64,000 nucleotides of DNA from Blastocatellia bacterium (GTDB lineage Bacteria; Acidobacteriota; Blastocatellia; Pyrinomonadales; Pyrinomonadaceae): the NCBI GenBank assembly GCA_013697915.1, contig JACCVY010000220.1, forward strand, positions 62,001 through 126,000, in the 5' to 3' direction. Position 1 is the stretch's first letter. Every line of letters begins with the position of its first letter. Under the pieces are notes generated by a model that was not told the DNA's origin, did no database searches, and saw only the letters and a list, made by a program, of their open reading frames with translations. Below are positions 1-64,000 of this stretch, one piece after another. A program made the position numbers and the translations under genes.

Positions 1-1
1 G

Positions 2-1702
2 ATACAGGGAGACAGAGACGCGCACATCGCTGTCTCCGGCACTCAGGCCACCAATGCCTACGACGGCGCGGATTGGTCGCGTCTCGATCGCGTCATCGAC
101 GATTTCCTTTCTTACGACGGCGGCAACCAGTGGGACATGCACCGCTCGTTCGCCAAGCCCGACGCCATGATCGGCTTTTGGACCGGCTATGGCTCGCATG
201 GACTCGCAGTACAGAACGCTATCTGGACCGCGGCAACTCACAACGTGCTGCACCCAAACATTTTTTGGATGTACTCATTTCTTGACCCTGACATGACGTA
301 CTCCGAGTCTGCCCGCGACATGGGAATGGCGTTCAAGTCACTCAGGTTTGAGGGTATCGGTAAACTCTTGATGGAATCGACACGCCAGCAGGATGGCATC
401 GCCCTTCACTACTCGATGCCGTCTATTCACGGCGCGAGCATTCTTGGCTACCACCAGCGCAGCAGCGATGACGATGACGAAGTAAAGGACAAATCACGTC
501 TCAGCTTCACTGCAAACCGAGACGGCTGGGTGCGCACCATCAAAGACGTCGGGCTGCAGTTTGATTTCGTCGCCTCTGAGCAAATAGAGCAGGATCGGCT
601 CGCAACAGGAAAGTACAAGGTTTTGATCCTGCCGCTGTCGCTGGCACTGTCGCCGGAAGAAGCGAAGAATATCGAGGCTTTTGTTGCGACCGGCGGGGTT
701 GTTGTCGCTGACGCAGCGCCAGGCTTAATGGATGAGCATTGCGCGTGGCAACAGAGTGATTCATTAAATAGATTGTTTGGAATCACTGCTGCCGCTGCGG
801 ACAAACGCGATATTAGGATTGCTCCCGGTGAAATTGCCGTCACGGATGAGGGCACGCGTTGGGGCCTGGTAGCGAAAGACCTAAGTGGGCTAATGGTGGC
901 CGAACCTGATATTAGGGCAGCTGACGGCACAGCTCTGCTTCATATTGGCAAAGCAGACGCGGTAATTGTCCGGCGCGTGGGCAAAGGCTGGACAATCTAC
1001 CTCAACACCGTCCTCGATCAATATCCAAAGCAGCGCGCAGCAAAATTCGGAGGCGCTAATTATCGCGCTCTCGTTAACGCGCTGCTCGCCCGGGCCGAAG
1101 TGCAACCCTCAATCGAAGTGCTCTCGTCCGACGGCCACCCCATTACCCAAGCCCAGATTGCCCGCTACCACTTTGCCGACGTGGAGATTCTAACGATCGT
1201 CAAAGACAACGTAGCTGTTGCCGGTGTCATAGGGCAGGACGGAGTAACCGTCTATAACGACGCCAATTTGGGAAAGGTTGCCAGGCAGCAGATCACTATC
1301 AAGCTCCCGCGTAAACTTTATGTCGCGGACGTGCGCTCGGGGAAACAACTCGGCTACACCGATGTCATTCATTCCTCAGTGCTCATAGGCGACGCCGTCG
1401 TGCTGGGTTTAAGTCCGGTTCAAAACAAGATCACCTTGCGAGGTCCTGGCACGGCATCGCGCGGCGAACACGTGTTGTTCTCCCTCGTCTCATCTACGCC
1501 GGGACGCCGGCTCATTCGCTGCCAGGTGTTCGCACCCGACGGATCCCTGCTGCCTGTCTACGCTAACAACGTGCTGATGGACAACGGAACATCAACCTTC
1601 ATTCTGCCTACGGCGCTCAACGATCCCTCGGGCGCATACACTATCCGAGCGACTGACGTCGTGACCGGTGCAACTGCCGAAACGAAGATCAACTTTAAAT
1701 AA
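2..1702 (+). CDS. GH42-like beta-galactosidase family protein, C-terminal part
   Basis: The frame is open from base 2 with no start or ribosome site, so the gene begins upstream of the window; 566 codons are visible. The first half resembles the end of a glycoside hydrolase A-type TIM barrel (motifs such as WDMHRSF and HYSMPSIHGA). From about base 520 a Rossmann-like trimerisation domain of the beta-galactosidase type follows (DRLATGKYKVLILPLSLAL, then GGVVVADAAPG), and a beta-rich tail ends the protein. Such enzymes release galactose or related sugars from glycosides. The catalytic glutamates cannot be judged because the N-terminal part is missing. It is followed 9 bp later by oxidoreductase genes on the same strand, which suggests it supplies their sugar substrate. 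The real substrate is unknown. Confidence 0.7.
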   Translation: MQGDRDAHIAVSGTQATNAYDGADWSRLDRVIDDFLSYDGGNQWDMHRSFAKPDAMIGFWTGYGSHGLAVQNAIWTAATHNVLHPNIFWMYSFLDPDMTYSESARDMGMAFKSLRFEGIGKLLMESTRQQDGIALHYSMPSIHGASILGYHQRSSDDDDEVKDKSRLSFTANRDGWVRTIKDVGLQFDFVASEQIEQDRLATGKYKVLILPLSLALSPEEAKNIEAFVATGGVVVADAAPGLMDEHCAWQQSDSLNRLFGITAAAADKRDIRIAPGEIAVTDEGTRWGLVAKDLSGLMVAEPDIRAADGTALLHIGKADAVIVRRVGKGWTIYLNTVLDQYPKQRAAKFGGANYRALVNALLARAEVQPSIEVLSSDGHPITQAQIARYHFADVEILTIVKDNVAVAGVIGQDGVTVYNDANLGKVARQQITIKLPRKLYVADVRSGKQLGYTDVIHSSVLIGDAVVLGLSPVQNKITLRGPGTASRGEHVLFSLVSSTPGRRLIRCQVFAPDGSLLPVYANNVLMDNGTSTFILPTALNDPSGAYTIRATDVVTGATAETKINFK

Positions 1703-1711
1703 GGCGCTAAA

Positions 1712-2125
1712 TTGACCGACCTACAGCAACAAACTTTGCGCGCCGTGGTTAATCGTATTATCCCGCCGGACGATTATCCCGGAGCGTGGGATGCAGGCGT
1801 CGGCGACTATCTCACGCGCCAGTTTGAAGCCGACTTGGCGCCGCAGCTAGAACTCTATTGCGCTGGTCTTGACGCGGTCGAGGCAGAATCCCTGACTCGG
1901 TTTCAGTCCAGCTTCGCTCGTCTTACCATTGCTGAGCAGGATGCAACGCTTGTTCACATCGAGGCTGGAGAGCTATTAACGTCATGGCCGATACCGCCAG
2001 CGCGCTTTTTCGAACTCTTGGTCAATACAACGGCCGAAGGCTACTACAGCGAACCCGAACAAGGCGGAAACCGTGCCGCCATCGCATGGGCCATGACCGG
2101 CTTTGACGAGCACGTGCAATCATGA
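1712..2125 (+). CDS. Gluconate 2-dehydrogenase subunit 3 family protein
   Basis: A 137-residue protein with the pattern of the gluconate 2-dehydrogenase subunit 3 family (TLRAVVNRIIPPDDYPGAW near the N terminus). Members act as small partner subunits of GMC flavoproteins, for example in membrane gluconate dehydrogenases and in glycoside 3-dehydrogenases. The start is a TTG nine bases after the previous stop. The usual Tat signal peptide of periplasmic members is absent, so this complex is probably cytoplasmic (inference). Its last codons overlap the next gene's start in an ATGA junction, indicating translational coupling and a 1:1 complex with the GMC subunit. Confidence 0.75.
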   Translation: MTDLQQQTLRAVVNRIIPPDDYPGAWDAGVGDYLTRQFEADLAPQLELYCAGLDAVEAESLTRFQSSFARLTIAEQDATLVHIEAGELLTSWPIPPARFFELLVNTTAEGYYSEPEQGGNRAAIAWAMTGFDEHVQS

Positions 2126-3762
2126 AGCACTACGACGCCATTATCATCGGCACCGGCGCCGCGGGCGGGATTGTCGCCTGTGTTCTGGCAGAGGCGGGGA
2201 AACAGGTGCTGCTGCTGGAGCGCGGACCTGCGTTGAGTTTCACCGACGTAGGACGCGACCACCTGCGGAATCAACGCCTCTCACTCTACGGTCACAACGC
2301 AGGTCCAGAGCTGGAAGGAAATCCGCGCGTCTTTGTAGATCCCGAAGGGCGCGCCCGCCTCGTAAGACCGCACGAGCTTGACTACCACAACAATGCGGCC
2401 TGTGTTGGGGGCGGAACCCGTGTCTATGGTGCACAGGCGTGGCGCTTTTGTCCGGACGATTTCCGCATGGCTAGTAAGTACGGGGTGCCCAAGGGAAGTT
2501 CGCTCGCCGATTGGCCGCTCAGCTACGAAGAGCTTGAGCCTTTTTACGATCGCGCCGAATGGGAATTAGGTGTTGCCGGTGACGGTCAGGCTATTCAAGA
2601 CCAGGTACCACGACGCCGCGGTTACCCGCTGCCGCCTGTGTCCCCGAGTCCGCAAACCGCAGCGCTCAAGCGTGGCGCGCAGAAACTCGGCTGGATAACC
2701 AGCCCCGTACCGTTACTCATCAACACCGTGCCTTACGGTGGGCGGGAGGCCTGTATTTCCTGTAAGTACTGCGTAGGCTTTGCCTGCCCGACTGATGCCA
2801 AAAACGGAGCGCACAACACGGTGATTCCGCGCGCGTTGACAACCGGTCTCTGTGAACTCTTAACCGGCGCAGTCGCCGAACGCCTCGAGGTAGATGCGCG
2901 CGGCAATGTGAACGGGGTTTCTTACTTCGTTCAGACGAATGGCCGAACGGAACAGCGGTCAGCGCGCGCGAAAGTGGTGATAGTATCGGCAGGTGCGGTT
3001 GAGTCAGCACGGCTTCTGCTTAACTCACACTCGGGGCATCACCCTCAGGGACTTGGCAACGAGCACGATCAGGTCGGACGCAATTTGCAGGGTCATCTCT
3101 ATCCGCGCGCCTACGGCCTGATGGCTGAGAGGATTTTCACTGGCGTAGGACCGGGCGTGACAGTGGCGACAACCCAGTTCAATCACGGCAATGATGGCGT
3201 GGTTGGAGGTGGTATGTTGGCTGATGATTTTATTAAACCCCCAATTGATTTCTGGTACGACTCGTTGCCGCCCGATCTCCCACGCTGGGGTCTTGCGAAC
3301 AAGCGGTTCATGCGCGACAACTACACGCGAGTACTACACGTGCGCGGGCCAGTTCAGGACATTCCGAACTCCGAAGGGCGCGTCACCATCGACACTGCGG
3401 TTCGCGACCACTGGGGTATTCCAGTTGCGCGTCTGAGCGGGACGACGCACCCGGCGACGATTACGGCGGCCGAATTCATGCGCGAGCGCGGCGTCGAATG
3501 GTTACGCGCAAGCGGTTGCGACAAAATTTGGAGTACCCGGCCGGAGTTGATGCTCAGCGGCAGGCAACACCAGGCAGGCACGTGCCGCATGGGTCATGAC
3601 GCCCAGGTCTCCGTAACGGACGAGTGGGGCCGCATTCACAATCACGATAATCTGTTCGTTGTGGATGGCTCGCTTCACGTCACAAATGGCGGCTTCAATC
3701 CCGTTCTGACGATTATGGCGCTGGCATTTCGATCAGCTGAACACATCGCCCATGCTCTCTAG
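2122..3762 (+). CDS. GMC family oxidoreductase (large catalytic subunit)
   Basis: A 546-residue FAD flavoprotein of the glucose-methanol-choline family. The N-terminal dinucleotide-binding motif GTGAAGG sits at residues 10-16, followed by the acidic end of the second strand (LLLERG). The C-terminal GMC signature is intact, with GTCRMGHD and then a VVDGSLH..GGFNPVLT stretch. A small cysteine cluster (CISCKYCVGFAC) around residues 213-224 resembles that of gluconate dehydrogenase and 3-ketoglycoside dehydrogenase large subunits. It overlaps the subunit-3-like gene by four bases. Together they probably oxidise a sugar or sugar acid at C2 or C3. No cytochrome c subunit gene follows, so the electron acceptor is not known. 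No signal peptide is visible. Confidence 0.8.
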   Translation: MKHYDAIIIGTGAAGGIVACVLAEAGKQVLLLERGPALSFTDVGRDHLRNQRLSLYGHNAGPELEGNPRVFVDPEGRARLVRPHELDYHNNAACVGGGTRVYGAQAWRFCPDDFRMASKYGVPKGSSLADWPLSYEELEPFYDRAEWELGVAGDGQAIQDQVPRRRGYPLPPVSPSPQTAALKRGAQKLGWITSPVPLLINTVPYGGREACISCKYCVGFACPTDAKNGAHNTVIPRALTTGLCELLTGAVAERLEVDARGNVNGVSYFVQTNGRTEQRSARAKVVIVSAGAVESARLLLNSHSGHHPQGLGNEHDQVGRNLQGHLYPRAYGLMAERIFTGVGPGVTVATTQFNHGNDGVVGGGMLADDFIKPPIDFWYDSLPPDLPRWGLANKRFMRDNYTRVLHVRGPVQDIPNSEGRVTIDTAVRDHWGIPVARLSGTTHPATITAAEFMRERGVEWLRASGCDKIWSTRPELMLSGRQHQAGTCRMGHDAQVSVTDEWGRIHNHDNLFVVDGSLHVTNGGFNPVLTIMALAFRSAEHIAHAL

Positions 3763-3829
3763 CGGAAGGCAGCGGGCTGCAACATTTGTAAGGAAAGCCC
3801 ATCACCCAGAGTTCTCAAACTGACACGGC

Positions 3830-4942
3830 ATGCGAAAACTGAACATCGCGTTAATCGGTTACGGGTTTATGGGCAGAGCGCACAGTAACGCCTGGCGGCA
3901 GGTGCGCAGTTTTTTTGATGTGCCCTTTGAACCGGTGCTCAAGATCATTTGCGGTCGCGATGAAACGGCAGTGAGTAAGGTCGCGGTTAAGTTCGGCTGG
4001 CAAGAATATTCCACCTCCTGGGAGGAGGTCGTCGCGCGACGTGACGTTGACCTCATTGATATCTGTTCACCAGGCCACACGCACGCGCCAATCGCGGTAG
4101 CCGCTGCCCAGGCCAAAAAGATCATCTTCTGTGAAAAACCTCTAGCCAATACCCTGGGCGAGGCCGAGGAGATGCTTGCCGCGGCACGTGCTAACAATTG
4201 CCTGCACATGATCTGTCATAACTACCGACGCGCTCCCGCCGTCTCGTTAGCGCGCGAATTAATCAGCGGCGGTCATATCGGCGATATCTATCATTACCGC
4301 GGAACTTACCTGCAGGATTGGCTTGTTGATCCAAACTTCGCCGCGGTGTGGCGCCTCGACAAGGCGAAAGCCGGTTCAGGCGCGCTCGGCGATCTCTTCT
4401 CGCACTCGACTGATCTGGCGAGATACCTCGTTGGCGAAATCACTGAGGTCAGCGCCCTACTTAAGACGTTTATAACGGAACGTCCAATGCCCGGCGGTCA
4501 AGGTGTGGCCAAGGTCGACGTGGACGACGCCGCGTTGTCTATCGTGAAATTTGAGAATGGGGCCATTGGCACCATTGAGGCGACGAGATATGCCACCGGG
4601 CGCAAGAATTACAACCGCTTCGAGATTAACGGTAGCCGCGGGAGCGTTGCCTTCAATCTGGAGCGCATGAATGAGCTTGAGCTTTACATTAATGAAGGGC
4701 CGGAGAGCGGCTTCAAAACCATTCAGGTAACCAACAAAGCGCATCCATATATTAAGGGTTGGTGGCCGCCGGGGCACATCATCGGATACGAACACACGTT
4801 TACACACACGGTGCTCGATCTGCTGAAGGCAGTTGATGAGCAGCGACTTCCCACACCCAATTTCGAAGATGGAGTAAAAAATCAAAGGGTCCTCGACGCC
4901 GTTGAACGCTCAGCGCAGTCGCAGAGGTGGGAGAGTGTTTAG
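3830..4942 (+). CDS. Gfo/Idh/MocA family NAD(P)-dependent oxidoreductase
   Basis: A 370-residue protein starting with a Rossmann fold ([16 protein letters not shown], GxGxxG at about residues 9-14) and containing the family EKPLANT motif at about 101-107, whose lysine is catalytic in homologues. The stretch [17 protein letters not shown] carries the conserved aspartate/histidine of the active site. These enzymes oxidise or reduce hydroxyls of sugars, inositols or amino sugars with NAD(P). Sitting behind a GMC sugar oxidase it could process a keto-sugar intermediate, but the substrate cannot be read from the sequence. Confidence 0.85.
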
Positions 4943-4986
4943 TCAACATTTATTAATTAGAGGCTATTCGAAAGGTTGAAGTCAGA

Positions 4987-5751
4987 ATGAATGTAGCAGT
5001 ATTTGACTCTAAAGTTCAGATTGGACAAACGGCGGCTGACAACGCCGCTGGGATTATCCGGCGTGCTATCTCTCAGCGCGGTAAAGCCTATTTGATTGCG
5101 GCGACCGGAGCGTCTCAGTTTGAGTTCCTCGACGTCCTAATGTGTCAGAGTGTGGATTGGACGCAAACTACTTTCTTTCACTTGGACGAGTATGTCGGGT
5201 TGCCCGCATCGCACCCAGCCAGTTTCCGACGGTATCTCAAGGAGCGGATCGTCGATCGTGTTCGACCCGGTGCCTTCCATTTTATTAATGGAGAGGCTGA
5301 AAACCTCGCAGAGGAATGTCGTCGTGTTGGCGAATTGATCTCGCAACAAACGATTGATGCTGCGTTTGTTGGCATTGGCGAGAATGGTCATTTGGCTTTC
5401 AACGATCCGCCAGCGGACTTTGAAACCCAGGTACCGTATCTCGTCGTCAACCTTGACGAGGCGTGCCGCAGTCAACAAGTCGGCGAGGGATGGTTCAGGG
5501 ATCTCGATGACGTCCCGCGCCAAGCCATTTCAATGTCGATTCAGCAGATTCTCAAAGCTCGACAAATAATCTGTATTGTTCCGGATCGAAGGAAAGCGCA
5601 GGCTGTCAGAGACTGTTTGGAGTTAGGAGTGAGCCCGTTGCGCCCTGCCTCCATCCTCCAGGAGCATCCTCGCGCGACCGTTTATCTTGATAGCGAATCG
5701 GCCGCGCTGTTAAAGTCGCCACGCGGGACAACACATTTGTCGGCCATTTAA
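4987..5751 (+). CDS. nagB: Glucosamine-6-phosphate deaminase-like protein (NagB family)
   Basis: A 254-residue protein of the NagB/6-phosphogluconolactonase superfamily. LDEYVG at residues 66-71 carries the catalytic aspartate region, and [10 protein letters not shown] at 131-140 matches the catalytic histidine loop. The loop reads FNDP where classical NagB proteins have FNEP, an acidic but shorter residue. Classical NagB converts glucosamine-6-phosphate to fructose-6-phosphate and ammonia. No N-acetylglucosamine deacetylase or kinase is nearby, so the substrate may be another amino-sugar phosphate. The start is ATG with only a weak AAAGG upstream. Confidence 0.75.
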
Positions 5752-5854
5752 TGCGCGTGCCCTGCAGCGGTGTCCTGTCACTCTCGCGCGCTCAATAACT
5801 GAGGTAACGCGCATGATATTATTTGGGAACCAGCCCACGGCAAACTAAAAGAGG

Positions 5855-7396
5855 ATGCGGAAGACGATCAAAATTCACCCGAGCGATAATGTGGCCGTCG
5901 CGCTAGTGCCACTCACCGCCGGCGCGCGCCTTGAGGAAGGTCGCGCAGAAGTCGTTGTCGTGTCAGACGTTCCGCGCGGTCACAAGGTCAGTCTCAAAGA
6001 CATTGATTCCGATCAGCCAATTGTCAAATACGGCTTCCCCATCGGGCGCGCCACTCGGAGAATCATTGCCGGTGATTGGGTTCACTCCCACAACCTGGAA
6101 ACGGCACTCGGTCAGAACGTCGAATATCATTACAGCCCCGAGGAAGCAAACGAAGCCGTGCGCGCTGGGGCAAGCGCACCTTCCGGCGAGAACTCTCCGC
6201 ATCATGGCGCGCAGACACCAAAGGAATTCCTTGGATATCCAAGAGGCGGGGGGAGAACGGGTACGCGCAACGAGATTTGGATCCTCAATACTGTTGCCTG
6301 CGTTAACAACTCGGCGGAGAGAATTGCTCGGGCGGCGCACGAGAAGCATGCTGGGGGGAATGTGGATGGTGTTTATGCCTTCCCTCATCCCTATGGTTGC
6401 AGCCAGCTCGGTGATGATCTGAAGGCAACGCAGAAAGTGCTCGCCGGTTTGCTCAACCATCCGAACGCTGGGGCCGTGCTCGTCCTTGGGCTTGGCTGTG
6501 AGAACAATGCCATCAAATATTTCGTGGACGAAATCGGCGGCTTCGATCCGGCGCGGGTGAAATTCTTGAACGCACAGGATGTGGAAGATGAGATCGAAGA
6601 GGGTCTCAAACTCATCGATGAGTTAGTTGATTACGCCGGCACGTTCCGACGCGAGCCGCGTCCGCTCTCCGAGTTGGTGCTCGGGATGAAGTGCGGAGGC
6701 TCTGACGGTCTTTCCGGCATTACGGCCAACCCGCTTGTCGGACGTATCAGCGAGTGTCTCACCGACTGCGGGGGCACGACCATTATCTCCGAAGTGCCTG
6801 AGATGTTCGGGGCGGAACAGATATTGATGAACCGCGCCCGCGACGAGACGGTGTTCCACCGCATTGTCGAGATGATCAACGGTTTCAAGGATTATTACCG
6901 CCAGCACGACCAGCCAATCTACGAAAACCCTTCGCCGGGAAACAAAGAGGGCGGTATCACGACGCTGGAAGAGAAGTCGCTCGGAGCGATCCAGAAAGGG
7001 GGGCAGACCACCGTCAGGCAGGTGCTCGATTACGGGGGGCGGGTGACCGAACCGGGACTCGTCCTGCTGGCAGCGCCAGGTAATGATGGCGTCTCGTCAA
7101 CCGCGGAAGCCGTCGCCGGCGCCAATATGATTCTCTTTACGACGGGGCGCGGCACACCCCTCGGTGTTCCCGTGCCGACGATAAAAATCTCCACGAACAC
7201 AGAGTTAGCCCACAGGAAACCCAAGTGGATAGACTTCGATGCCGGTGTCCTTGTCAACGGCGAGACGAGTTTTGAACAAGTGACTGACGATCTCCTGGAT
7301 TTTATTCTGCAGGTTGCCTCCGGCGAGATCATGGCAAAGAACGAGGTGAATGGGTTTCGCGAGATTGCGATCTTCAAGACCGGCGTGACGCTTTGA
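5855..7396 (+). CDS. uxaA: Altronate dehydratase (UxaA) family protein
   Basis: A 513-residue fusion of an N-terminal SAF domain (about 1-90, ending near DWVHSHNLETAL) and a C-terminal UxaA domain (from about 125, YPRGGGRTGTRNE, with conserved PYGCSQLGDD and GLGCENN cysteine loops). UxaA enzymes are metal-dependent lyases that dehydrate altronate or related aldonates to 2-keto-3-deoxy acids. The KDG kinase and KDPG aldolase downstream in this cassette would take that product onward, which supports a sugar-acid dehydratase role. The exact aldonate (altronate, galactarate or another) cannot be decided from sequence. Confidence 0.82.
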   Translation: MRKTIKIHPSDNVAVALVPLTAGARLEEGRAEVVVVSDVPRGHKVSLKDIDSDQPIVKYGFPIGRATRRIIAGDWVHSHNLETALGQNVEYHYSPEEANEAVRAGASAPSGENSPHHGAQTPKEFLGYPRGGGRTGTRNEIWILNTVACVNNSAERIARAAHEKHAGGNVDGVYAFPHPYGCSQLGDDLKATQKVLAGLLNHPNAGAVLVLGLGCENNAIKYFVDEIGGFDPARVKFLNAQDVEDEIEEGLKLIDELVDYAGTFRREPRPLSELVLGMKCGGSDGLSGITANPLVGRISECLTDCGGTTIISEVPEMFGAEQILMNRARDETVFHRIVEMINGFKDYYRQHDQPIYENPSPGNKEGGITTLEEKSLGAIQKGGQTTVRQVLDYGGRVTEPGLVLLAAPGNDGVSSTAEAVAGANMILFTTGRGTPLGVPVPTIKISTNTELAHRKPKWIDFDAGVLVNGETSFEQVTDDLLDFILQVASGEIMAKNEVNGFREIAIFKTGVTL

Positions 7397-7460
7397 ATCC
7401 TTCGGTGAAGAAAGTCAGCTTAGAATCCTTTCCGGCAATGGAAATAATTGGACATCAATA

Positions 7461-8237
7461 ATGATCTACGCACCTTTAGATTTAACAGGTAGGGTTGCCG
7501 TCGTAATTGGTGGAACCTCCGGCATAGGTCGAGCTATTGCGCACGGTTTGGCCGAGGCTGGCGCCGACGTTGTGCCCACCTCGCGCTCCATGGAACACGT
7601 CGAAGCAGCCGCGCGCGAGATCGAGGAGCGTGGCCGCCGTACGCTGTGCGTCGCGTCGGATGTGTCCGACCGCGCGTCACTGCAAGGGGTGCTCGATCGG
7701 TGCCTCACCTCGTTCGATAAGGTTGACATCCTCGTCAACTCAGCCGGGCGCACGAAGCGCGCGCCGACGATCGATTTCGCCGAAGAAGACTGGGCCGCGA
7801 TTCTCGATACGAACCTCACCGGCACGTTGCGCTCTTGCCAGATCTTTGGTCGACACATGATAGAGCGGCGGTACGGACGCATCGTAAACATCGCGTCGCT
7901 CTCTACATTCGTCGCGCTGTATGAAGTGGCAGCCTATTCGGCGACTAAGGCGGCCGTCGCATCGCTCACAAAATCGCTGGCCGTCGAGTGGGCGGCGCAC
8001 GGCGTAAATGTCAACGCGATTGCGCCTGGCGTTTTCCGCACAGCGCTAAATCAAAAGCTGCTGGACGAGACGGAACGAGGGCGTGAGTTCATACTGCGCA
8101 CTCCTATGAAACGCTTCGGGCGCGTTGAGGAACTGGCAGGGGCGGCAGTGTTTCTCGCCTCAGAGGCCGCGAGCTTCATCACCGGCGAAGTGCTCGTAGT
8201 CGACGGCGGTTTCCTCGCGAGCGGGGTTAACCAATAA
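7461..8237 (+). CDS. SDR family NAD(P)-dependent oxidoreductase
   Basis: A 258-residue classical short-chain dehydrogenase. The cofactor motif GGTSGIG lies at residues 17-23, NSAG at 93-96, and the catalytic Ser146-Tyr159-Lys163 set is present (NIAS and YSATK). The C terminus carries the usual ITGEVLVVDGG strand. Family members in such loci reduce 5-keto-gluconate or other keto acids, or oxidise KDG-type compounds. It lies 64 bp after the UxaA-like gene in the same direction. Substrate unknown. Confidence 0.85.
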   Translation: MIYAPLDLTGRVAVVIGGTSGIGRAIAHGLAEAGADVVPTSRSMEHVEAAAREIEERGRRTLCVASDVSDRASLQGVLDRCLTSFDKVDILVNSAGRTKRAPTIDFAEEDWAAILDTNLTGTLRSCQIFGRHMIERRYGRIVNIASLSTFVALYEVAAYSATKAAVASLTKSLAVEWAAHGVNVNAIAPGVFRTALNQKLLDETERGREFILRTPMKRFGRVEELAGAAVFLASEAASFITGEVLVVDGGFLASGVNQ

Positions 8238-8329
8238 ATCGCGACTCCAGAGGGCTATCAGCCAGACCCAATTCGCATAGCCTGCATGCGGTTAGAATTC
8301 GGGTAACCTGCGACGAGCACCTTCGACTG

Positions 8330-9286
8330 ATGCAACCCCCCTCCTTCACGGATGTACTTCGAGCTCGGCGAGCGGTCGCCCCTTATCTGTCGCGCACGCC
8401 TCTCGCTCATTACCCCGCGCTCGATCAACTAATCGGCGCCCGTGTGTTCGTTAAGCACGAGAACCATCAGCCGACCGGGGCCTTTAAGGTGCGCGGCGGC
8501 GTTAACCTTGTCTCGCAACTGTCCGCTGAAGAAAGTTCGCGGGGCGTAATGGCCGCCTCGACCGGCAACCACGGGCAGTCGATGGCCTACGCCGCGCAAC
8601 TGTTCGGAGTCCGCGCCACAATCGTCGTCCCCGAAGGGGCCAATCCCCTCAAGGTTGCCGCGATGCGAAATTATGGAGCCGAAGTATTATTCCATGGCCA
8701 CGATTTCGACGAGGCGCGCGGACACTGTGAAATATTGGCTCGGGAGAAAAACATGCGCTATGTCCACTCTGCCAACGAGCCATCGCTTATCGCCGGCGTA
8801 GGCACTATGGCACTGGAGATTTTCGAGGACGAACCTCAGGTGGACACTATTTTCGTGCCCGTGGGTGGCGGCAGCGGTGCGGCTGGCGTTTGCCTCGTTG
8901 CAAAAGAGATCAATCCTAAGGTCAGAATCGTTGGGGTGCAGGCGGAGCGTGCTCCCGCCGCCTACAAATCGTGGCTGGTTAAAGAACTGCTGGAGGACAG
9001 GATGGCGACGGAGGCGGAGGGGCTTGCCACACGCGTCGGCTTCGAGCTAACGCAGCGCATGCTGTGGGAGATGCTTGATGATTTCGTCCTGGTTACTGAA
9101 GAGGAGATTCAGCAGGCGCTCGTATTCTATATTGAGAAGGCGCACTCGCTGGCTGAAGGAGCGGGCTCGGCTGCGCTCGCGGCCGCGTCAAAAATGCGTG
9201 CGCAATTGTCAGGGCAAACCGTCGCCGTAGTGCTAAGCGGCGGCAATGTCACGCTAGAACAACTCCGCCGCGCGCTCGCGATTTAG
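8330..9286 (+). CDS. PLP-dependent threonine/serine dehydratase-like enzyme
   Basis: A 318-residue fold-type II pyridoxal-phosphate enzyme. Lys53 in TGAFKVRGG is the predicted Schiff-base lysine, STGNHGQS follows, and the phosphate-binding loop GGGSG is at 179-183. The SGGN motif near the C terminus is typical. There is no C-terminal ACT regulatory domain, so it resembles catabolic threonine dehydratase, threo-3-hydroxyaspartate dehydratase or serine racemase rather than biosynthetic IlvA. In a sugar-acid locus an amino-acid sugar such as glucosaminate is a conceivable substrate (inference only), since deamination would give a 2-keto-3-deoxy acid. Confidence 0.8.
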   Translation: MQPPSFTDVLRARRAVAPYLSRTPLAHYPALDQLIGARVFVKHENHQPTGAFKVRGGVNLVSQLSAEESSRGVMAASTGNHGQSMAYAAQLFGVRATIVVPEGANPLKVAAMRNYGAEVLFHGHDFDEARGHCEILAREKNMRYVHSANEPSLIAGVGTMALEIFEDEPQVDTIFVPVGGGSGAAGVCLVAKEINPKVRIVGVQAERAPAAYKSWLVKELLEDRMATEAEGLATRVGFELTQRMLWEMLDDFVLVTEEEIQQALVFYIEKAHSLAEGAGSAALAAASKMRAQLSGQTVAVVLSGGNVTLEQLRRALAI

Positions 9287-9322
9287 CCTAGCCTCGGCCC
9301 CGCCAGCGAAAGTCTTGAGTCA

Positions 9323-10798
9323 ATGCCTTATTTACACATCGGCGGAATAAGAGGCGTCGAAACATTTCGCAGCCACTTACGAAAACTTCGAATCTCGATC
9401 CCGTGTGATTCGCAGCTGGTCGCCGGCGACGCTTCACCGCTCGCGCGCCCCCTGCGCTCTGATGATATTCATCTTGGCAATCGTTTCGCCATCCATCCTA
9501 TGGAGGGCTGGGACGGAACGGCAGAGGGGCGGCCTACTGAGTTGACCTTTCGTCGTTGGCGACGCTTCGGCGCAAGCGGCGCAAAGCTTATTTGGGGCGG
9601 CGAGGCGGTCGCCGTGCGCCACGAAGGGCGCGCGAACCCAAATCAACTTGTCATCAACCAACACGCTTCAACTGATCTGGCAAGACTTCGTGATGCGCTG
9701 GTTCAGGAACACCGGCGATCGACCGGATCCGTCGTCGGTCTGCTGATCGGTTTGCAACTGACGCACTCAGGCCGCTACAGTCGGCCCAACAGTCAAGATC
9801 GTCCTGAGCCACGGATCCTCTACCACCACCCAATATTGGACAATAGATTAGGCATTCCCGACGACTATCCGCTGGTTGCCGACGGGGAGATCAGGGAGAT
9901 CATTGAGGACTTTCAGCGTGCTGCGCAGGTGGCCCATCAAGCAGGGTTTGATTTCGTCGACATAAAACACTGTCACGGCTATCTCGCGCACGAACTCTTG
10001 AGTGCGCATACACGCGCCGGTGACTACGGCGGCAGTTTCGAGAATCGCACGCGGTTTTTGCGCGAGATCGTGGAGGGCGTGCGGGGACGTGCGCCCGGAT
10101 TGCTCGTAGGCGTGCGACTCTCCGCCTTTGACACCGTGCCCTTTCGTCCCGACCCGAAGTGTGCAGCGTTTGGAAAGTCCGGCCCTGGCATCCCGGAAGA
10201 TTTTAGTAAGCTACTTCCTTACCGTTGGGGTTTCGGCGTCAACGCTGCCAACCCTCTCGAACCTGATCTCACCGAGCCGATGCAATTCCTCTCGCTGCTT
10301 GGCGACTTGGGCATCAAGCTAGTGAACCTTTCGGCGGGCAGCCCCTACTACAACCCGCACCTCCAGCGTCCCGCGCTCTATCCGCCCTCGGACGGTTACG
10401 AACCGCCCGAAGAACCGTTGCTCGGTGTCGCTCACCAAATGCAAGTAACACGAACACTGAAGCGAGAATTCCCGCATCTGATCGTGGTCGGCTCGGCTTA
10501 CACTTACCTGCAAGACTTTCTGCCTTACGTCGCGCAAGCGGCGGTGCGCGAAGGATGGGTGGACTGTGTGGGCCTTGGGCGCATGGTGCTAGCTTATCCA
10601 ACGCTGCCGCTCGATGTGATCAGCGGCGAGGGTATGCAGCGAAAGCAAGTATGCCGCACCTTCAGCGACTGCACGACTGCGCCTCGCAACGGGCTGCCTT
10701 CTGGCTGCTATCCCCTCGACGCGCATTACAGGGAGTCAGCAGCAGCCGTGCGGCTCAAGCACCTAAAAGGCCGCCAAACAGGCAAAAGCAGCGCCTGA
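9323..10798 (+). CDS. NADH:flavin oxidoreductase, old yellow enzyme family
   Basis: A 491-residue flavoprotein with an OYE-type TIM barrel: FAIHPMEGWDG near residue 55 for FMN binding, HCHGYLAHELLS near 215 with the substrate-binding His pair, and SAGSPYYNP further on. The C-terminal part has a cysteine set (CRTFSDC and, 12 residues later, GCYPLD) reminiscent of, but sparser than, the 4Fe-4S site of dienoyl-CoA reductases. No second FAD/NAD domain follows. Role within the cassette is unclear; reduction of an unsaturated or enone sugar intermediate is possible. Confidence 0.75.
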   Translation: MPYLHIGGIRGVETFRSHLRKLRISIPCDSQLVAGDASPLARPLRSDDIHLGNRFAIHPMEGWDGTAEGRPTELTFRRWRRFGASGAKLIWGGEAVAVRHEGRANPNQLVINQHASTDLARLRDALVQEHRRSTGSVVGLLIGLQLTHSGRYSRPNSQDRPEPRILYHHPILDNRLGIPDDYPLVADGEIREIIEDFQRAAQVAHQAGFDFVDIKHCHGYLAHELLSAHTRAGDYGGSFENRTRFLREIVEGVRGRAPGLLVGVRLSAFDTVPFRPDPKCAAFGKSGPGIPEDFSKLLPYRWGFGVNAANPLEPDLTEPMQFLSLLGDLGIKLVNLSAGSPYYNPHLQRPALYPPSDGYEPPEEPLLGVAHQMQVTRTLKREFPHLIVVGSAYTYLQDFLPYVAQAAVREGWVDCVGLGRMVLAYPTLPLDVISGEGMQRKQVCRTFSDCTTAPRNGLPSGCYPLDAHYRESAAAVRLKHLKGRQTGKSSA

Positions 10799-10839
10799 GT
10801 TTTGTTGGCTAGGATTGAGCGCGGCGCGAGGAGTTGTTG

Positions 10840-11784
10840 ATGAGGGTTGAAGAGATGATCGGACGGTTCCGTCCCGGTCGCAAGATTCACGGCATAGCCG
10901 CTGCCCTACTCCCCTTCGAGACGGACGGGCGCATTGCCGTCGAAGCCTTTCAGCAACACCTGCGCGCTACACATGAGGCCGGATTGACGAACGCGGTAAA
11001 CATGGACACAGGGTACGTAAATTATCTCACCGAGCAGGAGCAGTTACAGATATTGCGTTGGACGCGCTCGGCTCTGGACCCTAACATCACCTTCATCGCC
11101 GGCGCGTACATCGAGGGTCTCGACGGTGACATTGTCTCTCTTTACCGTCGTCAGATGGATCGCATAGTCGCCTACGGCGGTTCTCCTATCATATTTCAAA
11201 CCGCGCGCCTTCACGGTCGAGCATCGCGCGAGAAGATCGCCGTGTACCAGTCGGTGTGTCAGGGCTATCCGGAGGTCCTCGCTTTTGAACTAAGTCCGAG
11301 GTTCGCGCCGAATGGCGAAATATTCGACGAAGCAACGGTGTGCGGACTCATCGACATCCCGGAGCTAAAAGGACTGAAACACTCGTCGTTGGATCGGCTC
11401 AAGGAGTTGCAGAGGTTAGCATTGCGCGACGCGCTGAGACCGGACTTTCGCATCTACACCGGCAACGATCTCGGCATCGACATGATCGAATACGGGTCCG
11501 ATTACCTTCTCGGTCTGGCAACATTTGCTCCGGAAAAGTTCGCCGAGCGTGACCGCCTCTGGGAGAGCCGCGACCCCGCTTATTACGCACTTTCTGACGC
11601 CCTGCAGCATCTCGGCAACGTTGCGTTTCGCACACCGATCACTGCCTATAAGCACTCCGCTGCGGTCTTTCTAGAACTGACGGGAAGGATTCCCTCGGGT
11701 CGGGCGCACCCGCGAAACCCGGTACGCCCCGTCTGGGAACCTGATATCCTGCGCGACTGCGCAGAGCGTCTGGGATACAGGTGA
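10840..11784 (+). CDS. DapA-family (dihydrodipicolinate synthase-like) protein
   Basis: A 314-residue TIM-barrel protein. The chosen ATG lies six bases behind a GAGGAG at 10828-10833; an alternative TTG at 10834 touches that site and is unlikely. The Schiff-base lysine candidate is in GLKHSSLD near residue 182, and TGNDLG follows as in sugar-acid aldolases of this family. The tyrosine of the usual YYNxP motif is not seen at the corresponding strand (IIFQTARL), so aldolase chemistry is uncertain. Members cleave or dehydrate 2-keto-3-deoxy acids. Confidence 0.7.
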   Translation: MRVEEMIGRFRPGRKIHGIAAALLPFETDGRIAVEAFQQHLRATHEAGLTNAVNMDTGYVNYLTEQEQLQILRWTRSALDPNITFIAGAYIEGLDGDIVSLYRRQMDRIVAYGGSPIIFQTARLHGRASREKIAVYQSVCQGYPEVLAFELSPRFAPNGEIFDEATVCGLIDIPELKGLKHSSLDRLKELQRLALRDALRPDFRIYTGNDLGIDMIEYGSDYLLGLATFAPEKFAERDRLWESRDPAYYALSDALQHLGNVAFRTPITAYKHSAAVFLELTGRIPSGRAHPRNPVRPVWEPDILRDCAERLGYR

Positions 11785-11807
11785 CTAATCCCAGAGGCAT
11801 AATCAAA

Positions 11808-11921
11808 ATGGCGCTCGACAAGAAAAGATTAGATGGTAAAGTGTCGCTCTCACGGGACCACTCGGCCGCGGCCATCGCGGTCACCGTCGCTGGTGGTGCA
11901 TGGCAACTCGCGCGAACCTGA
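11808..11921 (+). other. Possible 37-residue remnant ORF, weakly SDR-like
   Basis: A short ORF starts at ATG 11808 and ends at TGA 11921. Its first residues, MALDKKRLDGKVSL, look like the beginning of a short-chain dehydrogenase (the LxGKVxLVTG pattern), but the glycine motif is missing and the tail AIAVTVAGGAWQL does not continue the fold. It could be a deletion remnant of an SDR gene or chance. The 189-bp gap between the DapA-family gene and the KDG kinase is otherwise empty. Confidence 0.2.
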
Positions 11922-11973
11922 CGCCGACGTGTGATTCATCAAACGCCGCAGGTGAAACTTTCTGCTCTCTGCT

Positions 11974-13074
11974 ATGGCTGGACTAAATATCAAACCAAAG
12001 GAACCTTGCCATTGGGATCTTGTGAGTCTCGGCGAGGTGATGTTGCGTCTCGATCCCGGCGATTCGCGGATTCATACCACGCGTAGCTTCCGCGTTTGGG
12101 AAGGCGGCGGCGAGTACAACGTGGCGCGCGGACTACGAAGGTGCTTCGGCTTGAATACTGCAATTGTAACTGCTTTCGCGGACAATCCCGTGGGCCGGCT
12201 CGTTGAAGATTTGATGTTGCAGGGCGGCGTTGATGTCTCTCTTGTGCGCTGGGTCAAGTATGATGGTCTCGGAAAAGTAGTACGTAATGGCTTGAACTTT
12301 ACCGAGCGAGGCTTTGGTCTGCGCGCGGCTCTAGGTTGCTCCGATCGCGGCCACACGGCGATCTCAAAACTCCGTCCAGGCGAGATTGATTGGGAATCTA
12401 TCTTTGGGACCGAACGCACGCGCTGGTTTCATACGGGTGGCATCTTCTGCGCTTTATCAGAGACTGCAGCGGAAGTAGCAAAGGAAGCAATGGCAAGCGC
12501 GAGGCGACACGGCACAGTGGTCTCTTATGACTTGAATTATCGTCCGTCACTCTGGCAATCAATTGGTGGACAAGAACGCGCACAGGAGGTCAATCGCGAA
12601 CTTGCACCGCTGGTTGATGTAATGATTGGCAATGAAGAGGACTTCACTGCCGCGCTCGGATTTGAGGTTGCAGGATTAGACGAGCATCATTCCAACTTCG
12701 CTGTTGAAAACTTTCGCCCGATGATCGAGCGGGTTGTGAAAGACTTTCCCGGTTTGAAAGTTGTCGCTACAACTCTTCGCAATGCTAAAACCGCAACGCG
12801 CAATGATTGGGGGGCGCTGTGTTATTCAGAAGGCGAGCTTTATGAAGCGACGTCACGAGAAGATTTGGAGATCTACGACCGTGTGGGCGGTGGTGATTCT
12901 TTTGCTTCAGGCTTGATCTACGGTTTGCTGGAAAACAAGGGACCGCAATGGGCGGTGGAATGCGGCGCTGCACACGGTGCCCTGGCTATGACAACTCCAG
13001 GTGATACAACAATGGCTACGCTCGCAGAAGTTGAACGCGTTATGAAAAGCGGCACCGCGCGCATTAAGCGTTAG
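11974..13074 (+). CDS. kdgK: PfkB-family sugar kinase, probable 2-keto-3-deoxygluconate kinase
   Basis: A 366-residue ribokinase/PfkB-family protein. The N-terminal strand LGEVMLRLDPGD and the EGGGEYNVARGL segment match KDG kinases. The C-terminal catalytic loop is DRVGGGDSFASG, with the aspartate as base. It would phosphorylate 2-keto-3-deoxygluconate at the 6-OH. The KDPG aldolase gene starts seven bases after its stop, which strongly supports this assignment through context. Length is slightly above the usual 310-345. Confidence 0.8.
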   Translation: MAGLNIKPKEPCHWDLVSLGEVMLRLDPGDSRIHTTRSFRVWEGGGEYNVARGLRRCFGLNTAIVTAFADNPVGRLVEDLMLQGGVDVSLVRWVKYDGLGKVVRNGLNFTERGFGLRAALGCSDRGHTAISKLRPGEIDWESIFGTERTRWFHTGGIFCALSETAAEVAKEAMASARRHGTVVSYDLNYRPSLWQSIGGQERAQEVNRELAPLVDVMIGNEEDFTAALGFEVAGLDEHHSNFAVENFRPMIERVVKDFPGLKVVATTLRNAKTATRNDWGALCYSEGELYEATSREDLEIYDRVGGGDSFASGLIYGLLENKGPQWAVECGAAHGALAMTTPGDTTMATLAEVERVMKSGTARIKR

Positions 13075-13080
13075 AAGCCA

Positions 13081-13758
13081 ATGGCCAAAATAGACGTCCT
13101 TAAACGCATAGAAGAGGTTGGGATCATACCCGTTGTGCGCGCCTCTTCTGGCGGGGACGCGGTTTCTGTTGCAGAAGTTATCCGAGAGGGCGGCATTCCT
13201 ATTCTGGAAATCACCATGACTGTGCCCGGAGCCGTGGGGGTCATCGCACAACTAGTAAAATGTTATGGCGACAAAGTACTGGTGGGGGCAGGCACCGTAC
13301 TCGATCCAGAAACAGCGCGCCGGTGCATTGAAGTGGGTGCGCAATTCGTAGTTAGTCCGTCGCTTAACTTTCAGACCCTCGATTTCTGTAAGCAACAAGG
13401 GATCGCTGTTTTTCCCGGCGCGTTGACCCCTACTGAAGTCATTAACGCATGGCAGGCCGGCGCGGATGCCGTCAAGATTTTTCCTTGCAGCGCTGTGGGT
13501 GGGCCAAAATATCTCCGCGCTCTAAAAGCACCTTTGCCGGCGATCAAGATGATTCCCACCGGCGGTGTTTCGCTCTTAACTGCGCAAGAGTTTATTGCTG
13601 CGGGTGCATGGGCTCTAGGCGTAGGTGCTGATCTCATACCCAACAAAGGCGTTCAGCCAGGTGAGCATGAATCCCTTGCGGCCGCCGCGCGCAGCTACGT
13701 CGCTGCCGTTCGCGAAGCGCGTAGCGCTACCGGACGAATGGCGAAGCACACTGCGTGA
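13081..13758 (+). CDS. eda: KDPG/KHG aldolase (2-keto-3-deoxy-6-phosphogluconate aldolase)
   Basis: A 225-residue class I aldolase. Key residues are visible: Arg20 (PVVRA), Glu43 in LEITMT, GAGTVLD at 69-75, and the Schiff-base Lys132 in AVKIFP. TGGV near 160 binds the phosphate. It splits KDPG into pyruvate and glyceraldehyde-3-phosphate, the last step of the route suggested by the upstream UxaA and KDG kinase genes. The C terminus has about 20 residues beyond the core fold. Confidence 0.9.
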   Translation: MAKIDVLKRIEEVGIIPVVRASSGGDAVSVAEVIREGGIPILEITMTVPGAVGVIAQLVKCYGDKVLVGAGTVLDPETARRCIEVGAQFVVSPSLNFQTLDFCKQQGIAVFPGALTPTEVINAWQAGADAVKIFPCSAVGGPKYLRALKAPLPAIKMIPTGGVSLLTAQEFIAAGAWALGVGADLIPNKGVQPGEHESLAAAARSYVAAVREARSATGRMAKHTA

Positions 13759-14245
13759 GCAGATGAGGAAAAAAGGTTGGACGACTTGAGGAGTCCACCA
13801 AACTTAATACGGTAATGGTATTTGGGGTGGTGTTTAGCAAGCGAAGTTGCGAAGCCAATCCGGCGAACGGAGAATTAGCCCAAGAACTGAGTTCCCAACC
13901 GGATAACGCCGGGACGATGAGCAGAATCTGAGTCTTAAGATCTCGGACGAAAGATCGTCCACTCGAATGACACTCACTTTCTCGTTGAAAGACTAGTGCT
14001 GTAGTCGGGCTCGATAGTTTGAAGCGTCAAGCCGAATCCCAGGATTGAATCGGAAGGGCGGTCTAAGAACCACTGCCTCGGAACTCATAAGGGTGGAGGC
14101 CACTCGCGAGCTCGCGTTGTTGCACATTAGCAAGATCCCAACGAGCGTCCATTAAGCGTCCAATATCAGTTCCTGTGAGTCCTTCAAATGGGGTGAAGTG
14201 CTATCCATGCCGCTAAGTTTCAATAAATTACTGTGACTTGCGTCT
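13759..14245. other. Gene-free segment with hairpins, unidentified
   Basis: About 490 bp without a credible ORF on either strand. It contains several compact inverted repeats: GGACGA-AAGA-TCGTCC near 13945, GACTA-GTGCTG-TAGTC near 13993, and the palindrome CGCGAGCTCGCG near 14105. I could not match it to a known structured RNA by eye; no group II intron domain V or tmRNA ends were found. It lies directly before two tRNA fragments, so it may be the terminal non-coding part of an integrated element. Confidence 0.4.
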
Positions 14246-14270
14246 CTTTCACGGCGGCGACACGGGTTCG
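14246..14270 (+). pseudogene. tRNA-Glu(UUC) fragment, anticodon loop to T loop
   Basis: The 25 bases match the middle of a bacterial tRNA-Glu: anticodon loop CTTTCAC (anticodon TTC at 14248-14250), anticodon stem 3' strand GGCGG, variable loop, T stem and TTCG of the T loop. The match begins exactly at the 5' edge of the anticodon loop and stops in the T loop, so no functional tRNA can form. Such fragments are typical of tRNA-targeted integration sites. Confidence 0.6.
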
Positions 14271-14434
14271 GTCCAAGTGGTGGGGGGATGGTGTAGTGGC
14301 CAATTTGTGGACAGAATTCGCAGCACAAGACGCATAGCGGATTGTAACGAATGGTAAAGAATGTAAAATGCTCGAGAATCTTTGGTGGCTGCAACTTTTG
14401 AAAAGACAAAGACTTGCATCTTTGCCTAGCCTAT

Positions 14435-14481
<47 letters not shown>

Positions 14482-14551
14482 AAATCATATTAAGAACTTA
14501 CGGCTGCCAATGTTGGCGGCCGTATTTCTTCTGTGTGGCCAACCCCGTCCG

Positions 14552-15439
14552 TTACGTAAGGTTGAAGCGGTAGCCGGCATCCAGGTGCTGATGCTGCATC
14601 AGAATCTCATGAATGTTGTAGGGGTGCGTTGGTTGACCTGTGAAATGGTTCTTCAGCACCTGGAAGATATGGTCCAATCCACCCGCATCATCGATGTCGA
14701 TATCGGCAACACAATCATTCCCCTTCATAAAAAATGTAAGCTGCAAGTTGCCGAAGTGGTCGTCGGTCTTGAAACTGCCTGCCGGTTCGAAGTTCTCAAA
14801 CTCCCCCGGAAGGTGGTGCAGGCTGCCGTCGACAGAATGGAACAGCCCCGAGTTAACGTTGTGCTTCACTTCTTCGCGCAGTTCCTTATTCACAAACGCG
14901 AAAAAACGATCGCCTCGAAGCTCTCTAATTTCTTTGATTTCTGACAACACCGACTCGCCGTTATCGAACCTGGTTGCCAGAGTCTTACGCGCAATATTCA
15001 GCACTCCAGCTCGCCGAATATCGTCCAGACTGTCGTAGAGTGTTTGCCCAGTCTTGTTCTCAAAACCCAACACGTTGGGACTGTTGGTCAAAAGGGCGCG
15101 CAACGCTTTCGGCACATTGGGCAGGAACGAGGGAAAAGTAACACTGACAATTCTAGCTATATCGACGGCAAAGGGTATGCTGAGTTCCGTTGGCGCTCCG
15201 CTCGCAATATTTACGAAGTAGCTGACCGGATTATACGAGCGCGGGTTGATGGTGAGTTGATAGATGCCCTGAGCCCCCGTAAAGAGATTTGGAATGCTAA
15301 TGAACTTTGAGGCGTCCTGCTTTTTGAAACTAGGACTGTCAGACAAATGCAGATTGCGAAGCGAGATATCTACATTTTCCTGCAAGCGCTTGCCATAAAC
15401 ATCAACCAGTTCGAGTTTTAGTTTGCCGTTTTGAGCCAT
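14552..15439 (-). CDS. Conserved-looking hypothetical protein, 295 aa
   Basis: Not recognised. The start is supported by AGGAGG six bases before the ATG. The N-terminal 90 residues read as a beta-sandwich with alternating hydrophobics (KLKLELVDVYGKRL), and the rest is mixed alpha/beta with a His-rich tail (ILMQHQHLDAGYRF). There is no signal peptide or membrane segment. It follows the cholesterol-oxidase-type GMC gene after 52 bp on the same strand, so the two may form an operon and the protein may be its partner or share its export. Confidence 0.6.
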   Translation of the reverse strand: MAQNGKLKLELVDVYGKRLQENVDISLRNLHLSDSPSFKKQDASKFISIPNLFTGAQGIYQLTINPRSYNPVSYFVNIASGAPTELSIPFAVDIARIVSVTFPSFLPNVPKALRALLTNSPNVLGFENKTGQTLYDSLDDIRRAGVLNIARKTLATRFDNGESVLSEIKEIRELRGDRFFAFVNKELREEVKHNVNSGLFHSVDGSLHHLPGEFENFEPAGSFKTDDHFGNLQLTFFMKGNDCVADIDIDDAGGLDHIFQVLKNHFTGQPTHPYNIHEILMQHQHLDAGYRFNLT

Positions 15440-15491
15440 CTTAATCCTCCTGTGTTGGTGGGAAATAATTGAGGAGCAAGTTCAAAGGATG

Positions 15492-17270
15492 TTACGGCAG
15501 CGCGGCGTTAATCGACTTCAGTGCCTGCGCCGCAATCGTCAGTGTCGGGTTGATGGCTAAGGCTCCGGGTATTGCCGAACCATCCACAACATACAGGCCG
15601 GGATACACATCGGTGGAGCCTGCCGGTTTGTTGCCATCGAATACTCGACCGAGTTCGTCAACCACGCCGTCAAAGCTCGTCGGCGCTATCGGACAACCGC
15701 CCAGCGGATGTGTCACCGTTAGTTTCTTGTTACCGAGACCCTTCCAGAACGGGAATGGCACATAACGACCACCCATCGATTCAGAAAGAGACTGGAGCAG
15801 CGTCTCGATTTTTCCAAAGATGGGCGTCTCGCCGATCTTCTTATCCCAGTCGAGCTTTAAGTTATCGTTGTCCAGCGTGAATTTCCCGCTGGCATCATCC
15901 TGGCCCATAGCGTTGAAGAAGAAGATATTGGCCATCATCTCGGCTTCAGTCTGGAAACTTGTCGGATCGTAGGTGTCCGGAAGAGACGGGAGGAAGGCGC
16001 GCAGATCAGGCAGCGCCATCGATAGAAACGCAAACTTCATTTTAGCCTTGAGCGCCTCGCGCTGAGCAAAATTGTCGAGCACGCCGATCGTTGTGCTGGT
16101 AACAGCGGCGAGCATCTCGGGAATGCCTGCGTCTTCGACGTGTATATGCAGGCCATCAAATTTCGCGTGAACTCCGGACGTATTGATCGGACCGCGGGTG
16201 GTGTAGACCGGCTTGGTGGTGCCCACACAGAAGGCGCCGAAGTCTCCATTCGTCGAGAAGTGAGTGCCAAGTTTGGCTGTAAGTTTTAGCCCGCCGCGAT
16301 CGCGCGAGCGCAACAATATTTCCGTGGTGCCGAGTGTGCCGCCGGCAAGAAAAACCATTGGCGCGCTTAGAGTCTTCGTATTGCCATCGCGATGATCGCG
16401 GTAGCGCACTTCGTAGCCACCCGCGATCTGCTTGATATCACGCACCTCGGAAAGCGGCGAAAGCGATACGCCCTTGGTGGGATCGGAAAGTAACTTTCCG
16501 TAGAGCGTCTTGTTGAGCGTGTGTCGCGCTGCTGGAAGACAGCCCAGGATACAGCGGCCCTGTCGCTCACAAAACGTATGGTTCTTGGCTGCATCACTGG
16601 CTGCGCCGCGGTCGGGATCATACTCAACCAGCGACAGATCCAAAGGCTCCCAGGGCATCTGGATGCCGAGCTTTTGCGAAGATATTTTCGCGGCATCGCG
16701 CAGTGCGCGCGCCCGATCGAGATACAGATAGTCGTCATCAGTCAGGTTTGATACGTCGCGGCCCGGCAGCGGAATCTTTGTGACGACTCGATTGAGTTTG
16801 CCGCGAAAGTCTTCCATCCACTTGTAAGCCGTTTGATACTCAGCATCACCAAGATTGAGGCCGATGCCTAGTAACACTTCGGCTTGAGGCCGCAGCGTGA
16901 CGTTTGAATAAATCAGTGAGCCGCCACCCACCCCGCTGGCTGTCAGAATATCGGCCTGCTTGAACATAGAATATTGATACAGGCCGTCGTTATTGAGCGG
17001 GCCGCGAATGCTGGCAAAAAAATCGAGTAGTCCTTCACGATGGTTCGGGCGCGGCCAATATTGCACCGGCATGGGCGGATTCTGTTCCTTGGCCCAGACC
17101 GGAATTGGTTTTTTTGCGCCGGCGGGAGGTTGGCCCAACTTCTCTGGGGTTACCCAAAACGTGCCGCGCTCGAGCATCATTACTTTCTTACCTTTGGCAG
17201 CGAGTTTGGTGGTGGCAATCGTCCCGCCAAAGCCTGTCCCGATAATGATGGCATCAAAGTTCATTGGCAT
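15492..17270 (-). CDS. GMC oxidoreductase, cholesterol oxidase type
   Basis: A 592-residue FAD-dependent protein. GTGFGG at 11-16 begins the nucleotide-binding fold; SGVGGGSLIYSNV around 115-127 is the cholesterol-oxidase-type flavin loop, and CERQGRCILGC around 245-255 is a conserved cysteine segment. The C-terminal end shows THPLGGCP, then VVDGSAIPG and NPTLTIAA, as in sterol oxidases. The ATG at 17270 has AAGGAG nine bases upstream. No signal peptide is seen. It differs clearly from the GMC enzyme at 2122-3762, and its substrate, perhaps a sterol, hopanoid or other alcohol, is unknown. Confidence 0.8.
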   Translation of the reverse strand: MPMNFDAIIIGTGFGGTIATTKLAAKGKKVMMLERGTFWVTPEKLGQPPAGAKKPIPVWAKEQNPPMPVQYWPRPNHREGLLDFFASIRGPLNNDGLYQYSMFKQADILTASGVGGGSLIYSNVTLRPQAEVLLGIGLNLGDAEYQTAYKWMEDFRGKLNRVVTKIPLPGRDVSNLTDDDYLYLDRARALRDAAKISSQKLGIQMPWEPLDLSLVEYDPDRGAASDAAKNHTFCERQGRCILGCLPAARHTLNKTLYGKLLSDPTKGVSLSPLSEVRDIKQIAGGYEVRYRDHRDGNTKTLSAPMVFLAGGTLGTTEILLRSRDRGGLKLTAKLGTHFSTNGDFGAFCVGTTKPVYTTRGPINTSGVHAKFDGLHIHVEDAGIPEMLAAVTSTTIGVLDNFAQREALKAKMKFAFLSMALPDLRAFLPSLPDTYDPTSFQTEAEMMANIFFFNAMGQDDASGKFTLDNDNLKLDWDKKIGETPIFGKIETLLQSLSESMGGRYVPFPFWKGLGNKKLTVTHPLGGCPIAPTSFDGVVDELGRVFDGNKPAGSTDVYPGLYVVDGSAIPGALAINPTLTIAAQALKSINAALP

Positions 17271-17629
17271 GGTGAGTTCTCCTTGGGAAATGAGTCAGGT
17301 CCATACCCAATAGGCGCATGAAATCTCAAGCGAAGGTTTGAGGCTAACGAGAATTCCGCTTCCGAAAAAGGAAGATGGCTAATGACCTCTAAGGTGCGAA
17401 GGGCGTCAAAATATTTTGAGCATCGGAGTCTGAGGCCTTACCGGGATTCGTCGTGAGTGTTTCTCAAGAACGAGCGGTTACCGAGGATGTTCCGCCCATT
17501 CAATCTCTAAGAAAAGTTTAGCAATTCGATTGCAGCCGAACTCTATGCCTGCCGGTCGGGGCTGTCAAGCTTTTTAAGCCGGGATAGTGAGAGCAAGCGT
17601 GCGCGATGCGAAGACTGGGCAGTTCAAAA
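17271..17629. other. Intergenic region upstream of the GMC gene
   Basis: 359 bp between DedA and the GMC gene. It holds the GMC ribosome site at its left end and presumably that gene's promoter. I see no ORF, strong hairpin or known repeat in it. Confidence 0.4.
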
Positions 17630-18271
17630 CTAGACTTTTGCGTTCTCTTTACGCAGGTGACCGACGTGCCGCCAGATCCACCAGGCAACCAGGATCACGG
17701 CCGCAATGCCGATGAGAAAATCAAGGCGATGGAACCACGTCTTTAAGGTGTCGTCTTTGTTCCACTTCTCGCCGAGTTTTTGCCCGGCATAAGCCAGACC
17801 GAGGCACCAGGGGAACGATCCCGCGAACGTGTAGATCACAAATCGCTTTAGATTCATGCGAGCGACGCCGGCGGGAAACGCAATGAAAGTTCTGATCGCC
17901 GGAAGCATGCGGCTGACAAAGACAATGATCTCACCGCGTTTTTCAAACCAGCGGTCGGCAAGATCCAGGTCGTGCTTGGAGACTAAAAGGTAGCGCCCAT
18001 ATTTCTCGATCAAAGGACGCCCGCCCTTCATGCCCACCCAATACGCAACAAGTGAACCTAGCACACAGCCAACGGCACCGGCGAGAGCGACCAACCACAA
18101 ATTCATTTGCCCCGTTGAAACAAGGTAGCCCGAAAACGGCATGATGATTTCAGAAGGCAATGGAATGCACGCTGACTCGATAGCCATCAGCAAGACGATT
18201 CCAGAATAACCAAGCGTCGATATGACGGCGACTATTATGGCGGAAAGAAATTCGAGTAGGCGTGCAATCAT
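17630..18271 (-). CDS. DedA family membrane protein
   Basis: A 213-residue integral membrane protein of the DedA/SNARE-associated family. The signature begins with LLMAIESACIPLPSEIIMPF (about 28-47), followed by GSLVAYWVGMKGG and FVSRMLPAIRTFIAFPAG. Several hydrophobic segments, including a C-terminal one near 185-205, indicate a polytopic inner-membrane protein. DedA proteins act as lipid flippases, for example for undecaprenyl phosphate, and support envelope homeostasis. It lies behind pcm on the same strand, separated by a heptamer repeat array. Confidence 0.9.
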   Translation of the reverse strand: MIARLLEFLSAIIVAVISTLGYSGIVLLMAIESACIPLPSEIIMPFSGYLVSTGQMNLWLVALAGAVGCVLGSLVAYWVGMKGGRPLIEKYGRYLLVSKHDLDLADRWFEKRGEIIVFVSRMLPAIRTFIAFPAGVARMNLKRFVIYTFAGSFPWCLGLAYAGQKLGEKWNKDDTLKTWFHRLDFLIGIAAVILVAWWIWRHVGHLRKENAKV

Positions 18272-18280
18272 TGATAATAA

Positions 18281-18410
18281 GTTTCGCGTTCCGAGTTTCG
18301 AGTTTCGAGATTACAAAAGGAAAAGGCTCGCCTGAAAGATGGCAATTGATAGGACACAGAGTTCGCGCTGGAAATTCAAACTCGAAACGCGAAACTCGAA
18401 ACGCGAAACT
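18281..18410. repeat. Inverted pair of heptamer repeat arrays (CGAAACN type)
   Basis: Left arm (18281-18310) reads as repeated GAGTTTC heptamers; right arm (18378-18410) reads CGAAACG-CGAAACT repeated. The arms are complementary and could fold into a long hairpin. The array lies between pcm and dedA and ends at the last base before the pcm stop. Confidence 0.85.
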
Positions 18411-19091
18411 TCACGAAGTCCAGCCATGCTGCCCGATTAGTGGAACGAAGGCGCAAGCGCCGTGATCCTCTTGTGTCGAACCGGTCGCTGTTTTAATGAC
18501 TCGAATCAATCTTTGTGACTCGCGCGTGGCGCCAATGGGAACGACTAATCGGCCACCGATCCTCAATTGAGCAACTAATGGCTCAGGAACGCTGGGACCA
18601 CCGGCTGCCACCAGTATTCCATCGTAAGGCGCGTGGGTGGCCCATCCCAGGGTGCCATCAAAACATTTCACGGTCGCATTATAGATTCCCAACTGCCGAA
18701 TGCGGCCTTGTGCCTGGCGTGCAAGATCTGCGATGCGCTCAATCGAGTAAACCTGGCCGGCAATTTTCGCAAGCACTGCAGTTTGGTAGCCCGATCCCGC
18801 GCCAATTTCCAGCACCCGGCTTTCCTGCTTTAACTCGAGCAGTTCCGTCATTCGGGCCACAATGTATGGTTGCGAAATTGTCTGGCTACCGCTAATCGGC
18901 AATGCATGGTCGCCATAAGCGCGCGATTGCAAAGCTTCCGGCACGAATGCGTGGCGCGGCACTGCTCGCATGGCTTCCAGCACTTTCAGATCTTTGATGT
19001 GGTAGTGGTCGCGAAGTCTTTCGGCCATACGCTCGCGAGGGATGGCGAAATCCTGACTTCGATGGGAAGGCTGTTGACCGGTTGTTTGCAC
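18411..19091 (-). CDS. pcm: Protein-L-isoaspartate O-methyltransferase
   Basis: A 226-residue SAM-dependent methyltransferase. Diagnostic features are the N-terminal VPRHAFVPEALQSRAYGD segment, the PISGSQTISQPY active-site loop, motif I VLEIGAGSGYQTAVLA, and GGPSVPEPLVAQLRIGGRLV near the C terminus. It methylates L-isoaspartyl residues so that damaged proteins can be repaired. The gene starts 37 bp after surE, an arrangement known from many bacteria as a stress-survival operon. Confidence 0.93.
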   Translation of the reverse strand: MQTTGQQPSHRSQDFAIPRERMAERLRDHYHIKDLKVLEAMRAVPRHAFVPEALQSRAYGDHALPISGSQTISQPYIVARMTELLELKQESRVLEIGAGSGYQTAVLAKIAGQVYSIERIADLARQAQGRIRQLGIYNATVKCFDGTLGWATHAPYDGILVAAGGPSVPEPLVAQLRIGGRLVVPIGATRESQRLIRVIKTATGSTQEDHGACAFVPLIGQHGWTS

Positions 19092-19128
19092 AAAGCTTTC
19101 CGAACTCTACTAGCTTGAAGAACGCGCC

Positions 19129-19899
19129 TTAGCTCTTCTGAATCAGTTCGGCGTCGTTCAAATAATTCCAGGTTTCAATCGCGGTCAGGGCATTATGGTC
19201 CGTCATGTCGCTCTTCAAGGGCGTAACGGAGATGTAGCCCTGCTCGATGGCATTGTAGTCGGTGCCATCAGCTGCGTTAGTGTTGAAGTACTCTTCGCCA
19301 ATCCAAAAATAAGGTTTGCCGCGCGGATCGATGTGCTCGCTAATCACCGGCCGCGCATTCTTAATTCCCTGCCGCGTAACTTTGACGCCCTTAATCTCGC
19401 GGGCCGGAAAGTTGATGTTCAGCAAAGTTCCTTCGGGCAATCCTTCGGTCAAAACTTTTTGCACTGCAGTCTTAGCAAAGCGCGCTGCTTCGCGGAAATC
19501 AAAATTCTCGCGCGCAACCAGGCTGAAGGCGAGACCCGGTACGCCGAGGATCGTGGCCTCGAGCGCTCCTGCGACTGTGCCGGAATATGTGGCATCGTCA
19601 CCCAGGTTGCCGCCATGATTGATTCCGGAAGCGCAAATATCCGGCATCTCGTCCGCTGAAAGAATCTTGTTAAGCGCGAGCGTAACGCAGTCAGTCGGCG
19701 TGCCGTCCACCGTCCAATGTCTCGCATCGATTTGACGGATTCGCAACGGTCGCGCGAGAGTTAGACTGTGCGACGCGCCGCTCATCTCCGAGGCCGGAGC
19801 AACCACGAACACATCGCCAATCTGACTAAGCGCCTCTTCCAGCTTGATGAGGCCGTTCGATTGTATGCCGTCGTCGTTCGTAAGTAGAATTCTTGTCAT
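19129..19899 (-). CDS. surE: 5'/3'-nucleotidase SurE
   Basis: A 256-residue phosphatase. The ATG at 19899 is chosen because it opens directly into the conserved TRILLTNDDG metal site and has AGGTGGG upstream; an in-frame start 17 codons earlier adds a non-conserved tail. CASGINHGGNLGDD supplies the remaining metal ligands. SurE dephosphorylates nucleoside monophosphates and short polyphosphate. It is the first gene of a surE-pcm-dedA run. Confidence 0.93.
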   Translation of the reverse strand: MTRILLTNDDGIQSNGLIKLEEALSQIGDVFVVAPASEMSGASHSLTLARPLRIRQIDARHWTVDGTPTDCVTLALNKILSADEMPDICASGINHGGNLGDDATYSGTVAGALEATILGVPGLAFSLVARENFDFREAARFAKTAVQKVLTEGLPEGTLLNINFPAREIKGVKVTRQGIKNARPVISEHIDPRGKPYFWIGEEYFNTNAADGTDYNAIEQGYISVTPLKSDMTDHNALTAIETWNYLNDAELIQKS

Positions 19900-20019
19900 A
19901 GCAAACCCACCTGGCGCGCTGATCCTTTTCTCTTCGCTGTATGATCGCAACGCAGCTTTCGCCGCGCGCTCTACATTGATGAGTTTTCGATAATGCGCGT
20001 GGGTATCGGCTGGATCAAA

Positions 20020-20226
20020 CTAGTCGCGAGGGGTGGTGCGCATGCGGCCTTTTTTCTTATTGCGTTTGCGCGCCAATGCTGACTTCAGTTTTGCCTTCTG
20101 ACCTGGAGGGATAAAGAACGCGTGCTTTTTCGCATCCTTGATGATCTCTTCCGTCATTACTTTACGTTTGAAACGGCGCAATGCGCTTTCAATCGATTCG
20201 CCCTGATTAACAGTAACTATTGCCAT
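20020..20226 (-). CDS. rpsU: 30S ribosomal protein bS21
   Basis: A 68-residue basic protein with the bS21 pattern: VNQGESIESALRRFKRKV at the N terminus and a lysine/arginine-rich tail (ARKRNKKKGR). It binds near the 3' end of 16S rRNA and helps select initiation sites. It stands alone here, between surE and the radical SAM gene. Confidence 0.95.
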   Translation of the reverse strand: MAIVTVNQGESIESALRRFKRKVMTEEIIKDAKKHAFFIPPGQKAKLKSALARKRNKKKGRMRTTPRD

Positions 20227-20320
20227 TCACTTCTCGTCTTTCTGAAAGAATTTCGTCTCCTATTTGCAACCTGGCTATTTAACACGCCCAAAACGGTTGC
20301 GGTCAAGTTCGCAGGACCAA

Positions 20321-20420
20321 ATCGTGAATCGTAAATAGAAAGAATGATACCTGGGCAAAGCACTGCTAGCCCCGATTGTTTCTGCTCCGATTCGCGATTT
20401 ACAATTCACCATTCACGATC
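20321..20420. repeat. Inverted heptamer-like repeat (GTAAATN / ATTTACN type)
   Basis: Left part ATCGTGAATCGTAAATAG (20321-20338) is complementary to the right part around 20389-20420 (GATTTACAATTCACCATTCACGAT-like units). The same unit recurs at 57453-57612. It separates rpsU from the terminator of the radical SAM gene. Confidence 0.75.
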
Positions 20421-20430
20421 ACGCAGTGAA

Positions 20431-20456
20431 CCCCGCGAACATTCCTATTCGCGGGG
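20431..20456 (-). terminator. GC-rich hairpin after the radical SAM gene
   Basis: CCCCGCGAA and TTCGCGGGG form a perfect 9-bp stem with an 8-nt loop, 28 bp beyond the stop of the minus-strand gene ending at 20484. The tail is only weakly T-rich on the minus strand but CTCCTTTTC on the plus strand, so direction is not certain. Confidence 0.6.
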
Positions 20457-20483
20457 CTCCTTTTCTACCCGGAAAAGCAGAAC

Positions 20484-22523
20484 CTAAGCGAGAACCGCTT
20501 CGGGTGCTTCCTGTTTTTTGCGGCTCAGACTTTGAATCTGGACCGGCTTATCAGCTTCCTTAACGTCAAGCTGCTTCTTCAAGACCATCTCCTGATAAAG
20601 CTTGCGCATCATCACCGCTTCCTCATGGGCGGTCTTGGGACCTTCCATCTCGGGCTTGTTGGGCCGCGTCAGGTCGATCGGGTTCAAGACCATATTGTGC
20701 GCCTTATCGGCGAGTTCGACCTCTTTGCCGCGAGCAAAGATTTCGTGACGGCCGTTCTCTTCATACCATTTTGCGACGGTCGCATTCTGGTGCATGTTCT
20801 CGATGATGTTTCTCCAGCCAATGCCAGTGTTGTAGGCACAGAATGAAATCTCACCTTCCTGCGTTCCGTAAGGAATGATGCACATCTCTGTGCGGCGGAA
20901 ATCGTAGTTGAACAGATCCTGGAACCACATTCCCGCGATGAACAGAAAGTTCCAACGATCCGCGCGACGCATCTTGATGTCGTCTTCCGAGCGATCGCCG
21001 CCAACCTTGCCATAGTCTTTGCCGGTCAGACCAAACGACTTATCAAACTTTTTGAAGAGCTCGTACAGCGTGAACTGCGACGGCGATTTGTACGGGTTGT
21101 AGTGCTTGAGAAGCGCCAGGCCCATCATCAAATTCGACATCCACTTGCCGCGCGCGGCGTCAGTGATCTTCTGCATATCTTTCACCAGCCCCGGAATATT
21201 CAGGAACTCCGGTACGGGCCGCATCTCGCGCGTTTCCTTGTCAACCATCACCGCTGTGCCAACACCACAATTTGGGTGGCAACCGCAGGAAACCTGGCCC
21301 CATTCGGCTTGCGGTCCGTGGACCAAATCCGCGAAGTCAGCAAACGCGCCCATCAATGACAGCGGAAACCAATCGCGCGTGGGCTCGGTGATTCCAACTT
21401 GATCCTTAACGTCGTGCGCCAGATGCGAAAGCGTATAGCGCTGTTGCAAGCGCCGCTGCGGCGTGATTTCTTCGTCGCGACCAGTAAACGAAACCGGCTG
21501 AAACGAAAGAAACGCAATCTTCTTGGGATTATCTAACGCAAAACGCACAATCGAACCAACCTGGTCATTGTTAATTCCGTTGACTAGTGTGGTAACGAGC
21601 ACAATCTCAACACCTGCTTCATGCAGGTTGTTGATGGCGCGCATCTTCACGTCAAACAGGTTGCCGACCTGACGGTGACTGTTGGCGTCGTTGCCAATGC
21701 CATCAAACTGGAGGTAGACATAACGCAAACCGGCGGCAGCGGCCTCGCGACAGAACTCTTTGCTCTTTGCAAATTCGATTCCGTTTGTCGCCGCTTGCAC
21801 GCTGTTATAACCAACCTTGCGTGAATACTTGATCGACTCGAGAAAGTGCGGGGAAATTGATGGCTCACCACCTGAAAACTGAACCGACATTTGACGGCGC
21901 GGTTTGATCGAAATCGCATTGTCGAGAATTTCCTTGATCTCATCCATGCTCAACTCGTGGACGAAGCCCACCTGATTCGCGTCCATGAAGCAAGGGTCGC
22001 ACATCATGTTGCAGCGATTGGTAAGGTCAACTGTCAAGACAGCGCCGCGACCATACTTGATGGTGCTGGTGCCATGGTTGTGCAATTTTTCGTCGTTGTG
22101 CGCGTCGATGTCGCGCCCCGGAAACATCTTTTCGATGTGCGTCAGAAACTTGACGTCGATGGCCATCATGTCTTCGAAGTGCCCATGGATCGGACAATCC
22201 TTAACCATCCAAACCTCGCCGTTGCGTTCAATAATCTGGGCCTTGATTTCGCCAACCTTCTCATTAATAAGAACGCTGACATCCTGCTTGCCGCTGAGAA
22301 TCGACTCCCTGGCTTCGATCACGCAATTAGGACAAAGCGAATCGGTCGTACGCGGCCAGCCAAGGGTCGGCTTGCTCTTCTGCCACGATTTCAGCAGCGG
22401 TTTGTCTGACCATTTAGGGGTAAATGACGGGTTCGGCTTGTACTTGTTAACCGATTGAATAACGTCGTGAATGCCGCCGGCTGCCAGGGTCAATCCCTTT
22501 TCGGCGCGCTTGATTAGTCGCAT
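20484..22523 (-). CDS. Radical SAM protein, Tes/Mss-like (candidate membrane-spanning lipid synthase)
   Basis: A 679-residue protein; the ATG at 22523 follows GAGGAG by five bases, while an earlier GTG lies upstream of that site and is rejected. An N-terminal zinc-ribbon-like part has CPNC at 64-67 and a CPIHGHF site at 110-116. The radical SAM cluster is CNMMCDPC (Cys171, 175, 178), followed by SGGEP at 217-221 for SAM binding. Further cysteines (CGCHPNC) lie around 420, fitting auxiliary clusters. This architecture is that of the MJ0619/tetraether synthase-like family, whose members join lipid tails by carbon-carbon bonds. Blastocatellia are known for the membrane-spanning lipid iso-diabolic acid, so that role is plausible. 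Other radical SAM functions cannot be excluded. Confidence 0.65.
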   Translation of the reverse strand: MRLIKRAEKGLTLAAGGIHDVIQSVNKYKPNPSFTPKWSDKPLLKSWQKSKPTLGWPRTTDSLCPNCVIEARESILSGKQDVSVLINEKVGEIKAQIIERNGEVWMVKDCPIHGHFEDMMAIDVKFLTHIEKMFPGRDIDAHNDEKLHNHGTSTIKYGRGAVLTVDLTNRCNMMCDPCFMDANQVGFVHELSMDEIKEILDNAISIKPRRQMSVQFSGGEPSISPHFLESIKYSRKVGYNSVQAATNGIEFAKSKEFCREAAAAGLRYVYLQFDGIGNDANSHRQVGNLFDVKMRAINNLHEAGVEIVLVTTLVNGINNDQVGSIVRFALDNPKKIAFLSFQPVSFTGRDEEITPQRRLQQRYTLSHLAHDVKDQVGITEPTRDWFPLSLMGAFADFADLVHGPQAEWGQVSCGCHPNCGVGTAVMVDKETREMRPVPEFLNIPGLVKDMQKITDAARGKWMSNLMMGLALLKHYNPYKSPSQFTLYELFKKFDKSFGLTGKDYGKVGGDRSEDDIKMRRADRWNFLFIAGMWFQDLFNYDFRRTEMCIIPYGTQEGEISFCAYNTGIGWRNIIENMHQNATVAKWYEENGRHEIFARGKEVELADKAHNMVLNPIDLTRPNKPEMEGPKTAHEEAVMMRKLYQEMVLKKQLDVKEADKPVQIQSLSRKKQEAPEAVLA

Positions 22524-22829
22524 CTTTTCTCCTCGGAACACTCTACTATTTGATTAAAATTGCATGTTTGCGAATAGAGGGGAATCACAGGTCCGCTCGC
22601 AAACTTCCAGAAATTCTTGGCAATGACCATGCCGCCATCAACCTCGGTCTGCCAACTGGTAAAATAATTAGACTTACCAACGAAAAAGCTGGAATCAGGT
22701 GGTGAACCTTCCCTCCTAATGTGTATCACGGCGACGCGCATTGGTCCGACGAACGCACAGCGTAGCATTTTGGCCGCCATTCGCCAAGCGCCAATTTTTG
22801 AGTTTTCAGGGGAAACTTGGCGAGGGTTT
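22524..22829. other. Leader region of the radical SAM gene
   Basis: 306 bp between the VWFA gene and the radical SAM gene. It contains the GAGGAG ribosome site and an inverted repeat GTTTGCGA (22566-22573) / TCGCAAAC (22597-22604) some 40-80 bases before the ATG, which could be an operator or leader hairpin. A 113-codon frame across it shows no recognisable protein character. Confidence 0.4.
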
Positions 22830-23891
22830 TTAAAGCCTGCCGGAGAAGTAACCAATGCGTGCGGTTACCTGGTGGGTGGGATTCGAGGTTTCGACGCGGA
22901 CACGTCTGAACTGACCGTCCTTCTTTGCATTCAACGGCGCATAGTAAAGGGCGTACTGGTGTCTCAGCTCGTCAGCGACTTCGGCATAGGTTTTTTCCAA
23001 ATCTCGAAAGCTCAGTGGCTTGTAAAGTCTGCCACCAGTTGCAGCGGTCAACTGTTCCAGATTTTGTTCGCTCGCATCAAGCGCAGCCAGACCGAGTCGT
23101 AAGTCATCAATGCGAAGTTGGTTGAACCGCCGGTCCGAATCGCTCGCCGCCAGCAAAAGCGAAAGCTCATCCTGTTTAGCTGAACGCTCAATTTGCGTAT
23201 TGCTAACTACATAAATTGCGGTTTGAGATTGAAGAGCAGCTCGCAGGGCCGCCTCAAAGGTTGAGCCGCGACCACTATCGATGCCATCGGTTAGCACAAT
23301 GACTGCGTGACGCGCCGTCGGGCGCGCCAACTGATCGCGAGCAGCCAACAGCACCGCATCGTGAAAACGCGTGAACATGCCTGGCGCTATTCTCTTCAAG
23401 GCACGATGCAACTGCATCTGGCTTCGGGTCCAATCCTGGAGCAGCGCCACCCGGTCATCAAACTGAATCAAGCTAATGCGATCGGCTGCGTCCAGGTGCG
23501 CGGCGAAGCCTTCAGCAGCAACGCGAAAGTCGTCGAGATTTTTTGCCACGGATGAAGAAGCATCGATCATCAGTACGACGTCCACTGGCACCTGGCGCAA
23601 ACTGAGATCGCTGAGCGACTGTTCGATTCCGTTTTCAAACACGCGAAAGTCTTTCCGAGTCAGATCAGGCACCAACCGGCCTGAGCGATCCCGCACAGTC
23701 ACCGGTAGCAACACTTCGGTCGTGCTAACCGAAATAACGTCATCTGGATCGATTTCTTGTTCGTCTTTTTGAGGAGCCGGTTTAGGCGGCGGCGGATTTT
23801 GCGATTGTGCCGGCGCGGCGGGCGCGGCACCGGTGAGAACGGATAACAGCACCAATATACGCAACCAAAAGGATGTTTTCCTCGGCCACAT
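22830..23891 (-). CDS. VWFA-related domain protein, acidobacterial type
   Basis: A 353-residue secreted protein. A signal peptide (hydrophobic LRILVLLSVLTGAAPAAPA) is followed by a Pro-rich linker and a VWFA domain of the kind expanded in acidobacteria (VPVTVRDRSGRLVPDLTRKD, then FENGIEQ). The MIDAS metal site is DASSS in VLMIDASSSVAKNL, with LTDGIDSG further on. The C terminus YAPLNAKKDGQFRRVRVE is typical for the family. It is the last gene of the run that starts with the Tad pilins, only five bases after the preceding stop. Function unknown; adhesion or scaffold roles are possible. Confidence 0.85.
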   Translation of the reverse strand: MWPRKTSFWLRILVLLSVLTGAAPAAPAQSQNPPPPKPAPQKDEQEIDPDDVISVSTTEVLLPVTVRDRSGRLVPDLTRKDFRVFENGIEQSLSDLSLRQVPVDVVLMIDASSSVAKNLDDFRVAAEGFAAHLDAADRISLIQFDDRVALLQDWTRSQMQLHRALKRIAPGMFTRFHDAVLLAARDQLARPTARHAVIVLTDGIDSGRGSTFEAALRAALQSQTAIYVVSNTQIERSAKQDELSLLLAASDSDRRFNQLRIDDLRLGLAALDASEQNLEQLTAATGGRLYKPLSFRDLEKTYAEVADELRHQYALYYAPLNAKKDGQFRRVRVETSNPTHQVTARIGYFSGRL

Positions 23892-23896
23892 TGATG

Positions 23897-24616
23897 CTAG
23901 TTGGACCTGGTTTTCGGCTGGGTCGAATCCGACTCGTCTCGTATCGCAGTTTTCATAGCGACGATCACCGGTTCCGTGACTCGGTGGCGGCGCAGCTCAG
24001 CGATCCTCGGATCGGAAAGATCAAAATCAACCGGCGAACCTTCGATGCGCTTGATGATGGTGCCCTCGGAAAAACCGGCATCGACCAGGCTGATGATCGA
24101 TTCGTTGGTTAGCGTCGGTGTCTTTTCCAATTTCAGGCCGGCGCCATTCTCGTCGGGCGGTGGCCTGAGGATGCGCACTGTTGCGTTGCCCGTCGTGGTC
24201 CGCGCGCCCTGGTTTGAGCCGCTTGTACCCCTTCCCCGAGTCTCGCCACTTGTTCCGGCGCGGTCGCCAAAAATGTCGTCACCGCCAGAATCCCCAGTTG
24301 TTTTTTTGCTCATGGGATTGCTGTCTGCAAAACTCAAATCGTCGTCAACGGAGAGAGCGTCACCCTGCGACAGCATCGCGAGAATAATATTTTCACTAAC
24401 GCCGTTGCGTTTAAGTTCAATCAAGCGATCAGGCTCGAGATCAAAACGATTCGGACGGCTGTGAATGATTGCGATGACGGTTTTATCTTTGAAGCCGGCA
24501 CGCACTAACTTGATGACCGCGCTGTTGGTCATCGGAGTCGAGGGCGACTGGGCCATGGCCACGGACGCCAGCGAAAGAATGAGCGCAATGGCTGCAAGCC
24601 TAAGAAAAGGTTTCAT
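23897..24616 (-). CDS. Secreted protein with two copies of a helical motif
   Basis: 239 residues from the ATG at 24616, which begins a clear signal peptide (MKPFLRLAAIALILSLASVA); a TTG nine codons earlier is less likely. Two ~50-residue copies of one motif are visible: TNSAVIKLVRAGFKDKTVI..RFDLEPDRLIELKRNGVSENII and TNESIISLVDAGFSEGTII..DFDLSDPRIAELRRHRVTEPVI. A Gly/Ser/Thr-rich linker separates them. I do not recognise a named family. It sits between a lytic transglycosylase and the VWFA protein in the Tad-linked run. Confidence 0.7.
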   Translation of the reverse strand: MKPFLRLAAIALILSLASVAMAQSPSTPMTNSAVIKLVRAGFKDKTVIAIIHSRPNRFDLEPDRLIELKRNGVSENIILAMLSQGDALSVDDDLSFADSNPMSKKTTGDSGGDDIFGDRAGTSGETRGRGTSGSNQGARTTTGNATVRILRPPPDENGAGLKLEKTPTLTNESIISLVDAGFSEGTIIKRIEGSPVDFDLSDPRIAELRRHRVTEPVIVAMKTAIRDESDSTQPKTRSN

Positions 24617-24646
24617 TGCGATCCGTTTCGTGACCACAAGCAAATC

Positions 24647-25642
24647 TCAATTTCCGCCATTTGGCGAGGTGATGGCTGAAGTCGTAACGACAGCAACAGC
24701 CTTTGTACGCCGGTAGCGATAGCTGATTCGCTTAACATAGTCACGAGTCTCTCGATACGGTGGAACTCGGCCGCCAAACTTCATGACCGCGCCTTCGCCC
24801 GCGTTGTAGCTGGCCAATACCAGATCGATGCGCCCGTTAAACTGATCCAACAGTTGGCGCAAATAACGCGTGCCACCGGCAATGTTTTGCGCCGGATCTG
24901 ATGGGCGCCTGACCCCGAGACGCGCGCTGGTACCAGGCATCAGCTGCATCAGGCCGCGCGCACCCTTTGGCGACAGGGCCCGAGTATTGAAATGTGATTC
25001 CTGTTCCATCACGCAAAAAATCAAATAAGGATCGACGCCGAACCGCGCACCACTCTGTCTAATCAAGCTATCGATGCTTAGCTTTCCAGTAGTCCAGCCA
25101 CGCTCTTTCTTAATAGAAGAGTCGGATTCAGCCAGACTTTCCAGCCCCTCGCGTTCAATGTGGTCGACCCGGCCGCGCTCGACAAAAATCGAGAGTGAGC
25201 CGCGTCGATACCAAACACCCGCTGTTGTTTCGGTAGCGTTATCCGCCTCGACGCGTGCGCCGCCGATCAGATAAACCCACGCTGGACCATCGTTGGGCTC
25301 AGCATCCACTTTTTCAGGCGCAGGAACTTTAATCACGAGGTCTTCGACATCGGGCTTCGCTTTCAGACCGCGCTCGATTACTTTCACGCGTTCACGAGCG
25401 ATCAAGTGACTTATCCCACCGCGCTGATACCAGATTCCTTGCGCGCTCTCCCACGCTTCGTCAACGGGAAAACTACTTCCATCGATCAACTTAAGATGGA
25501 TGCCCGGTGCGGGTTGTTCAACTGCAGCTGCCTGAAACTTGTGGTGCCGTGGCTTTGTTTTTTTGGCGTCGGCCACGCGGAAGCAACACGCAATCAATGC
25601 GCACGAAGCAAGAACTTGAACTGTGCGGTATTGAAATCTCAT
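24647..25642 (-). CDS. Lytic transglycosylase (SLT domain)
   Basis: A 331-residue exported protein with an N-terminal hydrophobic stretch (VLASCALIACCF). Two related N-terminal repeats (KLIDGSSFPVDEAWESAQGIWYQRGG and VYLIGGARV..AGVWYRRG, partly quoted) precede a C-terminal SLT domain from about 185. The catalytic glutamate is in MEQESHFN, followed by GLMQLMP, NIAGGTRYL and SYNAGEGAV. It cleaves peptidoglycan with formation of 1,6-anhydro ends. Within the pilus run it probably opens the wall for assembly of the machine. Confidence 0.85.
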   Translation of the reverse strand: MRFQYRTVQVLASCALIACCFRVADAKKTKPRHHKFQAAAVEQPAPGIHLKLIDGSSFPVDEAWESAQGIWYQRGGISHLIARERVKVIERGLKAKPDVEDLVIKVPAPEKVDAEPNDGPAWVYLIGGARVEADNATETTAGVWYRRGSLSIFVERGRVDHIEREGLESLAESDSSIKKERGWTTGKLSIDSLIRQSGARFGVDPYLIFCVMEQESHFNTRALSPKGARGLMQLMPGTSARLGVRRPSDPAQNIAGGTRYLRQLLDQFNGRIDLVLASYNAGEGAVMKFGGRVPPYRETRDYVKRISYRYRRTKAVAVVTTSAITSPNGGN

Positions 25643-25660
25643 CGGTAAAAACTGGAGGTT

Positions 25661-27013
25661 TTACAGTTCCAGCGGATCGGCCAATGTCCTTTCAATCATT
25701 GTTTCCTGCGTGGCCATTGGCGCGAAGGAGTGCGACGCGCCGAAGTAGTTACGCCAAGCCACGTCGATGACGTCGGGACTCAGCGCCAGCGAATGTCCAT
25801 CGAATAAGCAGAGGTCGGTTATACGGTCGAGCAGATCTCGCGGTTCGCAGCCCTTCATTTGGCGATGTTCTATGCGGTACTTATTCAGGACATGATCGAG
25901 CGCCGCGTCGTCGCATTGAATTCCGCGGTTGTAAGCCTGGCGCTTGAAGATTTCGATGTAGGCACGCGGCGTCGGCGGTTCAACGCGCGCGCGATAGCCC
26001 ATGCGTCTTAAGAATGCCTGATCCGCAAGATCCTTTTCATCAAGGTTTGTTGAGAAGACTACAAGTTGTTCAAAAGGAACTTCGATCTTTTTCCCTGTGT
26101 GCAACGCGAGATAGTCGACGCGACGCTCAAGCGGAACAATCCAGCGATTGAGCAGGTCCTGAGGCGCGACGCGCTGCCGGCCAAAGTCGTCAATTACAAG
26201 CGTGCCGCCGTTGGACTTCATCTGAAACGGCGCTTCATAGAATTTTGCCGAATCGCTCCAGGTGAGATCGGCATTCTCCAAAGTCAGTTCACCGCCAACG
26301 ACAACGAGCGGCCGATCAATCAGTACCCACCGCCGGTCATATTCAACCGGCGTCACTTCCGTTGAGGCAACCCGGTGGCAATGCGAATCAAACACGCGAA
26401 TGATCTGGCCATCGATCTCCACGGCGTAGGGGATCCAGATAGCGCCGGGCAACGCGCCGTTGATGCGTTCGGCTACAGCAGTTTTTCCGGTGCCGGGTAA
26501 GCCAGTTAGGAACAGTGATCGTCTGGAATTGATGACACAGCCAAGCGTTTGCAAGAGCGAGTCCGGCAAAATCAAATCGTGAAACGCCTGGCGCACGGTG
26601 TCCATCGAAGCCGCGTGCGACGGAATAGATTGCAAACGCATCATGTGCGCGTAATCGTTGAGTGAAACGGGTGCGGCGCCGCTGTAACCGCAAACAGCCA
26701 GGAGTCGAATCAAACGGTCCCAGCCATGGTCCAACATCGCATAGCGCGTCGAACCCACCGTCGTTTGCAGACGCACTTCGATCAATTTCTCGCGATAAAG
26801 TTTTTGCAGAATCTCTTCGGTCAGAGCGCGCGGCAAATGCAGCCGGTCGGCGACAGCGGTTGTGGTCGGCTCGGGAAGCATCGCAATGTGCTTCAACGCC
26901 AGTTCGCAAAGAAACCCTTCACCAACTCCCAGATCTGCTAATTCTTCCGGCACGGGCGGGCCCATTGCTTCAACTTCCGCGCGAGATAGCATCGTTGTAG
27001 GCGACATCATCAT
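25661..27013 (-). CDS. AAA ATPase, MoxR-like, with N-terminal winged helix
   Basis: A 450-residue protein. An N-terminal helix-turn-helix-like region (about 35-95, ALKHIAMLPEPTTTAVADRL) precedes a AAA module with Walker A GLPGTGKTAV near 172 and Walker B GGTLVIDDFGR near 260. Sensor motif FSTNLDEKDL and the arginine-finger region RRMGYR follow. The ATG at 27013 has GGAAGGTG upstream. It lies 21 bp after the TPR gene and 18 bp before the transglycosylase gene, within the pilus run. Such ATPases remodel partner complexes, often VWA proteins, and one is encoded three genes later. Confidence 0.75.
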   Translation of the reverse strand: MMMSPTTMLSRAEVEAMGPPVPEELADLGVGEGFLCELALKHIAMLPEPTTTAVADRLHLPRALTEEILQKLYREKLIEVRLQTTVGSTRYAMLDHGWDRLIRLLAVCGYSGAAPVSLNDYAHMMRLQSIPSHAASMDTVRQAFHDLILPDSLLQTLGCVINSRRSLFLTGLPGTGKTAVAERINGALPGAIWIPYAVEIDGQIIRVFDSHCHRVASTEVTPVEYDRRWVLIDRPLVVVGGELTLENADLTWSDSAKFYEAPFQMKSNGGTLVIDDFGRQRVAPQDLLNRWIVPLERRVDYLALHTGKKIEVPFEQLVVFSTNLDEKDLADQAFLRRMGYRARVEPPTPRAYIEIFKRQAYNRGIQCDDAALDHVLNKYRIEHRQMKGCEPRDLLDRITDLCLFDGHSLALSPDVIDVAWRNYFGASHSFAPMATQETMIERTLADPLEL

Positions 27014-27034
27014 TGTTCACCTTCCTAAAGCAAA

Positions 27035-28003
27035 CTATTGTCCGGCCGCAGCGACGGTTGTTGGAATTCCAGCCAATGCATTCTTGGCCGCTTCCGCTTG
27101 TTCCAGTTTGCCAACTCGCGTGTAAAGATCGGCGAGCCGCCTAAGCGCAAAACTCGAATTCGGATCGATGCGGCGCGCGTCTTCGTAGTACCTGATCGCA
27201 TCTTCCTCGCGACCAAATCTTTCCAGCATGCGCGCGGTGTTCAAATTCCCCGTCAAGGGACCGGCGGCGCGCGCGAAATGCCTGAAAGCCTCCTGGAACT
27301 TGCCGAGGCGGCAGAGTGCCAAACCGAGATTGTTGAGAATGCGCTCGTTTGTGGGTTCCAACTTCACCGCGCGCTTCAAACGATCGACGGCAGCCCGATA
27401 ATTTCCGTTTTGATATAGCGAGAAGCCGAGATTGTTCAGCGTCTCTGCGTCTTCAGGTTCAACTTTCACCGCGCGCTCATAAGAATCGCGAGCGCGTTCG
27501 GCAAGCCCTTTCTGGTCGTAAGCAACGCCAAGCAGGTTGTGCGCTTCACTTAATTTCGGATCCAGCGAAGCGGCGGTTGAAAGTTCAGCAATCGCCTCGT
27601 TAATGCGACCGTTCAATAAATATGATCGTCCGCTCGCGAGGTGTTCTTTGGCGGAAGCTGTCGCATTTACTTTTGCCGGAGATGGATTGCGCACATCTTC
27701 GACGCGTTCGACGCCCACACTCTCAAACCTCGCGGCGTCCTTCTCGGTCATCCGCCGCAGCTTATGATCGTCGCCGTGTCCAAATAGTCTGCCAAGTGCT
27801 TTGAAGGGAGCGGCCAGAACCTTCACGACTTTGTTGCCGCCCTTCTTTTGTTCCTTAACATTGCCGGCGACTGAGCCCGAGTCTTCAATGGCATTCACGT
27901 CCGGGTCGCCTTCGCGTTCGGTGGTGGTGGCGCTCCACATCGCGGTGGCGCCAATGGCTAAGACGAATGCAATTAGAATGGCGAGCAGTGTGCGCTTATT
28001 CAT
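27035..28003 (-). CDS. tadD: TPR protein, TadD-like
   Basis: A 322-residue protein with an N-terminal membrane anchor (LLAILIAFVLAIGATAMW) and at least four tetratricopeptide repeats between about 120 and 310 (for example EAHNLLGVAYDQKGLAERA and ETLNNLGFSLYQNGNYRAA). TadD-type proteins in Tad systems are TPR pilotins that help the secretin. No lipobox cysteine is evident, so anchoring differs from the classical lipoprotein. It follows tadC by 12 bp. Confidence 0.75.
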   Translation of the reverse strand: MNKRTLLAILIAFVLAIGATAMWSATTTEREGDPDVNAIEDSGSVAGNVKEQKKGGNKVVKVLAAPFKALGRLFGHGDDHKLRRMTEKDAARFESVGVERVEDVRNPSPAKVNATASAKEHLASGRSYLLNGRINEAIAELSTAASLDPKLSEAHNLLGVAYDQKGLAERARDSYERAVKVEPEDAETLNNLGFSLYQNGNYRAAVDRLKRAVKLEPTNERILNNLGLALCRLGKFQEAFRHFARAAGPLTGNLNTARMLERFGREEDAIRYYEDARRIDPNSSFALRRLADLYTRVGKLEQAEAAKNALAGIPTTVAAAGQ

Positions 28004-28015
28004 AACTAGACTCCT

Positions 28016-28948
28016 TTACATCTTGCCAAGCGTATCCATCAGTTGCAGTGCGGCTGGACCAAGAATCGCAATGAACAAAGTGGGAAATAGGAAACAAGCG
28101 AGCGGGAACAGCAACTTAACTGCGGCCTTTTGCGCGGCCTGTTCCGCGCGTTGCCGCCGCTTAGTGCGCAGTGAATCTGAAAAAGCGCGAATTGCTTTGG
28201 CGATGGAAGTACCAAACTTGTCAGTCTGAATCAACATTGCTACCAGACTGCGCAAGTCTTCAACGCCGGTCCGGTCAGCGAGATTGCGCAATGCCTCATC
28301 GCGATCGCGGCCCACGCGAATCTCCAGGTTTGCCAGTTCAAACTCGTCACTGATGTCCGGATGAACTTCCTTCAGCTCGGTGCTCACCTTCACCATCGCT
28401 GCGTTCAGGCCCAGGCCCGCTTCGATTGAAATCACCATCAAATCGAGCGCATCAGCCAAGCCCCAGCGCACCAATTGTTGCCGGGAACGAATCATGCGGT
28501 GCAACGCGTAACGCGGCAGGAAAAACCCAATCACAAAAGCGAACAAAATGTAGAGCACCGCGCTTTGCAGCGGCCGCGCCATTAACGCGCAAGCGAGTGC
28601 GACCAGCGCCGGCAAACCTGCAAGGGTGCAAACCTGAATGGCGCGATACGTGACGGAAGCGCCCGGCGATCTAAATCCCGCCTGCATCAACTGCTGTTGC
28701 AGTTTCTTTGCCTCGGCTGCCGAGGGTGGCAGCAGACGACTAACGGGTGAAGCAAGACGCTGGGTCAAATCGGTATTAGGACGACGCTCGTCCAAATTGA
28801 CCGCGCTGGCGACCGGACCTGCAGTTTTTTCACCCAGGCGCTTCAGCCGTTCAGTCGCAGCGCTTTGCGGACGATACAAAAGCCAGTAAGCGCCCAGCAT
28901 CGCGAGCGAGATACAAACGAAAGTGGAGATGGTGATAAGTATTAGCAT
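28016..28948 (-). CDS. tadC: Tad pilus inner-membrane protein TadC
   Basis: A 310-residue type II secretion F-domain protein. It has an N-terminal membrane segment (TISTFVCISLAMLGAYWLLY), two central ones (LAGLPALVALACALMA and LYILFAFVIGFFLP) and a C-terminal one (LLFPLACFLFPTLFIAILG). The cytoplasmic F domain lies between about 150 and 270 (DALDLMVISIEAGLGLNAAM). TadB and TadC form the platform on which the CpaF ATPase acts to extrude the pilus. Confidence 0.9.
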   Translation of the reverse strand: MLILITISTFVCISLAMLGAYWLLYRPQSAATERLKRLGEKTAGPVASAVNLDERRPNTDLTQRLASPVSRLLPPSAAEAKKLQQQLMQAGFRSPGASVTYRAIQVCTLAGLPALVALACALMARPLQSAVLYILFAFVIGFFLPRYALHRMIRSRQQLVRWGLADALDLMVISIEAGLGLNAAMVKVSTELKEVHPDISDEFELANLEIRVGRDRDEALRNLADRTGVEDLRSLVAMLIQTDKFGTSIAKAIRAFSDSLRTKRRQRAEQAAQKAAVKLLFPLACFLFPTLFIAILGPAALQLMDTLGKM

Positions 28949-28959
28949 CTTGGTTTTAA

Positions 28960-29104
28960 GCCAGTAGTCAGTCGTCAGTGGTCAGTTGCATTTATCATCT
29001 GCGGTTTGTCGTTGGTGGTCAGCTATTGGTGTTAGTGGCTGGTGGTTAGGGGATGCGTGTCAGGTCGGTTTTTGCAACTGACCATGGACCACTGACTACT
29101 GACC
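28960..29104. repeat. Inverted heptamer repeat array (CAGTNGT type)
   Basis: Left arm near 28960-28987 reads CAGTAGT-CAGTCGT-CAGTGGT-CAGTTGC; the complementary arm lies at about 29078-29104 (GACCACTGACTACTGACC). It fills the gap between tadB and tadC, otherwise tightly spaced genes. The same family occurs between pheS and pheT. Confidence 0.85.
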
Positions 29105-29109
29105 AGGCC

Positions 29110-30075
29110 TCAAATTTTTATCCTCAGGATTTTTCGCACAATCAACATGCCGGTGACCTGTAAAAACAGCGCGGTGGCGATCAGGTAATGGCCGCGCGGA
29201 TCTTTCCACAGCACCGTCATGTAATCGGGATTCATCGCCGTGATGGCGATGGTTACGAATATCGGCAGACCGCACAAAAGCCACGCCGACATGCGCGAAC
29301 TGGTCGTTAACGTTTTCAGATCGCCCATGATGCGAAAGCGCTCGCGAATCGTGTAGGCGACTTTTTCCAGAATCTCGGCGAGGTTGCCGCCGGTTTCGCG
29401 TTGAATCAGCACCGCAGTCACGCACATCCGTAAATCCAGCAGCGGAATGCGGTCTATCAGATTCTCCAGCGCGAGCTTCAGCGACAGACCAAGGTTTTGT
29501 TCTTCGTAAGTTTTGCGAAACTCAGTAGCGATCGGCTCTGGCATTTCGGCTGACACCATATGCATCGCTTCCGAAAATGCGTGGCCGGCACTTAGTGCGC
29601 GGCTCATCAAATCCAACGCGTCGGGTAGATGCTCGAGAAAATGCTCGAAGCGCTTTTTCCGTTTCCACCATACGTGAACGAATGGTAGCGAGGCTGCGGC
29701 AATCCCGGCGACGAACATCACCAGAATGGAGGCGGTGATCATCGATGCGGCCAGCGCCGCCAGCATGCCGGCCATCCCGGAAAACATCACCAGACGCGAC
29801 GGCGTGATATGCAGGTCCGCCTGGTCCAACATCCTTTTCAACTGCAAAGCCGCCTGCATGCGTACCAGCGAACGATTCAGCCATGGGATCTCGCTCATCA
29901 ACTCAGCGCGCGCGAGCACCACTTCCGTGTCTTCGGTATGCGCCGAATGGAGCAGCGCTTCTGACAGCCGTTTTTGCAGGCGCGCACGTTTAGCGTTAGT
30001 GCCGTGCGTAGCCAGCAGGTACGCGCCCAGCACGAGAAAGAGTCCAAACAGGAAAACCAAGAAGGAGATGAACAT
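29110..30075 (-). CDS. tadB: Tad pilus inner-membrane protein TadB
   Basis: A 321-residue type II secretion F-domain protein, paralogous to TadC. Membrane segments are visible at the N terminus (FLVFLFGLFLVLGAYLLA), in the middle (GMAGMLAALAASMITASI) and at the end (AWLLCGLPIFVTIAITAM). The F domain includes PDALDLMSRALSAGHAFSEA. It starts five bases after cpaF, so translation is probably coupled. Confidence 0.9.
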   Translation of the reverse strand: MFISFLVFLFGLFLVLGAYLLATHGTNAKRARLQKRLSEALLHSAHTEDTEVVLARAELMSEIPWLNRSLVRMQAALQLKRMLDQADLHITPSRLVMFSGMAGMLAALAASMITASILVMFVAGIAAASLPFVHVWWKRKKRFEHFLEHLPDALDLMSRALSAGHAFSEAMHMVSAEMPEPIATEFRKTYEEQNLGLSLKLALENLIDRIPLLDLRMCVTAVLIQRETGGNLAEILEKVAYTIRERFRIMGDLKTLTTSSRMSAWLLCGLPIFVTIAITAMNPDYMTVLWKDPRGHYLIATALFLQVTGMLIVRKILRIKI

Positions 30076-30080
30076 GTGTT

Positions 30081-31430
30081 CTACACTTCCTCAAAAAAGA
30101 TGCGCGGCAACGTGAACCCGCTGGTCTTGAGTCGCTCGGCAAAGCGCGGGCGAATTCCGGTGGGACGAAAGCGGCCGATAACCATTCCGCTCGAATCCAC
30201 GCCGGTGCGTTCGTATTGGAAAATTTCCTGCATCGTGATCGTTTCGCCTTCCATTCCTGTAATTTCAGAAATGGAGGTAACCCGACGGGTGCCGTCCGAT
30301 AACCGAGCCACTTGGACCACGAGGTTGATGGCGGCTGCGATCTGCTGGCGCATTGCGCGATCGGACAAGCGCATTCCGGTCATTTGAATCATTGTTTCCA
30401 GGCGTGTCAGGGCATCGCGCGGCGTGTTGGCGTGAACGGTCGTCAAGCTGCCGTCGTGGCCGGTGTTCATCGCTTGCAACATGTCGATTGCTTCACCGCC
30501 ACGGACTTCGCCGATCACGATGCGATCGGGACGCATGCGCAGGGCGTTGCGAACCAGGTCGCGTTGCGTCACTTCACCGCGGCTTTCAATATTGGGCGGA
30601 CGGGTTTCAAGTCGCACCACATGCGGTTGCTGCAGTTGCAGCTCCGCGGAATCCTCAATGGTGACGATGCGCTCATCTTCCGGGATGTAAGCGGACAGCG
30701 CATTCAGCAATGTCGTCTTGCCGGCGCCGGTGCCTCCGGAAATCAACACGTTCAAGCGCGCGCTCACGCACATCTGCAGCATATCGGCGATGTCTTTCGT
30801 CAACGCCTTGTTTTCGATGAGGGCGTTCATGCGCAAAGGCTCGGCGCCAAAGCGACGAATCGACAACACAGGCCCATCGATTGAGAGCGGCGGAATGATC
30901 GCGTTAACACGCGAGCCGTCGCGCAGTCGCGCATCGACCATCGGCGACGATTCATCAATGCGGCGCCCAACCGACGACACAATCCGCTCGATAACCCGCA
31001 TCAAATGCTCATCATCCTTAAAGGCGACGTTAGTAATTTCAAGTTTGCCGCGGCGCTCGACATAAATTGTGCCGTGAGAGTTGACCAGGATGTCGGAAAT
31101 GGTGCTGTCTGCAAGTAACGGCTCAAGCGGTCCTAAACCGAACAGTTCGTGCTGAACGTCATTAACGAGTCGGTCCCGCTCAGCGGTCGAAAGTGGCATC
31201 GCCTCCTGGGCCAACACGCTTTCGGCGAGCCGCGAAACTTCGGCGTGTACCTGCTCCGGACTGAGCGCCGACAGCTTCGTCAGGTCCATGCGATTGATAA
31301 GGGCGCGATGAAGCCGCGACTTCATCTCCTGGAACGATTGCGCGCCACCGGCATCGGCGCCGTTGCCGTTGCTATTACTGTTTGGGGGAAAGCCCGCGGA
31401 CTCTCTTATTAATCTTTCTCGAAGTGCCAT
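30081..31430 (-). CDS. cpaF: Tad pilus assembly ATPase CpaF/TadA
   Basis: A 449-residue secretion ATPase. After an N-terminal domain with [19 protein letters not shown], the nucleotide-binding part shows Walker [10 protein letters not shown] near 237, an Asp box, and Walker [13 protein letters not shown] near 300, then [13 protein letters not shown]. It powers Flp pilus assembly from the cytoplasmic side of TadB/TadC. It is preceded by cpaE, from which it is separated by a palindromic repeat. Confidence 0.93.
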
Positions 31431-31439
31431 GTTGTTTTT

Positions 31440-31498
31440 GTGGCACAGACTTTAGTCTGTGGCATTCGTTCAAAATCACAGACTAAAGTCTGTGCTAC
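31440..31498. repeat. Double palindrome repeat (CACAGACTTTAGTCTGTG) between cpaF and cpaE
   Basis: Two 18-bp palindromes lie at 31444-31461 and 31477-31494 (the second with TAAA core), 15 bp apart, so each folds on itself and both can pair. The right copy overlaps the 3' end of cpaE and supplies its final residues and its TGA stop. Confidence 0.85.
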
Positions 31499-32711
31499 TT
31501 ATCTGCAGTTCCAGCGCGTTGGGCGCCGCATGTCGTTTGAAGAGTGACTTCCAGAAAGCCGGGCGTGGAGTCTGGTTTTCTTGAATTGGCACGGCCCCGC
31601 TGGCGATTGTTTGCGCTATGCGCTTGATCTCGATTGCTATTTTCGATCCCGCATCTGACTGGACCAGCGGTTGGCCCAGATTGATTGAGGTGACTGCCGT
31701 TTGATAGTCGCTGGGAATGAAACCAATAACCGGTTCACCCAAAAACTTTTCCACTTGCCGCAGATCCAAATCGATCTGTTTGCTCCAGCGATTGACGACG
31801 ATCCGCACTTTCTGGCGGGGATAGCCAAGCCGGTCGAAAATCTCCAGCGCGCGCTGCGTGCTCCGGATCGCCGGAATGTCGAGCGTCAACACCAATACAA
31901 TCTCATCCGCCTGGTCCAACGCAGCCAAAGTGATCGAGTCGAAAGTGTGCTGCGGATCGAGCACGACGTAATCGTAAGATTCACGCAAGCGCTGCAGAAC
32001 TTCGAAAACATGTTCTGGTTCGATTTCATCGGCCGAATCCGCCTCTTTCGGTGCGGCCAGCAACGACAGGTTCGAAGAATGCGGCGTGACGAAACTGCCG
32101 ATGAGCGCATCGTCGAGTCGATTGCGATGCTCGGACATGTCGGCAAAGGAATATTTGGGATCGAGGCCAAGAAATAACGGCAGGTCGCCGGCCTGAAGAT
32201 TGAGATCAACGAGAACTGTGCGTGCCGCTGTTGCAGCCGCCAGATTCGTGGCTACAAAAGAGGTGCCGCAGCCGCCTTTGCTTGAAAACACCGCAATCAT
32301 CCGGCCCTTCTTTTTCGGCGCTTCGACCTGGCCCGAACAGTATTCCTGAACGCGATCCAGGACTGTTTTCAGTTCGTCCTGACTAATTGGCAGACGCAGA
32401 AATTCGCGCGCGCCGGCCCGCAAACTCCGCAGGATTAGATCAGGTGAAGCGTCCTGCGCCGCAGTTATTAATGCAGTTCGTGGCGCTTCCGTAACCAGAC
32501 GCTCAATGACTTTGATTGCCTGGTCTGCGTTCGCGCCCAGACTGATAAGCGCAGCCGCAGGTTTCAGCCGAATGATTTCTTCATGAAGTTGCTCGGCATC
32601 ATTTCCGCCGGCCAACAATTGCACACGACCGTCGACCGACAGCGCGGCGCGAATTGCTTTGAAGTTATCGAGGCCAGTGCTTAGAACTACGATTGTTAGT
32701 GGCTGTGTCAT
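31476..32711 (-). CDS. cpaE: Tad pilus localisation ATPase CpaE/TadZ
   Basis: 411 residues from the ATG at 32711, which begins at the receiver-like first strand (MTQPLTIVVLS); a GTG at 32786 would overlap the preceding gene and add 25 unconserved residues. An atypical receiver domain (about 1-125) precedes a ParA/MinD-like ATPase with deviant Walker A SSKGGCGTSF near 145 and VVLDPQH for Walker B. TadZ marks the pole or site where the pilus machine is built. The C-terminal residues SSTDFSL are encoded by a palindromic repeat. Confidence 0.88.
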   Translation of the reverse strand: MTQPLTIVVLSTGLDNFKAIRAALSVDGRVQLLAGGNDAEQLHEEIIRLKPAAALISLGANADQAIKVIERLVTEAPRTALITAAQDASPDLILRSLRAGAREFLRLPISQDELKTVLDRVQEYCSGQVEAPKKKGRMIAVFSSKGGCGTSFVATNLAAATAARTVLVDLNLQAGDLPLFLGLDPKYSFADMSEHRNRLDDALIGSFVTPHSSNLSLLAAPKEADSADEIEPEHVFEVLQRLRESYDYVVLDPQHTFDSITLAALDQADEIVLVLTLDIPAIRSTQRALEIFDRLGYPRQKVRIVVNRWSKQIDLDLRQVEKFLGEPVIGFIPSDYQTAVTSINLGQPLVQSDAGSKIAIEIKRIAQTIASGAVPIQENQTPRPAFWKSLFKRHAAPNALELQISSTDFSL

Positions 32712-32766
32712 TGTCTGTTTTAAGGATTCGATTGATTCTTGATTCAGGTTATCGTCCGGAAACGGT

Positions 32767-33246
32767 TTAAGGAATGGCGCCGGCACTTTCGCCGGTTAGC
32801 GTGGTGTTGTAGTCCGGCATTTGAATGCTCGTGCCGACAATTGGCATCACGAATTTGAATTGGTAGTTCGTGATTGTCACCGAAACGGTTCCCTGGCCCA
32901 CCCCGAACCCCGTGTACTGAACATTCAAATTTGCCGGAGTTAGATCGGTAACCAGCGGTTGCGATCCGCCTGCCGGATCGCCATACACCGCAACATTCCT
33001 TATTGCTGTGATACTGGGACCAACATTTGTTCCCGTGGTCTTCGTGCCTGCGGGACTACTGGCAGGCTGATTAACTGCGTACCGAGCTGCGCGTCGCGCC
33101 GCATCAGCCAGAGCGTTATGCGTCCAAAGAGCGCGGCCAAATTCGATAACACCAAACATGACCGTCAAGAAAACGGTGGCGCCAATAGCAAATTCGACCA
33201 GTGTGGTGCCGCGCTCTCTCGACTTTGTAGTTATGTCGCGAAACAT
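32767..33246 (-). CDS. tadE: TadE-like pseudopilin 1
   Basis: A 159-residue protein with a TadE N-terminal segment: RERGTTLVEFAIGATVFLTV, where the Gly-Thr-Thr-Leu-Val-Glu stretch resembles a class IVb prepilin cleavage region, followed by a single membrane helix and EFGRALW. The remainder is predicted periplasmic. TadE-type pseudopilins are cleaved by TadV/CpaA and needed for pilus assembly. It lies 16 bp from the second TadE-like gene. Confidence 0.8.
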   Translation of the reverse strand: MFRDITTKSRERGTTLVEFAIGATVFLTVMFGVIEFGRALWTHNALADAARRAARYAVNQPASSPAGTKTTGTNVGPSITAIRNVAVYGDPAGGSQPLVTDLTPANLNVQYTGFGVGQGTVSVTITNYQFKFVMPIVGTSIQMPDYNTTLTGESAGAIP

Positions 33247-33262
33247 GTTTGCCCGTGGCCTT

Positions 33263-33760
33263 TCAGATCGGCGACTGTGTTAACAGGTAGCGCATCGTAA
33301 CGCTGGGTTTTACGTCGACATTGAGTGATAGAGAAGAATTCATTAGCTTGCCGAGATCGAAAACAGGCGTGTGTTTGAAGTTTGAAATTTCGATAGTCAC
33401 TGTGGCTGGAAAACCGCTGGTGACTGCGCCGGCGGTATTCCGACGTGTGACAACCACATTATTGACGGTCAGACCGTTAACTATCGGGTTTCCCGTGCCC
33501 GCCAGGTTCCCATAGACGACCAGATTTTTTGCAGCCGCATCATCCATACCATTTGTTCTTGCGGTCGCCAGATACCGGGCAGCTACGCGTGAGCCTTTGG
33601 CCAACGTGGTGTACGTCTGAAAGTAGCGGCCAAATTCAGCAACACCTGCGAACAGCACAATCAAGACTGGTAACGCGATAGCCAGCTCGACTAGTTGGAG
33701 ACCGCGGTCGTCCCGCCTAAAGCCCGTTATTTTTCTAAGCAGCGTTTGCCACATATGCAT
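33263..33760 (-). CDS. tadE: TadE-like pseudopilin 2
   Basis: A 165-residue paralogue of the preceding protein: DDRGLQLVELAIALPVLIVL, then GVAEFGRYFQTYTTLAKGSRVAARY. The glycine-x4-glutamate arrangement supports processing by the prepilin peptidase. It is followed and preceded by Tad genes at 5-16 bp spacing. The pair probably plays the roles of TadE and TadF minor pilins. Confidence 0.8.
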   Translation of the reverse strand: MHMWQTLLRKITGFRRDDRGLQLVELAIALPVLIVLFAGVAEFGRYFQTYTTLAKGSRVAARYLATARTNGMDDAAAKNLVVYGNLAGTGNPIVNGLTVNNVVVTRRNTAGAVTSGFPATVTIEISNFKHTPVFDLGKLMNSSLSLNVDVKPSVTMRYLLTQSPI

Positions 33761-33765
33761 TGCCC

Positions 33766-34881
33766 TTACCGATAGAGCACGGGTTTTGTGATCGGAGGAC
33801 CAGGATTTACAACGCCACTGGGATCGTATTCGCCATTGCCGACGACCACGCCGACTCCAATATATTCAGCCTGGATGTCCCCGCCGTTGCCGCCCGGAAC
33901 TTTGCTTTGCAGGAAGAACGCTCCGAAATGATCGATCTGAACGTTAGTACGACCACCATCGAATTGGCTCTTTTTGATTATTGGAATGAGCACAACCCGA
34001 CGGCCGGCAACTCCAGGATGCGAAGGCGATTGAGTTGGTGAGCCATCGAGGTATTGCTGATAGGTGATGCCCTCTTTTATGTTAGTGTCGGGCGGATAAG
34101 TGGCTGGATCGAGCTGGCTGGCGTAATCATCGAAACGAGTATTAATTCCCTGCCGCACAGCGCCCGACGATACACCCGGCTTTGTATCAACATACTCGCC
34201 TGGCCCGACCACATTTCTGACGCCGCTGGCCAAACCGATTCGGTCATCACTCGCTCCTGAACCATCAATGGCTAAAATCTGATAGTTACCTGGCGAAACG
34301 GAGCCCTGGGGCGCGCCACGAAATGTGTAGAGTTGTCCTGGTTTGATTGTTGAAAGCGCGTCATCGTCAACAACCGAGACGGGCAAGTACCCCGCAAAGC
34401 TGTTCAAAGGTACAGATACTCCAGCCACCGCGTCCGCCTTGAGGTTCATAGTTTTTCCCAGCACCGTTGCGACAAAGGCGATGTTTACCGGCGACTGGGG
34501 CGTACTTACCTGAACGAAGCGAATGCCGCTTGCGGTAGCCATCGCAGACGCCTCGCTCATATATGGACCATCAAGGTTCTTCGCAAACAAAACATTGGCA
34601 CGCGGGAACGAAACGGCTTGTTGGTTAAAGTCGTATTTGTTCATTTCCTGAACAGCGCGGTTCGCCGCGATCGTGATACCTGAAGCGTCGAAGTTCAAAC
34701 CGGAGGCGCCTGCCAGGGCCGCTGCGTCAGCGGCGTTTTGCAGTTCATTCTTGGCGAGATACAAGTGGCTAATATCCACTCCCAGACCAACCGCCAGAAG
34801 TAACGAGAGCATTCCAATGGCGGACACCGCTAGAATTGAACCGCGTTCGCCTTTTCGTCTGTTTATCGCCAGGGTTTTCAT
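33766..34881 (-). CDS. tadG: TadG-like pilus protein
   Basis: A 371-residue protein with the TadG N-terminal region: ERGSILAVSAIGMLSLLLAV followed by GVDISHLYLAKNELQNAADA. The long C-terminal domain is predicted to be periplasmic. The Flp-assembly TadG domain is known to anchor minor pilins. It ends five bases before the start of the TadE-like gene. Confidence 0.85.
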   Translation of the reverse strand: MKTLAINRRKGERGSILAVSAIGMLSLLLAVGLGVDISHLYLAKNELQNAADAAALAGASGLNFDASGITIAANRAVQEMNKYDFNQQAVSFPRANVLFAKNLDGPYMSEASAMATASGIRFVQVSTPQSPVNIAFVATVLGKTMNLKADAVAGVSVPLNSFAGYLPVSVVDDDALSTIKPGQLYTFRGAPQGSVSPGNYQILAIDGSGASDDRIGLASGVRNVVGPGEYVDTKPGVSSGAVRQGINTRFDDYASQLDPATYPPDTNIKEGITYQQYLDGSPTQSPSHPGVAGRRVVLIPIIKKSQFDGGRTNVQIDHFGAFFLQSKVPGGNGGDIQAEYIGVGVVVGNGEYDPSGVVNPGPPITKPVLYR

Positions 34882-34920
34882 CTTTCCCTCCTGTCCAACG
34901 GTTTCTGTTTGGCCAGTCGT

Positions 34921-36534
34921 TTATGGTTTCAGCGGTTCGGTGTGAGTAGTTGTAACCGCCGCTTGCGCAACTGGCGCTGGTTGATCGGCCGCGGGTTTTG
35001 TATTTCCAGAAATAACGGTTACACCACTGGTGCTTGAATCAGTCGTGCTCTTCGACTTCGGGTCGGCATTCGCGGGGGCAACTGGCGCCTTCGGAGTGGC
35101 GGTCGGCGCAACTTGCGATTTTTCGCCGGTTATTGAGAAACCTGTTGGTCCCTGGATGCCTTCCCCTTTAGGTTCCACACCCAAAGGCGAGCCCTTCTTC
35201 AGACCATCGATGCCGCGAAACTGTGGAACGTCATCGCGGTTAAGTGGTTTAACCACCTGGGCGGTGATGATGAACATTAACTCCGTCTCATTTTTCTGGA
35301 ACGACTTGGACTTGAAGAGATTGCCCAGGATGGGAATCTGGCTAAGCAGGGGCACTTCTGACATCGTTTTGATTTCGCGATTGTCGAGCAAGCCGGCAAG
35401 CGCAAAACTTTGTCCATCGCGCAGTTCTACTCCGGTGCTCGCGCGACGCGTGCTAAGACCAGGTATTACAAAACCGCCAAACTTCACGCCGTTGGAAAAA
35501 TCTATCGTCGAAACTTCAGGCATCAGCTCGAGCCGGATGTGGTCTTCATCGATGATTGTCGGCTTGAATTTCAAGCGCACGCCGTATTCTTTGAACACGA
35601 TCGTCACGCTGGTGCGTGAGCCGTCGCTTTGAACTACTGGAATCGGGAATTCACCGCCTGCGAGAAAGCTCGCTTCCTGTCCATCCATGGCAATGATGTT
35701 TGGCTCGGCTAGTTCACGGACTGCGCCTTCAGTGGTCAGAGCGCGCAGCATCGCCAGCGAGTTTCCGCCCATCAGCAGCAAGTTCAGCGCAGGCGACGAC
35801 AAGGCGCCTTCGATTACGCCGCAGCCAGTACAAAGCGGACGTGGTTGTGATGGCGGATTGGATAGACCACTTGGGCCAAGTCCGCTATTTAGATATCCGC
35901 CGTGGCTCGGCGCGCCTTGATAGGTGAATGAAGTGCCGAGGTCTTTCATGCGATTACGCGACACTTCCGCAACGCGCACTGAAAGTTGGATCTGTGTCGC
36001 GCTTTTCACCGGCGAGGCCAGCATGTTAACGGTCTTGAAGCCTGCGGCCTCAACGACGCTTTGTACCTGGCCGGCGGTTTTTGCATCCGCAACGCTGCCC
36101 GACAGCACGACCGAGCCATTGGCCTGGCTCAAGCGAATGTCATCTTTCGGAAACAACGCGCGAATCTGCGAATCGATCAGCGAAAGATTGGCACGGACGT
36201 AAACGTCGAACACCAGGTACTCGTTGCCGGACTGTTCCCAGGCAATGAAGTTGACCTGTCCAAACGCTTTGCCGTTAACGACAACCTGATCCGGCGTAAC
36301 CAACACTGCTTCGGCTATCTCCGGATTCGAAACCGAGAAACGACCGACCGGCTTGTCGAAATTGATCACGCGCGACTGGCCCACCAGCACGTTGACGGCC
36401 ACGGCTTCTTTGTTCTGTTTGAAAGATGCTTTGTAGGAGTTCTCATCCGCAAAAGCGAACGAGCTGGTCACTACGATGATCAATGACGCCAGCAGCAAAT
36501 GTGGTCGGCGTGTGATTGGGGAACGGCTGTACAT
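34921..36534 (-). CDS. cpaC: Tad secretin CpaC/RcpA
   Basis: A 537-residue outer-membrane secretin. A signal peptide (LLLASLIIVVTSSFAFA) precedes the pilus-secretin N domain (VNVLVGQSRVINFDKPVGR), a BON-like region (SQANGSVVLSGSVADA), and the secretin core from about 250 with GGEFPIPVV and LSTRRASTGVELRDGQSFAL, then VPLLSQIPILGNLFKS. A low-complexity Pro/Ala/Ser/Thr tail follows from about 440. It forms the outer-membrane pore for the Flp pilus. Confidence 0.9.
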   Translation of the reverse strand: MYSRSPITRRPHLLLASLIIVVTSSFAFADENSYKASFKQNKEAVAVNVLVGQSRVINFDKPVGRFSVSNPEIAEAVLVTPDQVVVNGKAFGQVNFIAWEQSGNEYLVFDVYVRANLSLIDSQIRALFPKDDIRLSQANGSVVLSGSVADAKTAGQVQSVVEAAGFKTVNMLASPVKSATQIQLSVRVAEVSRNRMKDLGTSFTYQGAPSHGGYLNSGLGPSGLSNPPSQPRPLCTGCGVIEGALSSPALNLLLMGGNSLAMLRALTTEGAVRELAEPNIIAMDGQEASFLAGGEFPIPVVQSDGSRTSVTIVFKEYGVRLKFKPTIIDEDHIRLELMPEVSTIDFSNGVKFGGFVIPGLSTRRASTGVELRDGQSFALAGLLDNREIKTMSEVPLLSQIPILGNLFKSKSFQKNETELMFIITAQVVKPLNRDDVPQFRGIDGLKKGSPLGVEPKGEGIQGPTGFSITGEKSQVAPTATPKAPVAPANADPKSKSTTDSSTSGVTVISGNTKPAADQPAPVAQAAVTTTHTEPLKP

Positions 36535-36600
36535 GTCTCTTGCTCCTTTGGTTTCGATACTCGTTGGGTCGCGGGTTGTTCAAAGCGCGCGCGAATCTGT

Positions 36601-37500
36601 TTAAGGAAAATCTACATTCCGTTTCTTTGCACCCTCGATCATCTCGACCGACGCGCGCGGGGGCGCAGGGCTGGGCGTTGTCGCGGCGGGTTTCACCTCG
36701 GCACGAACGTGATGCACTGTGGGTTTGGGCGCGGGCTTAACCTGTTCACTCTTTAGCGATCCCGGATCGGGCGCCGGCGTAGCTCGGTCACCACCCAACA
36801 GTGCGCGTTTATTAATTCCGGTTGTTTGCTCGTCGCCCTGGTCCACTGAATTGCGCATGACGAGTTGCAGGTGACCTTCGCTCGCCGCCAGTGCCAGTTT
36901 CTCCGCCTGTTCGGGAAGTACGAGAAGCGTCACAGCCTTAACACTGTTTGCTTCGCGCTGGTCCTCGGGCTTGTCGATGTTCTGGCCGTTGGCAAGCACC
37001 TTGATGTTCTGCAGTACAATTTTTGAAATTGGATCCTGCATGCCGGCTTTTTCGGCCGGGTCGATAACGACGACCACGTCGACCAGCGTGCCGGGCATGA
37101 TGAAACCGGAAATTCCGACAACGTCGTCGACCTTGACCGTCATCGCGCGATAGCCCTCCGGAATCACCGCGGAAAGTCCGCCCGCTGTTCCTTCAGGCGC
37201 GAGACGCGCTTCGGTGATTGGTTCGCGCGGAGCGATGTTGGTCACCGCAACGCGGCCCGTCAATTTGTCGGCTGACTCAAACACGCCGTCAGGGGTCGAC
37301 TCTTTCGGGAATTGGACCACCATCACCTGTTCAGGGATGATCTTGGTGCCGAGTGGAATCGCCACCTTGGCTACTGCCACACGATTCAGATTCTTTGTAT
37401 AGGCCTGAGCACTGGACAAATAACGGCTCACCGAAAAGGCCGCCAGTAATCCGAACAGCAGTGCTCCGACTAAAACGATGAAGAAGCGTTTGTTGCGCAT
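36601..37500 (-). CDS. cpaB: Tad pilus protein CpaB/RcpC
   Basis: 299 residues from the ATG at 37500, chosen because GGAGAG lies seven bases upstream; a TTG at 37554 overlaps cpaA and is weaker. A membrane anchor (FFIVLVGALLFGLLAAFSV) precedes a SAF-type domain (VAVAKVAIPLGTKIIPEQ) and the CpaB C-terminal domain with GYRAMTVKVDDVVGISGF and GTLVDVVVVIDP. A Pro/Ala-rich tail follows. CpaB is thought to bind the secretin and peptidoglycan in the periplasm. Confidence 0.9.
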   Translation of the reverse strand: MRNKRFFIVLVGALLFGLLAAFSVSRYLSSAQAYTKNLNRVAVAKVAIPLGTKIIPEQVMVVQFPKESTPDGVFESADKLTGRVAVTNIAPREPITEARLAPEGTAGGLSAVIPEGYRAMTVKVDDVVGISGFIMPGTLVDVVVVIDPAEKAGMQDPISKIVLQNIKVLANGQNIDKPEDQREANSVKAVTLLVLPEQAEKLALAASEGHLQLVMRNSVDQGDEQTTGINKRALLGGDRATPAPDPGSLKSEQVKPAPKPTVHHVRAEVKPAATTPSPAPPRASVEMIEGAKKRNVDFP

Positions 37501-37550
37501 AGTTGACTCTCCGTGTGGTTCAGTTGGTCGCAAGGTGCGACCCTGGATTT

Positions 37551-38072
37551 TCAAGCTCGAAAGATAGCGATGGAGATGATGCTGCCCATGGTGATAGCGA
37601 CGCCGTAGGGAATGGTATGAGTGCGATCAGCCGGCACCGCGAACTTGGGCATCTGCCAGCCGGGTAACAAGCCAACTAATATTTGCAAGACGCGATGCAG
37701 CGTGGTCAATACGGTACCCGCGCGTATGATCGAAACCACTGCCAACAGACCTCCGGTAAGAACAACGACCAGGAAAGTTGGAACTACAAGTTGTGCCCCC
37801 GTTACCGCGCCAATTGCTGCAAACAGTTTCACATCGCCTGCGCCCATCGCACCGAAGATGTGAAGTATGAACATGAGAACGAATGCCAGCCCGCAACCGG
37901 CAAGGCTCGCAGCGACGCCCGGTAGTCCGCCAAAGATTCCGTTTAGCGCCAGACCCCCGGCCAGTGCGGCCAGGACAAACGCATTGGGAATACGACGATA
38001 GCGAACGTCGTAATAACCGATGACGATTGCCAGCGGAACGAGCAGTCCAATGTTTACGAGTGCTTGAGACAT
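37551..38072 (-). CDS. cpaA: Prepilin peptidase CpaA/TadV
   Basis: A 173-residue A24 aspartic peptidase without the N-terminal methylase domain. The two catalytic aspartates are visible in GYYDVRYRRIPN (about residue 22) and GAGDVKLFAAIGA (about 79). Six hydrophobic segments span the inner membrane. It cleaves the leader of the Flp pilins encoded directly upstream and of the TadE-like pseudopilins. Confidence 0.92.
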   Translation of the reverse strand: MSQALVNIGLLVPLAIVIGYYDVRYRRIPNAFVLAALAGGLALNGIFGGLPGVAASLAGCGLAFVLMFILHIFGAMGAGDVKLFAAIGAVTGAQLVVPTFLVVVLTGGLLAVVSIIRAGTVLTTLHRVLQILVGLLPGWQMPKFAVPADRTHTIPYGVAITMGSIISIAIFRA

Positions 38073-38118
38073 TTCGGTTATTGCAGACGGTTAAAATGGG
38101 AAAGTGTTAACGCGCGGA

Positions 38119-38274
38119 CTAGCCGCCGACCCGCGTCACAAGGTCGTTGAGCCTGACCCCAATCGCATTGCCCAGCGCTGAAAATGCACCCGCGACCGCG
38201 ATGGCTACCAGGGCTGCGGCTACCGCGTACTCGGAAAGTTCAAGACCACTTTCATTTAGGAGAAATTTCTTCAT
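38119..38274 (-). CDS. flp: Flp pilin 3 (third in transcription order)
   Basis: A 51-residue class IVb pilin: short charged leader MKKFLLNESG, then the cleavage motif GLELSEY (G-x4-E-Y) and a hydrophobic helix AVAAALVAIAVAGAF. The C terminus ends VTRVGG, unlike its two neighbours, which end TTISK. It is the last of three tandem pilin genes and the closest to cpaA. Confidence 0.93.
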   Translation of the reverse strand: MKKFLLNESGLELSEYAVAAALVAIAVAGAFSALGNAIGVRLNDLVTRVGG

Positions 38275-38296
38275 GTCGTGCGGCCTTTACTCAAGC

Positions 38297-38452
38297 CTAT
38301 TTGGAGATGGTCGTGCCAAGCGAAGTGATCTTGTCACCGATGGCAGTGCCCAGCGCTGTAAAAGCGCCCACAACCGCGATAGCCACCAGTGCCGCCGCTA
38401 CCGCGTACTCCGAAAGTTCAAGACCGGTTTCATCAAGCAGGAACTTTTTCAT
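38297..38452 (-). CDS. flp: Flp pilin 2
   Basis: 51 residues: leader MKKFLLDETG, cleavage region GLELSEY, hydrophobic AVAAALVAIAVVGAF and C-terminal ALGTAIGDKITSLG followed by TTISK. Nearly identical over the helix to the flanking pilins, so the three arose by tandem duplication. It lies 22 bp before pilin 3. Confidence 0.93.
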   Translation of the reverse strand: MKKFLLDETGLELSEYAVAAALVAIAVVGAFTALGTAIGDKITSLGTTISK

Positions 38453-38564
38453 CGTCTTCACCTCTATCGTAGAAATGGTTTCAAATTTTGAATTGACTGG
38501 GCCGGCGCGCTCTTACGAACCTCATGATTCGATAAGAGCGCGTTGGTCCATTTCTTCGTCACAA

Positions 38565-38723
38565 CTACTTGGAAATGGTGGTTCCAAGCGTAGTGATTTT
38601 TCCGCTGATGGCGGTGCCGAGGGCAGTGAAAGCACCGACCACTGCGATCGCAACCAAGGCTGCGGCAACTGCGTATTCCGACAACTCAAGACCGGTTTCA
38701 TCGCGAAAGAATTTGCTAATCAT
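38565..38723 (-). CDS. flp: Flp pilin 1 (first of the three)
   Basis: 52 residues from the ATG at 38723, with AAGGAG about nine bases upstream; a long in-frame extension to 38894 is non-conserved and was dropped. Leader MISKFFRDETG, then GLELSEY and AVAAALVAIAVVGAF, ending TTLGTTISK. It shares the pilin helix with its downstream copies but has a different leader. The 112-bp gap to pilin 2 may hold a separate processing or attenuation signal. Confidence 0.93.
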   Translation of the reverse strand: MISKFFRDETGLELSEYAVAAALVAIAVVGAFTALGTAISGKITTLGTTISK

Positions 38724-38811
38724 TTGTGTTTGCTCCTTTAAGTTTAGGTTGTTGCTCGATCGTTCCTTCCCCTTGGGAAGAAATGTTTGGTGTGTGCCCC
38801 CCTGAAAAGAC

Positions 38812-39063
38812 TCATGACGGAAGGGCCACTGTTGAATGTGGCCCCTCGCGGCTGCTGCGCGATGCGGAAGGGGCGTTGACCGTGCGGCGGCCAAAGCCGT
38901 TAATTCCGCTCACTACAGCGCCACAGAGAGTTAGCGCCAGGAGCAGGAGGCTGTTGCCGCGCGCGAGCATCACGCTGACATTAAGTACTGCCAGCGTTAA
39001 GACGGGTGCAGCGATCGCGATCGCTACCAGCGAGATGAACTCTTTAGTGGTTATAGACTTCAT
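38812..39063 (-). CDS. Small membrane protein, 83 aa, upstream of the pilins
   Basis: Not recognised. From the ATG at 39063, it has two hydrophobic segments, LVAIAIAAPVLTLAVLNVSV and LLLLALTLCGAVVSG, joined by a short loop with RGNS, and a polar C terminus. An in-frame start 21 codons earlier adds a polar tail and is doubtful. It is the first minus-strand gene behind the possible sigma-54 promoters and precedes the pilins by 88 bp. It could be a small accessory membrane protein of the pilus locus. Confidence 0.5.
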   Translation of the reverse strand: MKSITTKEFISLVAIAIAAPVLTLAVLNVSVMLARGNSLLLLALTLCGAVVSGINGFGRRTVNAPSASRSSREGPHSTVALPS

Positions 39064-39128
39064 GAGATTCCATAGCCTGTTGGGCTTTCCTTTCGCGACA
39101 CAATGTTGCTCGCGACGTTCTTGCACTT

Positions 39129-39144
39129 AACAAGCGACGTGCCA
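39129..39144 (-). promoter_or_regulatory. Candidate sigma-54 promoter (-24/-12), upstream of the pilin locus
   Basis: On the minus strand TGGCACG (39144-39138), four bases, then TTGTT (39133-39129). The -24 half is a perfect consensus match; the -12 half differs from TTGCT by one base in the critical GC. It lies 65 bp before the ATG of the 83-residue membrane protein, and a sigma-54 activator gene is next door. Confidence 0.45.
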
Positions 39145-39197
39145 TGAGGTCGAGCACCAGGAATGCCCGCAGTTGCGACGTTTCAATGCGTTGTGCG

Positions 39198-39213
39198 AGC
39201 AAGTTTGTAGCCT
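39198..39213 (-). promoter_or_regulatory. Second candidate sigma-54 promoter
   Basis: On the minus strand AGGCTAC, four bases, TTGCT, giving the invariant GG-N10-GC spacing with a perfect -12 half but a weak -24 half. It lies about 70 bp further upstream than the first candidate. Confidence 0.3.
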
Positions 39214-39364
39214 GCGGTTAACAAAACCGCGGCGCTGTTAGGTTGGCTGTCGCTGTTCGAAGGAGGACTTTAGAAGTTTTTGCCTAAGCTTTTTGAAAAG
39301 TCGCCATCGGTTTACAAGCCAACAGCCGCGATCATCCGCGCGGGCTACAGCCTTGAGACGCTCC

Positions 39365-39404
39365 GGAAAAAAAGAAAAGCACCCGAGATTGCTCTCGAGT
39401 GCTT
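39365..39404 (-). terminator. Rho-independent terminator of the sigma-54 activator gene
   Basis: On the minus strand a stem AAGCACTCGAGA / TCTCGGGTGCTT (39404-39377, one G-T mismatch) with a 4-nt loop is followed by TTTTCTTTTTTT. It lies 25 bp beyond the stop of the activator gene and separates it from the pilus locus. Confidence 0.88.
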
Positions 39405-39428
39405 CTTCAACTTCGAACGACCATTCAG

Positions 39429-40904
39429 CTAATTTCGTTCGGCGCGAAACTGCAGGCCAGGCTCGGTATCTTCCTGAAGAAAATCTGTGACGTCGATAGC
39501 GAGTCGCTTTAACTTCTTGTAAAGCGTTTGCCGCGAGCCCAGACCCAACGCTTCACTGGTGCGGGCCACGTTGCAGTGGTTACGCTTCAGTGTTTCAGTT
39601 ATGACGCGCCTCTCGTATTCCTCCAATAATTCCTCAAGCCGTTCCGGAGATTGCTTTTCGTCTTTCTCATGAAACTGAGCCGGCCAAATATGCTGACTAA
39701 GATTATTCGGCTTTATGTATTCATCTTCTTCAGCGTACAGGACCAGTCTTTCAATCTCGCCCGCTAATTCTCGAACGTTTCCTGGCCAGGGATACGCTTC
39801 CAGAATCCTAACAGCGTCCCAGGTAATGCCTGCAACCGCGCGATCGTTTCGGCGGGCGAAATGAGAGAGGTAATGCGAAATGAGAGCAGATACATCTTCA
39901 GGACGTTCCCTGAGCGGCGGAACCTTCACGGTCAACGCGGCAATGCGGTAATAAAGATCTTCTCGGAAGAGCCGCTCGCGTACCAACTGTTCCAGATCTT
40001 TGTGCGTGGCCGCGATGACGCGCACATTAACCTTTCGTGGAGATTGCTCGCCGAGGGGATGGATCTCTCCTTCCTGCAAAAATCGCAGCAGTTTTGGCTG
40101 CAACGCAAGTGGCAGATCGCCAATTTCATCCAGGAATAGTGTTCCGTTCTCTGCCGCGCGGACCAGTCCTTCGCTATCCCGAAGGGCGCCGGTAAAACTT
40201 CCGCGGCGATGCCCGAATAGCATGCTCTCGATCAAGTCAGGCGGCGCTGCCGAACAATTGAATGGAATAAACGCTTTCTCCGCGCGCTTGCTTAGCCGGT
40301 GAATCGCGTGGGCCACGAGTTCTTTGCCGGTACCTGACTCACCCGTGATTAGAACTGTCGAATTTGAATTCTTGATCCGCGCCACGACTCGCGCGACCTC
40401 GTCCATCGCCCGGCTGGAGAAAATCATTCCCGGGAGGATTGCTTTGCCGTCTTTTTCCTCCGACGTCTTCAACGAGCGACTCGTCCGATGCAGCGCCACG
40501 TGAGAATGGGCCAGGCGTGTCGCATCGATAATGCCGCCAAGATCCCTTGCCTGGCCATCGGAGATTGGGCGCACACACTGACCATACAAAGCCGCGCCCT
40601 CGCGCTGCGCTTGCGAACTACTCAACACAAACCACACGCACGTGTCGCCTGCTTTGACCTTGGGCCAGTCGGCATCCCCGGTTAACACTTTGATCAGATC
40701 CGTCTCGGCCAGGGAGATTTCCGTCTCTTGCAAGCCTTCGACCCATTGAAGGTGTGGCGTCGAGCCGGGTCCGAAACTCCAGATCGAAAGACCGTACATA
40801 GGTGCGGTCGCTTCCACCACCAGACTGAGCTTGAGCATTACTTCGTAGAGAAGCTCCGGCCCGGATTCGGCCGCCTGGCACAAAGCCCGCAGGATTGAAC
40901 TCAT
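39429..40904 (-). CDS. Sigma-54-dependent transcriptional activator (Fis family)
   Basis: About 491 residues from the ATG at 40904; a TTG eight codons earlier is an alternative. There is no receiver domain; instead a GAF-like sensory region occupies about 1-150. The AAA domain follows with Walker A GESGTGKE, the sigma-54 contact loop GSFTGA (Ser in place of the usual Ala), and Walker B TLFLDEIGDLP. The C-terminal Fis helix-turn-helix reads NVARTSEALGLGSRQTLYKK. It would activate sigma-54 promoters in response to a small molecule or protein signal. Location beside the Tad pilins suggests it controls them (inference). Confidence 0.88.
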   Translation of the reverse strand: MSSILRALCQAAESGPELLYEVMLKLSLVVEATAPMYGLSIWSFGPGSTPHLQWVEGLQETEISLAETDLIKVLTGDADWPKVKAGDTCVWFVLSSSQAQREGAALYGQCVRPISDGQARDLGGIIDATRLAHSHVALHRTSRSLKTSEEKDGKAILPGMIFSSRAMDEVARVVARIKNSNSTVLITGESGTGKELVAHAIHRLSKRAEKAFIPFNCSAAPPDLIESMLFGHRRGSFTGALRDSEGLVRAAENGTLFLDEIGDLPLALQPKLLRFLQEGEIHPLGEQSPRKVNVRVIAATHKDLEQLVRERLFREDLYYRIAALTVKVPPLRERPEDVSALISHYLSHFARRNDRAVAGITWDAVRILEAYPWPGNVRELAGEIERLVLYAEEDEYIKPNNLSQHIWPAQFHEKDEKQSPERLEELLEEYERRVITETLKRNHCNVARTSEALGLGSRQTLYKKLKRLAIDVTDFLQEDTEPGLQFRAERN

Positions 40905-41430
40905 CGGTAATTGATTGCTGTGGGTCAAAGTCTTGGCGCGATCCTGGTGGAGAACTCAAGCACACGATGCTTCGGCAAAATTGCATCGATTAATTTCAAA
41001 TGGAGCTGAGCGGAATCAATTTTGAGGGCAAGGTATCGCGAAGCGCTGTCCGATTACCCGTGGGTCAAGCTGGGACGGGTTTCGTCTTGGAGTCTAGTCG
41101 CGCCAAGGGAGGAGTGTCAACAATTTTAAACTGGAGCACAGGCTGCATCCGACAAGGCCTGAATTGTGTTCGCCAGCCGTTCGCCCTTTTGGTCCATTAA
41201 GCGCTCTTACTTCATGTAACCGTTGAACTTACGTTACGAAACCGTTGCAAAGAAATTGCTTTACACCCTTAAGCACCGGTGCTACATTCCGCCAACCTTG
41301 ACCCTAAACCGTTGACTGGCAACGGATTGAACAGAGTTTTAGCGCAGCCTGTTGTGGTAAACGTAGCGAAAACACCCGCTATCTTGTGCATCGACGATTC
41401 GACCCAGTTAAGCAGACTCTTAAAAAGAAG
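40905..41430. other. Divergent intergenic region
   Basis: About 525 bp between the minus-strand activator gene and the plus-strand phosphohexomutase gene. It must hold both promoters, but I see no consensus -35/-10 pair I would defend, no strong hairpin and no credible ORF. Confidence 0.4.
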
Positions 41431-42831
41431 ATGACTATTCAGTTTGGAACCTCCGGATGGCGTGCCGTAATTGCCGACGAATTCACATTCGCCGGTGTGC
41501 GGTCCGTCACGGGGGCGATTTGCTCCCACTTCGGTTCCAAAAAAGCGGCAAATGATGTGATGGTAGTTGGCTATGACACGCGTTTTCTTGGAGAACAGTT
41601 TGCCCGCGAATGCGCCGACATTGTGACCGCAAACGATTTTCAAGTGCTGCTTTGTGATAGCCCGGTGCCGACGCCCACTCTTTCGCACGCTATTCGCACG
41701 CGCAAAGCCGTCTGCGGAATCAATTTCACGGCTTCGCACAATCCACCTGAGTACAACGGCATGAAGCTGTCCACCGGCGACGGTGCTCCGGCGCTGCCGG
41801 AAATCACTCGCAACGTCGAGCAACTCATCAAGGACGTGGAACGAGGTCAAAGCAAAACCCAATCAGCGAAGCCGTCGCTGCAAACCTTTTCCGCACGCCC
41901 GGACTATCTGGCGGATCTGAGTACAAAGATCAAGTTTGACGTGATCAAACGCGCGGGCGGGCGGTATGCGTACGACCCGATCTGGGGGACCGGCCGCGGT
42001 TATCTTGATGAAGCGTTACGGATGCACGGTCTGGAAGTTGAAACGATCCATGATTGGCGCGATGTCCTTTTTGGAGGGAGAGCGCCAGAGCCAGAAGAAA
42101 GTCACTTAAGCGAGCTGCGTGAACTGGTGTTGTCTAAGAAGTGCGTGCTCGGTCTGGCAACAGACGGCGATGCCGATCGTTTTGGCGTCATCGATGCAAA
42201 CGGTTCTTTCATCTCCCCCAATCAATTGATTGCTCTTCTCTTCGATTATTTGGTGGAGTCAAGACAATGGAGTGGAGGCGCTGCCCGCTCAGTTGCAACT
42301 TCCCACCTGGTCGACCGCGTCGCAGAAGCGCGTGGTTTGCCGGTCTACGAAACGCCCGTTGGTTTCAAATACATCGGAGAATTGATCAATGAAAACAAGA
42401 TTGTCATCGGCGGTGAAGAGTCGGCGGGACTCTCAATCAAAGGTCACTATCCGGAGAAAGATGGCATCCTTGCGTGTCTGCTCGCAGCGGAGGCAGTTGC
42501 GGCGCGCGGCACGAGTTTGACTGAGCAGTTAAATGAGTTGTACGCGCGGGTGGGCAAGCTTGAATCCGGTCGCACCGGAATTCGTCTCACGCCGGAAATA
42601 ATGAAAGCGCTGCCCGATAAACTTAAACAGTATCCAAAAGAGATTGGCGGCCGGCGGGTTGACCGAACCAATCGCCTTGATGGGGTGAAGTTCATTTTTG
42701 CGGACGGCTCCTGGCTTTTGATGCGTCCGTCAGGGACCGAACCGGTGGTTCGTATTTACGCAGAATCAGAATCAGCAAAAGACGTGGAGGTGCTGCTTGA
42801 GCAGGGTCATAGATACTTATTGGGTGGATGA
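41431..42831 (+). CDS. Phosphoglucomutase/phosphomannomutase family protein
   Basis: 466 residues from the ATG at 41431, which starts directly at the conserved TIQFGTSGWRA. The phosphoserine loop is TASHNPPEYNG with Ser102; the metal loop DGDADRFG lies around 245; GGEESAG follows as the sugar-binding loop, and RPSGTEPVVRIY near the C terminus binds phosphate. It interconverts hexose 1- and 6-phosphates for glycan and envelope synthesis. Its end overlaps the FtsL/FtsB-like gene by 35 bp. Confidence 0.92.
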   Translation: MTIQFGTSGWRAVIADEFTFAGVRSVTGAICSHFGSKKAANDVMVVGYDTRFLGEQFARECADIVTANDFQVLLCDSPVPTPTLSHAIRTRKAVCGINFTASHNPPEYNGMKLSTGDGAPALPEITRNVEQLIKDVERGQSKTQSAKPSLQTFSARPDYLADLSTKIKFDVIKRAGGRYAYDPIWGTGRGYLDEALRMHGLEVETIHDWRDVLFGGRAPEPEESHLSELRELVLSKKCVLGLATDGDADRFGVIDANGSFISPNQLIALLFDYLVESRQWSGGAARSVATSHLVDRVAEARGLPVYETPVGFKYIGELINENKIVIGGEESAGLSIKGHYPEKDGILACLLAAEAVAARGTSLTEQLNELYARVGKLESGRTGIRLTPEIMKALPDKLKQYPKEIGGRRVDRTNRLDGVKFIFADGSWLLMRPSGTEPVVRIYAESESAKDVEVLLEQGHRYLLGG

Positions 42832-43213
42832 ACGGATTCGGGCGCAGCGCGTTGCGCCTCGAGTAGCTTCTCCGTTGGCATCAGTCAAAGAGATTTCTCT
42901 GGATATTATTGGCACTCGCGCCGAAGTTCGACGTCGTGGTGGATTAATACCAGCATGGGTAATCTTTGGAATGATTATCCTGGGAACGTTTGCTATCTGT
43001 GTCGGCGTGACGATGCGGACACGTACCAGGATGTCTTTGGCTTCTGATCAATATGTTCGCATGCAAACGGACGTTGAGGGATTGCGTAACACTAACCACT
43101 CGCTGCGATTGGAAATTGAAAAGTTGCGTACCGACCCGCGCACCATAGAAGTCGCTGCTCGCAGCCGGCTAAACATGGTACGGCCAAACGAGATTGTAGT
43201 GCCCGTCGAATGA
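42797..43213 (+). CDS. FtsL/FtsB-like septum formation protein
   Basis: A 138-residue bitopic protein. The TTG start at 42797 is chosen because a perfect GGAGG (42786-42790) lies six bases upstream, inside the end of the mutase gene; a GTG nine codons later is the alternative. One membrane helix (VIFGMIILGTFAICVGVTM) is followed by a coiled coil (DVEGLRNTNHSLRLEIEKL) and the RTIEVAARSRLNMVRP segment typical of the FtsL/DivIC families. Such proteins link the divisome. The 34-bp overlap implies coupling to the mutase. Confidence 0.78.
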   Translation: MSRVIDTYWVDERIRAQRVAPRVASPLASVKEISLDIIGTRAEVRRRGGLIPAWVIFGMIILGTFAICVGVTMRTRTRMSLASDQYVRMQTDVEGLRNTNHSLRLEIEKLRTDPRTIEVAARSRLNMVRPNEIVVPVE

Positions 43214-43400
43214 GCAATTGGGGAAGCTCCTTCGCAACGGACAGCATTGGATTTGATTTTACCTGCCGGTTGCCCGCTAGTTCCCCTTCTTGAACGCCAC
43301 GTATCGCGAGTTCCTGCCGAGAACGCGCGGTTGTGACTGCCATCACAGCCGCGCTCCCCTCTTAAAGAATCAGTAGTAAAAACTCGAGTGTATAGTCGTG

Positions 43401-43429
43401 TTGACACGTCTATACCTGTAAACTAATAT
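43401..43429 (+). promoter_or_regulatory. Sigma-70-type promoter of the acyl-CoA mutase operon
   Basis: A perfect -35 TTGACA (43401-43406), a 17-bp spacer and a -10 TAATAT (43424-43429). The start codon lies about 35 bp downstream at 43464, giving a short leader. It is the clearest housekeeping promoter in the window. Confidence 0.7.
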
Positions 43430-43463
43430 CGAACTCCATTTAGGAACGATCTATCAAAGTTCT

Positions 43464-45143
<1,680 letters not shown>

Positions 45144-45194
45144 TTTTCGCGACTTCTGCAAACTACTTCTTACAGTAAGGCTACAATAAAGTTC

Positions 45195-45599
45195 ATGAAT
45201 GAAAGAAAAATCCGCGTGCTGGTTGCAAAGCCAGGTCTCGATGGTCACGACCGTGGAGCGAAAGTCATTGCTCGCGCGCTGCGCGACGCAGGCATGGAAG
45301 TTATCTACACCGGTCTGCGCCAAACTCCTGAAATGATCGCGGCAGCGGCGTTGCAGGAAGATGTCGATGCCGTCGGCGTTTCAATTCTTAGCGGCGCACA
45401 CAACACGCTTTGCCCGCGTATTGTTCAACTGCTGCACGATCAGGGCATGGACGACTGCCTGGTTCTACTGGGTGGCATCGTTCCACAGGACGATATCGCT
45501 AAACTCAAACAGCAAGGGGTCGCGGAAATTTTCCTGCCCGGTACATCCACCGAAAACATCGTCAAGTTTCTGCGCGAAAACGTAAAGCCACGCGAATAA
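45195..45599 (+). CDS. B12-binding small subunit of the acyl-CoA mutase
   Basis: A 134-residue cobalamin-binding domain. [13 protein letters not shown] carries the DxHxxG motif whose histidine replaces the dimethylbenzimidazole ligand; GVSILSG and LLGGIVP complete the nucleotide-loop site. It is of the size of IcmB and of archaeal-type split mutase small subunits. It follows the large subunit by 51 bp and the next gene starts three bases after its stop. Confidence 0.93.
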
Positions 45600-45602
45600 C
45601 AA

Positions 45603-46211
45603 ATGGCACGGACGTCTGCAATCCTTACCGACGTTAGCGACGGTACCGCCACCATTCGTTTCAACCAACCTGCCGCACGCAATCCTCTTTCCAGCACCAC
45701 TCTCAACGAACTTACGAACGCAGTCTCATTGCTAACGGCTCGGAAGGATCTAAAGGTAATCATCTTCACCGGCGCTGACGACGTGTTTGCTTCGGGCGCC
45801 GACATTCGGGAGTTGGCCCAACTCGACGCCGAGCGAGCGTTTGAGTTTGCAGGGTTTGGCCAGAAGCTTTTTCAAACCATTGCGGACGCGACGCAAGTGA
45901 CGATTGCGGCAATCAACGGCTACTGCATGGGCGGCGGACTGGATTTAGCGCTGGCCTGCGACCTTCGTATTGCGTCGCCGCAGGCTGTCTTCCGCCACCC
46001 TGGAGCGAGATTGGGAATCATCACCGGCTGGGGCGGCACCCAAAGACTGCCGCGACTAATCGGCCGCACGCGCGCCCTCGACCTTTTGCTTTCAGCGCGT
46101 CTGATGAATAGCCAGGAGGCGCTCAAAGTCGGGCTCATTACTGACCTGGTAGCGACCCCTCTTGACGCGGCTATCCGACTCGCCGAAACAATGGATGGGA
46201 AACCGGACTAA
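45603..46211 (+). CDS. Enoyl-CoA hydratase/isomerase family protein, shortened, catalytic acids replaced
   Basis: A 202-residue crotonase-fold protein. The oxyanion-hole parts are present (ASGADIREL and MGGGLDLALACD). Compared with crotonase, the first catalytic Glu (GGGCELA) is Asp here, and the second (PE before the LG segment) is Gly (HPGARLG). It ends about 55 residues before the usual C terminus, losing the last helices. It starts three bases after the B12 subunit gene, so it belongs to the mutase operon. It may bind an acyl-CoA without hydrating it, or act as another crotonase-fold enzyme. Confidence 0.75.
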   Translation: MARTSAILTDVSDGTATIRFNQPAARNPLSSTTLNELTNAVSLLTARKDLKVIIFTGADDVFASGADIRELAQLDAERAFEFAGFGQKLFQTIADATQVTIAAINGYCMGGGLDLALACDLRIASPQAVFRHPGARLGIITGWGGTQRLPRLIGRTRALDLLLSARLMNSQEALKVGLITDLVATPLDAAIRLAETMDGKPD

Positions 46212-46212
46212 A

Positions 46213-46246
46213 CAAAAAAAGAGCCGGACTCCGAAGAGTCCAGCTC
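46213..46246 (-). terminator. Terminator between convergent genes
   Basis: Stem GAGC..GGACTC / GAGTCC..GCTC (46221-46246) with a CGAA loop, followed on the minus strand by eight T residues interrupted once. It ends the minus-strand receptor gene (stop at 46281). The A-run on the plus strand side gives it a bidirectional form, so it may also stop the mutase operon. Confidence 0.85.
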
Positions 46247-46280
46247 CTAGAATTAAGCGCACAAGACTACGCGTTTTTCG

Positions 46281-49200
46281 CTACCACCTGAATCTGCCGG
46301 ACAATTGAATTGTGCGGGGCAGGTCGGTAGTGGATGGATTTCCCAGCGCCCCGAATTCGCCCGCTTTCAGCGGCGCCGTGTAACCCTTCTGTAGATCACT
46401 GACCGTTAAGACGTGGCCGTCTGCGCCGATGTATCTGCCGTTGGTCGCATTGAGGCAGACACGACAGTTCGGATCGGTCGAAATGGGTACCTGGTTAAGG
46501 TTGGGGTTACCGTTGAAAAGCAAGAAGTTTGCATGGTTCAGAACATTGAAGACGTCCACCTTAAACTCAAAGCGCATCTGCTCTCGAATGGGAAACGCCT
46601 TGATGAATGAAAGGTCAAATCGGTAAAACGGATTGGTTCGGCCGGCGTTACGTTCCAGGTCTCCAGTAAGGAACTGAAAGTCAACGATGTCGCCAGTCAG
46701 ACTATCCCGAGGACCCGAACCCGACGCACCTGCCGGCGCGAGGAACGTGGTTTGAGGACACGCCGGGCAGGCGGCATGGCCCCCAGTGCCGATCAGCAAG
46801 TTGCCGCCACGACCAGCGATGTTTGTAGTACTCAGAACGCCATTTGCCAGGATGTTTGGCCGCTGCACGGTCTCGTTACCCGCGCCAAAGAAGGTTGAAC
46901 CGGAAAATGGACCATCTCCACTCGAGATTGGATACGGCCTACCGGATTCCAACCTGCCTACCATTCCGATCGTCCAATTGTTAACGATGTGTCTCACAAA
47001 ACCGTGTGTCAGGTTCTCAGTGTCATAGACCAGCCCGAAGCTAAATTGATGAGGCGTGTCATTAGAGGCTCGAGAGAAATCGAGGTTCACATTGCGCGGG
47101 TCTGCCGGCTCAGAAATGCCGAAGAAGTCTTCGCCATTTGTAAGGAGTTTGGAGAAGACATATCCCGCCTGGAATTGTAGGTGGTTCGAGTAACGCTTTT
47201 GCAGGCTTACGACTAGAGCGTTGTAGGTCGAGCGGCGAGAATTCTCGTTAGTTCGAACGGCTGTAAAACGAGGATCTGGTCGAGGGCCCATGTAGAAGAA
47301 TCCCGGATGCGCGGGATCCGGTCTGATAACCGGATAGTTTAAGTCCCGTTCACCATAGAGTCCGTGTCCAAAAACGCCGAGATAGCCGAGGTCGAGGACA
47401 AAGTCCTTACCTAATTGCCGGCTGAAAGTGAAGTTGAAGTTGCGAGACTCAGCATTCTTCAGGTTTGGTGATATCGGTCTCACGCGCCCAAAGAAACCGG
47501 CTGGGCGAAGGGTAGCGAGTACCGCGTCAGGCGGCCGATTAGGGGCAAAGGCCAGCACTGCCGGATCGTCTGTGCCCACCGTTAGCAAGTTCACGCCATC
47601 GAAGTTTAACGAGTCAAGCGAGATATTCAGATAAGCTAACTGGGTGATCTCAGCGAATGAGAATCGAAGGACGCTTCTGTCTGCATCACCAAAAATCGTA
47701 TGCATGAAACCGCTGCTAAAGCGTGGACTCCAGGCTATGCCAATTCTTGGCTGGAAGTTGTTATGATCCTTTGAGCACGCAGGAATAATCCCGTTAGCCT
47801 GCAGGCAGCCGCCGCCACTTTTTATAGGCCCGCCTGTAAAAGCTCCGCTCTCGAGATCGTAACGAAGGCCCAGGTTGACCGTAACGTTTGGTCTGACTTT
47901 CCACGTATCCTGACCATAGAAACCGTAGATGTTGTCAGTTGCATTGACCTGCGCCGGACCAAGGCCAATGCTGAAGAAGCTCGCATTGGGAAAGGTAAAG
48001 AAGCCCGGCGGCGCAACCCGCGGCTCAGGATTGTCGAAGTCGTAGAGACCCCTATTGATTTGCGTAAACAAGGAGAAGTAGGGGAAGTGGCTAATGCTTG
48101 CCCCCACCTTGAAGGTATGCGAACCGCTGGTTATCGATAAGTTGTCCATGAACTGATACCGTTTCTGTAGACCCCCCTGTGGGCAGCAGAAAGCGGCGCC
48201 GTGGTAGAAGTTCGGGCCTTCCAGGCCTGGATTTAGGCTTTTTGTAGGAGTTTGCGTCAAAAACCGATGCCAAAAGAAGCGGAACTCGTTAACGGTGGTC
48301 TGGTTTATGGTCCACGTGTCTGAAAGGTTCAGCATGTTGTCATGAATGACCGATGCCACCAGGGACTCGGGCGTAAGTATCGGCGCAATTTGGACCACCA
48401 GGTTGTCAGATATATCACGCTGCACGTTGTAGCGCGCGGTGAAAAAATTGTTTTTGGTGATTTGATGATCAATCTTTCCGGAATACAGCAATTCTTTGGT
48501 CGGCTGTGAAATTGTTATCACGCCGGAAGGAGGTGTCAAAGTGAGTGGCACTCCCTGACGGACCTGCTCATAGCTCACAAACCAGAAGGTGCGATTCTTG
48601 ACGATTGGTCCTCCCGCTGTTAGCCCTCCTTCATACTTGTGGAAAGGCGCCCGCCGGAAGTTCGCATCAAAGCTTTGGTTGTAGAAGTAGCTATTGGCCG
48701 CCAGATTACGTCCACGCGTGTAATAGTGAGCATCACCATGGAACCCGTTGGTCCCTGACTTGGTGATGACATTGAGAATGACGCCTCCTGCCTGGCCATA
48801 CTCAGCGTTGTAGTTATTGGTCAGCACCTGGAATTCTTTGACTTCTTCCACCGAGGCGCCGAGCGCGTCACGCGTAGAAACGACCTGGTCAGAAATATCG
48901 CCGCCATCCACGTTTACCAGAACGCCGCGATTATTGACCGAGCCTGGTCCAACCAGATCGCTCGAAACACCGGTCGTGTCGTACTTCACTCCGGGTGCAG
49001 TTAACGCGAGACCGGCATAGTCGTTTGAAACGCCGCCAATGCCGTTGAAACTGGTAGTAGTTGGTAAGGTAGCGACCTGCCTGTCGGTGACCACAGTTGA
49101 AACGTCGGTCTTGGTTGTTTCTACTAAGGGAAGCTCTGAAGTGATTGTTACCTGGCCCGTGGCGGAGCCGACCTGGAGATTAAAGTTGATATCTCTTTTT

Positions 49201-49502
49201 TCCCCGACCTGCAGTTTTACGTTTTCTGCCTTGGCGGGAGCGAAGCCTGCTGAGTCGACGCGTACATCGTAGTTGCCCGGCGGCAAGTTATCGAAGCGAT
49301 ATAACCCGTCAGACGTCGTCGTCGTAGTGCGCTCGATCCCTGTGTCGACATTTCTCGCGACAACAGTGGCATCCTTGACTACGGCGCCTTTGGGATCGCC
49401 GACGGTACCAATGATCGTCGCTGTTGATTGCGCGTTGGCAACAAACGATGACAGGAACAAAGCGGTGAGCAGACCAACCGTGTACAGAATGCTTTTGATC
49501 AT
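46281..49502 (-). CDS. TonB-dependent receptor, Oar-like, with carboxypeptidase regulatory-like domain
   Basis: 1073 residues from the ATG at 49502, which has AAGGAG five bases upstream and opens into a signal peptide (SILYTVGLLTALFLSSFVA). A carboxypeptidase regulatory-like domain follows (IIGTVGDPKGAVVKDATVV to about 105), then a plug domain (VSTVVTDRQVATLPTTTSF, GGVILNVITKSGTNGFHG) and a long beta-barrel ending in RTIQLSGRFRW, an aromatic terminus typical of outer-membrane proteins. Such receptors are expanded in acidobacteria and import or secrete large substrates. No TonB or substrate gene is adjacent, so the substrate is unknown. Confidence 0.88.
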   Translation of the reverse strand: MIKSILYTVGLLTALFLSSFVANAQSTATIIGTVGDPKGAVVKDATVVARNVDTGIERTTTTTSDGLYRFDNLPPGNYDVRVDSAGFAPAKAENVKLQVGEKRDINFNLQVGSATGQVTITSELPLVETTKTDVSTVVTDRQVATLPTTTSFNGIGGVSNDYAGLALTAPGVKYDTTGVSSDLVGPGSVNNRGVLVNVDGGDISDQVVSTRDALGASVEEVKEFQVLTNNYNAEYGQAGGVILNVITKSGTNGFHGDAHYYTRGRNLAANSYFYNQSFDANFRRAPFHKYEGGLTAGGPIVKNRTFWFVSYEQVRQGVPLTLTPPSGVITISQPTKELLYSGKIDHQITKNNFFTARYNVQRDISDNLVVQIAPILTPESLVASVIHDNMLNLSDTWTINQTTVNEFRFFWHRFLTQTPTKSLNPGLEGPNFYHGAAFCCPQGGLQKRYQFMDNLSITSGSHTFKVGASISHFPYFSLFTQINRGLYDFDNPEPRVAPPGFFTFPNASFFSIGLGPAQVNATDNIYGFYGQDTWKVRPNVTVNLGLRYDLESGAFTGGPIKSGGGCLQANGIIPACSKDHNNFQPRIGIAWSPRFSSGFMHTIFGDADRSVLRFSFAEITQLAYLNISLDSLNFDGVNLLTVGTDDPAVLAFAPNRPPDAVLATLRPAGFFGRVRPISPNLKNAESRNFNFTFSRQLGKDFVLDLGYLGVFGHGLYGERDLNYPVIRPDPAHPGFFYMGPRPDPRFTAVRTNENSRRSTYNALVVSLQKRYSNHLQFQAGYVFSKLLTNGEDFFGISEPADPRNVNLDFSRASNDTPHQFSFGLVYDTENLTHGFVRHIVNNWTIGMVGRLESGRPYPISSGDGPFSGSTFFGAGNETVQRPNILANGVLSTTNIAGRGGNLLIGTGGHAACPACPQTTFLAPAGASGSGPRDSLTGDIVDFQFLTGDLERNAGRTNPFYRFDLSFIKAFPIREQMRFEFKVDVFNVLNHANFLLFNGNPNLNQVPISTDPNCRVCLNATNGRYIGADGHVLTVSDLQKGYTAPLKAGEFGALGNPSTTDLPRTIQLSGRFRW

Positions 49503-49821
49503 AACGTCTCCTTTGGACTGACCAGGCAGCGTATAGTCGCGACGGGGAGTAGAGGAGCAAGGAAAGAGAATTCTTGATGAGAATGGTCCAAAACCATGCC
49601 TCCCAAAAAACCCTGATTGGGACTCAATTTTCAGCGTAACGCGAGCCACGAGTACGACAAAGGTTTTACTAAAAGTAAATGCCCCCGTGGTTCCCAATTC
49701 AGAGTCGAGTTCAAGTTAGAGTGGCCTTAAAGTGGGCCAGCAATCGTGATACTTGAAGCGAACCAATTATTGAACTATTCGCCAATTATTTGGACCACCA
49801 GGCGTTTTTCTTGACGGCATG
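49503..49821. other. Upstream region of the Oar-like receptor gene
   Basis: About 320 bp between the receptor and an enoyl-CoA hydratase gene on the same strand. It contains the receptor's ribosome site (AAGGAG) and presumably its promoter. An open frame continues upstream of the receptor start but lacks conserved character. No repeat or strong hairpin was seen. Confidence 0.4.
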
Positions 49822-50592
49822 CTACTCCTTCTTTAGGAACCTAGCAACACCTTTTTGGCAATCTTCAGTTAGTCGCGCAATAACGTTTACATCCAAACCC
49901 AATGCTAGCGCATCACCGAAGGCCAAGCCGTCGATCTGGTACAAAAGAGTCTTCGTCAGGCTTACGGCTGAGCGGCTAAGTGTTTCAAACTTGCCGGCGT
50001 AAGCGCTGACTTCAGTCTCAAAGTCCTCTTCTCTAAAAACTTGATTGACGAGACCAAATTCCTGTGCACTCTGAGCGTCGATTTCGGACCTATGTGTTAA
50101 TAACTCGAAGGCGCGCTTCTCGGAAATGTTGCGACGCAGGATTGCCGTTACCATTGCCGGCACGAAACCAATCTTTACTTCCGGATAACCGAACCGCGCA
50201 TTAGCCGACGCGAGTACAAGATCGCAGGCGCTGGCGAGTCCACAGCCACCGGCGAGTGCTCTTCCTCGAACCGCGGCAATCACCGGTACTGTTACCGCTC
50301 TAATCAAAGTGAACAACTCCAGCAACGAACGCGCGTCTTCCACATTTTCATCTACTGAACTATCCGAAATCTTTTGCAGAGCTGACAGATCCGCTCCCGA
50401 GCAGAAATCGCTGCCGGCGCCCGTGATAATGATTGCCTTGATAGCTGCAGCGTCGTTGGCTTTTCGCAACGAACTCTTCAACTGTTCGATCATTGCATCG
50501 TTGAGCGCGTTACGTTTTTCCGGACGGTTAAGCGTGAGTGTGGCGATTGAACCTTGGACGGCGTATATGACAGGTTGGGTTTGGTTAGTCAT
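49822..50592 (-). CDS. Enoyl-CoA hydratase/isomerase family protein
   Basis: A 256-residue full-length crotonase. The oxyanion-hole segments are CSGADLSAL and AGGCGLASACD. The first catalytic Glu position is Gly, while the second is kept (YPEVKIGF), a pattern seen in isomerase-like members. It is the last gene of the minus-strand AtuA/carboxylase cluster and could hydrate a methylglutaconyl- or isohexenylglutaconyl-type CoA (inference). Confidence 0.82.
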   Translation of the reverse strand: MTNQTQPVIYAVQGSIATLTLNRPEKRNALNDAMIEQLKSSLRKANDAAAIKAIIITGAGSDFCSGADLSALQKISDSSVDENVEDARSLLELFTLIRAVTVPVIAAVRGRALAGGCGLASACDLVLASANARFGYPEVKIGFVPAMVTAILRRNISEKRAFELLTHRSEIDAQSAQEFGLVNQVFREEDFETEVSAYAGKFETLSRSAVSLTKTLLYQIDGLAFGDALALGLDVNVIARLTEDCQKGVARFLKKE

Positions 50593-50654
50593 CGAGACGG
50601 GAGCGAATTGTTTAGCGCGAATTCAAACTGGAAGAGCAACAGAACATTGATTGT

Positions 50655-50850
50655 CGCTTCGCCCCAGCGGGGCGAGATGTTTATAGCCTTGGCTGTCCTT
50701 ATCTTTACTCCGAAGCTCCGGAGGAGCGCAATCGCTTGTGCCTTGTTCGGCGAAGGTTCCGCTGCCGGGTCTCGCTCCCAGCGGAGCGAAGATCCTTGGG
50801 CGTGCGCTCGTAGCTATAAACATCTCGCTCCTCTGGAGCGAAAACGAATT
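50655..50850. repeat. Inverted-repeat element (about 190 bp)
   Basis: Arms around CGAGATGTTTATAG (50673-50686) and CTATAAACATCTCG (50814-50827) are complementary. Each is extended by a small GC hairpin (GCCCCAGCGGGGC on the left, CGCTCCTCTGGAGCG on the right), with further GC hairpins inside. It has no ORF and lies between two genes of the same operon, like a non-autonomous miniature element. Confidence 0.8.
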
Positions 50851-50879
50851 CAACTCTTGCACTTGAAAGTTGAATTCAC

Positions 50880-51224
50880 CTAGGCCAAATCGAGCGATTG
50901 AGCTTCTTCCTCCGAAATGTCGATCATCATTCGCAACAGTGCGGTGGAAAATGTTTTGCCCTGCGCATCGGTCATCAAGGACAGCGTGCCGCCGCCGCCC
51001 AGGCTGTGATGGAGCAGAAAATTCAACGCGCCCAGGTTGGGCAGCTCAAATCTTTCTACGTCACCTTTGCAAATACCTTTGAAGTGCTCCTTAACCCGCG
51101 CCGCGGTCACTTCGCGCACGAGCACCGGATAGATTTCATCGCTGAAAGCAATCAAGCCGACATTTGCTGTGTCGCCTTTATCGCCGGAGCGCGCGTGCGC
51201 AAGTTTAACGAGTTGGATCTTCAT
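50880..51224 (-). CDS. AtuA C-terminal domain-like protein
   Basis: A 114-residue protein matching the small C-terminal region of AtuA-type proteins: VKLAHARSGDKGDTANVGLI at the start and NFLLHHSLGGGGTLSL later. In several bacteria this domain is fused to AtuA; here it is a separate gene located 277 bp after the large part. It acts with AtuA in acyclic terpene or related acyl-CoA catabolism, though the chemistry is not established. Confidence 0.75.
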   Translation of the reverse strand: MKIQLVKLAHARSGDKGDTANVGLIAFSDEIYPVLVREVTAARVKEHFKGICKGDVERFELPNLGALNFLLHHSLGGGGTLSLMTDAQGKTFSTALLRMMIDISEEEAQSLDLA

Positions 51225-51299
51225 CAGCGAACCTTAAAAATACATTTCTCTTTCATTTGAAATTTTTCATTTGCCATTAAGGTTGATGCCGGCAATCAA

Positions 51300-51440
51300 T
51301 CACTTCGGTGCAGAACCGCAAGCCGTAGCGACGGGATGCTTTGGTCGACGAAACATAAAGAGTTCGGGCGCCTCCAACATGGAGTGCTAGCATCCCAGTC
51401 GCTACCACCACCCCACGCGGGCTGCCCGCGCGGGGACCCC
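51300..51440. repeat. Inverted-repeat element between the two AtuA parts
   Basis: GTAGCGACGGGATGCT (51325-51340) and AGCATCCCAGTCGCTAC (51389-51405) form an imperfect inverted repeat, followed by a GC hairpin near 51415-51435. No ORF is present. It separates the two AtuA genes. Confidence 0.75.
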
Positions 51441-51501
51441 GGTCCACTCCCGGTTGAATTGAGCATTTTTCTAACGGCGACCATCTAATAAGGCATGATT
51501 C

Positions 51502-52869
51502 CTACACCTCTATTAGTTCTACCTTAGGTTGAATCTCCGTTTTCGGAAGAAGCGCCGGCCAGTAAGCAACAATCTCTTCCACTTTCGGACGGCCGCCGGC
51601 AAAGCCGGTTACACCTGGTGGTCCAGTCAAGACGAGCGGCGCAATCTCCTTCGTAAATCTCTCGACGTCCGCCCGGTTCTGACTGCGGACGCCGACGCGC
51701 AACTGAACCTCCGGGAGATCTGTCGATGGCTTTCCTGCGAGTGGTCCATGCGTCGCGTTCGCGCCGACAAATTCGGTGAGTATCTCCTCAAACTTTAACC
51801 CGAGTCGATCGAGGCGCCCTCTTAAGATTCGGTCGGCAGCTTGTGCCTTGTCGTACGCGTCAGGCCAGGAGTAGACCAGTGTTCCTACGGCTTTGTATCC
51901 GGCGGAGTAGCTGATTGAAACTTTAAAAGTATCGGTGGCTGGCCGGCCTTTGATTCCAAACACTCGTACGCGGTCACGGCCTTCATATTCCAGCTGCACA
52001 GTCGTGAAGTCGGCCACACAATCCGGCGTGATGTAATCCCTGGGGTCGCCCATTTCATAAACCAGTTGCTCTTTAACGGAAGGAATAATCACCCATCCGC
52101 CGGTGCGTTCATGTTTCGTAATCACAAAGCTGCCATCTGGCGACGCTTCAACAATGGGAAAACCTACCGCAGCGAGGTTAGGAATGCTGCGCCACTCGTA
52201 CTGGCAGTTCCCCCCCGAGCATTGTGCGCCGCACTCGATGATGTGCCCGGCGATTGTACCCGCAGCCAGCTTGTTCCAGTCGTCGATCGCCCAACCAAAC
52301 TCATGAATCAGCGGCGCGAGTGTAAGCCCCGTATCGGTGGCGCGGCCGGTGATTACGATGCGCGCGCCAGCGTTCAGCGCTTCAACCATCGGCGCCGCGC
52401 CGAGGTAGACATTGGCGCTTTGGATTCGATCGCGAACCGTGTCGAGCGCCGCGCCTGTATCCATATTGCGCATGGCAACGCCGCGGCCGAGCAGCTCGTC
52501 AAGGCGTGGCATGATGTCGTCGCCGGTCACAATACCGATCTTAAGTTTTCCGCTGAGACCCAGTTCGCGCGCCACTTCTTTAACAGCAGTGGCGCAACCT
52601 TCAACGTTTACCCCGCCCGCGTTCGCAGTGACGCGAATGTCACGCTCGACACAGGCAGGGAGTATCTGCTTCATCAACGGCACAAAGTCCTTCGCGTAAC
52701 CGGCAGACGGATCGCGTGAGCGCTGCTTTTGCATGATCGACATGGTGACTTCCGCCAGGTAGTCGAGCATCAGGTAATCGATTGGACCACCTTCAACCTG
52801 GTGCACCGGGGCGTCCGGCAAGTCACCCCAAAATCCCTGTCCGGCGGCAATGCGAATTTGTTGCTTCAT
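51502..52869 (-). CDS. atuA: Acyclic terpene utilisation AtuA family protein
   Basis: A 455-residue DUF1446/AtuA-type protein: [14 protein letters not shown] at the N terminus, [13 protein letters not shown] near 80-92, and [14 protein letters not shown]. The [13 protein letters not shown] segment near 175 is well conserved. It starts 18 bp after the carboxylase gene. Together with the carboxylase beta subunit and enoyl-CoA hydratase it resembles parts of the atu cluster for citronellol-type terpenes, but atuD and atuF homologues are not in the window. Confidence 0.85.
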
Positions 52870-52887
52870 TAAGAGTTCAAACTATCC

Positions 52888-54618
52888 TTAGACCAGTGAC
52901 GGCGGCAGCACAAACTGACCAATGTGTGGTCCATCATTGTTGAGACTGGTGCGCAGGCTTAATTCGATTGCATCGCGTGTCTGTTCAGGCGTGATCACGG
53001 CGTCCACAAAACCGCGCGCGGCCGCATATTTTGCATCGAGATCTCGCTCGTAGGTTTCGCGCACATTGTTCATCTGCTGTTCGAGGTCGGTGTCTGGCTC
53101 TTCACCTTTCGCTCTTAGCTTCTCGAGTTGGCTCCCGAAAACCGCCTGCACCGCGGAGTCGCCTTCCATCACTCCCATGCGACCGGTGGGCCAACTGAAG
53201 ATGAAGTCCGGATCGAATCCCTGTCCGGCCATCGCATAGTAACCAGCGCCTGAAGCGTGATTGACAGTCAAGACAATTTTGGGAACTAAGGCCGTGGCCA
53301 TCGCTTCGACGAATTGTGCGCCCGCGCGAATAATTCCCGAGTGTTCCGCCTCAGGTCCGACCATGAAACCCGAAACGTCCTGAACAAAAAGCAGTGGTGT
53401 TTGATGACGATTGCAAGTCTCGATGAAGTAAGCCACCTTTTCGGCAGATTCAGTGTAGATGATGCCGCCAAATCTTGGTGGGCCACCAGCGGGCGACTTC
53501 ACCATTCCGCGGTGATTGGCTATGACCCCGACCTGGATGCCGCGAATGCGCGCGTGACCAGTGATGATCTCCTTCGCGTAGTCCGCCTGGAATTCATCCA
53601 GCAGTCCATCGTCGAGCAAACAATCCAACAGCTCGCGCATGTTGTAGGGTTGGCGATGATCTTCCGGAATTATTTCGTAGATTTTTTCGGCGGGTGTTTT
53701 CGCTTTGCCAAAAGGCACAAAACGCACCGCTCCCTCTGCTTTGAACGGCAGCTCTGAAACGAACTCGCGAATTTTTGCGATGCAGGCTTCGTCATTCTTC
53801 ACCCGGTAATGAGCCACACCCGACAGTTCATTGTGGGCGCGCGCCCCGCCAAGAGTTTCGTTATCGATCGTTTGCCCGGTAGCGCCTTTCACCAGATTCG
53901 CGCCACCCAATCCCATGAAGGACGTGCCTTCAACCATGATGATGACGTCGGAAAGCGCCGGCAGGTACGCGCCACCCGCAATGCACGGCCCCATCACCGC
54001 TGAAATCTGCGGCACCTTCAAATAACGCCGCATTATCGAGTTGTAATAGAAGATGCGCGAAGCGCCGTACTGTCCGGGAAAAACGCCCCCCTGGTAAGGA
54101 AGATTGACGCCCGCCGAATCAACCAGGTAAATGATGGGAACGTGGCAGCGCATCGCAATCTCTTGGGCACGCAGAATTTTCTTGATTGTTTCCGGCCACC
54201 AGGAGCCCGCTTTTACTGTCGCGTCATTAGCAACTACTACAACTTCTCTGCCCTCGACGCATCCGACGACAGTCACCACTCCGGCCGCCGGCGCACCGCC
54301 GACTTCATCTGAGTTCTGAATGCTGAGTTCTGAGTTCTGAGTGCCTGGTGCCTTCTGACCTCTGACTTCTGACTTCTGACCCCTGTTCTCAAGGTACTGA
54401 TCGTAAGCAACCAGCAACCCAATCTCCTGAGAATAAGTGTTCTTATCAAGCAGCAGATCGATACGTTCGCGCGCAGTTAGCTTACCTTGCTTGTGCTGCT
54501 TCTCGATTTTTTCCGGCCCGCCGCCCAGGCGCAGTTTGGCCTCAAGCTGACGCAGCTCAGCGGTAAGTTCCATCAAGCGGGAAACCGTTTGTTTGGGTTT
54601 GGATTCAGTTATTTTCAT
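52888..54618 (-). CDS. Acyl-CoA carboxylase beta subunit (methylcrotonyl/geranyl-type)
   Basis: A 576-residue carboxyltransferase. GKLTARERIDLLLD near 45-58 and AGVVTVVGCVEGREVVVVAN open the N half; YLVDSAGVNLPYQGGVFP and GPCIAGGAYLPALSD form the CoA site; GQGFDPDFIFSWPTGRMGVM lies near 470. It transfers carboxyl from biotin to an acyl-CoA. Between YDQYLEN and GGAPAAGVV sits an extra ~26-residue stretch (GQKSEVRGQK, then TQNSELSIQNS) encoded by heptamer repeats. The alpha subunit gene is not in the window. Confidence 0.88.
   Translation of the reverse strand: MKITESKPKQTVSRLMELTAELRQLEAKLRLGGGPEKIEKQHKQGKLTARERIDLLLDKNTYSQEIGLLVAYDQYLENRGQKSEVRGQKAPGTQNSELSIQNSDEVGGAPAAGVVTVVGCVEGREVVVVANDATVKAGSWWPETIKKILRAQEIAMRCHVPIIYLVDSAGVNLPYQGGVFPGQYGASRIFYYNSIMRRYLKVPQISAVMGPCIAGGAYLPALSDVIIMVEGTSFMGLGGANLVKGATGQTIDNETLGGARAHNELSGVAHYRVKNDEACIAKIREFVSELPFKAEGAVRFVPFGKAKTPAEKIYEIIPEDHRQPYNMRELLDCLLDDGLLDEFQADYAKEIITGHARIRGIQVGVIANHRGMVKSPAGGPPRFGGIIYTESAEKVAYFIETCNRHQTPLLFVQDVSGFMVGPEAEHSGIIRAGAQFVEAMATALVPKIVLTVNHASGAGYYAMAGQGFDPDFIFSWPTGRMGVMEGDSAVQAVFGSQLEKLRAKGEEPDTDLEQQMNNVRETYERDLDAKYAAARGFVDAVITPEQTRDAIELSLRTSLNNDGPHIGQFVLPPSLV
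54311..54385. repeat. In-frame heptamer arrays inside the carboxylase gene
   Basis: Plus-strand units GAGTTCT (x4, 54311-54346) and CTGACYT (x4, 54355-54382) in tandem. On the coding strand they produce the low-complexity stretch in the carboxylase without a frameshift, because their total length is divisible by three. Confidence 0.9.
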
Positions 54619-54655
54619 CGACCGAGCCGGGCCTATGATCGCAAACTACCAGCTT

Positions 54656-56074
54656 CTAAGACCTAAGAACCTTGAACAAATTGTTTACATCAACCTGCGG
54701 TGATAAACCTTCAACGATAGTGACGCGCAACCCTCGCAGTTCCATGACTACCTGGCCTTCATTCGTTTGCCACGTTTTCAGGGTGGGGGATGTTGGGTGT
54801 TGGCTGTCGGTCAAGAGTTTTGCGTTGGGGTAACGCAATTCTATCCGCTTCACGTAAGCGTCAAAAAACTCGCGCGCGTCCGCTTCAGCGTCCCAGGCTG
54901 AGACTTGGGCAATTATTGCCTGACCCGGTTCCGGGCCTTCGTAAACATCGTAGCGATCGCCGGCCCAACCGGCCGCCGCCCGTCGCGATTCCGCCGGCGA
55001 CTTGAGAAACTGATCCAGTAACAGGTAGTAGCCCCACTCGCCGTTCACATCCGAATCGATGCGGCGCCAGGAAGCAGTGGGCAGTGATGAGTCTGAAGTG
55101 CTGAGTGCTGAGTACTGAGTACGGAGCGACGAGTGCAGCAACACGGGTGAGCCCTCATTCGACGACTCTGCTTTATTGAGCAAACTGCTGAGATCCGGCA
55201 GAGTCATCTTCAACGGCTTCTCATAAGCAAAATATTTTTCCGGATGTAAAATTTGTTCGGTCGATAACGGTAGGGTTGTAAACGCTTTTGACAAACCGGT
55301 AAAGCCGTCGCGCTTATAGACGGCGGTGGCCCATTGGCTACCCTGTAGGTACGGAAAAATCAACGACTCACGCAAAGCTCGCGGCGCCTGGTTAAATTGT
55401 TCGGTGGATACACCGGTGCTGAGCGAACGGGTAAACGCCAAGGCGACGAGTGGATTTTTTGCCATGTAAACCATCATGGCAAGCGTCGCATCTCCTTCAA
55501 TCAGCGAATGGGCAGCGAGTTGTGCATCCGAATCGCCGTGCGGCCATTTTTGAAATCGGCGCAGGTTAAAGTGCTGATCCTGAAGCGCGTGCGTTAGTTC
55601 ATGCGCCATCACCGGTTTTTGAGTTTCCAACTCGAGCCAATCGGCCAGATAAAACTCGCGCGTCACCGGGTCGTAGTAACCAGCGATCTGCTCGAGTAAC
55701 AACTTGATGATAAATGGGCGGTATTCAAAAGTCGCCGGGGCCAAACCAAACTTGCGATATGCAACCTCCGTAGCGTGCATTTCTGCAGTTGTCATCTGCT
55801 CGTAAAGATTCTTAACGAGCATGTTCTCGATCTCAGCGCGCGACTGTGCTCCACTTTTTACCGGAAATAGGATTGGCAATTCGCGAATTTTGCTGGTTTC
55901 CTCCAGCACTGCGGTTGTAGCCGTCACAATCGCAGCCTCGCGCGCGGCGTGACTGGATATTGCCGGCCGCTGCTGGGCTCGCAGCGTGACACTGCGGGAA
56001 TTGTTAAATGCGCTACTTATCAGAACCGCGAGGACGGCTGACAGCGCCAGGAGTCTGCTAATATTCTTTGACAT
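54656..56074 (-). CDS. HEXXH metallopeptidase-like secreted protein
   Basis: A 472-residue protein with an N-terminal hydrophobic signal (LLALSAVLAVLISSAF). A zinc-binding type motif HELTHALQDQHF lies near 160, with a second acidic segment HSLIEGDATLAMM about 30 residues later, fitting a metzincin/gluzincin-like fold. YYDPVTREFYLAD lies just before. The family is not one I can name, and the substrate is unknown. A heptamer repeat (HSSLRTQYSALSTSDSSLP) interrupts the region near 330. It precedes the carboxylase gene by 37 bp. Confidence 0.65.
   Translation of the reverse strand: MSKNISRLLALSAVLAVLISSAFNNSRSVTLRAQQRPAISSHAAREAAIVTATTAVLEETSKIRELPILFPVKSGAQSRAEIENMLVKNLYEQMTTAEMHATEVAYRKFGLAPATFEYRPFIIKLLLEQIAGYYDPVTREFYLADWLELETQKPVMAHELTHALQDQHFNLRRFQKWPHGDSDAQLAAHSLIEGDATLAMMVYMAKNPLVALAFTRSLSTGVSTEQFNQAPRALRESLIFPYLQGSQWATAVYKRDGFTGLSKAFTTLPLSTEQILHPEKYFAYEKPLKMTLPDLSSLLNKAESSNEGSPVLLHSSLRTQYSALSTSDSSLPTASWRRIDSDVNGEWGYYLLLDQFLKSPAESRRAAAGWAGDRYDVYEGPEPGQAIIAQVSAWDAEADAREFFDAYVKRIELRYPNAKLLTDSQHPTSPTLKTWQTNEGQVVMELRGLRVTIVEGLSPQVDVNNLFKVLRS
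55085..55136. repeat. In-frame heptamer array inside the peptidase-like gene
   Basis: Plus strand GAAGTGCT-GAGTGCT-GAGTACT-GAGTACG-type units, partly decayed toward the end. They encode the Ser/Thr-rich insert of the metallopeptidase-like protein. Confidence 0.85.
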
Positions 56075-56174
56075 CTTCAGGCTTTCGCTCTTATAGTCCG
56101 CTAAACGTTAAGACAATCGCGGTTGGCAGTTCACCAAATCCTTAAAAACCAAAGTTTGAGGGTATCACGCTCAG

Positions 56175-56666
56175 ATGACAAGTCCTGCACCTGAAAATGT
56201 TCTCGGCGAATGGCACGAATCGTTGGTTCGCGTGCGCTATGCCGAAACCGACAAGATGGGAATTGTCTACTACGCCAATTACCTGATCTGGTTTGAGATT
56301 GGCCGCACCGACTTTTGCCGTGCTCGTGGCTTTTCCTACCGCGACATGGAAGAGAACGACGACGCTTTTTTGGTGGTGGCTGAAAGCTATTGCCGCTACA
56401 AGGCTCCCGCTTACTCCGACGACGAACTGCTGATTCGCACTCACATTACCGAACTAAGAAAGCGTTCGCTGAGATTTGGTTACGAAATCGTGCGCGCTTC
56501 CGACGGTCAAGTCATAGCCGAAGGAGAAACCGGCCACGTGATTACCGATTCAACCGGTCGCGTTCGTTCATTTCCTGAAGGCTATGCTCAGCGGCTGCTG
56601 GCGCCCCCGATCCTAAAGTCAGCCAACGCCGGAGAGATTGTGCCCACCGAAGAAGGGCCAGCATAA
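56175..56666 (+). CDS. Acyl-CoA thioesterase, YbgC/4-hydroxybenzoyl-CoA type
   Basis: A 163-residue hotdog-fold protein. The signature VRYAETDKMGIVYYANYL holds the catalytic aspartate (near residue 24), and YWFEIGR-like helix follows (LIWFEIGRTDFCR). It hydrolyses acyl-CoA or acyl-ACP thioesters. It is the only plus-strand gene in its neighbourhood, convergent with the ymdB-like gene five bases away. Confidence 0.88.
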   Translation: MTSPAPENVLGEWHESLVRVRYAETDKMGIVYYANYLIWFEIGRTDFCRARGFSYRDMEENDDAFLVVAESYCRYKAPAYSDDELLIRTHITELRKRSLRFGYEIVRASDGQVIAEGETGHVITDSTGRVRSFPEGYAQRLLAPPILKSANAGEIVPTEEGPA

Positions 56667-56670
56667 AACA

Positions 56671-57450
56671 TTAATCATGCGCCAGATTGAGTCTGGTGAT
56701 CTCTCGCGCCCGACCTGTCGCTTCGTCTATATCCAATACAGCGCCGCAAATCCTGACAGTTCCAGTGGAATGCTCTGCTCTTCTGCCCGTGGCTGAAGTG
56801 AAGCGTGTGATGACGTCTTTCTTCTCCATTCCGATTACGCCGGAATAGCTACCAGTCATTCCCAGGTCCGTTAAGTAGCCGGTCCCATTCGGAAAGATTC
56901 TCTCATCGGCGGTCTGCACGTGAGTGTGCGTGCCCACAACTGCGGAAACCCGCCCGTCAAGATACCAACCCATCGCAACCTTTTCAGAAGTAGCTTCAGC
57001 GTGCATATCAACAATGCGAACCCGCACCTCGCTGGACAAGTCCGCCAGCAGTTGATCAACAGCACGAAAGGGATCGTCGGACGGCGGCATGAAAACCCGG
57101 CCCATCAGGTTCATTACCGCTACTTTCGCACCATTGATAACTCCAGTCCAAATGCCGCTTCCCGGCGTATTCGGTGGATAGTTCGCCGGTCTGAGAAGTC
57201 GAGGCTGTTTGACGATATATGGCGCCGCTTCCTTCTTATCGAAGATGTGATTGCCTGAAGTCATCACGTCGATGCCGGACGCAAATAACTGTTCGCAAAG
57301 AGACGGTGTAACTGAAAACCCGCCGGCCAGATTTTCAGCATTCATGATTGCCAAATCGATGGCGTGCTGTTCCCGCAGATCCTGAATGCGATCGAGCACC
57401 GCCAGGCGACCAGGCTTCGCAACTACGTCTCCAATCATGAGTACTTTCAT
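56671..57450 (-). CDS. YmdB-like metallophosphoesterase (TIGR00282 family)
   Basis: 259 residues from the ATG at 57450, at the conserved [14 protein letters not shown]; the longer frame adds 44 residues encoded by repeats. Metal-site motifs follow: [19 protein letters not shown], and [11 protein letters not shown] near the C terminus. Homologues hydrolyse 2',3'-cyclic nucleotides such as cAMP. No Shine-Dalgarno sequence is present, because a GTAAATN heptamer array directly precedes the start. Confidence 0.9.
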
Positions 57451-57612
57451 AAGGTGGTAAATAGTAAATGGTAAATCGTAAATAGAAAACTGAAGGTTCC
57501 GGACCGCACTCAACCATGACCGAAAGGACAAACAAAAAAACCCGCAAAAGAAAATCGTCAACCGAGAATAGCTCTCAACCACTATTTACGATTCACGATT
57601 TACTATTTACGG
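57451..57612. repeat. Inverted heptamer arrays (GTAAATN) before the ymdB-like gene
   Basis: GTAAATA-GTAAATG-GTAAATC-GTAAATA lies at 57457-57484, and complementary ATTTAC units are at about 57583-57612. The left arm abuts the start codon of the ymdB-like gene. The same unit occurs at 20321-20420. Confidence 0.88.
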
Positions 57613-57619
57613 TTTTTGT

Positions 57620-57825
57620 TGGCAGGAGGGACATCCGCGATGGTCGTTCCGGAGCCGTAATTGAACCTGCATGTACAGGTGGGTGACCTTTAAGAGCCGC
57701 AGCCTCTGGCAATTCTTAACGCTGAAGAAGTGCACTGGCAAGCGGCATCGGTCTCCCATTTTAACGGCGTTGGCTCAATCATCGTAACTCGGTGACGGGC
57801 CCCACAGAATATTTCCCTCCGCCGC
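57620..57825 (-). ncRNA. ssrS: 6S RNA (ssrS)
   Basis: Read on the minus strand, the ends close with GGAGGGA and TCCCTCC (57820-57814 and 57631-57625). Internal parts match 6S RNA: CTGTGGGGCCCGTCACCGAG near the 5' side, GCTGCGGCTCTTAAAGG, and the 3'-side hairpin CACCCACCTGTACATGCAGG then TTCAA. A large central bulge of the 6S type is possible. The position directly downstream of zapA is the classical 6S location. It would bind sigma-70 RNA polymerase in stationary phase. No U-run terminator follows. Confidence 0.8.
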
Positions 57826-57901
57826 GGTGGATACTAACACAAGCCGGCGAAATTCAGGTAATTGGCAATTGGCGGTTACAGGTGCGGTTTGCCTATCTTA
57901 T

Positions 57902-58022
57902 CTCATTAGCACCGTCGCTTCAGCGCGGTGACCTGCGGCCCGACACAAGATCAGAAACCGTTTTAACGGTTTGCTATCGAGCCTCATCGCGATCACCGGG
58001 CTAAAGCCACGGTGCTAATGAG
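57902..58022. repeat. Inverted-repeat element with CTCATTAGCACCG termini
   Basis: CTCATTAGCACCG (57902-57914) and CGGTGCTAATGAG (58010-58022) are perfect 13-bp terminal inverted repeats. Inside lies AACCGTTTTAACGGTT, a further palindrome. No ORF. It looks like a miniature mobile element inserted between zapA and the 6S gene. Confidence 0.85.
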
Positions 58023-58069
58023 AATGCCTGGCAATTTGAACGATTAATTTGTACCTGAAATTTTCGGAC

Positions 58070-58456
58070 TCAACCCAGCGAAATATTTCCCGACGCACCC
58101 TTTTCCTGGGCGATGGTGCTGCGCACCTTCAAGAGCTTGTCGAGCATTTCGGCACATTCGGCACTACGCGTGGCCAGTTGGGCATCGGCCTGTTCGTGGG
58201 TTTGTTGCAAGCGGTGAAGTTCGTCGGCAATGTGCAGCGCCGCAAGAATGGCGACCTTTAACGAATCGACCGTTAAAGTGCCCGATGAAATCTCGCGCAT
58301 GCGGCTATCAACAAAATCTGCCAGTTTCGTCAGGTATTCCGAGTCTCCGTCGGAGCGGATATTGTAAGTTTGATTGTAAATCTCAACGCGGATAATCGGC
58401 GGCGCGGAAGTTTCAGTACTTTTCTTGCTCGGCATTTCAGCAATTCCCGTTGTCAT
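58070..58456 (-). CDS. zapA: Cell division protein ZapA
   Basis: A 128-residue protein. VEIYNQTYNIRSDGDSEYL is the ZapA N-terminal domain (about 24-42), followed by ILAALHIADELHRLQ and a coiled coil. ZapA bundles FtsZ filaments at midcell. Its start overlaps the preceding coiled-coil gene in an ATGA junction. The 6S RNA gene follows downstream, as in many bacteria. Confidence 0.9.
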   Translation of the reverse strand: MTTGIAEMPSKKSTETSAPPIIRVEIYNQTYNIRSDGDSEYLTKLADFVDSRMREISSGTLTVDSLKVAILAALHIADELHRLQQTHEQADAQLATRSAECAEMLDKLLKVRSTIAQEKGASGNISLG

Positions 58457-58731
58457 CTGAGTTCCTCCGCCAGCTCAGGATCAAGCGCGGCCACCGCATC
58501 AAGCATTGCCTCGACCTTCATGCGGATGATGTCGCGTTCGGCCAATAATCCTTCTACCTGTTTTTCCAGCCGCTCTTGTTCGCGCGGCACGCTACCGCGG
58601 TTGCGACGCATGTTGGAAAGCTCCTTTTCGAGGCTCTCCTTCTCGAGACGAAGCGTCTTGGTCAGTTCGATGGTCCGATAGATCTTGTCTTCGAGATGTG
58701 AAAACTTTTCGAGTCCTGAGAGTGCGATCAT
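58453..58731 (-). CDS. Short coiled-coil protein, ZapB-like
   Basis: A 92-residue, almost entirely helical protein (LRLEKESLEKELSNMRRNRG and later AERDIIRMKVEAMLDAVAAL). Translational overlap with zapA, together with its shape, suggests a divisome partner like ZapB. Sequence similarity is too low for certainty. Confidence 0.7.
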   Translation of the reverse strand: MIALSGLEKFSHLEDKIYRTIELTKTLRLEKESLEKELSNMRRNRGSVPREQERLEKQVEGLLAERDIIRMKVEAMLDAVAALDPELAEELR

Positions 58732-58838
58732 CTAACTACTCTTTCTGAGTGTGTGTGCTAGCCGCGTCGGCGAGGCGATTATGCGACTTCACGCTGTCAA
58801 GCGCAAGACCATGTGCGCTGATAAACGCGATTTATTTT

Positions 58839-60914
58839 TTAGTGAAGCTCGGCATTAAATTTCTTCAGCAGCGAATCCAACAAACGCCGGTGACGCCCTT
58901 CCACTTCTTCATCGCGCAGTGTCCGCTGGTCCGAACGATATTCGACCCGCAAGGTCACGGATCGTTTGTCGCCGGGGATGTTTTGCCCTTCATAAGTGCC
59001 CACCAGCTTCACACCCCGGTAGTCGTCGATTTCTTCCGACTCAATCCCGGCAACCAATTCAGTGAAACCAACATTGCGACCGACGAGTAGCGTCACATCG
59101 CGCACAACCGAAGGGTAGCGTGGCAACGGTTCATATTTGATTTCATGTTCCGCAATCTCAAATAACGGCGTCAGATTCAGTTCGGCAACGTAAACCCGCT
59201 GGCGAAACTTGTAACCAGCGGAAATTGTTTCCGACAAGGCGCCCACACTCCCGATAACCGTTCCGTCGGCGAGTGAAATGTTTGCCGCCTGGCCCGCCCG
59301 CAGATGTTTTACTTCTGCTCCGGTGAAAACCAGCGCCGGCAAATTCACAGCAGCAATTGCGGCCTCAAGCGCGCCCTTGAGGTCATAGAAATCCAGCTCG
59401 CGCGTTGCTTGCGCGCGGTCCTGCTCACTGGCTCCGCCGCTGGCGATCAGGCCGAGCGATTCGGACTCATGCGGAAGCTCATTCCCCTCGGAACCCACAA
59501 AAACACGCCCCATTTCGAATAGACGGACGTCCTTCGTGCCCTGGTTGAAGTTGTGACGCAGCGACTGTAACAGCCCCGGCAGCAGGCTTGGCCGCATTCG
59601 AGTGGCATCTTCAATGATGGGATTGTTCAGGCTAACGAGCGATGAGTGCTTGGAGAGCTGCGGCACTGCCGCTAACGCAAAAACCTCGTCGTGGGCAGCA
59701 TCGATAAAACTAACATTTATTGCCTCGTCAAAACCAAGAGCAGTTAAAGCGCGTCTTAGACTCCGGCGCTTTATTTCCGCGGGCTGATACTCGCCAGCCA
59801 TCGCAGCTGGCGGCAACTCTGAACCTATGCGCTCATAACCAACGTGCCGCGCAATCTCTTCAACCAGATCTTCTTCGAGACCAACGTCGACGCGCCAACT
59901 GGGAACCACGAATGTTTTTGCTTTGTCTTTAGCCGCAGCAGCGCTGACGAAGCCAAGAGCGGACAGGATACGATCCATCTCAGCCGCATCAACTCGCAGC
60001 GATGTCAAACTTTCAACCCTTTCGGGCCTAAAGGTTACTGACCGCACAGGCTGCGGACGCGGATACACATCGATAGCATCTTCCGTGGCCAGCCCGCCCG
60101 CAATTTCGCCGATGAGGTCAACGCATCTGGTCTGTGCGTTCACCACGTTCTCACAGTCCGCACCACGTTCGAAGCGTTTCGATGCCTCGGTGTCCATGCC
60201 CAGCTTGCGAGCAGTGCGCCTGATTGAATCAGGATCGAAGTACGCGCTTTCAATAAGCACGTCGACAGTTGACAGGGAAATCTCCGAATCCAAACCGCCC
60301 ATGATTCCCGCAAGTGCGACTGGCCGCGCGGCATCTGCGATCACCAACATCTCAGGATCGAGCTTGCGCTCCACGCCGTCGAGTGTCGTCAGCTTCTCCC
60401 CTGTCTTCGCGCGCCGGACAATGATGCGTTGTTCCGCGAGCTTTTTTAGATCAAAAGCGTGCAGCGGCTGGCCCAACTCGTGCAGCACATAGTTCGTGAT
60501 GTCAGCAACATTATTGATTGGCCGCTGGCCGATTTCGTCAAGTCGTTTTTCAAGCCAGTCCGGTGACGGCCCAAGCTTCACGCCACGCACAACGCGGGCG
60601 GCATAACGCGGACAAAGTTCAGTGTCTTCGATCTCAACGGCGGCGAAATCGCTTGCTTTTCCTTCGGTTTTCGCGACTTTGGAGTTTGGACTTTGGACTT
60701 TGGACTTTTCAATGACTGCAACTTCGCGCGCAATGCCAACGTGAGATAGACAGTCGGGACGATTTGAAGGGACCTCAACATCCAGCAGCGAGTCGCCGTC
60801 TTTCTCATCAACCGAGTCGATGGCGAGTCCGACCATAGTTAGCCGCTCCCGCAATTCCAGCGGGGTCAGCTTTGTGCCGGTGAGCTCGCGCAGCCAGTTG
60901 TAACTAATAAGCAT
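58839..60914 (-). CDS. pheT: Phenylalanyl-tRNA synthetase beta subunit
   Basis: A 691-residue subunit. It starts [11 protein letters not shown] and shows [25 protein letters not shown] for the B3/B4 region, then the B5 domain, and ends with the anticodon-binding ferredoxin-like domain ([13 protein letters not shown]). The internal EMAP-type tRNA-binding domain of long PheT proteins appears absent, making this a short type. A heptamer insertion encodes [13 protein letters not shown] near residue 92. pheS lies upstream across a repeat array. Confidence 0.94.
60676..60710. repeat. In-frame heptamer array inside pheT
   Basis: Plus strand TTTGGAG-TTTGGAC-TTTGGAC-TTTGGAC, which the pheT coding strand reads as [11 protein letters not shown]. 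It is inserted before the B3/B4 domain without breaking the frame. Confidence 0.88.
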
Positions 60915-60915
60915 C

Positions 60916-61000
60916 GTCAGTGGTCAGTTGTCCGTTGTCAGTTGCATTTGCGAGGGCCGTGTTGTCCTTTACAACTGACAACGAACAACTGACAACTGAC
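60916..61000. repeat. Inverted heptamer array between pheS and pheT
   Basis: CAGTGGT-CAGTTGT-CCGTTGT-CAGTTGC (60918-60945) and complementary ACAACTGACAACGAACAACT units up to about 61000. It fills the whole gap between the two synthetase genes and could fold into a long hairpin within their shared mRNA. Confidence 0.88.
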
Positions 61001-61006
61001 GCTGTT

Positions 61007-62110
61007 TCAATCAAACTGTTCCAGAAATCTAACGTCGTTTTCGAAAAGCAGACGAATGTCGTCCAGCCCATACATCAAAGCGCACATCCGATCGATTCCC
61101 AGTCCGAACGCGAAACCGGAATAGATTTCCGGATCGACGCCGGCAATCCGCAGGACATTCGGATGGACCATGCCTGAACCACCAAGTTCGATCCAGCCTG
61201 ATTGTTTGCAAATGCGACAGCCCCTCCCGCCACATTTGAAACAACTGAAATCAAACTCCGCGCTCGGCTCGGTAAACGGAAAATAAGACGGCCGAAAACG
61301 CGTGACCGTTTGCGCGCCAAACATGCGCCGCAGAAACTCGGCAACCGTACCTTTCAAGTGGGCCATGGTGATCCCGCGGTCTACGCACAAACCTTCAACC
61401 TGAAAGAACATTGGATTGTGGGTCGGGTCCGGAGTGTCGCGGCGAAAGACGCGGCCCGGCGCAATCATGCGCAGCGGCGCGCCACGTCGTTGCATGGCAT
61501 GAATCTGCACTGTCGAAGTCTGCGAACGAAGCGCAAAGCCCTCGGTCGTGTAAAAAGTGTCTTGCGACGCACGAGCTGGATGATTTGCCGGAATATTCAG
61601 CGCGTCGAAATTGTAGAAGTCGGTTTCAATTTCCCGATCGTCTTCAATTGCATAACCCAGCGAGACGAAAATATCTTCGACGCGCTCTCGCAATCTTGTT
61701 ATCGGATGAATGTGACCGCGGCGCGGGCGACGGCCGGGCAGGGTTACGTCGATTCGGTCGCGCTCGAGCTGCGATTGCTGGATATAAGCGCTTAGAGAAT
61801 AGTGAACTTGGTTGGTCCGGTCAGATATCCACTTTTCAAGCTGCTGGACTTGGGATCCCAAAATGGCCCGCTTATCGGGACCGCTTTGACCTATAAGCTT
61901 CTTGAGTGACGCAATGGTGCCTTTTTTTCCGGTGTAGCGGCGACAGAACTCTTCGAACTCTTTTCGCTTCAGTAGTGCCTCGACAAGCGGCAACTTTAAG
62001 ACTTCCGCGTAGTCTCCCAAGCGAACGAAGTCTTCAAATTCTTCCTCGAATGCTTTGCGTGCTGTTTCAACTTGAGTTTTGGGATCTTGCTGACTTGTGT
62101 TCTCAGTCAT
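61007..62110 (-). CDS. pheS: Phenylalanyl-tRNA synthetase alpha subunit
   Basis: A 367-residue class II synthetase subunit. An N-terminal coiled coil (about 1-100) is followed by [20 protein letters not shown], motif 2 in [19 protein letters not shown], and motif 3 in [16 protein letters not shown]. It works with PheT as an alpha2-beta2 enzyme. CKQSG and CGGRGC cysteines are present in the FxCxxCGG region near 290. Confidence 0.95.
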
Positions 62111-62143
62111 TAGTCATCGAACCTACCGGCCAACCACCGTGAT

Positions 62144-62232
62144 CCCCTCTCCCTTTGGGAGAGGGGTAGGGGAGAGGGGTTTGATGCCGCTAATCCCCTC
62201 CCCTTTTATTCCCCTCCCAAGGGGAGGGGAAC
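62144..62232. repeat. GC-rich hairpin pair between rplT and pheS
   Basis: CCCCTCTCCCTTTGGGAGAGGGG (62146-62168, quoted in part) forms a 10-bp stem with a TTT loop, and CCCCTCCCAAGGGGAGGGG lies at about 62212-62230. The two units share purine-rich arms. No T-run follows on the minus strand, so they are repeats rather than a clear terminator. Confidence 0.8.
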
Positions 62233-62249
62233 CAAACTACTTACCACGC

Positions 62250-62630
62250 TTAAGCCGCGGCCTTTTCCTTCTTGTTGTCGATGGCATTCTTGGCTTGCAG
62301 CGCGACTTCAGTGAAAGCCTCGGGCTGATTGACTGCGAGATCGGCGAGGACCTTACGATCCAACTCAATCTCAGCCAGTTTCAAGCCGTGCATAAGCTGC
62401 GAATAGTTCAATCCATTCATCCTCGCAGCCGCGCCGATACGCACGATCCAAAGACTGCGAAAATCGCGTTTCTTTAGTTTGCGCCCGGTATACGCGAAGT
62501 TTAGCCCCCGCTCAACCGACTCTTTTGCAGAACGATAAAGTTTTGACTTGGTGCCGCGATAACCCTTCGCCAGCTTCAAAATTTTCTTGCGCCGTTCGAG
62601 GCGCTTGTTTCCACGTTTAGCTCTTGGCAT
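62250..62630 (-). CDS. rplT: 50S ribosomal protein bL20
   Basis: A 126-residue basic protein: [20 protein letters not shown] at the start, [17 protein letters not shown], and [19 protein letters not shown]. It is an early assembly protein of the large subunit and in other bacteria represses its own operon. It follows rpmI by 93 bp, a gap filled by a heptamer array. The Ala/Lys tail is slightly longer than usual. Confidence 0.97.
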
Positions 62631-62647
62631 AACCTCTCCTTTTCAGA

Positions 62648-62720
62648 AGGGATGAGGGCGGAAGGATGAAGGATGAACGCACTTGCATTTCATCCCTCAT
62701 CCTTCGTCCCTCATCCTTTC
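62648..62720. repeat. Inverted heptamer array (GGATGAA) between rplT and rpmI
   Basis: GGATGAA units at 62664-62677 with flanking variants, and complementary CATCCCTCATCCTTCG-type units at 62691-62718. The left arm is close to the start of rplT. Confidence 0.85.
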
Positions 62721-62723
62721 GCC

Positions 62724-62927
62724 TTAGTCTCTTCCATAGGGCAGCATTGCTGCTACACGCCCCAGGTCGGATTTTGAAACCAGCCCGTCAATGTCCAGCA
62801 GCCGCTTTCGCTTGTTGGTTTTCTTCGTCAAGATATGGCGCGCGTGCGAATGACCGCGTTTCACTTTTCCGCTCGCAGTCAAACGAAAACGCTTTGCCGC
62901 GCCCTTGTGTGTTTTTAGTTTTGGCAT
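62724..62927 (-). CDS. rpmI: 50S ribosomal protein bL35
   Basis: A 67-residue basic protein with [19 protein letters not shown] and [17 protein letters not shown]. It is part of the conserved infC-rpmI-rplT group, 46 bp after infC. Confidence 0.97.
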
Positions 62928-62973
62928 AATTCCCCTCTCTCTTAAATCTCAGATCTAAATCTTTAAATCGTTC

Positions 62974-63681
62974 TCAGCCAGCTTCTACGGGCTTGTCACT
63001 TTCTACTTTCGGCTCCAACTTGCTTTCCACCTTCGGCGCATCTGCTTTGGGCGCCGGCTTAATGCTCGCCGGCGTTGGTCCACCAGGCGGAGCTGGCGCG
63101 TGTTGTTCAGGCTTGGCCGCTCCCTTGTGTTTCCTGGGGCCAAGGATAATGAACATCTGGTTGCCTTCCATGCGTGGCCGGGCTTCGACCTCACCTACGT
63201 CAATCAGGTCTTTTTCAAGTCGCTCCAGGATGCGCGCGCCCAACTCACGGTGTGTCATTTCCCGGCCGCGAAACCAAATGGTGGCTTTAACTTTGTCGCC
63301 TTCTTCCAGCCACTCGCGCGCGTGTTTCATGCGATAGCTGTAGTCATGATCGTCCGTACCTGGTCGAAACTTAACTTCTTTAACGGTGATCGTGACCTGC
63401 TTTTTCTTGGCTTCATTTGCCTTCTTCTTCGCTTCGTACTGAAACTTTCCGAAGTCGATGATGCGGCAAACCGGCGGATCTGCTGTTGCCGCCACTTCCA
63501 CCAAATCCAAACCCTTTTCTCGGGCGGCACGAATGGCGTCTCGAATATCCATGACGCCGAGCTGTTCGCCTTCGTCGCCGATAACGCGTACCTGGGCCAC
63601 GCGAATTCTTTCATTAATGCGGGCAATGGGCAGGCGCCGGTTGTCCGGGCGCGAGCCGCGACCTCGAAAGCCTGTAGCTAT
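62974..63681 (-). CDS. infC: Translation initiation factor IF-3, ATA start
   Basis: 235 residues when read from the ATA at 63681. The segment after ATA encodes [20 protein letters not shown], then INERI, the standard beginning of IF-3. An internal GTG at 63600 would cut it off. Frame is closed by TGA 15 bases before the ATA, so no upstream ATG is possible. A perfect AGGAGGT lies six bases before the ATA. The C-terminal domain includes [12 protein letters not shown] Pro/Ala/Lys-rich tail of about 45 residues is unusual. IF-3 blocks premature subunit joining and rejects non-canonical starts, which allows autoregulation. Confidence 0.95.
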
Positions 63682-63694
63682 TGCTGCACCTCCT
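63679..63694 (-). promoter_or_regulatory. infC translation start: perfect Shine-Dalgarno and ATA codon
   Basis: On the minus strand AGGAGGT (63694-63688), six bases GCAGCA, then ATA (63681-63679). Rare AUU, AUC or AUA starts in infC are known to make its translation sensitive to IF-3 level. This site decides the start and implies the same control here. Confidence 0.85.
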
Positions 63695-63699
63695 CATGT

Positions 63700-63771
63700 T
63701 AGGAGTTCCGAGTTTAGAGTTCCGAGTTCCGAGTTTAACCAAACTCGAAACTCAAAACGCGAAACGCGAAA
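63700..63771. repeat. Inverted heptamer array between infC and thrS
   Basis: GAGTTCC/GAGTTTA units at about 63702-63737 and complementary CGAAACT/CGAAACG units at about 63744-63771. It resembles the array at 18281-18410 and lies directly upstream of the infC ribosome site on the minus strand. Confidence 0.87.
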
Positions 63772-64000
63772 CTATGTATTCGTCAATGCACGCAGCTCGA
63801 CAAGCTTGCGCGCCATCTCTACAAAATCAGTGATCGACATCACGCCGATGTCGCCTTTGGTCCGCTCGCGAACCGCTACCATTCCCTGTTCCATCTCGCG
63901 ATCGCCCAGCACCAGCATAAAAGGGGTCTTCTGCATTTGGGCGTGACGAATCTTTGCGCCAATCTTTTCACTCTTCAGATTCGACTCGACCCGCAGCCCC
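63772..64000 (-). CDS. thrS: Threonyl-tRNA synthetase, C-terminal fragment
   Basis: The minus strand from the window edge encodes the anticodon-binding domain end: SEKIGAKIRHAQMQKTPFML, then VLGDREMEQGMVAVRERTKG and FVEMARKLVELR, stop TAG at 63774-63772. About 76 codons are present. It matches the last part of ThrS, and its position before infC is the conserved order in many bacteria. Confidence 0.92.
   Translation of the reverse strand, partial: GLRVESNLKSEKIGAKIRHAQMQKTPFMLVLGDREMEQGMVAVRERTKGDIGVMSITDFVEMARKLVELRALTNT

Follow-up and report, generated by a model that had tools for sequence, protein, structure and literature searches.

A Tes-like radical-SAM protein with three of the four MJ0619 metal sites as candidate iso-diabolic acid synthase of a Blastocatellia bacterium

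Introduction

The archaeal tetraether synthase MJ0619 (Tes) contains four metal sites: a rubredoxin iron bound by C9, C12, C33 and H36; an N-terminal [4Fe-4S] cluster bound by C73, C77, C80 and a histidine; the radical-SAM cluster; and a C-terminal [4Fe-4S] cluster, which has a labile Met439 and adjoins the lipid pockets (PMC9433317). Catalysis runs via a bond between a substrate carbon and a cluster sulfur (PMC9433317). In the published mechanism this C-S intermediate is held by a [4Fe-4S] cluster, taken here as the C-terminal one.

In Bacteria, Mss of Thermotoga is the proven membrane-spanning lipid synthase (as cited in PMC13274423 and PMC11604127). Bacterial homologues of Tes, including those of Acidobacteriota, were proposed in 2022 to function in the synthesis of branched glycerol dialkyl glycerol tetraethers (brGDGTs) (PMC8941075, PMC10087280), so that a role of such homologues in iso-diabolic acid or brGDGT formation has been proposed before. 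A 2022 paper still listed the enzyme responsible for coupling in the iso-diabolic acid route as unknown (PMC10087280). Branched GDGTs are common proxies for past temperature and pH while their producers and enzymes are unsettled, and iso-diabolic acid is a building block of the lipids that serve as these climate thermometers.

According to a survey of seven acidobacterial subdivisions, iso-diabolic acid occurs only in subdivisions 1, 3, 4 and 6 (PMC13274423). It is common to the cultured strains of subdivision 4, such as Pyrinomonas (PMC4644332), is a primary fatty acid of the genus Chloracidobacterium (PMC12816986) and reaches 30.4% in E. modestus DSM 18101 and 26.4% in E. aggregans (PMC11354219). 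The latter has a single Tes homologue, at 32% identity (Zeng et al., PMC8941075).

Here we describe a Tes-like radical-SAM protein from a Blastocatellia bacterium which, on the evidence of sequence, fold and distribution, is a candidate for the synthesis of iso-diabolic acid, a membrane-spanning lipid component.

Results

The gene is on the minus strand at positions 20484-22523 of the window, i.e. the whole 64,000-nucleotide stretch of DNA that was analysed, with an ATG at 22523 and the stop at 20484, and encodes a product of 679 amino acids; all features of the gene given below are on the same strand. An AGGAG is present close 5' of the ATG and a GTG at 22541 is likewise open, making a longer reading frame possible. 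An earlier sequence-only reading of this DNA had given these coordinates, which hold, with the strand unstated. It had also listed CPxC/CPxH, CX3CX2C and SGGEP motifs and additional cysteines around residue 420, all of which were found (residues 64-67, 110-113, 171-178, 217-221 and 413/415/419).

Residues 1-28 (22440-22523) form an amphipathic helix, with the highest hydrophobic moment among 662 windows scored, and this helix may dock the protein to the membrane. It is followed by a rubredoxin-like metal site (C64-x2-C67 and C110-x2-H113, in CPNC at residues 64-67 and CPIH at 110-113; 22185-22334), the stretch HNHGTSTIKYGRG (residues 148-160; 22044-22082), which occupies the position of the N-terminal [4Fe-4S] ligands of MJ0619, the radical-SAM cluster motif CNMMCDPC with C171, C175 and C178 (residues 171-178; 21990-22013) and the SAM-binding motif SGGEP (residues 217-221; 21861-21875). 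Towards the C-terminus is CGCHPNC (21267-21287), in which C419 aligns with C338 of MJ0619 while C413 and C415 are extra, and then M532, C548, Y552 and C562 (20838-20930), equivalent to M439, C455, Y459 and C470 of MJ0619.

Pfam matches were to Radical_SAM (E=9e-20) and to the zinc ribbon PF23545 (E=2e-13). The best NCBIfam model was NF045702, for the tetraether lipid synthase Tes (317.6 bits and E=1e-94 over residues 60-579), and the second was TrsS, NF045646, with 208.3 bits. These matches far exceed chance, but both scores are below the curated cut-offs, which are 450 bits for the Tes equivalog model and 490 bits for TrsS. A pterin-methylase reading, which we take to be the sense of the Pfam name HMPTM, was rejected; MJ0619 itself, once so annotated, has since been assigned to lipid synthesis (PMC9433317).

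The top solved structure by sequence was MJ0619/GDGT-MAS (PDB 7TOL; E=4e-60 over residues 92-566), which is 30% identical to the window protein. A template-free structure model built from 30 orthologues was of low confidence (mean pLDDT 54, pTM 0.60) and served only to rank fold matches, not for pocket geometry. With this model (mean pLDDT 54) Foldseek placed 7tom (4.8e-18) and 7tol at the top, at about 1e-17 over about 575 columns, and the next structure at 3e-5. The window protein is, by both sequence and fold, a homologue of the archaeal tetraether synthase MJ0619/Tes (PDB 7TOL/7TOM).

The metal sites were compared in an alignment of the window protein, 37 further clade members, MJ0619 and 11 four-site acidobacterial Tes homologues of the kind noted by Zeng et al. 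2022 (PMC8941075), which are referred to here as type T. The rubredoxin site (C64, C67, C110, H113) and the radical-SAM site (C171, C175, C178) are invariant in all aligned sequences, as are the equivalents of C338, C455, C470, Met439 and Arg275, the last in the FTGR loop. The equivalent of Tyr459 differs in one sequence, where it is replaced by asparagine; the other catalytic-side residues are kept in 38/38 clade members. Judging from this conservation, C338, C455 and C470 are presumed to be the three cysteines that bind the C-terminal cluster in MJ0619, and C419 is probably a ligand of the corresponding cluster in the window protein.

The N-terminal [4Fe-4S] site, by contrast, differs between the two bacterial groups: its ligands are present in 11/11 type T proteins and in none of the 38 clade sequences, where an HxHG motif takes the place of C73, C77, C80 and the histidine. 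They are likewise absent from all 79 readable named loci, while the radical-SAM and HxHG[ST]S motifs are kept in each of these 79 orthologues. The MJ0619-like architecture proposed by the sequence-only reading is thus borne out for the rubredoxin, radical-SAM and C-terminal sites, but one of the four sites is missing.

In a maximum-likelihood tree of 64 proteins, the window protein falls within clade A (26 rows, support 100/100). The genome that contains the window holds two members of the family, A, the window gene, and paralogue B (L002:3-1775, contig C11), which is cut by the contig end, is 53-55% identical to the window protein and has the same cofactor sites; B is near-universal in the family of this genome and patchy elsewhere. 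Clade A, a second clade A2 and paralogue B group together with full support, and the clade that they form has a long stem and is nested among the type T homologues. A group of distant homologues with 28-33% identity, here called type U, lies outside this clade; two of its members score 268 and 311 bits against the Tes family model. Several long branches were flagged in the tree, so that the exact sister of the A/A2/B clade is uncertain; the clade itself is firm.

Together, the missed Tes cut-off and the absent N-terminal [4Fe-4S] site mark the window protein, on sequence grounds, as a member of a distinct bacterial clade and not of Tes proper. The outcomes that would have spoken against the sequence-only reading, namely placement in a radical-SAM clade of known different function or absence from strains proven to make the lipid, were not seen. 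Two more radical-SAM proteins of the Tes/TrsS kind, 25-27% identical and with the N-terminal cluster kept, are encoded in Chloracidobacterium BV2-C (L162 and L165).

The distribution of A in Acidobacteriota, given as counts of search rows, differs between classes. It was found in 53/59 close relatives of the window genome, with incomplete genomes accounting for most of the six misses; in 60/61 genomes of a class whose A protein groups with those of Edaphobacter and Granulicella; and in 34/50 genomes of a class represented by what appears to be Luteitalea pratensis (subdivision 6). None of the 41 genomes in a class likened to Holophaga/Geothrix has it (one match of 214 bits, the rest of 79 bits or less). 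This pattern agrees with the confinement of iso-diabolic acid to subdivisions 1, 3, 4 and 6.

The orthologue is the sole Tes-family protein in nine named strains and isolates, namely E. modestus DSM 18101, Granulicella paludicola, G. aggregans, G. rosea, Acidipila rosea, Acidipila sp. EB88, E. lichenicola, KBS 83 and KBS 146, in which it scores 309-332 bits and all other proteins 68 bits or less. It is also alone in two Bryobacterales genomes, while Acidicapsa dinghuensis has one further homologue, at 256 bits. Two proven makers of iso-diabolic acid carry the orthologue: E. modestus DSM 18101 and Chloracidobacterium BV2-C, the latter through a genome matched to this strain in which it is 75% identical. 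The 32% homologue of E. aggregans reported by Zeng et al. would fit in the window clade, whose identity to MJ0619 is 30%.

Two loci from genomes titled Rhodanobacteraceae (L108 and L110) have a copy of the Terriglobales type with 85-86% identity to the query and are probably misnamed or mixed bins. A scan of viral contigs gave no relative, and a plasmid search gave only matches below 60% identity.

No gene order is common to the window and 33 named loci, which agrees with the proposal that the gene stands alone. The further suggestion of a leader and separate control was not upheld: the 306-bp intergenic stretch upstream (22524-22829), which contains the AGGAG ribosome-binding site, matched no Rfam family, and its promoter and terminator signals did not exceed chance. 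Downstream, the ribosomal protein S21 gene (20020-20226, minus strand) is a constant neighbour of the candidate within the genus. Upstream, at 22830-27013 on the minus strand, genes for a VWA-domain protein, a lytic transglycosylase and an AAA/MoxR-like ATPase follow in a row. Elsewhere, among Terriglobia-like genomes (L180 and L181, also L073 and L074), a type T gene is found directly after the orthologue on the same strand in two genomes of one family, and about 6 kb from it in two others, an association that hints at a role in lipid metabolism.

A search of the window genome for partners in ether formation did not find DUF2229 (PlsA/Ger) and gave only one short BcrAD/BadFG protein of 336 amino acids; ether formation, if any, would hence follow a non-Ger/PlsA route.

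Discussion

We propose, with a probability of roughly three in four, that the window protein is the iso-diabolic acid synthase, and so the membrane-spanning lipid synthase, of this Blastocatellia bacterium, its chemistry, substrate and product being those predicted below. In favour of this are MJ0619 as top match by sequence and fold, the conservation on the catalytic side, the strains with a sole copy, the class pattern and the type T neighbours. The candidate put forward by the sequence-only reading, a Tes-like radical-SAM enzyme of membrane-spanning lipid synthesis, is retained on the strength of the MJ0619 matches, the kept C-terminal cluster residues and the presence of the gene in proven producers; its assignment to Tes holds as homology only, the protein belonging to a clade of its own. 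Counted against the proposal are the 30% identity to MJ0619, the missed N-terminal cluster and curated cut-off, the fact that the proven bacterial enzyme is Mss of Thermotoga, the second family member in the same genome, which could be the real synthase, and Solibacter usitatus, which makes brGDGTs while its iso-diabolic acid is undetectable.

By analogy with MJ0619, the substrates would be two phospholipids bearing iso-C15 acyl chains. The radical-SAM cluster would generate a 5'-deoxyadenosyl radical that abstracts a hydrogen from one chain at its methyl end, and the C-terminal [4Fe-4S] cluster would store the resulting carbon radical by way of a C-S bond. With a second SAM, the other chain would then be activated, and tail-to-tail joining would give 13,16-dimethyl-octacosanedioyl (iso-diabolic) chains. 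For the product in the window genome, an ester linkage, or etherification by a non-Ger/PlsA route, is most likely.

An enzyme of the Tes family need not make iso-diabolic acid; it could crosslink, cyclise or otherwise modify lipid chains, or act at another carbon. The related radical-SAM lipid enzymes Gms and Grs crosslink chains and form rings, respectively (PMC11186832), the clade lacks one of the Tes metal sites and has a long stem, and where a fully equipped Tes homologue adjoins the gene, that homologue could do the coupling. Such another product is nevertheless unlikely, as the nine named strains and isolates have no other Tes-family member, one of them contains 30% iso-diabolic acid, and no other candidate from the family is left. 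Alternatively, iso-diabolic acid could be made by an Mss of the Thermotoga kind encoded elsewhere, with the window protein doing something else. Among bacterial enzymes, only Mss has proven activity (as cited in PMC13274423 and PMC11604127); one survey counts Mss and Tes homologues apart in Acidobacteriota genomes; and homologues of 28-33% identity, most of them with four sites, occur in other Blastocatellia including Chloracidobacterium. Against this, searches in which Mss itself was not the query gave nothing else scoring like the type U proteins in E. modestus and the eight other named strains and isolates, and nothing of that strength in the window genome beyond the window protein except paralogue B. 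We regard an Mss encoded elsewhere as quite improbable.

That exception could itself be the lipid synthase here, with the window protein as its partner or as a duplicate with a changed role, a division suggested by the identical cofactor sites and by the near-universal presence of B in the family of the window genome. However, E. modestus, a single-copy producer, lacks B, and it is A that is widespread across classes, which makes a synthase role for B in place of A very improbable. Returning to A as the synthase, it is conceivable, at slightly less than even odds, that the whole clade represents the iso-diabolic acid synthase lineage of Acidobacteriota, separate from Tes and working without an N-terminal [4Fe-4S] cluster in aerobes, and that paralogue B divides the labour with A, e.g. 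in a second coupling or on an ether-linked substrate.

The literature searched, which did not include the original report of Mss or the lipid survey of 2018, gave no description of a separate clade lacking the N-terminal cluster, of its sole-member status in strong producers or of the class-level pattern, and an earlier account is possible. A gene that is single-copy and follows the lipid from one acidobacterial class to the next makes the enzyme question testable and would yield a marker gene for producers in soil. If the N-terminal cluster is dispensable, this narrows down which of the four Tes metal sites joins two unactivated carbons.

Compared with Tes/MJ0619, the window protein has the same fold by search, the rubredoxin-like site, the radical-SAM cluster, the C-terminal [4Fe-4S] residues including Met439 and Tyr459, and the FQPVSFTGR loop with Gln268, Ser271 and Arg275. 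It differs in its 30% identity, in reaching 317 of 450 bits and in the absence of the N-terminal [4Fe-4S] ligands, and has an amphipathic N-terminal helix and a long C-terminal tail; a bacterial substrate is expected. The type T proteins are the nearest tree relatives outside the clade and have the same core, but they keep the CxxxCxxC...H of the N-terminal cluster, are 30-36% identical, have a patchy distribution and sometimes adjoin the orthologue. TrsS (NF045646) and type U share the radical-SAM core and a similar cysteine layout; they lie outside the window clade with full support, most retain the N-terminal cluster, and the window protein scores 208 of 490 against TrsS. Mss of Thermotoga maritima, as cited in PMC13274423 and PMC11604127, is proposed to perform the same reaction, tail-to-tail fatty acyl coupling, and is reported to have the Tes catalytic architecture. 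It is described as working mainly in the absence of oxygen (PMC11868695), whereas most of the acidobacterial strains considered here are aerobic.
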